64,000 nucleotides of DNA from Maylandia zebra (taxonomy: Eukaryota; Chordata; Actinopteri; Cichliformes; Cichlidae): contig NC_135177.1 of assembly GCF_041146795.1 (NCBI RefSeq), positions 38,155,560 to 38,219,559 on the forward strand. The letters are read 5' to 3'. A program made the translations under genes and the position numbers. Below are positions 1 through 64,000 of the stretch, one piece after another (positions within the stretch are counted from its first letter, which is position 1; every line of letters starts with the position of its first letter). The notes beneath the pieces are model-generated. The model was not told where the DNA came from, did not search any database, and saw nothing but the letters and a program-made list of their open reading frames with translations.

Positions 1-285
1 CTCCAACTAAAGAAGGATCAGGTATCCGTTGGAAATTAAGAGAAGAAAGTCATGGCACACAAACAGCGGTTGGCTGATCTGTGAGCTGGATCAGCCAATC
101 ACCAGTGAGTTTCTGTGGTAGCCCCTCCCACAGGTAGTGACATCATCAGTTCCAGCTTTGGGACCAGATGCTTAGTTCAGCTGGTGCTGAAAATCCGGCA
201 CTGGGATGGTCTGTCTCTGATGGACATGTGTCCTGCTGGGTCCAGGTCCTGGTTCTGGTGGTGTTCCTTGACCCTCTTCTTTCAG
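1..285 (+). other. Intron of myo1e upstream of the first visible exon
   Basis: No coding exon or recognisable repeat is seen here. A pyrimidine-rich tract and TTCAG acceptor at 272-285 lead into the exon at 286. The exon encoding the myosin N-terminus must lie further left. Confidence 0.7.
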
Positions 286-11377
<11,092 letters not shown>

Positions 11378-12145
11378 ACCTCGATTCCAGGGGTCAGAGG
11401 TACCAACCTGCTGCTGCAGCTGGGGTCATAGGTCATAGGAGCTTTCAACACATTGGTTGAGAGCTAAAAGGAGGCTGACTGCTGAAGATGGCGTGCTAAC
11501 AAACAGCTGCACTGTACCCAGAGGTGAAAGGTCAGGGTGTGGTGTGCCGACATGCTGACTCCTGGACTCCCAATGTCCCATTAACGCTGCATACAGGTTA
11601 CATGTCCCCATAAAACTTCGTTTTCACAGTGTCCTCGTGTGACTTCAGTCTCTGATCATCTCAGGTGGAGCCCCGTATATCTGACAGTTAATTGGTGTCC
11701 TCATTCTGACACACTGCATGTGCTAGATTTTTAAATTCCAGTTCAAAGACCTTCCATCTTTCTGGTCTACAAGAGATGGAGTGAGAGGAGGGCAGCAGGA
11801 GGCTGCATCACGGCTTAGAGTTGATGGTTAACCAGTGTTGTACAAAAATGTGAATAACTAGTTTAGCCAGGTAGTATTCATGAGGCCGGTCAGTGAGGAC
11901 AGCAAGGTTTATTCATCTGAAGTCCATCCAGTGCCCCCTGCAGCCTGCAGTGTTTATTACAGCCCTGAAATAAAACAAAGTGAGCACAGTGGCAGATTTA
12001 AAGCCCTGTACAGTATTTGTCATTAACAGAGCAGATGAACAGACCCTGAACGTCACACAGGAGCTTTGATATACAAATAAAGGTATTTTATTTGTCTCAT
12101 CATTAAAACGGAAATATTTTTTACCTGAAATAAACAGATGTAGAT
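11378..12145 (+). other. Probable 3' UTR of myo1e
   Basis: Non-coding sequence follows the TAG at 11375-11377. AATAAA hexamers occur near 11966, at 12076-12081 and near 12127. The true end cannot be chosen from sequence alone. Confidence 0.55.
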
Positions 12146-12900
12146 GATCAATGTTCAGCTGTGGTTTCTGTCGGGATCAATGTTTCAGCTGCAGCCTATC
12201 CTGAATCAGCAGCTTACCTGAGCTGATCAGCTCACCTGGTACACCTGTTTTCTTTCATTTTAACTTTTTTCTTTTTCTGATTTTTATAATTTGGATTTTT
12301 TCCTTAACGTAAACTTTAATTCATTTTTTAAAAATTATCTGTGTATTGTTTTTTTTTTAAAATTGCACAAAAACAGCAGGACACTACATTACCCAGAGTC
12401 CTTTTGACCAAGTGGGTTGTGCTGGTTTTAGGTACAGTTGGAAAAGATTGGCTCATCCGTCCCATAGTGTCTCTGTTGTTTTACACCAAAAGGAAAAACT
12501 GTAGTGATAAATGTCAGAATAACTCTGAGACTGGAACGTCACACAGTAGGGTGAGTTGTAATAAATTAATAAATCTTGCAGCTTGTGCAGGTTAATGCTA
12601 CTGTTTTGCATGTTTATTAAAAATGACTTTGTTAAATTTTAAATGCGACCATAAAGTGGTTCAATGCAACATTTCAGGTATTTATGTGAATCACAAATTG
12701 CACAGCTTTGTCTTCCTGTCATGTCAGAGTGGAGGTAAACACACTTTTAAAATTGGTTTTGCAACTGAAGCAGTGTTCATTGTACAAATGTGTTTTCGAA
12801 GATTACCCTGTGCTCATTCTGATTAACCTGCTGCAGTGTTTTTGATCACACTCTGACATAGAAACCGAACATCTCATCTCAGTTTTACTTTAAGAATATA
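12146..12900. other. Intergenic, nothing recognised
   Basis: AT-rich sequence. The open frames are short and match nothing I recognise. Confidence 0.5.
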
Positions 12901-12929
12901 ATCCACCCACTGTTATCATCTTCAATTTC

Positions 12930-13740
12930 TCCTTCCACCTCCGCCATGTTGGCCTGCAGTTGGTGCTGCTCTGAAAGCGCTGTAACTAAGTTTAAGACTA
13001 TAATCCACCCACTGTTATCATCTTCAATGTCCTGTACCAACACAGAGCAGAGCAGCTATCTGAACGCTGCTCCAACAGAGGTCGATTATCTTGTTAATAA
13101 TTTCACCTCCTCACTACGTACGACTCTGGATACTGTAGCTCCTGTGAAAACTAAGGTCTCTAATCAGAAGTACCTGACTCCGTGGTATAATTCTCAAACA
13201 CGTAGCCTAAAGTAGATGACTCGTAAGCTGGAGAGGAAATGGCGTGTCACAAATTTAGAGGATCATCATTTAGCCTGGAGAAATAGTTTGCTGCTTTATA
13301 AGAAAGCCCTCCGCAAAGCCAGAACATCTTACTATTCATCACTGATTGAAGAAAATAAGAACAACCCCAGGTTTCTCTTCAGCTCTGTAGCCAGGCTGAC
13401 AAACAGTCAGAGCTCTGTTGAGCCAACCATCCCTTTAACGTTCATGAACTTCTTCACACATAGAGTTATCCCTCTTCTTCATAATCCATCACAGTGTAAG
13501 CATGGATTACTAATAACCACCATCCCCTCCTTAAAAGAAATCAGGGTTCACCTGATGTCAAGCGTCTGCTGTCAGACTGAGTCGGGGACGTTTCTTTAAT
13601 ATTATGCTCCTGCTGCAGCAACACCGCTGCAAACTAAAGGTGCTGATTCACTCAGACTGAGCTCGAACATCAGTTCACTCTTGCAGAAATGGCTGTGTGG
13701 ACATTAAAAACACATTTAAAGGAGAGAAGGAACAATCGAC
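12930..13740 (+). mobile_element. L2-like LINE fragment (endonuclease-RT linker)
   Basis: Two consecutive in-frame pieces, 12946-13215 and 13216-13599, are separated only by a TAG. They encode the linker of fish L2-like ORF2 (VDYLVNNFTSSLRTTLD, LLLYKKALRKARTSYYSSLI, NNPRFLFSSVARLT, SSVEPTIPL). The RT core is absent and the copy is dead. Confidence 0.75.
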
Positions 13741-16700
13741 TGAATTGAATTGAATGATCTACTAACGCCTTTACTGCCACCTAGTGGTAAAGCCTAGTAT
13801 CTCCGTTTAAATGAAAGCAGACGATATTCGTTTCTCGACAGCAAAGAACATCTGTCAGTGAGCTCAGTGACAGCAGCTGTTTGTTGGTGTGTAATGAACA
13901 GTGATGAGCCTTGTTTGTGACAAATGCACAGACTCGGTGAACACTGAGAATCTGCGCCAATTCAAAGGTGTTTGGGATGTTGATTGGCAGAGGACATTTT
14001 TATTTTGTTTCATGATGAAAACACATTTTTCTGTGATGCTGGATATATTCTCTCAGCTGTGACCTGCTGAGGGGTCTCAAACTCGGGGCCCGGGGGCCAT
14101 GTGCGGCTCACGTCACCCGTACTTACAAACATGCTGAGGGATCGTCTGTGTTTGCTCAGTGACAGAGTCAAACACTCATGTGCACACTTATGCATTAAAT
14201 ACGAACACAGTGCTGCCACATGTGTGCACAGACAGACAGGACCAGTGTGTTTATTTGGTAGATCAATGAAAGGCTTCAGTTAGTTAAGAGGGCAGAACAA
14301 GCATTTGTCTTGTTATAAAATATTTCAAATTTTAAAGAACAAACAAAACGTTTTAGGAAATATTTGTTGGCGATTGTTTGTTTGTTTTGCACTACTTGAA
14401 CACTAAAGTGGCCCTCCAATGAGACGGCACACAGCATGCCCAGATTAACGCGGTCAGATTTGATTTTGTAATAGAAAATTTCTATTGTTCTCATTTAGAG
14501 TATTTATGTGCTGAGCTGTGACGCTGTAATAGACTGTTCAGTGAAAGTTTCTAAAACTAGATGAACTTATTCCAGCCTCAGCAGATGGAGAAGACAACTC
14601 CCTTTACAGGTGCTGATAACGCCAAAGGCACAAAACAGCGCGCCCACGGTTCCCTTTCATAGCGTGATGTTTGTAACTTCCTCCCTCTTCCTTGGAGTGG
14701 GAGCACCACTCCTGTCTCAGAGCTCGCATGACTGAACTGTGATGTTTGATGTGTGTTGGCTCTCCTGCCTGCATGCAGAAATAAAACAGCTTGATCACAG
14801 TGACCATGTTGCAGGCCACTTTTTTTTTTTGACAGAAAACTCCACAACAATTTCAACACAATTAAAGTGTCTACGTGGATCCACACCACAGAGTTTAATG
14901 TTTGTGGAGAGCCAGTACGTTAACTCTGATTTAAAACCAAATCTGTCTGGAGTTGATCATTTAACACTTGTTAATGCTAACTAGGTGTTAAGAGTTTATA
15001 TATTAACTCTCACAGAGTGTTTTATTTTAACTACATCGGAGTTATCTTCCAATTCATTGTAAAACTTCTGAAATTTTACAAATTCCTTTGGAAACAAACG
15101 TTTATTAAAAAGAGGCCATGTTTTTCTGAATAACCTTTGTTTTGAACTGTGCACCAGTGTACATGCTCTGACTTTCATTAGAATATTGTTTATCAAAGGG
15201 ACATATGTGAGCTGGCAGTGCAAACAGCACGCTCATTACTCTTTTCTTCAGTACAATATGAACGTCCTCCCTTCATCACTTTGTGGAGCTCCAACTCCCC
15301 CCATATCCCACCTTCCCAAGCATATCCTGTGTGCAGAGTCAATAAAAGTTAATTGTGTACTAATTAATTGCAGCACAGTACAAAAAAAAAAAAAGAATAA
15401 TTTCTGAGTAACACGTGGTTTGTATTTTCCCAAAAGACAGTTCCAGATACGAATCCATTGCCCATATTTAAAGCCAATATCAGAACAGGTTTGTTAACAT
15501 GGTGCTCTCTCAAACAACCGAAGAACACAGACAACAGTTAATGCTGAACTACATATAAAACAGTCTGTTTCATTTTGACCTAAACCGTGTGCACAAAACT
15601 CTGCAGGGATGTCGACCCACAGTCAGCGCTTCTGCTGTTTGCTACGTCGGTTTGGTGGTTTTCAGGCTTCACGTAGCATCATTATGTCAACAATCTAAAC
15701 ATTGTTTTAGGTGTAATTGAGCCAAAACCTGACTGAATATTCATATACAAGCTGTTTTCCAAGGCTATAGTGTTTGGCTGCAAACAACAGATTTCACCGA
15801 GCAGCGAGGCTAATGCCTTTCACGCCGCTTTGTCTCAACTCAAAAAAGCTATTCAGTTTTATTTATATAGCGCCAAACGACAACAACAGTAATATTTTTT
15901 TAAAAATGAGGGGCGGAGTCTGAATTAATTTTATTAGTGTCATAGTCCGTTTAGGAGTTCAGAGGTCAGTTCACGTTTCCATTGCATCGCCTCCAGATTT
16001 GATATGGAAACACTCGATTTTAACAGTATTATTTTACACCTCAGGCTTACATTTAAAGACCGTGACTCTACTGTGAGTCATATTAAAGCACTAACACCAA
16101 CATATTTAACGCTTTTGCTGTGCAGCAGTGGCTCACAGTTAAGTTTGACAGCCCGGCTTTGAAGGCTGCAGTGAGAAAAATGAAACGTGAGTCCGGCTGT
16201 TTCCGGGATGCTGGCGCCGTTTCACCGCGTCTTTGAGTCGTTTGTCCTGTCAGGATACAAACACAGCAGCCTGAGGCAGCACGAGATGATATTTCCCAGC
16301 TTTAATCAGGTCATTGAAGGGCTCATAACCTTTCGACATTCCGACCGTCACGCGCCCATGTTTACAGAAGGGTCATGCGCGTGCGTGAGGCTGCCGTAGG
16401 TGTCTGCAGAGCTGCCTGTTTCAAACAGGAAGTTTGTTTCCGGTTGTCTCGTGTTTTTGTTTTAGTTTTAGTTTTGTTAATAAACATTTAGTGACCATGA
16501 AAAACCAACAACTAAACAAACAAATAGATAAACAAGAACACATGACTGGATTGTCACAGCTGTTTACCTAAATAACACAATCGATGACTTTTATGGGGAC
16601 GTTTGTTTCATGAAGCGTCTGTAGGACAATGCAGAACCACAAACAGCAGACACCTCTGTGACGGTGCCTCGCAGGAACCACCAAGCGCCCGCTCTGCACA

Positions 16701-17300
16701 TCAGAGTGGCAGCCGGCTGAGGCTCCAGCAGGAGAGTGCGTCATCATTACTGGAGGCATGGAGTGGTGGAAGAAACAGGAAGCAGAATAATTAGAAGACA
16801 GAATAAAGTGGACGTCATACAGGTTTGAAATAATCTGGGTTTCTAACACGTTTCTGTGGAGACCTCGCATTTCGGGTTCACTCTTTCACTTCCTGTCTGA
16901 ACCGTCATGCTGCGATAAAGACACAGATGAAGGACGGCAGCCGATGATGCATTGGTTTCATCACTGTAGGTGGAAATACAGGCCCGCTTCAGGGCCGCGG
17001 GCCGTAGATTTCCCAGCACAGGGACCAACGAGCTTCAGCGCACGCTCTGCCCCACGCCTCCACAGTTTGAACCTTCATCACGATTACTGTGAAATTCTAG
17101 CTTCATACATCAAATACGTCACAAACACCTGCTGCAAGTGAGGGTCACTGAGACTGTTACCATGGTTACTGACACAGGTTTACCTGCTTTTTGGTCACAC
17201 CTAGAAAAAGGCCTATTACAAGGCAAAAGTAAAAAAAAAAAGGCACGTAATCATCAGTAAGAAACTGGTCACGTGGTCCCTGCAAACGGGACGCGAAGTT
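13741..17300. other. Intergenic between myo1e and prune1
   Basis: No coding gene is supported in this 3.5 kb. A short L2/SINE-tail remnant ('ttcagttttatttatatagcgcc') lies near 15856-15890. Other ORFs are under 110 codons and resemble nothing I know. Confidence 0.5.
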
Positions 17301-17444
17301 TTAGTGTTTTGGTTCAAAGGCGATCCGTACACGGGTCCTGACAAGCCACGCCCACCGCACGTTTCTGTCTCGCGTACATTTATCAGGTGAAAGCGAGTCA
17401 CAGACAGCTGACCGTTTGTTAGCAGCTAACAGCTAACGGAGCAG

Positions 17445-17483
17445 ATGGAGGAGTTTCTGACGAGCTGCCAGCGGGCCGTGAAG

Positions 17484-17528
<45 letters not shown>

Positions 17529-20500
17529 GCGGGTTAGCCTGTTAGCTCGCGCTGCTGCAGAATGACTGGCACTGTTTACATCATGTGACAAGGTCCGAGC
17601 ACTACGATAGTTTGCACGAGTCTGTGGAGCTGCACACGTCAACGACCGGAAACGCAGTTGTGGGTGTGAGTGAGACAGTCAGCCGTGAGGTCAGGTGAGA
17701 CACACCTGTCAGGATCACCACTGCTGCAGTTCTTCTGGTGTCCAGCAGAGGCAGCAGTAAGGAGGGGCATGTTTCTATAACTCGCCTGTTCTGTCCAAAT
17801 TGAATGCAGTTTTATTAATACACTGATGTACTGTAAGCTAGACGCTACAATAATACAAAGAAAATGGAGAAAACCCCAACAATCATGTGACCCTCTGAGC
17901 AAGCGCTTTGGCGACAGTGGAGAGGAAAAACGCCCCTTTAACAGGAAGAAACCTACAGCAGACCCAGGCACGGGGAGGGGCGGGGCATTTCAACACATTA
18001 CTGCAGTTTAACAGTAAATGTTTTTACTACAGCAGAAACAAGAAGCCTCTCCATGTTAAATCCAGCATTAACCCAAGCACAGATGACCTGCAGTCTCAGA
18101 GCAGACGTTACGAGACTGTGGACGTTAAATATGTCTGCATTTAGGGATAGTAGTCCCAGGTGGTTTCAAAGGATTTTTGGTGGTTTCAGGTTATACCAGA
18201 TGCTTCCAGGGGATTCTGGTGGTGCCGGGTTTTATCAGGTGGTGCCAGGTGGTGCCGGGTTGTATCAGTATGTTAGGAGCTCTGTTCTTTGTTCCCCAGT
18301 TGAGCTCGGACCAGGTCGGCCCTGGGTTCCATGTTGTCCTGGGAAATGAAGCTTGCGACATTGACTCCATGGTATCTGCCCTGGCCTATGCCTACTTCCT
18401 GTCTAAGGTAAGCCACAGTCCAATCAGCTGCCAGTACAGGTAATGAACTGGTTACACGAATCTCCAAAAGTTGATTCTGTTCATCTGGACGTAGCTTTTT
18501 GTGGGAGAAACGTTTCGTCACCCATCCAGGTGACGTCTTCAGTCTCAGCTGACTGCAGGTTTCAATCTTATAAACAGGACATTTACATAATGACTGAAAC
18601 AGCCCACTGAGGGAACAATGGACTGGGAGGTCAGTTCCTTAATCTTAATTATGCAAATTCTCATGACCATTGGCCATTCTCAAAGACCATCTCTGAATGG
18701 AGGAGGGGCCTAAGGGTACATCTTTTGCCATCTTACAATGCTGTGATTGCAGCCATTCCCCAACTCTATGTGAATGGTACTCATGGTCTTTGATCAATGG
18801 TCATGAGAATTTGCATAATTAAGATTAAGGAACTGACCTCCCAGCCCATTGTTCCCTCAGTGGGCTGTTTCAGTCATTATGTAAATGTCCTGTTTATAAG
18901 ATTGAAACCTGCAGTCAGCTGAGACTGAAGACGTCACCTGGATGAGTGACGAAACGTTTCTCCCACAAAACGCTACGTCCAGATGAACAGAATCAACTTT
19001 TGGAGATTTACTTACCTGAATGATTGAGATGCATCAAGACGTTTTAACCCACTTTGGTTACCTGAAGTCTCTCTCTCCCTGTCAGACTGCACCCGGCGAG
19101 ATGCTCGTTCTGCCGCTGCTGAACATCCGTCAATCGGAGCTGCGGCTGCGCTCGGACAGCGTCTTCCTGCTGCGCCAAGCCGCTCTGTCTCTGGACCTCC
19201 TCGTCTTCAGGGACCAGCTGGACCTGCGAGCACTGCAGCGGGCCGGCCGCCTGCGGCTCACGTTGGTCGACCACAACGTGCTGCCCAGGTAACACCTCAC
19301 AGATGACCTTGCACACCTGAGTGGTGATCACACCTGTCTTAACATCCTGTCTCTGCTGCAGTTCAGACAGCGACCTAGAGGAGGCGGTTGCAGAGGTGAT
19401 CGACCACCACCATCTAGAGAGGGAACCCTCCCCCACCTGTCCTGTTACTGCGGAAACAGTGGGATCCTGCGCTACCTTGGTGACAGAGCGCATCATTCAA
19501 AGAGCTCCAGAGATCCTGGACCTGCAGCTTGCTCACCTGCTTTACGGTACACACCTGGTGTTACTGAGCGTTCGAAGGTTATCGAATACATGAATGGTTT
19601 ATTTGAAGAGTTTCAGTCAGGTTTCAGAGCTCATCACAGCACAGAAACAGCTTTAGTGAAGGTTACAAATGATCTTCTTATGGCCTCTGACAGTGGACTC
19701 ATCTCTGTGCTTGTCCTGCTAGACCTCAGTGCAGCGTTCGATACTGTCGACCATAATATCCTATTAGAGCGATTAGAACATGCTGTAGGTTAGGGCTGCC
19801 ACGATTAGTCGACTAGTCACGATTACGTCGACTATCAAAATCGTCGACGACTGATTTATTAGTTGATGCGTCGTTGGAAGCTTTGTAAGATCCCCAAAGA
19901 CGCAGGAATAAGTAGCAGGATTTAAGAGTGTAATAACGGACTGAAACAGAAGATGGCAGCACTGCATGTACAAGGATGCCAGCTGCCGTTAAACCCCGAA
20001 GAAGAAGAAGCTGTGTCCCAGAATTCATAGCGCGGCCCAGCGCAGTTGTCAACAATGGCGGCAGCTAGTTAGTTTTAATGTTACTCTTATTATTCTTTCT
20101 GGGTCACAAAATACACGTTTAACATATTTTCATGGAGAATGTAGCTGTGTAAACCTCAAATATCTGATCAGTTTATCAGGACACCACATATTTTCAAAAG
20201 CGCTCCGACGTTTTCTGAGACGTCTGTTACCCACTAGCTCGATAGCTAGCCGGGGGGCTAGGCTAACTAGAGCCGTGAGAACACCGGACTCCCGGCTAAT
20301 TGTTTTCAAACCCACCGCCGTCTTTCGCTACTCAGGTTAAACATGATATATGAGTCACTTAGATAACTTAAACATGTTATTGTTTGGCTTTTTTAGTATT
20401 TTATTTATTAGTATTAGTATTTTTATTTAGATAGCAAGGAGTTTATTAAACTTCACTGAAACAATCTGCAAATTTCATTAAAATTTAATAAACTATCATC

Positions 20501-23500
20501 TTGTCTTTATTTTTAGTTAGCACATACCTGAAACACTTAAAGCTGTAAGCTAATGATAGTTATAAAAGAGCAGATGCTCCTGGTGCAATAAGCTGTAGTT
20601 TTACGGCCAATGGATGATGATCTGATTAGTCGACTAATCGCAAAAATAATCGGTGACTAGTCGACTATCAAAATAATCGTTTGTGGCAGCCCTACTGTAG
20701 GTATTACAGGTACTGCACTGCAGTGGTTTGTATCATATCTATCTAATAGACTCCAGTTTGTGCATGTAAATGGAGAGTCCTCTTCACACACTGAGGTTAA
20801 TTATGGAGTTCCACAGGGTTCAGTGCTAGGACCAATTCTGTTTACATTATACATGCTTCCCTTAGGCAGCATCATTAGAAGACATAGCATACATTTACAC
20901 TGCTATGCAGATGACACCCAGCTCTATCTGTCCATGAAGCCAGATAACACACACCAATGAGTTAAACTGCAGGAATGTCTTAAAGACATAAAGACCTTGA
21001 TGGCCGCTAACTTTCTGCTTCTTAATTCAGATCAAACTGAGGTTATTGTACTCGGCCCTGAAAATCTTAGAAATATGGTCTCTAACCAGATTCTTACTCT
21101 GGATGGCATTACCTTGGCCTCCAGTAACACTGTGAGGAACCTTGGAGTCATTTTTGACCAGGACACGTCCTTCAACGCACATATTAAACAAATATGTAAG
21201 ACTGCGTTCTTCCATTTGTGCAACATCTCTAAAGTTAGAAATATCCTGTCTCAGAGTGACGCTGAAAAACTAGTTCATGCATTTATTACTTCCAGGCTGG
21301 ACGACTGTAATTCATTATTATCAGGAAGTCCTAAAAACTCCCTGAAAAGCCTTCAGCTGATCCAAAATGCTGCAGCAAGAGTCCTGACAGGGACTAGAAA
21401 GAGAGAGCAGATTTCTCCTGTTTTGGCTTCCTGTTAAGTCCAGAATTCAAAATCCTGCTGCTCACATACAATAGGGATGGGTACCGGTGTCCGGTGCCAT
21501 CATTTCTGACATAAATGGTAGTAACCAGACCGAAAAGCAGCGCACATTTCGGTGCTTTATTTCGGTGCTTTTTTTTCCTGAGCTGTGATACACTTCTAGC
21601 CAATCATTTTACGTTTCCCAGGATAGTAGGCGGGGCCAGGTACGTACGTTCAGTTAGAGCAGAGCTACACATTAAAAATGTCCAAGGCGAAGCTGTCAAA
21701 AGTCTGGTTGTATTTCACAGCAAAATATGCAAACTCAGCAGCAACAAGTGCTTTAAGCTGATACTGTGATACTGTCAAAGGAGGTAACACCTCAAATCTG
21801 ATGAAACACCTGGCGACGCATAGCGTTTTTTTAAAAGCTGAGAAATGCGCCGTATTTGATAGCTTGCTGCGAGACCTCACACTGTGCACGTTGGGTGTGG
21901 TGCCTGTTATCGGACCCGGAGCAACATCCCCCAAAAACCCGAAGAGGAGAGTCCTGGCCCCTAGCCCTGCCAGTGTAGCAGAAATGATGAGGATGATGAT
22001 GCAGCAGCAGCCGTTCTTCTCTGCCTGAGTAGCTTAATGTTGTTGGTGTGTAATTTACGTTGAGTAGGCTAACCACGTTATTACATTAATGCATGTAAGG
22101 TGAACTAGCAAACATCATCATAGCTACATGCGGCTGTCTTCTTGTTTGATGGCAGATACTCCCTTCACCCTGGACAAAAAGGCTAAAATGACCAAAGAAA
22201 AAGTGGGAAACAGCTGAACGTGAGAGGTTTTTGGACAAAGTTTGTGTTCTCCATTCTTTAAGCACCGGTTCGAGCACCGTTTAAGCACCGGCACCGTTTC
22301 AAAAGTACCGATTTGGCACCGGTATCGGATAAAACCTAAACGATACCCATCCCTAGTCTTAAATAATCAGGCCCCATCTGATCTTAATGACCTTGTAGTA
22401 CCATATCACCCTATTAGAGCACTTCACTCTCGCTCTGCCGGCCTACTTGTTGTTCTTAGAGTATTTAAAAGTAGAATGGGAGGCAGAGCTTCCTTCTGCT
22501 GGAGGTTTCTTCCTGTTAAAAGGGAGTTTTTCCTTCCAACTGTCGCCAAAGTGCTTGCCTGTTGAGTTTTCTCTTTATGTATTATTGTCGGGTCTACCTG
22601 TATAAATAAACCTGAATTGAGTAAATCTTGTGTGTCTGAAGTGTGCCGTTGACTGATTGGTGGGTTGTCTGTGTTGGTCTGCAGCTGCCATCGTGGTGGA
22701 CTGCGTGGACATGTCACCTGCTGCAGGTAAAGTCACTCCCAAAGACAGTCAGTATGCTGCAGCGCTGGAGAACCTATTCCCTGCTCTGCCACCGAGGGGC
22801 GCTCTCTTCCAGGAGTTGCACAGAGCCAAGTTGGATGTCTCAGGTCAGTTTCTGAGAAGTCAGTCATAACTGAGAACACAGGTGGAACAAAGTCTGGACT
22901 CACCTGTGTTTGTTACTCTTCAGGTGTGGATACACTGCAGATTTGTACTTTTTCCTTTATAGTTTTTATTAAAGAATTCAATGGAGCATTGTTTTAGTAT
23001 TGCAGTTTTACTGTACTTGGTGTAATATTTTTTTTATTGGAGTATTTGACGCAGTACTTTGTTTGCAGGTCTGAACACAGAGGAGATGTTGTTGAAGGAC
23101 ATGAAAGCTGTTTCAGGAAGTTTGAATCTCTCCGTTTCTGTTCTCTACATCTCACTGCAGGTCAGTACTGCACACTGTACTACAGTCATACTAATAAGCT
23201 GCAGTGACACCAGTCTGCCACCAGGTGGCATCAGAGCTGCAGAACACTTGACGAGACATGCTGCTGAGTATGGGTGTGTGTGTATGTGTCAGGAGTTCCT
23301 GCAGAGGGAGGACTTGGAGGCGGAGCTTTCAGGTTTCTGTCAGAAGTACGGATATGATTTGCTGCTGCTGATGACAATCTTCTTCACTGAGAGCAAAGAG
23401 CCAATCAGAGAACTTGCTGTGTTCAGCCACAGCACCACCTGCAGGGAACAGGTACACTCTCCTCCCCCTTCTTTAGTCTGCTGTTCCTTCTGCGTGACGG

Positions 23501-23990
23501 CTCAGGTGTCCTCCCTCCTCAGGTGAGCCAGTACCTGGAACAAGCCCAAAGCCCCGCCCTCAACCTGAGTCCACTCAGCAGCCCCCACTCTCACATCTCA
23601 GCCTATCATCAAGGTAACACTCCTGTAATCAGACACATCTTGCAGGTGTGCACAGGTGATGCTTGATGTTCTGCTGCCTCGTTAGCTATGCTCTGTAGGG
23701 TGTGTCTCTGGGGGGGGTGGCCTCAGGACTGATGGTGACTTCATCACCCTATGTCTCCAGGAAACTCACTGGCGTCTCGGAAGAAGCTCCTCCCCATCAT
23801 GAAAGACTTCCTGACGACGTGGGATGGGTATGGTTTCCCGGGAGACAGGAAGGACGAGCTGTCTCAGGTCCCGCCCACACCGATGAACAGCCTGGTGGAG
23901 GGCTCCCCTCTGGACAACGGTCTGCCTCGCATCACCTCCCAAGCCCTGGAGGAGAAGTTCAGCCAGATGGTCAACAGGACTGACCTCTGA
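17445..23990 (+). CDS. prune1: Prune1-like exopolyphosphatase/phosphodiesterase
   Basis: This is a DHH-superfamily phosphoesterase; mammalian PRUNE1 cleaves short-chain polyphosphate and cAMP and binds NME proteins. Exons: 17445-17483, 18300-18407, 19086-19288, 19362-19546, 22685-22843, 23069-23160, 23293-23451, 23523-23613, 23761-23990. They total 1266 nt (421 residues plus stop), all GT-AG and in phase. Human PRUNE1 is about 453 aa. Motifs are [18 protein letters not shown] (metal-binding DxD), [17 protein letters not shown] (DHH), [11 protein letters not shown] and the C-terminal [15 protein letters not shown]. The start ATG opens MEEFLTSCQ, close to the mammalian N-terminus. Intron 4 (3.1 kb) is filled by a LINE carrying two hAT insertions. 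The C-terminal tail after PPTPMNSLV is shorter than recalled for human. Confidence 0.95.
17487..17524. repeat. (CA)n microsatellite at prune1 exon 1 donor
   Basis: The CA run starts 3 bp inside intron 1, directly after the donor GTAAC at 17484. Confidence 0.95.
17795..17990 (-). repeat. L2-like LINE 3' tail / derived SINE
   Basis: Same family as 868-1130: minus-strand 'ggtttcttcctgttaaa' block with the 'ctttggcgacagtgg' landmark. It lies in prune1 intron 1. Confidence 0.7.
18459..19008. mobile_element. Foldback element with ~230-bp inverted arms
   Basis: The left arm (18459 to about 18692) and right arm (about 18780 to 19008) are near-perfect reverse complements, beginning aatctccaaaagttg and ending caacttttggagatt. 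They surround about 90 bp of unrelated centre. There is one short indel near the inner end and a few mismatches. No ORF is present. It resembles abundant fish foldback/MITE sequence. It lies in prune1 intron 2, 77 bp before the exon 3 acceptor. Confidence 0.85.
19791..20694. mobile_element. Nonautonomous hAT-like transposon (copy 2)
   Basis: The termini TAGGGCTGCCACGATTAGTC and, inverted, ...GTGGCAGCCCTA are flanked by a perfect 8-bp duplication CTGTAGGT (19783-19790 and 20695-20702). Subterminal sequence repeats 'gactagtcgactat' in both orientations. No transposase is present. The interior shares a short stretch ('catgatatatgagtcactta') with the elements at 5011 and 43880. It is nested in the L2-like LINE. 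Confidence 0.9.
21472..22355 (+). mobile_element. hAT-like element with BED-finger remnant (copy 3)
   Basis: Ends are TAGGGATGGGTACCGG and, inverted, ...GATACCCATCCCTA, matching the element at 26965. A decayed reading frame near 21678-22028 resembles the start of a BED-finger hAT transposase ([25 protein letters not shown]), broken by a stop. Flanks show no target duplication: the LINE's uninterrupted counterpart indicates one base is missing at the junction. Confidence 0.82.
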
Positions 23991-24087
23991 CCTGTCAGCG
24001 GAAGACAGCGATGAAGCACCAACGTTTTATGGGTTGTTTTTTTTTTGTTTTTTTTGTTTTTTTGTTGTTTTTAGTTTTTTTTAATCA
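23991..24087 (+). other. Probable prune1 3' UTR start
   Basis: T-rich sequence follows the stop, before a Rex1-like LINE insertion. No clear AATAAA is seen before the LINE. Confidence 0.4.
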
Positions 24088-24306
24088 CTCAAATCAAATC
24101 ACTTTTTATTGTCACATCACATGTGCAGGCACACTGGCACAGCACATGCGAGTGAAATTCTTGTGTGCGAGCCCCACAAGCAACAGAGATGTGCAAACAC
24201 AACAACACAAACGAGCAAAATACAAGAATGGCCAACCTGAAACTAATAAATATATGTACAATATATAATAGTGTATGCATTTCTGGATGTGTATACTAAA
24301 TATTTT

Positions 24307-24362
<56 letters not shown>

Positions 24363-25480
24363 CACATTTTTACAAATTAAATAGTAATAAAATAGTAATA
24401 ATAATAATAAAATATATTAAAATATACAGAGTTGAATATGTGCAAAACAAGTGGCATTTATATACAGTATGGAGTGCATAATGTTGAAGTTCCAGTAGTG
24501 AAGCTGAGGTGTCTATGACGTGTTCAGCAGTCTGATGGCCTGGTGGAAGAAGCTGTCTCTCAGTCTGCTGGTACGGGACCGGATGCTGCAGAACCTCCTT
24601 CCTGATGGAAGCAGTCTGAACAGTTTATGGCTGGGGTGACTGGAGTCCTTGATGATCCTCCCCGCTTTCCTCAGGCAGCGCTTCCTGTAGATGTCTTGGA
24701 GGGAGGGAAGCTCACCTCCAATTATCCGTTCAGAGCACCGCACTACTCGCTGGAGAGCTTTGCAGTTGTAGGCGGTGCTGTTGCCATACCAGGTGGTGAT
24801 GCATCCAGTGAGGATGCTCTCAATGGCACAGTGATAGAAGGTCCTGAGGATGCGGGGGCTCGTGCCGAATCTTTTCAGTCTCCTGAGAAAGAAGAGGCGC
24901 TGCTGTGCCTTCTTCACTGTTTTGTTTGTGTGTACTGACCACGTAAGATCCTCAGCCAGATATACACCAAGGAACCGGAAGCTGCTCACTCTCTCCACAG
25001 CAGCGCCGTTGATGGTGATGGGGGTGTGTGCTTCTCTGCACCTCCGGAAGTCCACTATCAACTCCTTTGTCTTTGCGACGTTGAGGGTGAGATGGTTGTC
25101 TTGACACCAGTGGGTCAGGGCGCTGACCTCCTCCCTGTAAGCCGTCTCATCACCGTTGGTGATAAGACCCACCACTGTAGTGTCGTCCACAAACTTCACA
25201 ATGATGTTGGAGTTGTTAGTGGCTGTGCAGTCGTAGGTGTAGAGTGAGTACAGGAGAGGGCTCAGTACACACCCCTGTGGAGCACCAGTGTTCAGTGTGA
25301 TGGGGGATGAGGTGATGCTGCCCAGTCTGACCACCTGGCGTCTGTCAGACAGGAAGCTAAGGATCCAGCTGCAGAGGGAGCTGCTCAGTCCTAGATCCTG
25401 CAGTTTCCTGTCCAGCTTCGAGGGAACGATGGTATTGAATGCTGAGCAGGTGTTGTTGAACACGAGCATGAATCCGTGTT
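24088..25480 (-). mobile_element. Rex1/Babar-like LINE copy A, 5'-truncated
   Basis: The minus-strand ORF 24513-25469 (318 codons) encodes RT fingers/palm ([45 protein letters not shown]) and the C-terminal thumb region. The catalytic motif reads FVDD. The 3' UTR extends to a 'caaatcaaatcac' terminus at 24088, and a (GT)n tract lies at 24309-24359. The clade name is from memory. Confidence 0.82.
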
Positions 25481-26115
25481 CCTGTTTCTCTAATAAAATC
25501 CAAAATGATCAAAAGAATCCGAGTCTGGAAACCCGCCGACAGCAGGCATGAAGGTCCGCCCCCGCTGCACGCCTCGTGCTCAGAAAAAACTGCAGGGGCG
25601 CAGCTGTGACTGAGGCCTCCAGCCAGCAGGTGGTGCTGTTGGATCGGTCTGACACAATAAAGTTCTCTGCAGTCCTGCGTGGATGAAAGCACACTGTGCA
25701 AAAGTCATGAGCCACCCTCATTTCTTTATATTCTCTATGAGTATGTTTATTAAAACATACAAAACACATGTGATGGTTCAGAATTCAAACGTTTATCAAA
25801 GATCTGTAACATCATAGACTGAGCTGCAGCCGTGACGGAGCCTCCGTCTCACAGGGGGCTGCTGACGCTGTGTTGGAGCTCCTCGCACACGCTGACCATG
25901 ATGTGGCTCCATCGCTCTATCAGTCCCGTTCCTCTGACCTTCATCAGCGTTTCCTCCTGTGAGGCTGAGCAGCAGACGATCGGCTGATTGTCTCTCTGGT
26001 CTGCTGCAGAGTTTTCAGGCCTCACACTTGTGCCGTTTCAGCTCTTTGGGAATCGCCTCTTTGGTGCAAACTTAAAGTTTTATGTCAGACTGTTATCTGT
26101 GCCATTTCTCACAGA
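25481..26115. other. Intergenic, nothing recognised
   Basis: No gene is supported. A 'gcaaaagtcatgagccac' phrase near 25697 recalls Tc1-type MITE ends, but no partner terminus was found. Confidence 0.4.
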
Positions 26116-26116
26116 C

Positions 26117-26342
26117 TCAAATCAAATCACTTTTATTGTCACATCACATGTGCAGGTACACTGGTACAGCACATGTGAGTGAAATTCTTGCGTGCGAGCT
26201 TCACAAGCAACAGAGGTGTGCAAAAATACAATAACGTACAACAAGCAAAATATAAGAATGGCTAAATCTGAGACTAATAAATATATGTACAATATATAAT
26301 AGTATATGCATTACTGGATGCGTATACTAAATATGTTTTTCT

Positions 26343-26382
<40 letters not shown>

Positions 26383-26430
26383 ATATTTTACAAATTAAAT
26401 GGAGTAAACAATAAAATAAAATATATAAAA
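26117..26430 (-). mobile_element. Rex1-like LINE 3' end only (copy B)
   Basis: Nearly the same 3' UTR as copy A, including 'caaatcaaatcactttta', 'attcttgcgtgcgagc' and a (GT)n at 26346-26381. No coding part is present. Confidence 0.75.
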
Positions 26431-26964
26431 AAATATACAGACTTTGCTGCTAACAGCGTGTGCAGACACAACACTGGCTCGTACCTGAGCTTGTGATCAC
26501 ATGTTGCATCCAGCTGAGGTGTGCCGTCATAGCGGACCTTCATGCTTGTTTGAATCTGTTTGTTTTTTTGGGGGTTTTCTGAAGATGTGAATTTCTGACA
26601 GATTTGGCACTGTTGGGCCTCCGTAGGCTGTTGGTTTTGGGTGTTTTATTAAAGAGAAAAAGAACTGCAGCCAACTGTCAGGAAACCAGCTGTGAATAAA
26701 TCATGTTTCACAATAATTGCACTGAGAAGGGAAAGACTTTTATTGTGAAACAGAGGGAAGAAGCTTGCAGCAACAGGAAGTTTGCAGAAGAAAGGTTTTT
26801 GGTTTTTTTATTTACAATGTTTCATCATGAGTCATCAGGATAAAGTTTGGGGTACAACTCTGTAAACATCTGGAACATCTGCTCAGACTTGTGGTTTCCC
26901 CTCTGAAACACTCGCCTTCCTTCTGACCTTCCCCCGTTGGACTCGATGTATTTATTGTAGTGAG

Positions 26965-28091
26965 TAGGGATGGGTATCGTTTAGGTTTTATCCGATACCG
27001 GTGCCAAATCGGTACTTTTGAAACGGTGCCGGTGCTTAAACGGTGCTCGAACCGGTGCTTAATGAATGGAGAACACAAACTTTGTCCAAGTTTTGTTTTG
27101 TTTTTGTAAAAAGATAACAATGTTAGCCTTTTCTGCAGCTATGGGGCATATATGGTATCACTCTTGGCTGGAAGCAGTGCTTAATCAATGGAAAAAACAC
27201 AAACTTTGTCCAAAAACCTCTCATGTTCAACTGGTTTTTGTAAAAAGATAACAATGTTAGCCTTTTCTGCAGCTATGGGGCATATATGGTATCACTCTTG
27301 GCTGGAAGCAGTGCTTAAACAATGGAAAAAACACAAACTTTGTCCTAAACCTCTCATGTTTAGCTGTTTTCCACTTTTTCTTTGGTCATTTTAGCCTTTT
27401 TGGCCAGGGTGAAGGGAGTATCTGCCATCAAACAAGAGGACAGCCACATGTATCTATGATGATGTTTGCTGGTTCACCTTACATGCATTAATGTAATAAC
27501 GTGGTTAGCCTACTCAACGTAAATTACACACAAACAACATTAAGCTACTCACGCAGAGAAGAACGGCTGCTGCTGCATCATCATCCTCATCATTTCTGCT
27601 ACACTGGCAGGGCTAGGGGCCAGGACTCTATTCTTCGGGTTTTTGGGGGATGTTGCTCCGGGTCCGATAACTGGCAACCCACCCAACGTGCACAGTGTGA
27701 GGTCTCGCAGCAAGCTATCAAATACGGCGCATTTCTCAGCTTTTAAAAAAACGCTATGCGTCGCCAGGTGTTTCATCAGATTCGAGGTGTTACCTCCTTT
27801 GACAGTATCACAGTATCAGCTTAAAGCACTTGTTGCTGCTGAGTTTGCATATTTTGCTGTGAAGTACAGCCAGACTTTTGACCGCTTCGTCTTGGACATT
27901 TTTAATCTGTAGCTCTGCTCTAAAAGAACGTACGTACCTGGCCCCGCCTACTATCCTGGGAAACGTAAAATGATTGGCTAGAAGTGTATCACAGCTCAGG
28001 AAAAAAAAGCACCGAAATAAAGCACCGAAATGTGCGCTGCTTTTCGGTCTGGTTACTACCGTTTATGTCAGAACACCGGTACCCATCCCTA
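26965..28091 (-). mobile_element. hAT-like element with BED-finger remnant (copy 4)
   Basis: Ends are TAGGGATGGGTATCG and ...TACCCATCCCTA, with a perfect 8-bp duplication GTAGTGAG (26957-26964 and 28092-28099). It is the same family as copy 3 in opposite orientation. The minus-strand frame 27549-27776 retains [15 protein letters not shown] and the [14 protein letters not shown] end. An internal direct repeat (about 27090-27350) duplicates a roughly 120-bp segment ('aaaaagataacaatgttagcc'). Confidence 0.9.
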
Positions 28092-28099
28092 GTAGTGAG

Positions 28100-28609
28100 T
28101 CGATTTATTAACTTGGGTGTTTGAAGTGGAAATGTTATTTCTAATTATGGTTGTAAAATTTTCTCCTTTATCTCTGGATTTCTTGTGTTGATTCCTAAAT
28201 ATATGTCATTCATGCCTCCTGACTTCCAAAATAAAAGTCTTTTTAAAGCATTTAACTGAATTTAAGCTGCTCTCACAGGCACTAGGACCCTGCGGACACT
28301 CTGCACTTCCTCCTGCTTTAAATAGCTTCAGCATCTGATTGGTGGATTTTTAATGAAGCAGGCTGAAGCTGATCTGCCACCTCACCTGTGTGCAAGGAGC
28401 AGGTGAGCGTGGCCAATCAGGTGGCGGCTCTGTGGTGAAATGCAGACAAACCTGTCAGGCAGAGAGAGAGAGCGAGCGAGCGAGCCCCATAGAGTCAGAG
28501 TGGGAACTCCCTCTGTGCGAGGGAGAGGAGAGGAAGGAGGACACCACACTCAGACATCCAGTGGGTCCCACACGCTGGTCAGAGCACGCCGTGACATCAG
28601 AGTGACATC
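28100..28609 (+). promoter_or_regulatory. Upstream region / probable 5' UTR of bnipl
   Basis: No TATA box stands out. A GA/GAGC-rich stretch (28462-28486) precedes the start codon at 28610. The transcription start is not determinable from this sequence. Confidence 0.35.
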
Positions 28610-31600
28610 ATGAGCTCCCCCACTGAGCATACAGACGGGCACGGTGAGGACAGGTAAATATTTACAGCTCAAACGCTGTGTGAGAGTGTGTGTGTGTATT
28701 TGTGCGTGTGTGCGTGCGCATTTCCTGCTCAGTAAAAAGAGGAAGTTCAATTCAAACTGCTTCTGCTGCTGACGGTCAGTGAAGGGGTCTCTGTGATATG
28801 TTCACCGCCTGATGATCTGGGCTGTTGATCAGCAGGAAGTGATGTCCGTTGACTTCCTGCTTGCTATGGGGTCTCCCGGTCCAGGTCCTGAGCCTCATCG
28901 CCGATCTCTTCCTTGCTGATGACTTCACTGATTAGTCTGCAGTTTCTGATTGGCTCCTGGTCGGGTCCTGATCGGGTTCTGGTCCTCGGACAGGAAGCTG
29001 ACGCCTTTTCCTGGATCTGAGCTCAGAGTCAAAGACCAGAGGAGGCCTCTGATCCTCCCGAGTCCCTGAAAACACTCTCTGAGCTCCTAACTCAGTCCGT
29101 GAAGCTCTGCAGGTGAGGCGTCCGGTCACACCTGCGTGTCATGCGCTAGTTTGTGTCACACGTTGAGTTTTTGCAATTTCCCATCATGCTCCTGCAAACA
29201 GCTGATCTGTGGAGCAGGTGCTGAGTGAACGTCACCAAACAAACTGCCAGTAATGTGAACTGTGTTTGAGCTGATGAAGAAACGGACTGAACATCGCTCT
29301 GAGGTTCACGCCTCGCACTCTGCACCTGCAGCTTCACCTGCGCAGGTGAGGCCGTTGTAACACATGCAGAGCCGAGGACATTAGGGGAGAATATTTAACG
29401 TTCACAACACGCAGTTTAATAACCCGCGCCGAAACAAAGCATCTTATGTTCCTGGCCTAACCTTACTGCCCACGGAGGTGCGTCTGATAACACACCTGAG
29501 GACTGCGCTCACACACCATTTTGGCTTTTTTTAGAAAATCTGGCTGTAAATCAACAGCCTGAGCCAAGTGTGCCATCTGCTGGGACGAGCTCAGAATCAA
29601 AGGTGATGATGTAATAATGATTGGCTCCACCCCCTGCAGTTCACCTGCAGTATCTGCACGCACCACCAGGGGGCAGCCGCCAAGACTTTACGAATCTTTA
29701 AGGCTGGAGACAAAGAACTGAGCAGATTATACGATCTGCAAACATCAGTCTTCATCGTCTTAAACTCCTCCTCCTTCTTCTCACATGTTCTCACCTGAGG
29801 AGCCCTCTGATTGGCTGAGATCCTTTGTGAAGAGTTTTAATCTTTACCAGGATTTCATCTGAACTTTCATGTATCCATCCACAGCTGTTCCTCACCAGGA
29901 GTGACTCCAAGGAAGCTTTACAGACTCCTTCATCTCTCCTCTTTGTTTTTGTGGAGGCTCATCAGAGTTCTGATATTTTTGCGAGCTGACCCTGAAGGTA
30001 CCGCAGTGAAAACACTCCTCACCTGCAGAGGACCACCCACTGCACACACCTGTTCAGTTACTGTAGCTGGAGATCAGGTGTGTCAGCTTCACAGCAAACA
30101 GAGGAACAATGAAGCCCCTCCCTTGTTCACCTGTTCAGGTGTGTGTGAGATAGTCAGAGCAGTCAGACGGGTTTGATCTGATTTTAATCACCAGGAGGCT
30201 TAACTGCCTGCAGGTCAGATCTGTGATTGGACGGAAACCCTGGAGCTATAAATAGTTTACAAACCTCCAAACGAACGTCACAGGACCAAGGTGTGTGTGT
30301 GTGTGTGAGTCATGAATGTCCGATCAAACAAACTTATTTATTGGTCTTTATTTAACTTTAAATAATAGAACCACAAAAAAACGTCAAAATACCTGCAGAA
30401 GAACAATCAGCCAATCAGAGAAGAGAATCTGAATTGGGTCCCAGTTTCGGTTTTTCTTTGCTCTTCCAGGTCTGCTCCAGGGCCCTCAAGCCCCGCCAAC
30501 ATCCAGGACATGGAGCTGAGGGAGGAGTGGCAGGATGATGGCTTCCCCAGGTCAGAGGTCATGCTAACAGAGGCTAATAAAGATAAATAGATCCTTATGG
30601 AGGATGTTAATTTGTGCTAACAGAGGCTAATAGTAACATATGGTAAGAGGCGAATGTAGCTTTAATAAAGGCTAATGCTAATATGTGCTAACAGAAGCTA
30701 ATAGCTGTGAATAAATGCAAACTAAAGCTAATGTGTGTGGTGAATATCTTCTCACCTCTTTGTTTCACATGTTTACCTGGTTTTACCTGGCTGGCGTTGC
30801 TGGGCTTGCTGCTTCAGACCACTTCCAGAGGATGACACAGAAAGTCCAGCAGGAGAATCAGGTGAAAACCAATTTTTGTAAGCTAAAGTTGAAGCTACGA
30901 GTCTGTTGTGGCCAGTGCTATCCTCTACGCTGTTGCATGCTGGGGGAGCAGATTGAGGGTTGCTGATGCTAACAGACTCAACGAACTGATCTGCAAGGCC
31001 AGCAATGTTGTGGGGATGTAGCTGGACTCTCTTAAGGTTGTGATGGAGAGGCATACGTTGTCCAGGATAAAGACTGTTGGATAATTCCTCCCACAAGAGC
31101 ACGCTCAGTCATAGACTGAGATTACCAAAAAGCACCACTGAACGACCCAGGAATGCATTCCTGCCTGTGGCCATCTCCCTGTACAACTCATCCACCCAAC
31201 ACACTGTATACTGCTATTGCTACACCCTCTTTGCTCATGCTCTTCTTTCTTATTCAGATATTTATTAGTAAGCAGTGTTGGGAGTAACGCGTTATTAAGT
31301 AACGCGTTACAGTAACTACGTTATTATTGTGGTAACGAGCACGGTAACTAGTTATGCCAAAATCAGGAACGCGTTACTCGTTACTGGGATTTAGATAGGC
31401 TCGTTACTCGTTACTTCGTGTGGTGGCTATCGCGGAGCTTCCACAGATTCAGTAACATAAGCAAGTGGTGGAGGCAGCAGGTGGATGAAGGAAAAGGGAG
31501 GCAAGAGGAGAGACCCGAAGCGGCCGCTGGTCCGAGAGTGTCAGGTGAACTGAACTTCAGGTTAGAAGTTATGACCTGCAGTCCATCTGGGTCAGATATG

Positions 31601-34265
31601 AACCAAGTTTAGGTGGAGTTTATTTAATATTAATTTCTAGTATCAGCTGATGTTTGCTGGAGCCACAGCTGTAAAGCTGCTGGTCATGATGTCGGTTTGG
31701 ATATGTGGTGAGAGGGAAACATGAAGATGAAACCAGCAGATGTCCTTACTGAATCATCAGAGCTGAACAGGTGATGGAGAAACAATTTTCTGTCCCAGTC
31801 CAGCCCTGTATGCAGCTCATCTGCAGTCTGGTGTTACCTACATCTTCCTATTCAGAAGGCAGAATTTCAGAGTTCTGAGTACAATCAAAGCACCACGACT
31901 GCAGTTTTTGTGTTGGATGTAAAAAGCGCACATGACTCTGTGATGTAGGCTAGAATCATGGCAGCAGTCAACGATGGTGCAGGCGTGGGATTTCTTTCGT
32001 GGAAATGTGCACATTATCTTTTCCTTTGTATTGGTAGGTGGCACAGTGCACTGTGGCAAGTAAGCAAGCTAGAAGACTGGCAAAGTTACGGAAGCAACAC
32101 ATTAACAAGAGAAGTCTGAGTAAAACCAAAGTTACTTTCCCTACTAACTAGTTACTTTGAAAATAACGAGTAACTTCAAGTAACTGAGTTACTTTTGATG
32201 GAAGTAACTAGTAATGTAACTAAGTTACTAATTTAAAGTAACTTACTCAACACTGTTAGTAAGTGGCTTATATATATGTAAATATTGTATATATTGTGCT
32301 ATTGTTTATTTCCTGTATTGTCTTTGTTGCTGTTGGTACTGGAGCGCTGTAACCAACATCATTTCCTCTATGGCTCAGTAAAGTATTCTGATTCTGACAA
32401 AGCTCAAAGTCACCAATCAAAGGTGATCAAAATCAATGACAACAATCTTCCAAAAATCAATCAGTGTTCACTCTGTCCTCTGTTCTTTAGCTCCGGTCAC
32501 CAGCCTCACTCTATCGGGTGGAGGCGGAGCTAAGAAGCGTCTGGTGGCACCGTCTCTGAGTCTCACGCTGAACCGCCGTGACTCGAACGATCGGAACAGC
32601 TTCTCTGCAGCCGCACTGTCAGGGACACCAGACGACACACCGTCGCTTGACATCAACCTGGAAGCTCTGGAGACGCCATCGGACAGCGAGACAGGAACAC
32701 TGCCGGACAGCATGCACGACCTGGAGTGGGACGGTGAGATGTGCACGCAGATGGGAAGTAATGTAACCGAGAGAAAAGCAGCTGACCTCTGACCTCTGTC
32801 TCACAGACGACCTTCCTCGGATGGGCAGAGGTGGAGCTGTGGGTGTGGCCAGAAATCCGATGGAGCAGTCCGAAGGTCTGATGGAGCTGGATCAGGTGGA
32901 CAGCAGAGGGCGGCGCTGGAGGCGGTTCTGCATCTCAGGACACGAATACCATGTCAACATGAGCGTCCTGGAGCCGTACCTGCAGGTCCTGTCGCATGGA
33001 GGTCAGAGGTCACACACCCACCAAACTACCTGTAATACACCTGCAGGAGCTTCCAGGTCTCACACACACCTGAAAAACACCTGTAACACAAATAAGATGA
33101 TACACTGATATTACACCTGCAGGAGCGCCACACACACTCACCTGTAACACACCTGCAGGTGCCATGGAGCTAACACTGTGTTGTATTTGAAATTGCACCG
33201 TGACAGCTCTGCCTGTGGTTGGTTGACAGGCTACTTTGGAGACGGGATGAACGCCATCATCCTCTTCACTTCTTGTTACCTGCCGGAGAACACAGTGGAA
33301 AACTACGAGTATGTCATGGAAAACCTGTTCAGGTGAGTTTGGGCCCAGAAATTGTGGTCAAATGCTAGCAGGTGTGAGCCACGCCTCCTTTATCACCTGT
33401 CTTCCCCTGCAGGTACATTGTGGGGACGCTGGACCTGATGGTCTCAGAGAATTACCTGCTAGTCTACCTGTGCGCCATGGCTCCCAGAAATAAGCTGCCC
33501 TCCATCAAATGGCTTCACCAGTGCTACACGTCCATCGACAGGAGGTACAGCATCCCCTCTCAGCACCGCTCTGAGGGGTGGAGCTTCTTTACTTCCTGTT
33601 CCTTCAGTAACTGTGACCCCTGGCTGCCCCTGGGTAGGTCCGGGATGGGCGTGAGGTTCTGGGGGCGCTCCGTCTCTGGGCTGGGGCCCGGGCCGGGCCT
33701 CGGGGGCTTGGGTCCTGGTTGGTGTGTTGCCGGGGTTGTGGGCGGGTGGGTGCATGGGGGCCCAGCCCTGGAGCAGGGTGCCGCCAGTGCATCGAGCCAC
33801 CTGGGGGGCTCTTCAACTGGTGGGGAAGATTGTCACATCTTGCAGGAGCTTTCCTCTCCTCAGGGGCTCTCTCTACAGGAGGGGGAGATACAGGAGAGGT
33901 GGAGGAAGATCTCAGCCTGGGTGTTTATTGTCTTATGTAGTCTGGAAGATGAGTGGATGGTGGGGTGGGTGCAGTTTTCTCTGTGGTGGGGTTGGGTAGA
34001 CTGTCCTGGGCTCTGTGGGGCCGGGAGGCGCTGCTGCGCTGGGCCCCGGTCTGGATGGGCCTGGGCCCCCTTTCCCTGGCGGGTCGCGGAGTATGGGGGT
34101 ACCTACTGGGGTCAGCGGGGGAGCTGGCCCCAGGGAGGGGTCACTTGCCCCTCCCTTCCTTCCCTCCCCATCTCCAGCTGCCTCCCTCTTCCCGCTCCAT
34201 CACAACCACCCACACATGCAGGACCTTGGAGTAGGGGTATGTCACCAGGGTGCAGAGGAGGCTAC

Positions 34266-34301
<36 letters not shown>

Positions 34302-37112
34302 TGTCCCCTTCTGGCTGCCTCTGCCTCAATTTTATCCCACAACTTAGACATTCACATTACTCACACTCTCATTACACATACATATAGGATCTTGGGGGTG
34401 GGCACGCTACACGGAGTCCAAATTACCATCAGGGTGTACACCCCACCCCTGGCGTCGTTGCCCACCTCTCAATGTTAAATACACGTAGACATTGAGGGCC
34501 AGCAGGAGGGACCATGCGCTTACCTGCTGCTCTCTGGCAGGTAGCTCCAAGCCCTCCTGGGTTTTAAATGCACCTTAGAACACACATGCATCAACACTAC
34601 AATGAGCGGGTGGAGGGAGGTTTGGAGTCTTCTCTCACCCCCATTCTCTGCGACCTGCTGGAGCGGGGGGGCTAGGAGGAGGAGTTGGCCGTCCGACTGC
34701 GGTCTGGAGTGTGGGGCCTCCCTGCTGCTGCGGAGTCGGGGCGGTCTGCCTCCCCCCACCGCAGGGAAAAGGGTAACACCACCTGGGTCTGGGTGCAGTT
34801 CCCCCCTCCAGGGGCGGGGGCACCTAGACCCGGTTTGTAGAGTACGCTTGGGGAGTGTGATCGTGTGTACAGCGTCTCTTTATGTCTGTCTCCACGTTGG
34901 TTGAGTGTGGAGTAAGTGCATATGAGAGCATGAGGGTGGGAATGGATGTTTGTGTCTGTGTGTGCCTGTATGTCTGTGTCTATATGTCAGGTTGGGTGTC
35001 AGGCGCCACCTCTCTGGGGACATCTCAGGCCCTCCAAGGTTTGGAGGCCTATCTCCCCCTACCACCACTTCCCCTGCCAGTGGCGGACTCCCTCAGACAT
35101 CGGTGCGTTGGTGGTTCTTTGTGTCTGGGGGTGGACATCCAGGTACACACCGGCTCACTCCTTGGCGGCCGCTTATCGGGGCCTGGAGCCTGGGGCTCGC
35201 TCGGGCCACTTCGGAGGTGGGGTGCCCCCGGCCTCTCGGCCTGGGGCTCGGTCACTCAGGCACGGCTGGCTGCCGGTGGAGCTCACGGGCGCGTCACTGC
35301 AACTCCCCCTGGCTTCTGCTCCGCGGCTGCTGAGTGAGCCCTCATCTGGGACTCTCCTCAGCTCTTTCTGGGACAGTGGCGCGGCTGCCCCTCTGTTGGT
35401 CTTCCTTGGTCTCTTGTGTTCTGGGGGCCTCTGGATGTCTGGAGTTTTGATCTCCTCCATACCTGCTTCATGCCCTGGAGGACGGGGCTGTGGCCCCCCC
35501 ACACCCTCTAGCAGATCATTACATGAAGGAACCTTTTAAAAACAAGCGCGTCCATGCTCACAGGTGTACACACGGGTGATCACACCCACAAACTACACCC
35601 TTTTTGGCTCCTACCTCAAAGCACACTGTTCTGTTGATCTTATGTGCTGCACAATAATGTTTAATATTTAGTATTTACTGTCATATTCCCATATATCATT
35701 GTGATGTTGTTTATTCTATTACTCTTGTTCTCTTCTGCTTGCTTTCTTTTTTCTTTCTCAGCAGGTGATCCAGGTGATTGATATATGCATTTTTTTTCTC
35801 TGCCCGTTCTGTTGGTTTTTGTCTTTTGCCCTTCTCCCCCGTCCCTCTTCTCAGCTGTTTCTCTTTCCCTCTTTCTTTCTCCCCTTCTTTCCCCCAGTCA
35901 AGTCTGTCCCGTATTCAGTAAGTGAAAATAAAATAAACAATAAAAGGTGAATCAAATGGACCATTATGGCAAGGCTGGGATGGTCAATTTGGTAAAGTAA
36001 ATCCGTTGGGCATCTTTCTTTGCCTTAAAAAAGAGGAAAAAAAAAAAAGTAACTGTGACCCCGTAGACGAGTAGAGCTTCTCATAACTGCTCGCTGTGTC
36101 TGCTCCGACCTGTGGACCATGCGGCGAGATGATCTTTCAGTTCAACTACCTGCAATTTTGCTTTATTTATGTAGCACGAACAGTCGCATCGGGGCACCTA
36201 ACAATCATGTGACCCCCTATGAGAAGGCACTTTGGCGACAGGAAGTAACCTCCAGCAGTACCAGGCTCAGGGGTGGCCATCAGCCGCGACCGGTGTGGGT
36301 GAGAGGAGGAAGACGGGATATTCTGAATGTGAGACGAGCTAAGGTGAAAACAAGGCGCGTTACGCTAACCATAGGCAAGAGCGCCAACGGAGAGCTCCAC
36401 CCCCATCACAGCCACAACAAAAATGACCCCTCTATTCATCCATTTGCAGTGTCAGGGTCACGACCTGATTTTCACACGCTGCGTGGCGTGCAGCGCCGAG
36501 ATCCTATTTGGAGCATCCACTCGAGTCAGACTTCCTGTTTGGAAACAACCAACCCACCAACTCTGCAATCCAAGATGGCAGCAGTGGGGGTTCAACACCC
36601 CCCGCCTCTCGCCATGTCACCTTCTGCTAATAAAAGCTAATAGCTGGCTGTGGCTCAACGACAGCAGGTGATGGTGCTGACGTCGGGTCAGACTCCGTCA
36701 TGACGTCTTTAATCTGATTGATCACGCTCGCTGTGTAAGAGACGCTCTGATTGGAGCGCTGCTCTGTGTGGTCATGATGTAATCATCAGTTGCCTTTGCT
36801 GTTGGGAGATGATGTCGGGGATTCAGCCATGTTTCCAGCTCTTTGGAGGTCATCTTCTTCCTCCTCCTCATCACAGCTGTGCATGCTTACAACCACAGCA
36901 GCACTTTAACTCGTCTGTCATACGTAATGGCGTTACCGCGACCAGCTGATGGTCACGGTGGCCTTTGAAGTGTGTTTAGCGCACAAGGACATGGGGGTTC
37001 ACTGTCCTCATGTCTCCGCAGGCTGAAGAAGGACCTGAAGGGGCTGCTGGTCGTCCATCCCGCCTGGTACATCAAAGCTCTCATCACGCTGGTCAAACCT
37101 TTTATCAGGTCA

Positions 37113-37185
<73 letters not shown>

Positions 37186-40100
37186 GTACATTTGGTTTTT
37201 CTGGACCCTGGTTGGCTGCAGTGCATTCCTACCACCAGAAGGTGGCAGTGAAGTACCAAGAAGCTGAAATCTAGCAGGGCCTCTGTCAGTGAGCTGCACT
37301 TTGACTCTGTATGGAGTCAAAGTGCAGCTCACTGGATAAATCACTGTGTGCACGTTCACGGTGCAGCATCTAATGAGTCTTTACTTGGGATGAGGGAAAG
37401 AAATTAGACTAACAGACTAGTGTAAAAGTAAGAAATGCTCAGAAGTTTAGTTCAAATTCAAATTCAAATTCAAATTCAAATTTTATTTGTCACGTACACA
37501 GTCATACACAGTACGATATGTAGTGAAATGCTTGGACAACTGCTCGTGACCTAAAGAAAACAAAAAAGGAAAAGGCTATGAATAAGATAGGAAATAAATA
37601 TGAAAAATTAAAAAGGGTAAATTTAACTAGGAAGGAATAAAATATAAATTAAGGTTAAAAATGAAATAACTGTACAACACAAATTAGAATGAAGGGTAAA
37701 TTTAACTGGGAAGAATAAGATAAAATATATAAATTAAAGTTGAAAATAAAATAACTGTACAACAAAATACACAATATAGAACTATATAAGAATGTATGAA
37801 GAAATATAAATAAATATATACACAATAACAGCAGCTGTACAAGTATTAACTGGAAATGAAGAATATAGTGACCAGTGTTGTGCAAAACCAATGTCCAGAA
37901 AGTCCAGTGTGTGTAAGAACTGTATGTGTGGGTCAGTACTGTGTGGTGGTGTGATTGAGAGACCGTATCGCCTGCGGGAAGAAGCTCCTCCTCAGTCTCT
38001 CTGTGTTGGTCTTCAGGGAGCGGAATCGCTTTCCTGACCTCAACAGAGAGAACAGTCTGTTGTTGGGATGGCTGAGGTCCTTCACGATCTTCCTGGCCTT
38101 GGTCCAGCACCGCCTGCTGTAGATTGAGTGCAGGTCAGGGAGCTCGGAGCGGATGGTGCGCTCAGCTGACCGCACAACCCTCTGTAGAGCTCGTCTGTCC
38201 TGCATGGTGCTGTTCCCGAACCAGGTTAAGATGTTTCCCGCCAGGATGCTCTCTATGGTGCAGGAGTAAAAGTTCCTGAGCACCTTGGAGGGCAGTTGGA
38301 AGTCTCTCAAGCGTCTGAGGTGGTAGAGACGCTGTCGGGCCTTTTTCACCACGGTGTTGATGTGACAGGACCATGACAGGTCCTGCGTGATGTGAACTCC
38401 GAGGTATTTGAAGCTGTCCACTCTCTCCACTGGGCACTCGTTGATGACGGGGGTCTGGTAGTTCCTCTCCTGCTTAGTGCTGAAGTCCACTATCAGCTCC
38501 TTTGTCTTACTGACGTTTAGAAGGAGGTTGTTCCTCTGGCACCAGTTCTCCAGATTCCTAATCTCCTTCAGGTAGGCCGTCTCGTTGTTATCAGAGATCA
38601 GGCCCACCACGACGGTGTCGTCAGCAAACTTGATGATGGTGGTGGAGCTGGTAGTGGCCACACAGTCATATGTGTACAAAGAGTACAGCAGGGGGCTCAG
38701 AACACACCCCTGGGGGGCTCCAGTGCTGAGAGTGGTGGAGGCTGAGACATGTCCGCCCATCCTTACTGGCTGTGGTCTGCCAGTTAGGAAGTTGGAGATC
38801 CACTGACACATAGATGAGCTGAGTCCCAGATGCTCCAGCTTGGTGGTGAGTGTGGAGGGAATTATGGTATTAAATGCAGAGCTGTAGTCTATGAAGAGCA
38901 TTTTAACATAATTCCCCCTTCTAGTGTCCAAGTGAGTGAGTGATGTGTGGAGGAGATGAGAGATGGCATCGTCTGTGGAACGATTTGGACGGTAAGCGAA
39001 CTGTAGTGGGTCCAGTGTGTCTGGTAGTGAAGAAATGATGAAGTCTCTGACCAGGCGTTCAAAGCACTTCATCACTACTGAGGTGAGGGCTACAGGGCGA
39101 TAGTCATTGAGAGAAGCAGGGTGGAAAATGTCAAAAACTAACAACAAAGGCATTTTAAAATATTTATCACATTCATGATCAGAGGTGGCAAAAGTCCAGA
39201 CATTCAGTGTTTAAGTAGAGAAGAGTTATTGTCAAAAGCACATGTACAGATCATACACAGTGAAACTGCAGGGCTCCCACAGTCCTCAGTGTTACACTAA
39301 ACAACATAAAAGATAAAAGTCTTATACACACAACAGTGTCCAACACAGTCTGAGTGTTTTTGGGAAAGTGGGAGTGTGGGAGTCAGTGAAGGGCGGTGGT
39401 TCAGAGTTTTGGGGGGGCGGGGTCGACAGAGCAGGGAGAGAGTAGATGTCCTGGAGTGAGGGCAGAGAAGCACCCACGATCCTTTCTCTGCTCTCGCTCT
39501 CCTCAGTTTGAGGAGGAAGTAGAGTCGCTGTTGGGCTTTACGGACCACGATGCTGTTCTTTGACGACATCAATATGAAGTACATATACTAGTGTTAAAAA
39601 ATACTGCAGTAAAAGTTCAAGTATGGATTTAAACTTAAGTGAAAAAGTACAGGCTCTGACAGTTACTCAGAGTAAGAAAGTAAAGAGCAGCTCCTTGAAG
39701 GACGTTTTTACTGAACCTCCTGTTATATTAATGTAATAAAGTAATAATAGATGGAGATGAGCAGGTTTTCCCAACGACGATGCACCACCTGGTGGCAGAT
39801 GTCTACATAACATTTAAGACCCAATAATTTACTGGCGTTAGATTAAACGGCTGTCATGTCTGTTGCTGACGATTAACACATCGCCAATCTTCGTAATTCT
39901 TTCGATCTTGAAGAATTCTTCCAAGAGTCTGTGGTGCACGCTGGTGAAACCAGAACCTCACAGAACTGCACCGCCTGATGGAAACATCGGTCAGCACAAG
40001 GCGCCATCTCAGTGTCTTAAAGAGTGTTTGATGTTATGCAGATGTTGGATGTTGCAGCAGAAACACATTCTAAAGCTCAGACCTGAGCTTTAGAACAGGA

Positions 40101-42818
40101 CCCCAAGTCTTCCCCCTCGGTTAGAGCGGCCTCCTGTGGTGGATCTGGTCATTACACAGATAAATCTCAGTGAGAAATCTTACAGGTTAAACTATCCCAG
40201 GTCCTGATGTGTTGTGTTAGCTTGATGTAGTTGGTCTGTCTCACCTGTGACCTTTGACCCTGTTCTCCACAGCGATAAGTTCAGCAGGAAGATCCGCTTC
40301 ATTCAGAGTCTGCAGCAGCTGTCCGAGCTCATCCCCACAGACCAGCTGCAGATCCCCGACGCCATCCGCCAGTAAGGCCCTCTGACTCCAGTCTGACTCC
40401 ACTCTGACTCTGACTCCACTCTGACTCCAGTCTGACTCTGACTCCACTCTGACTCCACTCTGACTCTGACTCCACTCTGACTCCAGTCTGACTCTGACTC
40501 CACTCTGACTCCACTCTGACTCTGACTCCACTCTGACTCCAGTCTGACTCCAGTCTGACTCCACTCTGACTCTGACTCCACTCTAACTCCACTCTGACTC
40601 TGACTCCACTCTGACTCCACTCTGACTCTGACTCCCCTCTAACTCCACTCTGACTCTGACTCCACTCTGACTCTGACTCCGCTCTAACTCTGCTCTGACT
40701 CCACTCTGACTCTGACTCCACTCTGACTCTGACTCCACTCTGACTCCACTCTGACTCCGCTCTAACTCTGCTCTGACTCCACTCTGACTCTGACTCCACT
40801 CTGACTCCACTCTGACTCCGCTCTAACTCTGCTCTGACTCCACTCTGACTCTGACTCCACTCCAACTCCACTCTGACTCTGACTCCACTCTGACTCTGAC
40901 TCCACTCCAACTCCACTCTGACTCCAGTCTGACTCCACTCTGACACTGACTCCACTCTAACTCCACTCTGACTCCACTCTGACTCCACTCTGACTCTGAC
41001 TCCCCTCTAACTCCACTCTGACTCCACTCTGACTCTGACTCCGCTCTAACTCTGCTCTGACTCCACTCTGACTCTGACTCCACTCTGACTCTGACTCCAC
41101 TCCAACTCCACTCTGACTCTGACTCCACTCTGACTCCAGTCTGACTCTGACTCCACTCTGACTCCACTCTGACTCCAGTCTGACTCCAGTCTGACTCCAC
41201 TCTGACTCTGACTCTGACTCCACTCTAACTCCACTCTGACTCTGACTCCACTCTGACTCCACTCTGACTCTGACTCCCCTCTAACTCCACTCTGACTCTG
41301 ACTCCACTCTGACTCTGACTCCGCTCTAACTCTGCTCTGACTCCACTCTGACTCTGACTCCACTCTGACTCTGACTCCACTCTGACTCCACTCTGACTCC
41401 GCTCTAACTCTGCTCTGACTCCACTCTGACTCTGACTCCACTCTGACTCCGCTCTAACTCCGCTCTGACTCCACTCTGACTCTGACTCCACTCCAACTCC
41501 ACTCTGACTCTGACTCCACTCTGACTCTGACTCCACTCCAACTCCACTCTGACTCCAGTCTGACTCCACTCTGACACTGACTCCACTCTAACTCCACTCT
41601 GACTCCACTCTGACTCCACTCTGACTCTGACTCCCCTCTAACTCCACTCTGACTCCACTCTGACTCTGACTCCGCTCTAACTCTGCTCTGACTCCACTCT
41701 GACTCTGACTCCACTCTGACTCTGACTCCACTCCAACTCCACTCTGACTCTGACTCCACTCTGACTCCAGTCTGACTCTGACTCCGCTCTAACTCTGCTC
41801 TGACTCCACTCTGACTCTGACTCCACTCTAACTCCACTCTGACTCTGACTCCCCTCTAACTCCACTCTGACTCCACTCTGACTCTGACTCCGCTCTAACT
41901 CTGCTCTGACTCCACTCTGACTCTGACTCCACTCTGACTCTGACTCCACTCCAACTCCACTCTGACTCCAGTCTGACTCCACTCTGACTCTGACTCCACT
42001 CTAACTCCACTCTGACTCTGACTCCCCTCTAACTCCACTCTGACTCCACTCTGACTCTGACTCCGCTCTAACTCTGCTCTGACTCCACTCTGACTCTGAC
42101 TCCACTCTGACTCTGACTCCACTCCAACTCCACTCTGACTCTGACTCCACTCTGACTCCAGTCTGACTCTGACTCCGCTCTAACTCTGCTCTGACTCCAC
42201 TCTGACTCTGACTCCACTCTGACTCCAGTCTGACTCCACTCTGACTCTGACTCCACTCTAACTCCACTCTGACTCTGACTCCACTCTGACTCCACTCTAA
42301 CTCTGCTCTGACTCCACTCTGACTCCGCTCTGACTCCACTCTGGCTTGGACTCCATTGTAACTCTAATCTGGCTCTAAGATAACTTTGATGATCGATTGA
42401 ACACACAGATTAAATACAAAATGCAAGAAAACGCTTATAACACCTCACAAAAAGGCTAACAGTGGCAGCTGGGTTAGCTGCTACTTCTGTATGTTTTAGA
42501 CCTAACCCATACTGACCTTTGACCCCTATTCACCTTAACAGCTGGTGATAACAGCTTTTTCTTATTCCTTCTGTTTGACTAACTCCTATTTTACTGAGTC
42601 ATACTTCCTGTATCATTTCCAAATTAAAAGCCCTCCATCAGTTTGCATTGAGCCTTTTATTGAGAAACGATTGCAGAAATGTCACGTGATCTGTGCCGTG
42701 AGGAAGACGGAGAGAAGACGAAGACGCTCACAGAGACGTTAAGGCCTGCTGATGTTGGCGCGGTTCATGAATCCACTTCCTGTCTCTCTGCAGGTTTGAT
42801 GAGAAGCTGAACAGATGA
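28610..42818 (+). CDS. bnipl: BNIPL-like BCH-domain protein
   Basis: This belongs to the BNIP2/BNIPL/caytaxin family of BCH (CRAL-TRIO-like) scaffolds that bind small-GTPase regulators. Exons: 28610-28653, 30470-30550, 30818-30861, 32491-32733, 32807-33001, 33230-33332, 33413-33544, 37022-37108, 40273-40371, 42794-42818. They total 1053 nt (350 residues plus stop), all GT-AG and in phase. The acidic N-terminus has the family signature [18 protein letters not shown], then [22 protein letters not shown] and DLEWDDDLPR. The BCH domain runs from about residue 170 to the end ([68 protein letters not shown] is interrupted only by the intron at 37109; the spliced reading is FISDKFSRK). The wording and the prune1 neighbour favour BNIPL over BNIP2 or ATCAY. 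Confidence 0.92.
31273..32255. mobile_element. Chimeric hAT-like element (copy 5)
   Basis: The termini CAGTGTTGGGAGTAACGCG and, inverted, ...TTACTCAACACTG are flanked by a perfect 8-bp duplication TTAGTAAG (31265-31272 and 32256-32263). The interior from about 31428 to 31815 matches parts of the different element at 45395, including its terminal 'tcccagtccagccctg' phrase. It appears to be one hAT inserted or recombined into another. It lies in bnipl intron 3. Confidence 0.88.
33621..36047 (+). mobile_element. 2.4-kb GC-rich retroposed sequence with poly(A)
   Basis: It is flanked by a perfect 15-bp direct repeat AGTAACTGTGACCCC (33606-33620 and 36048-36062) and ends in an A-rich tail (36037-36047). 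These are signs of LINE-type target-primed reverse transcription. The first ~1.9 kb is strongly G/C-rich with a 33-C run (34267-34299). The 3' part is pyrimidine-rich, then A/T-rich with AATAAA-like words near 35927-35945. I see no RT or endonuclease motif; the longest internal frame (34946-35539) is low-complexity and unrecognised. It could be a LINE-mobilised non-coding RNA copy or a nonautonomous element. It lies in bnipl intron 7, 76 bp past the donor. Confidence 0.82.
34267..34299. repeat. Poly(C) run of 33
   Basis: An uninterrupted C tract inside the 33621-36047 element. Its length may be inexact in the assembly. Confidence 0.9.
36140..36310 (-). repeat. L2-like LINE 3' tail / derived SINE
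   Basis: A diverged member of the 868-1130 family ('aatcatgtgaccccctatgag', 'ctttggcgacagg'). Confidence 0.6.
37118..37182. repeat. (CA)n microsatellite at a bnipl splice donor
   Basis: About 32 CA units begin 9 bp after the donor GTCAGC at 37109. Confidence 0.95.
37287..37334. repeat. Perfect 21-bp palindrome, 6-nt loop
   Basis: Left arm 37287-37307 and right arm 37314-37334 are exact reverse complements around the loop TGTATG. It lies in bnipl intron 8. Confidence 0.9.
37448..39165 (-). mobile_element. Rex1/Babar-like LINE copy C with long open RT frame
   Basis: The minus-strand ORF 37933-39153 (406 codons) encodes most of an [65 protein letters not shown], the catalytic FADD in [13 protein letters not shown], and the C-terminal region to LNHTTTQY. 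The 5' part with the endonuclease is missing. The 3' UTR ends at a (CAAATT)n tail, 37452-37483. The unbroken frame suggests a young insertion. It lies in bnipl intron 8. Confidence 0.88.
39200..39590 (-). mobile_element. Rex1-like LINE 3' fragment (copy D)
   Basis: Minus-strand 39297-39584 encodes a short thumb-region piece ([15 protein letters not shown]) followed by UTR sequence similar to that at 45060-45385 ('cctcagtgttaca'). Confidence 0.6.
40378..42380. repeat. 2-kb minisatellite (ACTCTGACTCC)n, higher-order period 631 bp
   Basis: The array is built from 11-bp ACTCTGACTCC units with frequent 6-bp CTGACT insertions and variants (ACTCTAACTCC, CCGCTCTAACT, GACACTGAC). Rare variants recur exactly 631 bp apart: TGACAC at 40941 and 41572, and CCGCTCTAAC at 41041 and 41672. 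This shows larger blocks were duplicated. Because the unit lacks stops on the minus strand, long Ser/Glu/Gln/Val-rich frames arise there by chance. It begins a few bases after the bnipl exon 9 donor at 40372. Confidence 0.95.
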
Positions 42819-43270
42819 CCCTCTCACACGTCACACTGGAGGGACCCAGGAGGCCACAGGGTCAGGAAGCCTGCTGACCTTTGACCTGTGGCGTGTACAT
42901 ATGAGCAGACTGCTGTACGTCTGTGTGCTGGTGGCGTTCGGACTCGGAGAGGACGAACATGCTAACGGGAACTCTGCTGCTTCTTTCCTCTAAACTTGAA
43001 CAAACGCTAACTTACTGTTTATTTATTGGCGTATTTAAGACGGCGGTGAGAGCGAGACACCCGACACATCGCGCCGTCACGTTTCTGTCTGAGCCTCAGA
43101 TCTATGGACGTGTGGGGGGTGGGGCTAATCGGGCTCTGTAATCCAGGTGATAGAATCTGTTTTGGTTTTCATGTCCATGTGAAACACGTGAGTGGAGCTT
43201 CACTGCGGAAAGTTGCTGACTGGTTGCTGACTGTGTTTCACTTCCTGTAATAAAGCATGGATCAAGCAGC
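42819..43270 (+). other. bnipl 3' UTR with AATAAA
   Basis: The hexamer AATAAA at 43249-43254 lies about 430 bp after the stop, followed by a T/G-rich stretch (CCTGTTTGTTTCATG). Confidence 0.7.
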
Positions 43271-43879
43271 CTGACTCGTCCTGTTTGTTTCATGAGGTCC
43301 CGTCTACCTGAAAACGCGTGACGCTGACTCACGGTTTGCGACCTCACCGCCGTTTCAGGGTCAGCAGCGGGCTCTTAGGCTTGACGAGGTAATGTTGACA
43401 GCTGTGGACAGGACAATTATTTAGTTTTTCTTTTTAGTTTTGAGTTCACAGAATTATTCATTTTCCACACAGTGTAAATGCGAGTGCTTACTGGCTGAAA
43501 TGATTGTCAGGTGACCTGTATTCTTCTTTCTGAATGGCCTGCAGGGAACAGCTCAATCCAAACATCAACAGTATCAACACCAACGTGAGTTCAGCCCACT
43601 GAACTGTGTCAGAGCGCCCTGCTGTGACTGTGATTTACATCTTTTCTCTCACACGTCCAAACCTTTCCGTGATCACTCTCGTCTGTTTTTTACAGCCTGT
43701 GCTCGTCTCCAAGTGCTCTACGTTCAGCTTTCCAAAACGCACAATTTCAAAATAAAAGCTCAAAGGTGTTGTGTTAAATCATTATTGTGAAAAGTGAAAA
43801 TCACAGTAGCACGCACACTGCTGCTTTCATAAAGGTGTCAGTATTGGAAAAACTATGACATTGGGGGTGTCCAAGTTCA

Positions 43880-44455
43880 TGGGCTGCATCCTCCTGAGGC
43901 CGCATTTGTAGCCCGATTACGTCACAGCGACGCGATGAAGCCTGTCCAAATTCAAAAGCTGCTCCAAATGCGTTCCCCTTTTCCCAGATTTGAAGGATGG
44001 GTCGGGTGTATCCTTTGTGGCCTATATTATCCCAGAATTCATATTCATATTCCAGTTTCCAACAATGGCAGCAGCTACTTTTAATATTACTCTGTGTCAC
44101 AAAACATACTTTCAGGCAAAAATGTAGCTGCGTGAACTTCAAACATCTGCTCGGCTTATCACGATTTCACATATTTGCAAAAGTGCTCCGACGTTTTGGG
44201 AGACGAACTCCCCGCACATCGTTTTCAACCCCACCGTGGTCTTTGGCTACTCAGGTCAAACATGATATATAAGTCAATTAGATACTTATAAATGTCATTG
44301 TTTGGCTTTTTTCAGTGTCTGATTTGTTTGTGAGTAAATCGGTTTGGCTGAGATTAAAGTTATAGTTCTCACACAGCTGAATAAACATCAAAAAGAAAAC
44401 TGATTAAACAGAAGTATGAGATGGTCGAGAGTTTACTCCAGTGTTCTGTTATGTA
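43880..44455. repeat. Fragment related to hAT-like element interior
   Basis: It aligns by eye to 5105-5495 of the element at 5011 ('ttcatgggctgcatcctcc', 'gattacgtcacagcgacgcg', 'tgagtaaatcggtttggc'). It contains extra sequence, and no termini were identified. Confidence 0.6.
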
Positions 44456-44502
44456 AGCAGTGTGGGCTGTTTCACCTGCACCAGAACTCAACTGTTTACA
44501 TA

Positions 44503-44722
44503 CAGTGGATGCAAAAGTATTCGGCCCCTTTCAACTTTCCCACATTTTGTCACATTACAGCCACAAACATGAATCAATGTTATTGGAATTCCACATGAAA
44601 GACCAACACAAACACGTGAGGAGTGGAACGAAAATCAGACATGATTCCAAACATGTTTTACAAATAAATAACTGCAAAATGTGGGAAAGTTCAAGGGGGC
44701 CAAATACTTTTGCAAGCCACTG
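44503..44722. mobile_element. Tc1/mariner-type MITE
   Basis: The ends CAGTGGATGCAAAAGTATT and, inverted, ...AATACTTTTGCAAGCCACTG are flanked by TA dinucleotides (44501-44502 and 44723-44724). Length is 220 bp with no ORF. The terminal inverted repeats include GTATTCGGCCCC. Confidence 0.9.
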
Positions 44723-45059
44723 TAAATAGGGGCGTGGCCTCTGTGACCGACAGGTAATCATAACAAACTGTCTGTGAGGGCTGAGCTTTAATGAGTAAAA
44801 TTTGAGGATTTTGATTGGATGTGACCTCACAAACTGGAAGAGCATTCGGCAAAACACAAAAAGAGCACCACCCCATGCACATGTGAGACCGTACATGGAC
44901 AGTTATAAAAGTGTGAAAGTATCTTTTACGTGAGCCGTGCACCGGCTCCGGCTGTGTGTCAGCTCTCAGGTTTCCTGTAGGTGGTGATCAGCTGTAGCTG
45001 GATGGTGATGGGTGTGAGCTGGTGGTGGTGTAGTGTATAGGTATGTGTGGGTGGAGTCA

Positions 45060-45394
45060 AACACACACAGCCCTCAGTGTTACAGTAAAACAATATAAAG
45101 ATTAAAAAATAGAAGTCTAATATACAACACAATGCAGTCTTTCATAAACAACAGTGTCCAACACAACCATAGTGACTGTGGGCAAGAGTTCGTGTGTGGG
45201 GGGGGGCAGTCAGTGAAAGGGTGATGGTGGATGTTCAGTTTGTTTTATTTATGTCTGGGGGGGTTCAGAGGGAAGAGGTGGATGGAGGTCTGGAGTTGGT
45301 GTGTGTAAGAGCAGGGAGAGAGTTCAGCATCCTGACAGCCTGATGGATGGAGCTGTCTCTCAGTCTGGTTCTAGCCATGGCGTACAGCTCCACC
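45060..45394 (-). mobile_element. Rex1-like LINE 3' fragment (copy E)
   Basis: The minus strand encodes a short RT C-terminal remnant (RTRLRDSSIHQAVRMLNS) with 3' UTR similar to copy D. It is interrupted on its right by the hAT-like element at 45395. Confidence 0.6.
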
Positions 45395-46750
45395 ATAGCC
45401 GGACTGGCCATCGGCATTTGCCCGGTGGGCCGATGGGTTTGTTTGTTTTTTTTCCGTAACGGTATACACACTGAAAGGTGGTGGATTGGCCAGATGCTGG
45501 GAGATGTGTAAAAATAACTCAGTTGTTTGGCTATTGCGGAGCTTCCACAGATTCAGTAACATTAGCAAGTGATGGAGGCCAGCAGATGCAACACGCTGGC
45601 AGGTGGATGACGGAAAGGCAGGAGGAGCAGAGACCCGAGGCGATGAACTGAACTTCAGGTAAGAAGTTATGACCTGCAGTCTATCTGGGTCAGATATGAA
45701 CCAAGTTTAGGTGGAGTTTATTTTCGTTTTGCTGACTTTTTACAGTCAGTTACAGTAACTCGTACTGCGTACTAGCTAGCATGACGGAGTTTATATACTG
45801 CTGGGCGGGTGCTATGATGTTACTGATGTTGAACTTGTTTTATCTTATTTTATTTATAAGGTTAGTTAGTAGAGTTTCCAACTGTCCCGTAAAAAAAACG
45901 GAATTGTCTCGTATTCAGAGAAAATATTATGCGTTTCGTATTGAAGTGAAAAGGAACACAGTTTGTCCCGGACTTCAGCTAGAATGAAAAAGACACAAAG
46001 CTGGAGTTATTCTGTGTAGGGAAGTTATGAACTGTTTCTGAGAGACTAATAACACCAGGATCCTTTTCTAAGTAGCTGACAGCTGGTAACTGTGCAGGGG
46101 CGGGTCTAGCAAAGTGTTGCCAGGGGGCCAGGTAGGGCATTAATATGTTTTGTTTAGGGTTATTGTACATAGTAATTTTTTTAGGGTCCCATCATAATTT
46201 CTTCAGAAGTACTGTATATGATGCCAGTATTTCCCACATTTTCTAGATACTGTACCAGTGCTGTGTGTAAAATGCCATCAAAAAGTCAATTAAGTTTTAT
46301 TCTTTCTCAGCTGTCTTTCTATCTCCTTTCACTTTGTAAAGGTTGCCATGTTAGAAAGAATATTTTGCCCTGCCATGCTGTTTATTGATGTGGAAAATGA
46401 ATGGTTTATGAAAATATATCTAAATCTGTCATCAGTAATCAGTAATGATCATGTCTCACCTCTAGTCTCCTCTGTCTTAATTTCAGGTTTTCACCATGTG
46501 TTGTAGATAGTTCAGGTTAACTCGACCAAGCAGTCTACTTTCGGGTACTGTTTAGAATACCAGAATAAGGAGGATGGTGTAGATTTAAGTTTATGAGACT
46601 GATACATATATACCAACAAGACAGCGTCCATCACTGTGACAACAGCGTTTGTTTTCATTCAAAGGCTTTATGGTTTTTCCTATAATACCTGGTGGGCCGG
46701 TCTCTAGTCAAAATGCCCAGGCCGATTTTTTTGTCCCAGTCCAGCCCTGA
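45395..46750. mobile_element. hAT-like element (copy 6)
   Basis: Left end ATAGCCGGACTGGCCATCGG, with TTTGCCCGGTGGGCC inside. The right end contains CCTGGTGGGCCGG...GTCCCAGTCCAGCCCTGA. Flanks GCTCCACC (45387-45394) and CCTCCACC (46751-46758) are an 8-bp duplication with one mismatch. Interior 45535-45720 is shared with the element at 31273. No transposase ORF is present. Confidence 0.78.
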
Positions 46751-46955
46751 CCTCCACCCAGGCATAGTGATGGGTGTAAGCTGTGGATGGAGGTGTAGTG
46801 TATGGCGATGGGTGTAAGCTGTGGATGGAGGTGTCGCTGCCTGTGTATACGAGCTGTTTACTGAAGGTTTCTATTCTCACTCTGATGACTCCGCTCTTTG
46901 GGCGCTCTCTCTCATTTATGGCCCGCCAGCTTGACGCCCCGCCCACAGTCCATTT

Positions 46956-46972
46956 CACGCACTGTTCACGCG
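46956..46972 (+). promoter_or_regulatory. ChoRE-like element 1 (txnip promoter)
   Basis: CACGCA-N5-CACGCG, two E-box-like half sites with the 5-bp spacing typical of carbohydrate response elements bound by MondoA/ChREBP-Mlx. The half sites are degenerate. It lies about 370 bp upstream of the txnip ATG. Confidence 0.6.
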
Positions 46973-46988
46973 TCCACTTCGCGCTCCG

Positions 46989-47025
46989 ATTGGCTGACGT
47001 TCTGGGCCGGCCAATCACAGAGTTC
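46989..47025 (+). promoter_or_regulatory. Two CCAAT boxes (txnip promoter)
   Basis: An inverted CCAAT (ATTGG, 46989-46993) and a direct CCAAT (47021-47025) lie between the two ChoRE-like motifs. NF-Y sites next to the ChoRE are also described for mammalian TXNIP. Confidence 0.65.
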
Positions 47026-47049
47026 CCTGTAGCAGAGGCTTGGCGAGTT

Positions 47050-47066
47050 CACGCTGTCCGCACGTG
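47050..47066 (+). promoter_or_regulatory. ChoRE-like element 2 (txnip promoter)
   Basis: CACGCT-N5-CACGTG with one perfect E-box and 5-bp spacing. It lies 39 bp upstream of the TATA box. Confidence 0.68.
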
Positions 47067-47104
47067 CTGCTCGGAGGGTAGCGGGACCCCCGCCCCTCCT
47101 GCGG

Positions 47105-47129
47105 TATAAAACGGGCCGGGGTTGTTTAC
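47105..47129 (+). promoter_or_regulatory. TATA box and forkhead-like site (txnip promoter)
   Basis: TATAAA at 47105-47110 is followed by TGTTTAC (47123-47129), a forkhead/FOXO-type core. The expected transcription start is near 47135, giving a 5' UTR of about 190 bp. Confidence 0.7.
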
Positions 47130-47327
47130 AGAAAGAATCACAGACGGTACCGACAGCCTGGCCCGGTGGCACTTCCAGTTCTCTAATTTAGCAGCTTCCC
47201 TGGTTCATTAAACCCTTATTTCATTTTGTTTTCGCGCCTCGGTGGCGGTTTCTGCACTAACCGGACATTTCACCGTCGCTCCGTGACACTCTGACCCCTT
47301 GACTTCCGGTCCGTTTCGGCCGTCGTC

Positions 47328-49766
47328 ATGGTTCTGTCCCCGGCCAGCAGGCTGCGGCTGTTCCGGGTGGTGTTTTCCGAACCCGGCCGCGCCTTCTATA
47401 GCAGCGGGGACAAGCTGTCCGGCTCCGTGCAGCTGGAGGCCGAGCAGCCCTGCAGGGTGGACGGCCTCCGCGTCACCGCCGCCGGCTGCGCGCGCGTCCA
47501 GCCCCGCAAGAAGCGCGGGAGGAGCCAGGAGGTGGAGTACCTGAAGTACGACGAGGATGTGCGGCTGGAGGAGGCGCTTAGCCCAGGTGAAGCTCCGAGA
47601 TCAGACAGTACAGGAATTAGTTAATCAATACAGGTATCGATTCAAAGCTCACATAAAAAAAACTTTATTATCCAGATCAGTTAGAGAAACACGCGGAAGA
47701 ATCTGAATCTGCATGATTTTAGGATTTCCTGCAGTCTCTCAGTGATTGACTGATGTAATGCAAACTTTAATTGTACTTATAAAAACCCACGAATGAAGGA
47801 GGAGATTGTCTTCAGGGACCAGAGCAGTGTCTGCTTCACTCTGTAAACATGTTCATTTTAACATAGGAGTCTGCGGGTCTGGCTCACTACTGTCTCTGCT
47901 GGACTCCAGAGGAACTGCAGGATGTGAGACAGGATAAAAACAAAAAGAAACGGAGGAAGTCGCTCTTTTTACTCCCAAGAAGTAAAAGCTCCATTTTCTG
48001 CAGTCAGAGAATTGAGCTTTAATGTGAAACAGGAAGTTGTTCATTACTTATTTCCTGTGTCTCAGACTCTGACGGCTGCTTCCTGCTTCCTGCTGGTAAA
48101 ACCTTCAGCTTCCAGTTCGGCTTCGAGCTGCCGCCACCCGGGTGAGTTTCCAGTCCCGCCGCTGCTTTCTGATGGCGTGTTGATCATGCTGCTGAACGCC
48201 ACTGCTCTGCTTTCAGGTGCCTGGTGTCGTCCTTCAGAGGGAAGTTGGGCTCGGTGCGGTATTACGTGCGGGCCGAGCTGCGCCGCCCGTCCGAGCATGT
48301 CCTGCAGTGTGAGAAGGAATTTGAGGTGGAGGAGCCGCTGGACGTGAACCGAGCCGACCTGCTGGTACGAAACGCCCGGGAATCAAACTTCAGACAGGAA
48401 GTAGATTCTGGTTAATGCACATCTCCTGCCGCTGACTTCCTGTTCTACTGTTAGATGTTCATATCAGACACGGAGAAACGCTCAGTTTGTTACAGGCTTT
48501 TCTACTCTCTGATCTCTGTGATGTCATAGAGAGGGCTAGAACCCTACCCATCTGTTGTCAGTGAGGGGTAGCCAGTCAGAGGATAGTAGTCTTAAAGGGG
48601 GTGGAGCTCAAAGTAAGGGGGGCTCAGTATCAGTAAAGAAGGATTATTCTGAACTGTGCAGTTCAGAATAATCCTTGCATAAGGCCATGCAGCACAGCTC
48701 TGCTGTGAGATGTCACCTGTGCTGCTCATTAACTCCTCCCCCTCCCCTCAGGCGCCGGTGGCAGCCTCCGCTCAGAAGAAAGTCACCTGCATGTTCATCC
48801 CTGATGGCCAGGTGTCCATTAGCGCTCAAATCGACAGGAAGGGCTTCTGCGAGGGCGAGGACATCTTCATCAACGCCAAGTTCGAGAACACGTGCTCCCG
48901 CATTGTGGTGCCGAAGGCTGCCATCATCGCCAAACACTCGTATGCCGTGGACGGACGCACCAAGGTGACGCCCTAACCTTTACTTTCAGACGTGAGTGCC
49001 ATGGGACAGGAAGTGTGACCTGTGCGGTTTCCTGTGTGCAGGTGTTGCGTCAGAAGCTGTCGGCGGTGCGAGGAAACCACATAATTTCTGGGATGTGCGA
49101 CATGTGGCAGGGCAGGACCATCAAGGTGCCCAAACTGAAGCCCTCTCTGCTTGGCTGTGACATCATCCAGGTGGACTACGCTCTCATGGTGAGAGACCAC
49201 TAATGTTGTCATAAGATCAGAAGTAAAATGAGTAAAATGGAATGATGCAGGCTTAACCTGTAGCCCCACCCCCTCAGATCTACCTGCACATCCCCGGCAG
49301 CGAGAAGCTGACTCTGGAGCTGCCGCTGGTCATCGGAACGATCCCGTTCAGCGGCGTGGGCAGCCGGACGAGCAGCATGTGTAGCCAGGCCGGCTCCAGC
49401 TGGACCTCCTTCCCCTCGGCTCCACCCAGCTACAGCAACATCCACCGCGACCTCAGGGTGGACGGCCCCCGCACGCCGCTGCTCCACGACTACGATGGCA
49501 CCGAGGACGAGGAGGAGGAGGGTGGGCTCATAATGAGAGCGCCTGAACTTCACTGCCCCCCTCCCCCCGTATACAGTGAGGTGAGCGCGCCAGTTTAACT
49601 TAGTGTGATCTCAGCGACAGCAGCAGCACTTTGGACATCACGGGGTCGTTTGGCGGTCTGCTGTCAGCTAATCCTGTCCTGATGATGTCATCCATTCGTT
49701 TTTCTTTCTCTTCTTCAGGTAGATCAGAACTCTGAGAACTCCTCTCAGGTGGTTCCCATCTTCTGA
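47328..49766 (+). CDS. txnip: Thioredoxin-interacting protein-like alpha-arrestin
   Basis: In mammals this alpha-arrestin binds reduced thioredoxin and promotes endocytosis of glucose transporters. Exons: 47328-47586, 48066-48141, 48217-48364, 48752-48964, 49042-49188, 49278-49580, 49719-49766. They total 1194 nt (397 residues plus stop), all GT-AG; human TXNIP is 391 aa. Arrestin-N spans about residues 10-160 (KLSGSVQLE, QFGFELPPPG, SSFRGKLGSVRYYVRAEL). Arrestin-C is strongly conserved (VTCMFIPDGQVSISAQIDRK, FENTCSRIVVPKAAI, LSAVRGNHIISGMCDMW, LPLVIGTIPF). The Cys in IISGMC matches the thioredoxin-binding Cys247 of human; the residue equivalent to Cys63 seems not to be Cys. Two PPxY motifs for Nedd4-type ligases are kept (PPSY, PPVY). 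The start region (MVLSPASRLRLFRVVFSEP) is more Arg-rich than recalled for human. A 3' ArrDC paralogue is less likely. Confidence 0.93.
48639..48676. repeat. Perfect 18-bp palindrome, 2-nt loop
   Basis: Arms 48639-48656 and 48659-48676 are exact reverse complements around TG. It lies in txnip intron 3. Confidence 0.9.
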
Positions 49767-50100
49767 GGACAGCGTCCCCTTTAAACGGTCCAACGGTCTC
49801 TCCACCAGGACACGGGTTGAGGGCGGAGCCTCAGCTCTGCCTCGAGATCTGACCTGACAGCCATTCCCCTCTGATTCAGCTGTTTCCTGTCAGTGAAAAC
49901 AGAGAAAATGTTTGTTTTTTTTAGATACTTGTTGTTGCATTATTTACTGTAGTAACAGGAAGTTACCTGTGTGTAAGATTTTGTAAATAAGAGCCTATTT
50001 TTTATTTTTTTTATGTGATACATGAGTTGAAAATGTTTGGGTGTTTTCAGTTTGTTCCCAAACAGCAAAAATAAAGCGATCATGAAGAATGTTGACTTTT
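49767..50100 (+). other. txnip 3' UTR with AATAAA
   Basis: AATAAA at 50070-50075 lies about 300 bp after the stop, followed by a T-rich stretch. Confidence 0.75.
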
Positions 50101-50484
50101 ATTCATTTTCTTTTTGTTGTAGAAACTAAATATTGCTACAGTTTCATGAAATGAAGATGAGTACAAAAACTGAAAAAACAGCCTCAATGGCAAAGTGCAG
50201 TGCCCCGCCAAAGTAAAATAGTGTTGGCCCGCCATAATAAAGTACAGAGCAGGGCTGTCAGATGAACTTTGAATTTTGTTTCTTTCAGAATTAAAATACT
50301 TTCTGAAAGTGTTCTCCTTTAATGATGATGAGGAGGAGGAGCTTAGAGGAAAAATAAGTTGTGTTTAAATGTTTCGGGTTCTCCACTTCCTGTTTGATGT
50401 TGTTAAACACGGTGAGAGGGGCACTTCCTGCTCTGTGATTTAAACATGTTCAGGTTTACTTCATAACAGCACTGTCAGTGCAGC

Positions 50485-50700
50485 TCTCCTCACCCCAGCC
50501 AGTCCCTGAGCCTGGTTCTGCTGGAGGTTTCTTCCTGTTAAAAGGGAGTTTTTCCTTCCCACTGTCACCAAAGTGCTTGCTCACACACGAGGTCGTCTAA
50601 ATGGAGTTTCTGTGTAACACTGTAGTCTTTGCCTGACAGTATAAAGCTCCTTGAGCCGGCTGTTCTTGTGGCGGTGCTATATCACTTAAATTGAATTGAA
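50485..50700 (+). repeat. L2-like LINE 3' tail / derived SINE
   Basis: A plus-strand copy of the family at 868-1130, ending in 'aaattgaattgaa'. Confidence 0.75.
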
Positions 50701-50964
50701 CTGCCCCCTGCTGGCAGGAGAAATGAACACGTGACTGAAACATGTCAAATAAACAAGAAAAAACAGTCCACACATAACATCCAGAGATACCTGACACAGA
50801 GGACCACAAATGTGTGCGTGTGTGTGTGTGTACTGAAGTGGGTAAGAGGTCGCACAGATGCATTTCTGAGCAGCACAGGTGCATCTGTATTTTTAACTTC
50901 CTGTTTTTCCTGGAAAGATGAGGACACGCTGGACAAGGGCGTTTTTAGAAACCACTGACTCACT

Positions 50965-51222
50965 GCAGTGTGTGTGTGTGTGTGTACACGTTTAGACGTT
51001 TTTGTGAGGACAGAGAATTGGCATGCCACTATACTTGTGGGGACCAACAGCCCTTATGGGGACATCATGTCTGTCCCTGCGGGTTTGAAGGTAATTTTGA
51101 GGCTCAAAATGTGGTTTTAGTGTCAGGGTTACAGTTGGGTTAGGCATTCATTTTTGATGGTGAGGGTAAGCAGCTAGGGAAAGCATTATGTCAATGGGAT
51201 GTCCTCACTAAGATATGAAAAC

Positions 51223-51252
<30 letters not shown>
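50965..51252. repeat. Dispersed teleost-type repeat bounded by (GT)n tracts
   Basis: A unit with 'gtggggaccaacagccc' and 'tgtcctcactaagatatgaa' lies between two (TG)n runs. I recall this arrangement as frequent in fish DNA. It has no coding content. Confidence 0.55.
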
Positions 51253-51255
<3 letters not shown>

Positions 51256-52660
51256 AGCGGTGGTGTGTGATTGGCTGAGGATCAGCGTGACAGCTTCTGA
51301 CTCAGCCACTCATGTTTCCAGCTCTGCTTCCACTTTTAGAGCCTGCAGGCAGAAAGCAGGGCAAAGGTCAGTATCACAGCCTAATGTCTGAATCCACACA
51401 CTGCACCTGCAGCTCCACACTCACTTTAAGGACAACAGGTCAGCAGGTTGCTAACGAGCCTCTGCTTTATTATGATTGTTATTTATTAATATTTACCTGC
51501 ACCTTTAGTTAGTATGACCTGAACCCTTCAGCCTGTTTCAGAGCTCACCTGTGTCGGCCTGACCGTGATGTACTCTGGATTATCTGTGTCTGCATGAGTC
51601 CAGCACTGACACTTTTGGGGCAGAAAGTCACAGGCTCATTTCCTTCTTGTTTCCTTACAATCAGGTCTTTAAGTCTGACGTCATTAGCCATGTCTGGGCC
51701 CAAACTCTGCTGCAGGTCCCAAAGTCAAATGATCACTGTAGCATTACTGAGAGTTGAAAAACTTCTAAATTCTTTCATCTTTAATAAAATGATCAGCGTT
51801 GCTGCTTTACCAGGTGAAACAATTACGTTTAACATCCATGAAAACCAAATTTATTACATTTAACAGAGTTAGAAGTTAGCAGGAAGTTAGCTCGCTAGCT
51901 TCCACCTAAACATGATATAGCATGTTCTGACTGAGAGATTTCTTAAGCATTCAAACGTACAGCTCTGCTATCACTTCCAACATAAATGAAGACAGGAAAC
52001 TAAACAGCAGTGACGTTTGTAGGGTTACTGAAGTTGGGCTAGCTGGTATATAATGATGTGCTACGTGGCCGCTAGCAACACAGCTATGTTAGCATAAACA
52101 CAGTGAAGCTGGAGGATGAATGCTAACTTTTTTCCACTTGATAAAAGTTAACTTGATGGTTCGGGACAAATGTAATCGCATGGCAGGATGCTGTAAACGG
52201 ACCAAACTTCAGTCAGGAGAACAACTGAGATAATCCATCCACAATACGAGGTTAGTCATTAATATACTGCTGCTGGGCTGGAGTTACATCGTGAGGTTTA
52301 AAACTGAGCTTTAAAACGATTAGCGGTAATAAAACCGAAAGAGGCCGACAGCAATCACTGACTGTTTTTAGGGGCTTGTTGAGATTAAATAGAACAAGAT
52401 ACAAAGCATTAAAACATATTAAAAACACAAAAGCCTTATTAAATGCAGACTACTTCGGGCCTGGAAGCAGGACTCATCATGTCATCACTTAAAAACCGAA
52501 TAGCAGATTTTATTCATTTTACAAACTCAGGAAGTCAAATAACGACTTTTTAATAACGTGTTCATGGACACACTCAAAGAAGCAGCTGCTGGACAAACAG
52601 TCCAGGTTAAGCTGGTCATGCTGCAGCCGTGGCAAAGAATGCGAACCGTTTTTATTATTT
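51253..52660. other. Intergenic between txnip and the MHC I-like gene
   Basis: No gene or clear repeat is supported. The reading frames are short and unrecognised. Confidence 0.5.
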
Positions 52661-52714
52661 TTGTCTGATTGGTCACAATCCTCAAATCTGCCCAGAGACA
52701 GTGAAAGAAGGATG

Positions 52715-52765
52715 CTGATTGGCCTAAACTGCCCCGGAACTCAGAGCTCAGAAAATGAAAGTGAA
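52715..52765 (+). promoter_or_regulatory. MHC-like promoter: Y-box and ISRE-like sites
   Basis: CTGATTGGCC (52715-52724) matches the MHC Y/CCAAT box, and a second inverted CCAAT lies near 52667. GAAAATGAAAGTGAA (52751-52765) has the GAAANNGAAA core of an interferon-stimulated response element. No convincing X1/X2 box at the usual spacing was found. Confidence 0.6.
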
Positions 52766-52842
52766 GACTCTCTGAGACACAGACGGATCGAATACGGATC
52801 AGGACCAACCGGAATAGATCAGGACTGATCAGCTTCATCGAC

Positions 52843-55800
52843 ATGTTTGTCCTGCAGCTGATGTTGATGTCTCTGTTGCTCCACCGCACCATGAGCTCAG
52901 GTAGTGAAAGCTGCTGTGCTCACCTGTCTGACTGTACCTGTATCTGTCAGTGTTTGGTTATCTGTTCGATTCAACGTCCTGATTAATTCAATCATTCAGA
53001 GACTCAAATGTCACATTTTTAAATCAAAAGTAAAAGATAAAAACATGGTTAGTGATTTCACCGATGGACCTGTGATGTCAGACTGATTTTACAGGTTCAA
53101 ACTTTTTAATCTCTCTGTACATTTAAAATGTTGCTCGGCATAGTGTAAAAACTGGATTCAAACTTGATTTTAGAAAAGGAAGAAAAAAAAAAAAAAACCC
53201 TAACTTTGACAGCATTTGTAAGGATTTCGTCATGTTAGGGCTGTGTGGCAGGCAGGGATTGACCCAAAGTGCAGATTCAACAGAGGCGAAAGTCTAAGTC
53301 AAAAAGCAGCTTTATTACTGAACAAAAAAACATACAAAACCTAAACTGGGAATCAGGAAAACTAAGCATACGTGGAGGCACACAGGGAAACACACAGCAT
53401 GAGGGAGAAACACAGGGCTACACTGAAGGATAAAGAGGGGAATGAGACACAGGTGGAGAGCACAGCTGGGCGTAATCTGACATGACAACACCAGGGGAAG
53501 CAAAACTCAAAACACTGACATAGGACACAGACTTTCAAAGTAAAATAGGAAACATAACAGACGCGGACTTGACGAGGGGATACAGCTGACAGAGAACAAA
53601 GGGAACACACCGGCAGGGATGAGTGTACACTAAACAGAAGGAGCACAGAACCACAACCAAAGAACTAGAACACAAGAAATGCAAAGGACCTGAGAAGAGG
53701 GGAATACTAGAGACAGAAATCAAAACCAAGAGACGAGCAAAAACACATCATGAAATCAAGGATAACTAATACAAACAGAAAAAGTCCACAGACTCAGGAC
53801 CATGACAGATTTCACACTTCTCCTTTCCCAGGTATTCATCATTTACCACATCATGAAATTATGTGAAATCTAGACATCAGTGTGCCTCGTTTTGTTTGGT
53901 AAGATTGTCTTCATATGGTCAGGGAAGAGACTCAAACGACAACTCAACTCTGGAAGACCCGGCTCGACAACTATGGTATGGGGGTCAATATGAAAAAAAC
54001 TGAATACCTGGAAGGAGACTCCCCAAACTGATGGCACCATCATAACACAGAGTTGAAGTTCCGCTACCTGTGTTCAGTCATCAGCTACAACGGAAATATC
54101 ACCTCCGATGTCCGAGCACGAATAATGCAGCCTGGTTAAAATGGCGAGAGGTCACTGGTGTACTTTGTGACACAAAAATGCCAGATCGACTCATGGGAAA
54201 ATGGCTGCGCATGTTGGCCCGCATTGACCACACATGAGCAGGCCCTAAACACCACGATCTCCGTGGTGTTTAGGGCCTGCTCATGTGTGGTCAATGCGGG
54301 CCAACACGGAGATGCACGTGCTCCGATGGAGAATGGGAATAACGAGATGGGACCGGGTTATTAACGAGGACATACGGAAGTGACTAGGTGTAGCCGATAC
54401 CGATACGCATATGGACCGATGGACCGATACCGATACGTAATATCGGATCGGTCCATCTCTAGTTAAATCATTTAATAATTGATCAAAAATATTAAATTTT
54501 CAATTCAGTTCAGATCAATTTTATTTATATAACACCAAATCAGAACTAGAATACTTTATTAATCCCTGAGTAGTCTAAGGAGCCCGGGAAGAAAAGCGTC
54601 TGGACTTCTTTAAGTTGCTTGAAGACGTTTCATTCGAGAAGCTTCTTCAGTTCTGAGGTCAAATGTCCCAGCCATGTGGGGCAGGTCTGTCAGCACACAG
54701 AGCTGAGTGAGAGGGGCTGTTATTGTGTGTGTATATGAATCTCTCACCCCAACCAATCACAGCAGATGGCCCCGCCCCTCCCTGAGCCTGGTTCTGCCGG
54801 AGGTTTCTTCCTGTTAAAAGGGAGTTTTTCCTTCCCACTGTCACCAGAGTGCTTGCTCATAGGGGGTCATATGATTGTTGGGATTTTCTCTGTATGTATT
54901 ATTGTAGGGTCTACCTTACAATGTAAAGCACCTTGAGGCGACTGCTGTTGTGATTTGGTGCTACATAAATAAAATTGAAATTGAAATTGAATGATAGCAA
55001 ACATTAAAACACATTTCCTGCACGCAGAAATGAATTTTCCTTGCTTGAAATAATTTTGCTGTCAAGATAGAATAGAATAGAATAGAATAGAATTCAACTT
55101 TATTGTCATTGCAAATGCACAAGTACAGGGCAACGAAATGCAGTTTGCATCCATCCAGAAGTGCTTTAGTGATATAGATATATTACAATATATATTAGCA
55201 ATAGTATAGATATGTAAGTATATTACAGAAATTGTCACGATCCTGGGTCTTAGGACCCAGTGTTTTGAGTTCTAGTTCATTTTGATGTTTATAGTATGTT
55301 TAGCTCATTAGGCCTCCTATGTTCATTTGCTTATTAGTTCCCCCTTGTGTTTCAACCCATGTTAAGTCTCCCCTGCCCTTCATGTCTCTCTGTGCCCCCT
55401 CTGTTCTGTTTATTGTGGGTCTTTGCATGTTTGAGTTTCTTGTTTTCTGTCACCCTGCATTGTGCATTATGTTCTCATGGTTGGTCTTTTGTTACTCCCT
55501 CTAGTCTAGTCTCTTGTGTTCAAAGCTGAGTATTTCCCTCTGTGTATTTTGGTTCTTAGACCTCTGCCTTATGGTTTGTCTCTGTTTCTTAGTTGCTGTC
55601 TCCACTGTGTCTAGTTCGCGTCTCTGTGTGATACTTCCTGTTTTACTTTGAAGGTCCATGCCTCATGTGAGTGTTTCTAGTTTTGCGTCTCTGTCTCGTC
55701 CAGTCCTGATTTCTCCCAGCTGTGCCCTCCTTCTGTGTCTCATTCCCTCGTTATCCCTCTGTGTATTTAAGCCCTGTGTTTCTCTTTGTCAGTGTCGTAG

Positions 55801-58348
55801 TCTCCCTCATAGCTGTGTGATTTTTCCCTGTGGCTCCTCGTGCTTTAGTCTCCCCAGTTTAAGTTTAGTACTGTTTTTTGTTTCACTTTATGCCAGCATT
55901 AAAGCTGTGTTTTTGAGTTTACGTTTCGTCTCCGTGAGTTTGCGTTTGGGTCCTTCTCCTGCCTGCCACACAGCCGAACCATGACAGAAATGGGTCTATT
56001 ATGGTATGTTATTGTCACGGGTTGCTCTGAGGATCCACTCGCAGGACTCCGGAGTGCGTTGTAACAGAGACCGTTTATTCACAAAAATCTTCACCAAGTG
56101 TATTTACAGGCAGTGCGAGGACAGTGCTATATACAAGATGTGCGAGGACGGGTTCCAGGGCTCCAGGGAAAACAAGGGGATCACACACACGCTCACGCCA
56201 ACCTCTCTCCGCTAGTGACCAGCCACCTCTTACACGCTCCACACGGGGAAACACGGGGACGGGTCCGGGGAATCTAGAACAGAGAGACAAATGTTACTTT
56301 CTGAGGCGGAAGTGTGGGAAACTAGGGCTCGACGTGTACTGACAGGAGTCTTCACAACAATCCAGCGTTGAACAGCTGATCTCCTCCTTCTGATATACCA
56401 GCTGGTCTGATGAGGCCCAGGTGTGCATGATCCGGGAGGGCGTGGGCTGAGGGCGTGAACCTGCCATGAGTTCCGCCCCGGCAAAACAGGGGAGGGGGAG
56501 AGAGATTGCTGATCAGTGCCTTGCCGACCCCGCAGGTCGTGACAGTTATAATGTACACGGTATGAAGTATGTTGTGAATATTCTATAACTATAAGTATGT
56601 ACAGGCTGTAGTGAGTACAAGCTATGTACAGGATATGAACAGGATATAAATATGAAAAACTATACAGAATATGAAATAAATAACTTTACAGAATCTGAGA
56701 TATACAGCTATACAGAAATGGGAACTATGCAAGTTGTAAACAGTTGTAGGATTAAAGATTATTGAATGTACAGAATGATTATTTACACAGAGCTATACAG
56801 TAGTGCAGTTAAGATAAGTGAGGGTGTAGATAGTTTCTACAGAGGCTATATAAAGTGCTAGTGGTTGTGAGTGGTGGTTCAGTCCATGTTATTATTGTGT
56901 TTGAGGGTACAGTTGTGCCCTCGAGGCCTGGAGTTTGACACCTGTGATATAGAGTGAAACAATGGTTTCACCCAAAACCTGATAATGACCTACATGCTTT
57001 TGGGTTTTTTTACAATGGTTCATGTGATGAAGCACATGAAGCACCTGGGACTTTTTACCATTTGGTTTTAGAACTGAACACGCTTCTGGGATGAAATGTC
57101 TCAAACAAGGCTAACACACCAACACAACAACCACTGTGCTTACACAGGCCACGGAGAGCAGCCACTGGTTGCAGGACTCCGACCTCAGCCAATGGCATGA
57201 TAATCGGGTTCAGCAGGAGCCAGTAGTGGGGAAGGGTAGAGCCCAGAGGTCGGGAGCTTTGGGAACATTAGCCTGAAGTTTTACGTTATTTTAAGTAACA
57301 TTGTTGTAAATTTGTTCCATCAGGCACAGGACGACACTCCCTCTGGGCGCTTGCCTCCTACATCCCAGGCTCTGCCCACTTCCCAGAGTTCACTGTTGTT
57401 CTGATGTTGGATGACATCCAGGTGGGATACTATGACTCAAAGGTCGACCGGGTGATGAGGGCGAGCACGGCATCTGACCACGAAGCGGAACTCAACCTGG
57501 GCCAGGAGCCCGTGACTGTGCTACGAGACATTTACTCCAGCATGAAGAAGAGGCTGAATCTGGTGAAGCATCGCTTTAACCTGACCATCGATGGCGTTCA
57601 TGTCCAGCAGAGGGTAACGGGCTGCGAGGTACTGGAGGACGGCCAGCCGGCACTCATCATGTTCAGAGACGGCTCCAACGGGCAGGACGCCGACAGCCTG
57701 CTCTACAACATGACCCACTTCACGTATGCTGTCAGGGAAGGCTGGGAGATCCAGTGGGACGCCCTAAAGAAAACATCCTTCCAGATGCTGTATTCAAACA
57801 TATATCTACCGTTCTGTGTGCGGACGCTCCAACACTTCCTGGAGCGCGAGAAGCACCTTGTGATGCGAAGGGTGAAGCCTCGACTCCGCTTTATCACCAG
57901 GCAAGTGGTGGGCGGGGCTCAGGTCACCTGCCTGGCCACTGACTTCTACCCTCGCCACATTAACCTGAGCCTGCTGCGGGACGGCCAGCCCGTGGACGAA
58001 GGCGAGCTGCGCATCGGCTCGGTGCTGCCCAATGGGAACGGCCTCTACCAAGTGAGGAAGACATTGATGGTCGACGAAAAGGAGCTGCAGAGGAAACACA
58101 ACTACACCTGTGAGGCGTCTCACCTGAGCCTGGACAACCGGCTGAGGGTAAACTGGAGGGCGGAGTCATCGAACTCTCACAGAGTTCATTCCATCTCGCC
58201 TCTGGTCTTCCTGCTGCTCGCTGCCGTCCTGCTGCTGCTGGTGCTGAGGAGGAGGAGAAGGAGGAGGAAGGAGAGGTCAGAGGGCGTGGCCACAGAAACA
58301 CAGGAGCAGGTGGGAGAGAGAGAGCAGTCAGACGACCTCGTGACGTGA
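52843..58348 (+). CDS. Nonclassical MHC class I-like gene, single main exon
   Basis: Exon 1 (52843-52900) encodes a hydrophobic leader (MFVLQLMLMSLLL...). Exon 2 (57324-58348) encodes everything else. Together they are 1083 nt, 360 residues plus stop, joined in phase. The alpha1/alpha2 platform contains CEVLEDGQPALIMFRD and the second Cys in YLPFCVRTL. The Ig-like alpha3 contains VTCLATDFYPRHINLSLLRDG and YTCEASH. A hydrophobic segment (SPLVFLLLAAVLLLLVL) is followed by a run of basic residues and a short tail. N-glycosylation sequons are NLT, NMT, NLS and NYT. The classical KW pair of the alpha2 helix is absent, so it is nonclassical. The lack of introns between the domains is unusual; I recall intron-poor members in the teleost L lineage, so that lineage is my best guess. 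Confidence 0.9.
53228..53807 (-). mobile_element. Solo LTR-like unit (580 bp, intron 1)
   Basis: The plus-strand right end is ...CCATGACA; the left end is CGTCATG (TG apparently mutated to CG). A 5-bp direct repeat GATTT flanks it (53223-53227 and 53808-53812). The sequence ends in a 'gcctgccacacagcc' phrase on the minus strand, shared with the unit at 55233. Confidence 0.7.
53935..54390 (+). mobile_element. RTE-like LINE fragment (RT C-terminal part)
   Basis: Frames spell ...LDNYGMGVNMKKTEYLEGD, FRYLCSVISYNG and CDTKMPDRL, typical of an RTE RT C-terminus, with several frame breaks. A perfect palindrome (54212-54306) interrupts it. Confidence 0.6.
54212..54306. repeat. Perfect 45-bp palindrome, 5-nt loop
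   Basis: Arms 54212-54256 and 54262-54306 are exact reverse complements around ATCTC. Confidence 0.95.
54735..54990 (+). repeat. L2-like LINE 3' tail / derived SINE
   Basis: Well-preserved plus-strand copy of the 868-1130 family, ending in an 'aaattgaaattg' tail. Confidence 0.78.
55067..55232 (-). mobile_element. LINE 3' end with (TAGAA)n tail, split by LTRs
   Basis: A (GAATA)n tract precedes 'caactttattgtcattgcaa', a LINE-type 3' end on the minus strand. Its continuation appears after the two LTR units, from about 56545 to 56880. Confidence 0.55.
55233..55986 (+). mobile_element. Solo LTR-like unit (754 bp)
   Basis: Starts TGTCACGATCC and ends CCATGACA (TG...CA), with a perfect 5-bp duplication GAAAT (55228-55232 and 55987-55991). 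ATTAAA lies near its 3' end. It is related to the unit at 53228. Confidence 0.85.
56023..56544 (-). mobile_element. Solo LTR-like unit (522 bp)
   Basis: TGTCACGG...CGTGACA termini with a perfect 5-bp duplication GTTAT (56018-56022 and 56545-56549). On the minus strand AATAAA lies near the 3' end, as expected for an LTR polyadenylation signal. A different family from the unit at 55233. Confidence 0.85.
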
Positions 58349-58644
58349 CTCTGTGTGGCATCAGAATCACCTTTATGGGTGTACCTTGATAGGTTTGTAG
58401 CTTGAACCTATTCGCTGGAACGTTGAAGACAATATAATTACACAGCAAAAGCATTGAACACCAAGTAGGCAGAGTTCTTCGTGTTACTCATGCATGAGGG
58501 AGACCTGCCTGGAGCCAAGTGTCGTCCCACCACTTGACCTCCATCAGACTCTCAGCCAGGTTCCCCATAGCACTCCTTTTATTGTGGTTACATGAATATG
58601 CATAGGGTCATTAACATATGACGTCTACATACAAACAAAGAGTA

Positions 58645-58703
<59 letters not shown>

Positions 58704-59731
58704 GGGGGGGGTCAGAGTGTGACCCCATAAATGACTTCCCTAAACCTGCTGGTCTGGAAGTCCAACAGTTCATCTAAACAAAAGGCACTTAGCCTAAAAC
58801 AGATACAGCCACGTTTATCCTACCATAAAACAATAAAACAAGGTACGACCTCTTCCCATGCTCCCAGGATGTAGGTGTGCATTCCAGTGTGGAATACACA
58901 CCAAGCCTTTGCAGCCTGCTAAAGATCACACATCCTATCACTACACAATTGATTATACACCTCTAAGCATATATGGTTAAATATTTCTAAGCATAAATGA
59001 CAATCAACAATACAAAACCTAACAACCTACAGAAGGAACTGAGCTCCAGTTTGTCGCTGCTCTCGCTGCAAACAGAACACAGTAACATGTATGAAATATT
59101 AACATGTACAAAAATATATTTGCATATAACATATTTCCATCATGACCTCTGTACTAACAGAGCATCTGTGGAGGCGGAGCTCCAGTTGTAGTGAGAGAAA
59201 TTCTACGGTTTAGATTGGATTTTACTAATTAGCAGTATGTGTGGATGCAGACTGATAGTCAGTCTAACTAGCATTAGGCACTCGCGACCAATTAAGGTCA
59301 CTTCCTGAAACAAATAATGGAGATTAAGTATCGGAATTTCAGGAGTGTGACCCCGCCTCCAAACACGCCCCTTCTGATTCTCATCTCTATATGTTCCCCC
59401 ACTTCTGCAAGCTGTTTATTCTCATTTACGAGCCCCACCCTCCCTTTTCAATTCTCCAACTTCTTCACTTCTGTGTAGTACACGGGTTCTGCCTGGCCCC
59501 TTCGAGGCCTTCCCCAAACCGCAGCTCAGCTCATGTCTAAGCTTTTACCTACTAAAACGCTGTCAAACATAAAATGAGGGCGTGGACCCAGCATGTGAAA
59601 TAAATGAATTAATAACACAGTGCTTCAAAATACTAGAAGCTTCAAAATGAACCCACAAACAGAAATGTCCTTCTGTTATTTATAATAAAGTCATGATTTT
59701 ATTTGTGTCATATTTATCTATTGATGGATGC
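58349..59731. other. Downstream of MHC I-like gene; (GT)n then (G)n tract
   Basis: A (GT)n run (58647-58700) followed by about 11 G is the only clear structure. No gene is supported. Confidence 0.6.
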
Positions 59732-61491
59732 TGTCACGAGTTTTTGTGTTTCAAACGTTGTAACTACGTAACGTAACACTATGTTCTTATTGTTGTTCAT
59801 GGTTTTGGCTTTCTTTAGTGATTGTTCCTCCCTTAGTATTTACCTCAGCAGTGTATACTCTGTGATTTCCCATGTCCCACGTTTCATGTCTCCCCACTCA
59901 TTGTGTAAGCTGTGTGTCCTGAGTCTGTGTGTTTCCTGTTTTATTTTGATAGTTCCTGTCCTGTGTGCAGTGTATCTAGTTTTGCTTCCCCCTGTCTCGT
60001 TAGGTCTGATGTGTCCCAGCCAGGCCCGGCCCTAACCAATCTGGCGCCCTAGGCAAGATTTTAGGTGGCGCCCCCCTACATCGGCAGTGTAGTGTATGTA
60101 CTCACAAGAAACCGAATAGCTTTGTCTTTGACCTTTTTTTTTTTACTTAAAGAAAGCAAATTCACAATCAGAATAATTAACAAGATAAAAAAATATATGA
60201 ATAAATAAATGAATACAAAAAAATAAAAAATGAATATATGAAATACAATAACACCGCTTGATGCTGCTGCAAAACTGGTGGGTTGTGCTGCTGAAGTGGA
60301 GGCAGCAGCGGTAGATGTGGTAGATGGCCCAGGGGTGGGATTTAGAAACTTCAACAGTGCATCTGAAGAGAGGAGTATGTGACACCACTGAGTATTAAAG
60401 TCTAATAATAAAAACATATGATTCCAGGAATAAAATGAAATGATATAATATAAATGAAAAACCAAAGAGATATATGTATGATGTTAACTGATATGCAAAT
60501 TAGATTAGATTCAATTTATTGTCATCGTTACAGTGAAATGCTGAATAGCAGAATGCAAAGTAACAGTATAATATCATATGAGAATGTTATGTTATGATTA
60601 TCTTTGACCGAATCACAGCAGTGCTCATATTAAAAAACAGCATTCCCTATCATGTGATATTGCTTAATTAACATTAATGATGTGCACTTTAACAACTAGG
60701 CTTACAACTATAATATATACAGGGGTGGAAATGTGACTATTACCTGCAGGGTAAACGTTAGCTAACCAGAAGGCAATAACAATGTAAACAAAAAACACCT
60801 GCTTAAAAGATGAATACAAATGAGGAATGGTGGGAAAGGTGGGAGTACTGTAATTACCTAACGTTACATTATTATTTTCCATAACAATTTAGCCCCCTCC
60901 ACAATATTAACTGACGTTAAAACAGTTAACTAGCTATTTATTGATTAGCAATTAGCGAATCATGTAACATTAGCTTAATGCTAAAAATTTAGGTTACTAT
61001 CACATTCAGACAAATAATTTCATGTAGGCTAACGTTACCTACCTCTGTCTTTTTCTCGTTTCTCCTCCTCTTCTTTTCTCTTTTTTCTTCCCTGGCCACC
61101 TGACAGTTTTGGCCGTTTTGACATCTTGTGTTGATTTTTTGATGTGGTGACGTCCAAAAGGAACCATGATACGGGAGGGAGGGGGCGCACCGTGCGGGGA
61201 GGGGGGGCGTAATGTTGTAACAAATAATATTTCTATTAAATAAGATTTACTTTGCATTTTAATTAACGTGGGATTATTTTTTGTATTTAGAAATAATAGT
61301 ACCAACTTCTTTTTTTTTTTCCCAACATTTGTGGCACTGGCGTGGCGCCCCCTGATGGTCCCAGCTGTGTTCCCTCCTGTCCCCGTCCTCTCGTTGTCCT
61401 GCTGTGTTTTCCTCTGTGTCCGCTTTAAGTTTTCATCCCGTGTACGAGTCCTGCGTTTGGGTCCCTGCCTGCTGCAGCACACACCGTGACA
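59732..61491 (+). mobile_element. LTR-like unit split by a hAT-like insertion
   Basis: TGTCACGAG at 59732 and CCGTGACA ending at 61491 frame the unit. Flanking 5-mers GATGC and CATGC match at four of five positions. It is interrupted by the hAT-like element 60021-61357. The 3' part keeps 'tcctgcgtttgggtccc', similar to the unit at 55233. Confidence 0.65.
60021..61357. mobile_element. hAT-like element (copy 7)
   Basis: Left end CAGGCCCGGCCCTAACC, right end ...GGCGTGGCGCCCCCTGATG. A perfect 8-bp duplication GTCCCAGC (60013-60020 and 61358-61365) flanks it. 'ggcgcc' words recur near both ends. A LINE 3' remnant lies near 60494. No transposase frame was recognised. Confidence 0.8.
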
Positions 61492-61742
61492 CATGCAAAG
61501 GAAAAGAAATCATTTACACATAATTTCAGTCTTCAGTTAAAATAAGAACAAAGAGGTCCAGTTTGTGTCTGAGGAGACGCGAAGAAAACATGGATCGGCA
61601 TGTCTGGAGTCGCAAAGACAAGAAAACATCAAATTTAAAAATCAGAGCCAGGAGGAATGCTCAGAGGGCAAAGGTCATCAGTTCACAGAAAGAAAGCAGG
61701 TGGTTGGCCACAGCTGCAGAGGTTTGTATCTTAACGGTGACC

Positions 61743-61950
61743 ATAGCTGGACTGGCCATCGGGCATACCGGGCATTTGCCCGGTGGGCCGCTGGCGATTT
61801 TTTGTTTTTATGGGCCGATGGATTTTTTTTTTTTTTTTAAGGAAGGGTATATATAATGAAAGGTGTTGGATTGGCCAATTGGTCATGATCGACTCTGGGC
61901 TGGACCAATTACAGCCGAGGAGGCCGGATGCACCCTCCCCCTTGTTTAGC
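61743..61950. mobile_element. hAT-like 5' end fragment, related to copy 6
   Basis: ATAGCTGGACTGGCCATCGG with TTTGCCCGGTGGGCC is nearly identical to the left end of the element at 45395. No matching right end occurs before 64000. Confidence 0.6.
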
Positions 61951-62119
61951 AATCACGTGATTTTCGCGCATTGCATGTCGGGAACTCGTGGCAAAACAAT
62001 CCAAGTACCGCATCAAATGCAAGCATTTGCAGCACCGCAAAACGTTCATTCTCCGGTTCCAATACCTTCTTGTTTTTTCTTTGCCGCACAAAAAAGGAAT
62101 GTACAAAACAAAAAGAGAA

Positions 62120-62420
62120 CAATGCCGGTCCGTACAAAGACAGACTCGACGAAAAGACAAAGAAAAGATACGAGGAAAAAATCAAAGGAGTGAAAGGGTC
62201 AGACCCTTACGAGCACACAGAGGGACAAAAGACGTCAGCGTGCTGCCCAACTTTCACCACGCTCATATTTATAATCATACGGTTCTTGGAGTGAGCGCAT
62301 ACACTCGTGAAGTTTAGTAACTTCAGGTCACTGCAACAAGCCCAGGTACAGTTTACCGACAGATGGGTACAGGACCTTGAAATGCACCGTGTAGAACGAA
62401 AGACCATCGTACGAACAAAG
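62120..62420 (+). pseudogene. Frameshifted fragment, possibly SWIM/YqaJ-type repetitive gene
   Basis: Three successive frames carry YKDRLDEKTKKRYEEKIKGV, then DVSVLPNFHHAHIYNHTVLG, then FSNFRSLQQAQVQFTDRWVQ. It ends at a good donor (ACAAAG|GTAAGT, 62420). The order suits a repetitive fish protein family with SWIM and YqaJ-like domains as I remember it. Frameshifts near 62225 and 62313 mean it cannot be translated as one protein. Confidence 0.45.
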
Positions 62421-63855
62421 GTAAGTTTACCAGTCTCACAAATCGTCGTCATAGATACACATTCGTTAACCGTTTATTAATAGGACCTTTGAGCTCAACG
62501 GTAATTAATTAGTAGTAGAAATAATTTCTGGTTCATCACAGAAATGTAGCAGTGACAATAATATTGTATGCTGTAATCGTACTGGGCAATTAGTGATACA
62601 AACAACTGTTTTATCCTGTGAATAAAAGTATGTGTTTTTGTCAATGTACCATAATAACAGAAGCGAAACGCAATATTGTGTCAGGACAATTCACTATTTA
62701 TGCACAATAAACAAAGGAGCATAGCGCGACAATTTCTGTTCAGCGCCAGACTTGCTTGTAACCTATGTGACCCATGGTAGGTACCTATTTAAAATAGGAC
62801 AGAGCCGTAGGCGCACAGTCAGTTTAAAATAGTTTAATTTTTAATACAAAATAAAAGAAACAGTGTAACAGCAGCACCTAAAAACAATTAAAAACGTTAC
62901 CTTATTAAAAAACGATAAGACTGTACGATTGCCCGTGAGGCAGGACAAGCGCTGCGGAGAACAGTTTAAAAACAAATCGACATAGCACACAGGTTAAAAA
63001 TGGACAGCAACTCACACATGACCCCAAATGGGTAAAACACTATAGAAAAAAAGGCAAATCTTCGGTGCCGTCTTCACTCGGGCCCCCCGCTGTGCATGCA
63101 AGAGCGGGGAGACAAAAAAAGGATTTGTTTTCCCTGCAGCGCCTTCACCGCCTGCGAATCAATATCTGTGGTGCCTACTGATACAGAAAAAGTAAAACAA
63201 AAAACCAAAACCATCGACAGCCGCAGCAGTCAGTCTGTCGGCTTACACCAGTTTAAAACAAATTAAAACACACTGATGTGTCGGGTCCTTTGCCCGCAGC
63301 CAGAAATCCACCTGGCAAAGCAGCAGCTCGGTACTCTGTGAATAAAAGGCAGGAGATCACTAGCTGGACAATAAAACACAGGAAAGTTCCTCCACTGAAT
63401 TGGTTTTGTTACCTGTCCACAAGTTCGTGTCACACCCTAATAAATGTGGGTCAGTGGCGATGAAGTCCACTATACCGTTCTCACGGGAGCAATGTTTCCC
63501 ACCTACAAGGGTGCAAATAACTGTAAACCTCTGCCAACAGCCAGAGCTCAAGTGGTACATTTTTGTGTAACCTACCGTTCTAACAGAAGTTTAGGGGAGG
63601 ACGCGTATCAGACTTTCATAGTTAAGAAACACCAACTTGCCCAACTCGGACCAAGCACTCGCAGCTTCAGGTTTGCAAAGGAATACCCAATTGCCCACAC
63701 CTGCGCTTATGAAAGGAGCGAAGACCAGCTCCGCCCACCAGGGGCGGTCCCAAGTCTCCAGGTCTCACCTGTCACATTCATATCACTAATTATGTTATGA
63801 AAATGACGCATTAACTGACCTGTGTGGAAATGCTTGGAAGCTGTTGCTTGTGAAG
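62421..63855. other. Intergenic, nothing recognised
   Basis: No coding gene or known repeat is supported. The 118-codon frame at 63444 matches nothing I recognise. Confidence 0.45.
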
Positions 63856-63945
63856 CTCGCACACAAGAATTTCACTCACATGTGCTGTACCAATGTACCT
63901 GCACATGTGATGTGACAATAAAAGTGATTTGATTTGATTTGGAGC
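63856..63945 (+). mobile_element. Rex1-like LINE 3' end (copy F)
   Basis: Plus-strand version of the 3' terminus of copies A and B ('gcacacaagaatttcactca'), ending in a (GATTT)n tail at about 63925-63940. Confidence 0.72.
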
Positions 63946-64000
63946 AGACTAACATGTGAGCTGGAGTGTTCTGGGACGTTATATTTGGTATATCCAGACC

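Follow-up and report, generated by a model that had tools for sequence, protein, structure and literature searches.

The GC-rich insertion at 33621–36047 of the window (the whole 64,000-nucleotide stretch of Maylandia zebra DNA analysed here; all features given below lie on its + strand) is, with a probability of about 0.92, a 5'-truncated copy of a young and abundant L1-clade LINE, ending inside the GC-rich 3'UTR of that element. Aligned to L022, a longer relative in the same genome, it comprises 3'UTR only, and it would lack a reverse transcriptase (RT) because the 5' truncation left only the 3'UTR copied.

The insertion itself is real. Two exact copies of a 15-bp target site duplication (TSD), AGTAACTGTGACCCC, identical over all 15 bp, lie at 33606–33620 and 36048–36062 and enclose a body of 2,427 bp, which stands in sense orientation in its host intron. 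The right copy directly follows an A-rich tail at 36027–36047; ahead of this tail the window copy is missing a final ~43 nt that are present in L020, L030 and L015, where they precede the A-rich tails. The perfect direct repeats and the A-rich 3' end described in the earlier note are thus both present. An exact repeat of at least 15 bp, at least 500 apart, arose in 2 of 300 dinucleotide shuffles of 33301–36400. The 5' junction has a 2-nt CC microhomology, with CC preceding the start of homology in both the TSD and L022. The target site, TTC/AGTAAC, differs from the canonical TTTT/AA site, which is a point against truncation of an L1.

The host gene is of the BNIP2/BNIPL type, with coding matches at 33229–33333, 33411–33545, 37008–37112 and 40271–40372, the last two obtained with a query that we take to be the C-terminus of BNIP2. 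We place the exon upstream of the insertion at 33411–33543 (the coding match runs to 33545 and the donor was set by eye) and the next exon downstream at 37008–37112, with approximate ends. The element had been said to land 76 bp inside a bnipl intron; the intron is that of a bnipl-like gene, but the body begins after 77 intron bases. As a separate observation on repeats of this length, 605 of 20,000 random 15-mers recurred, a count that a tandem array at 40.4–42.3 kb probably dominates and on which no conclusion here is based.

The body is G/C-rich, as reported earlier, with a GC content of 0.58–0.65 per segment across 33621–35530 and 0.40 from there to 36026. The 33-C run lies at 34267–34299, and the equivalent place has a C run of 8 in L020 and of 14 in L022. 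A six-frame Pfam search with stops as X gave no match in the body, Rfam gave none at gathering score in the window, and no tRNA-like gene was found in 33500–36200, in agreement with the earlier statement that no RT, endonuclease or SINE promoter is recognisable. The Rfam and tRNA-like gene scans gave no tRNA-, 5S- or 7SL-derived head over these same ranges, and we rejected a SINE on these scans together with copy number and ORF2 continuity. The longest stop-free frame, of 285 codons, exceeds what most shuffles give (when the whole body is shuffled, 4 of 200 reach it; for the GC-rich part, 6 of 200), a point against the truncation reading; we nevertheless regard it as non-coding, since the period-3 signal in the body is flat (0.4–1.5, against 4.1–8.4 for an MHC frame and 1.4–10.2 for an RT frame, both from the window, the first two RT windows being low). 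A coding relic within the body was rejected on this flat signal and on the blank Pfam result with stops as X.

The family is abundant in the genome. With the insertion as query, an own-genome search gave 3,898 first-look candidates, and a search with the window's 3' tail, which we call type A, gave 1,485. This abundance bears on the idea that a single spliced host gene was the source of the insertion, as a retrocopied non-coding RNA or a processed pseudogene. Such an origin would fit the non-coding body, its A-rich 3' end and the TSD, but it faces the thousands of candidates and the physical continuity of the GC-rich sequence with an L1 ORF2, and we consider it extremely improbable. The processed non-coding RNA reading was rejected on the same two grounds. 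The mobilised non-coding RNA proposed in the earlier note is therefore not supported, the body being by alignment a multicopy homologue of an L1-clade 3'UTR, and the genome search returned the 3,898 candidates instead of a single-copy spliced locus. No copy was found in plasmids, phages, viral contigs or GTDB contigs (by exact patterns in the last two), collections without fish genomes as such.

The link to an L1 comes from longer copies with a sister 3' tail, type B (L022/L021). L022 carries an L1-clade ORF2; its frame is open over 5360–7990 and has a LINE part of 840 aa from about 5471. This ORF2 matches Pfam RVT_1 (1.1e-40), and its best match in the PDB is LINE-1 ORF2p (E 4.3e-113; next kind 1.3e-18). 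The stop codon TAG (7991–7993) lies 242 bp upstream of the point where the window copy starts, since the first base of the body (33621) aligns with L022:8236. From that base onward, body positions 1–1794 are 93.0% identical to L022/L021. L022 has no A-run of at least 6 from the ORF2 stop up to position 10528, close to its 3' end, and therefore no separate LINE 3' end between ORF2 and UTR. A 1,000-bp type-B probe spanning the ORF2 end, stop and UTR matched over 1–1000 at 99–100% in 40 of the 40 places scored (L022 included) out of 1,642 candidates, so that for type-B sequence other copies, too, carry the 3' part in one unbroken stretch with an L1-clade ORF2. ORF2 copies at all 54 scored places, again including L022, are 99–100% identical and free of internal stops, which suggests that the LINE family has been active very recently; at 34 of these 54 places the open frame is 1259 aa, judged by length only. 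On this sequence evidence, we regard the body as a homologue of an L1-clade 3'UTR, from a LINE of which this genome also holds stop-free ORF2 copies. An ORF-bearing consensus, which the earlier note had named as evidence against its reading, is thus present in substance, through these ORF2 copies and not through Repbase, with the join seen in type-B copies only.

An alternative is a nonautonomous L1-derived family, in which an ORF-less RNA that consists of the GC-rich module and the type-A tail, and always begins at the window's 5' junction, is mobilised in trans by type-B or other L1s. We scored 40 of the 3,898 candidates, which gave 39 other places with 95–98% identity to the query. Among these listed places, 22 matches start at query base 14, and no type-A copy carrying ORF2 was seen among 30 sampled stretches, both in favour of such a family. 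However, the first query bases are host TSD, so every copy that extends past the query should seem to start at base 14, and 16 of the 39 start at 16 different points between query bases 98 and 732. Longer forms are present, as type-B sequence only; in all 40 scored places this sequence carries on across that point into a further 242 nt of UTR and then ORF2, and over its first 150 bp the window body shares 98% identity with type B. Since 37 of the 39 listed places reach query base 2421, they combine variable 5' ends with a common 3' region, the pattern of L1 truncation. We therefore judge a nonautonomous family to be improbable, including the undescribed one that had been proposed from the missing RT, as 5' truncation would explain the absence of RT and ORF2 is linked in type B.

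The preferred reading, truncation of an autonomous element, agrees with the other insertion marks. L020 has its own 14-bp TSD, TAAAAGGTGACCCT, at a TTTT/AAAA site, and both it and the window copy (15 bp) combine a TSD of L1 length with an A-rich 3' end. In the six copies examined, the TSD is clear in these two and probable in L015 (10 bp exact next to a T-run difference); none was found in L030, L027 or L022/L021, which have at best A-rich 9–10-bp near-matches. The two TSDs, the A-rich tail and the scattered 5' ends uphold the earlier proposal of target-primed insertion by a LINE machinery. In the likely course of target-primed reverse transcription (TPRT), the bnipl-like intron would have been nicked and L1 ORF2p would have begun there to copy an L1 mRNA, starting at the A-rich 3' end of that mRNA. 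It would have halted while still within the long 3'UTR, after about 2.4 kb and with 242 nt left before the ORF2 stop. No coding sequence would have been inserted because reverse transcription stopped before that codon, and second-strand cleavage about 15 bp away would yield the 15-bp duplication. The source element, with a type-A tail, presumably shared the ORF2–UTR layout.

The 3'UTR totals ~2.6 kb and includes a 1.9-kb module of ~62% GC, which in the window spans 33621–35535. GC content steps from 37% in ORF2 to 65% in the 242 bp after the stop codon. The module is ~93% identical between the window copy and type-B L022/L021, and the last 0.5 kb of the two copies are far more diverged, with a drop at about 35536; this comparison used one type-B copy aligned in full. 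The AT-richer type-A tail (35536–36026) is 96–99% identical to L020 in 150-bp bins and strongly diverged from type B, with an identity that varies with the alignment method (BLAST gives 77.9% over body 1795–2127, MAFFT bins give 73%, 58% and 54%). A hairpin is predicted at 35951–35993: the fold of 35950–36026 has z = -2.73, with 1 of 200 shuffles as good, and that of 35940–36046 has z = -2.32, with 5 of 200 as good.

It is possible, though we hold it tentatively, that the GC-rich module was originally foreign sequence which an L1 acquired in its 3'UTR and which L1 lineages later exchanged, a history compatible with truncation. The abrupt change in GC at the stop codon and the high identity of the module despite much more diverged tails point this way, but the same picture would arise if the module evolved more slowly or the tail evolved fast, and the comparison, made within one genome, rests on a single fully aligned type-B copy and an alignment-dependent tail identity. 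The module may, in the same speculative vein, be an exchangeable cassette passed by recombination or template switching among L1 subfamilies with diverged tails, which would parallel, on the 3' side, how mammalian L1s turn over their 5'UTRs.

Reading the insertion as a truncated L1 removes a candidate new class of retroposon and exposes a trap, in that a LINE whose 3'UTR is long, GC-rich and non-coding leaves 5'-truncated copies that mimic orphan retroposons without RT. The sharp AT-to-GC step, and the better conservation of the module than of the 3' end among the copies compared, make the origin and role of this L1 3'UTR testable.

With teleost L1-clade LINEs, of which Swimmer 1 is an example from fish, the family has in common an AT-rich ORF2 (37% GC here) whose nearest PDB match is LINE-1 ORF2p, a TSD of ~15 bp, an A-rich 3' end and 5' truncation; it appears to differ in its ~2.6-kb 3'UTR with the 1.9-kb GC-rich module. 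Human LINE-1 shares the TPRT marks and ORF2p homology over residues 407–1181 of the matched PDB chain, which we take to be the human protein; its 3'UTR is short, unlike the long one here. Among the abstracts on teleost and fish LINEs and the passages of PMC7140322, PMC3747384, PMC4245944, PMC7599744, PMC5872511 and PMC5135761 that we consulted, none described this family; Swimmer is mentioned in further papers (e.g. PMC4746887, PMC8550402). A literature search with pieces of the sequence gave no matching paper. On our reading, a table in the accessible part of PMC7140322 gives 36.3% GC for fish L1 ORF2. GC-rich non-coding parts are typical of L1 5'UTRs in the accessible text of PMC5872511, whereas in this family the GC-rich part is the 3'UTR. 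Human L1 insertions produce 15-bp TSDs and those of zebrafish ZfL2-1 5 bp in DT40 cells, according to the accessible part of PMC4245944. UnaL2, ZfL2 and SART1 are stringent-type LINEs with a 3' hairpin (PMC3747384 and PMC5135761, accessible parts). The type-A 3' end resembles theirs in the stable hairpin predicted near it, known here from the fold only, but the clade is L1 rather than L2 or R1 and the type-B tail differs. SVA and HAL1 are nonautonomous riders on L1, and like them the window copy has no RT but is flanked by a TSD of L1 type; unlike them, it is most likely a fragment of an autonomous element.

The insert body (window 33621–36047) lies in sense orientation to its host gene and is flanked by an exact 15-bp duplication, AGTAACTGTGACCCC, at 33606–33620 and 36048–36062, with an A-rich tail immediately 5′ of the right copy. 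The perfect duplication and A-rich 3′ end described in the earlier note are thus both present. An exact repeat of at least 15 bp with a spacing of at least 500 arose in only 2 of 300 dinucleotide shuffles of 33301–36400. Since the exons on either side resemble a BNIP2-type protein, the insert is placed in an intron, as proposed for bnipl, after 77 rather than 76 intron bases. The last exon match of this bnipl-like gene is at 40271–40372, and directly past it lies a tandem array of about 2 kb with 11/28-bp units (CTCTGACTCCA; 40380–42343). The window also contains an open frame encoding MHC class I and C1-set Ig domains (57299–58348) and two LINE reverse-transcriptase (RT) frames (Pfam RVT_1; 37933–39210 and 24513–25508, both on the minus strand), which we take to be Rex1-like.

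The body is GC-rich, as had been noted, with 0.58–0.65 GC by segment up to 35530 and 0.40 from there to 36026. CpG observed/expected is 0.30–0.44 by segment in 33621–36026, below the flanks (0.52–0.53), perhaps a mark of family methylation. Searches for Pfam families in the body (six frames, stops as X), for Rfam families at gathering score and for a tRNA-like gene in the insert returned no match, in agreement with the claim that no RT or SINE promoter is recognisable. A period-3 signal is absent from the body and present in an MHC frame and most of an RT frame of the window.

To find relatives, we sampled 29 stretches of 10 kb, picked by position, from contig C1 of the genome (962 Mb, 63 contigs), in which the window occupies C11:38155560–38219559. 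Five (L015, L020, L021, L027 and L030) contain family pieces at E 1e-6 or better with four queries; a 30th, L022, was added since the L021 copy extended past its edge. In L022, an open frame at 5360–7990 (stop TAG 7991–7993; its LINE part begins at 5471 and spans some 840 residues) lies upstream of the homology. It matches RVT_1 (1.1e-40), and its best PDB match is the LINE-1 ORF2 protein (4.3e-113, chain residues 407–1181), the next kind of protein scoring 1.3e-18. The window RT frame at 37933–39210 has just 25% identity to this ORF2. Body base 1 aligns with L022:8236, with 93.0% identity across body 1–1794. The 242 bases between the ORF2 stop and this point are 65% GC, the level at which the UTR opens; ORF2 has 37% GC and 34.8% A. 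No A-run of at least 6 occurs in L022 from the UTR start up to 10528, and hence there is no other LINE 3′ end between ORF2 and the GC-rich sequence. With a 1,000-bp junction probe (final 500 bp through the stop, initial 500 bp of UTR), 1,642 first-look candidates were obtained, and all 40 scored places, including L022, match end to end at 99–100%. The GC-rich sequence belongs to the same element as ORF2, as read in sequence with the type-B 3′ tail of L022/L021.

The window feature is most likely a 5′-truncated L1 insert: reverse transcription would have stopped within the 3′UTR, leaving a remnant without RT. The earlier suggestion of a mobilised non-coding RNA is not supported and that of an undescribed nonautonomous family is unlikely, as the body is homologous to a 3′UTR that follows L1 ORF2 in 40/40 scored places. 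Elsewhere in L022, a pol frame of an LTR retrotransposon, presumably Gypsy-type (about 2264–5483, minus strand), abuts the truncated L1 ORF2, and that L1 lacks a clear flanking duplication.

The L020 copy (96.3% identity to body 213–2406) sits at a TTTT/AAAA site and has a separate duplication of 14 bp, TAAAAGGTGACCCT; the short L015 copy has an imperfect, probable one. For L030, L027 and L022/L021 we found no clear duplication, with A-rich 9–10-bp near-matches at best. At L015:5800–6400, an L1 3′-end copy with a palindromically rearranged tail apparently sits inside transposase-gene-like sequence, which we take to resemble Tc1/mariner.

The window copy has a different tail, type A, common to L020, L030 (95%, 80 bp) and the more diverged L015 (83%, 107 bp); the final ~43 nt present in these three are missing from the window copy. 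The type-B tail is shared by L022/L021 and L027 (95.7%, 209 bp). Identity of the window to L020 is 94–100% per 150-bp bin across the overlap, to 36020; to L022/L021 it is 87–98% up to 35570 and 73%, 58% and 54% in the next bins, with an abrupt drop at about 35536 (27/30 to 19/30 in 30-bp bins). BLAST gives 77.9% for the tail (body 1795–2127), a figure that varies with the alignment. The GC-rich 3′UTR module is thus better conserved than the element's own 3′ end in the two copies compared, and this long module is the family's unusual property; that it is an exchanged cassette seems doubtful. A hairpin is predicted at 35951–35993, close to the type-A end (z −2.73, 1/200 shuffles; with more flank, z −2.32, 5/200).

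A genome search with the finding as query gave 3,898 first-look candidates, 40 scored and 41 listed matches, or 39 places when the window is left out and two pieces of a C15 copy are joined; these places do not cover the whole family, and the L020 copy is absent from them. Matches start at query base 14 in 22 of the 39 (starts of local matches), which could be read as the fixed 5′ end of a nonautonomous type-A family. Local matches at 16 others start at 16 different points, from query 98 to 732; the remaining C15 copy carries an internal deletion. Base 14 lies two bases within the duplication, and L022 also has CC at that point, giving a 2-nt CC microhomology at the insert's 5′ junction. A nonautonomous type-A family with its 5′ end at base 14 is unlikely; the ORF2 join was read in type-B copies. 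At the other end, 37/39 places reach query base 2421 (window 36026), and the window sequence past it is private to the window among the 39.

A search with the L022 ORF2 protein gave 17,808 first-look candidates. All 54 scored places, L022 among them, are stop-free with 99–100% identity over 840 residues, and 34 of them fall within an open frame that is exactly 1259 residues long; judged from these sequences, the L1 family looks very recently active. According to PMC4245944, microhomology is frequent at 5′-truncated L1 junctions, and duplications are ~15 bp for human L1 versus ~5 bp for zebrafish ZfL2-1. A table in PMC7140322, as we read it, gives 36.3% GC for fish L1 ORF2, near the 37% of the L022 ORF2.
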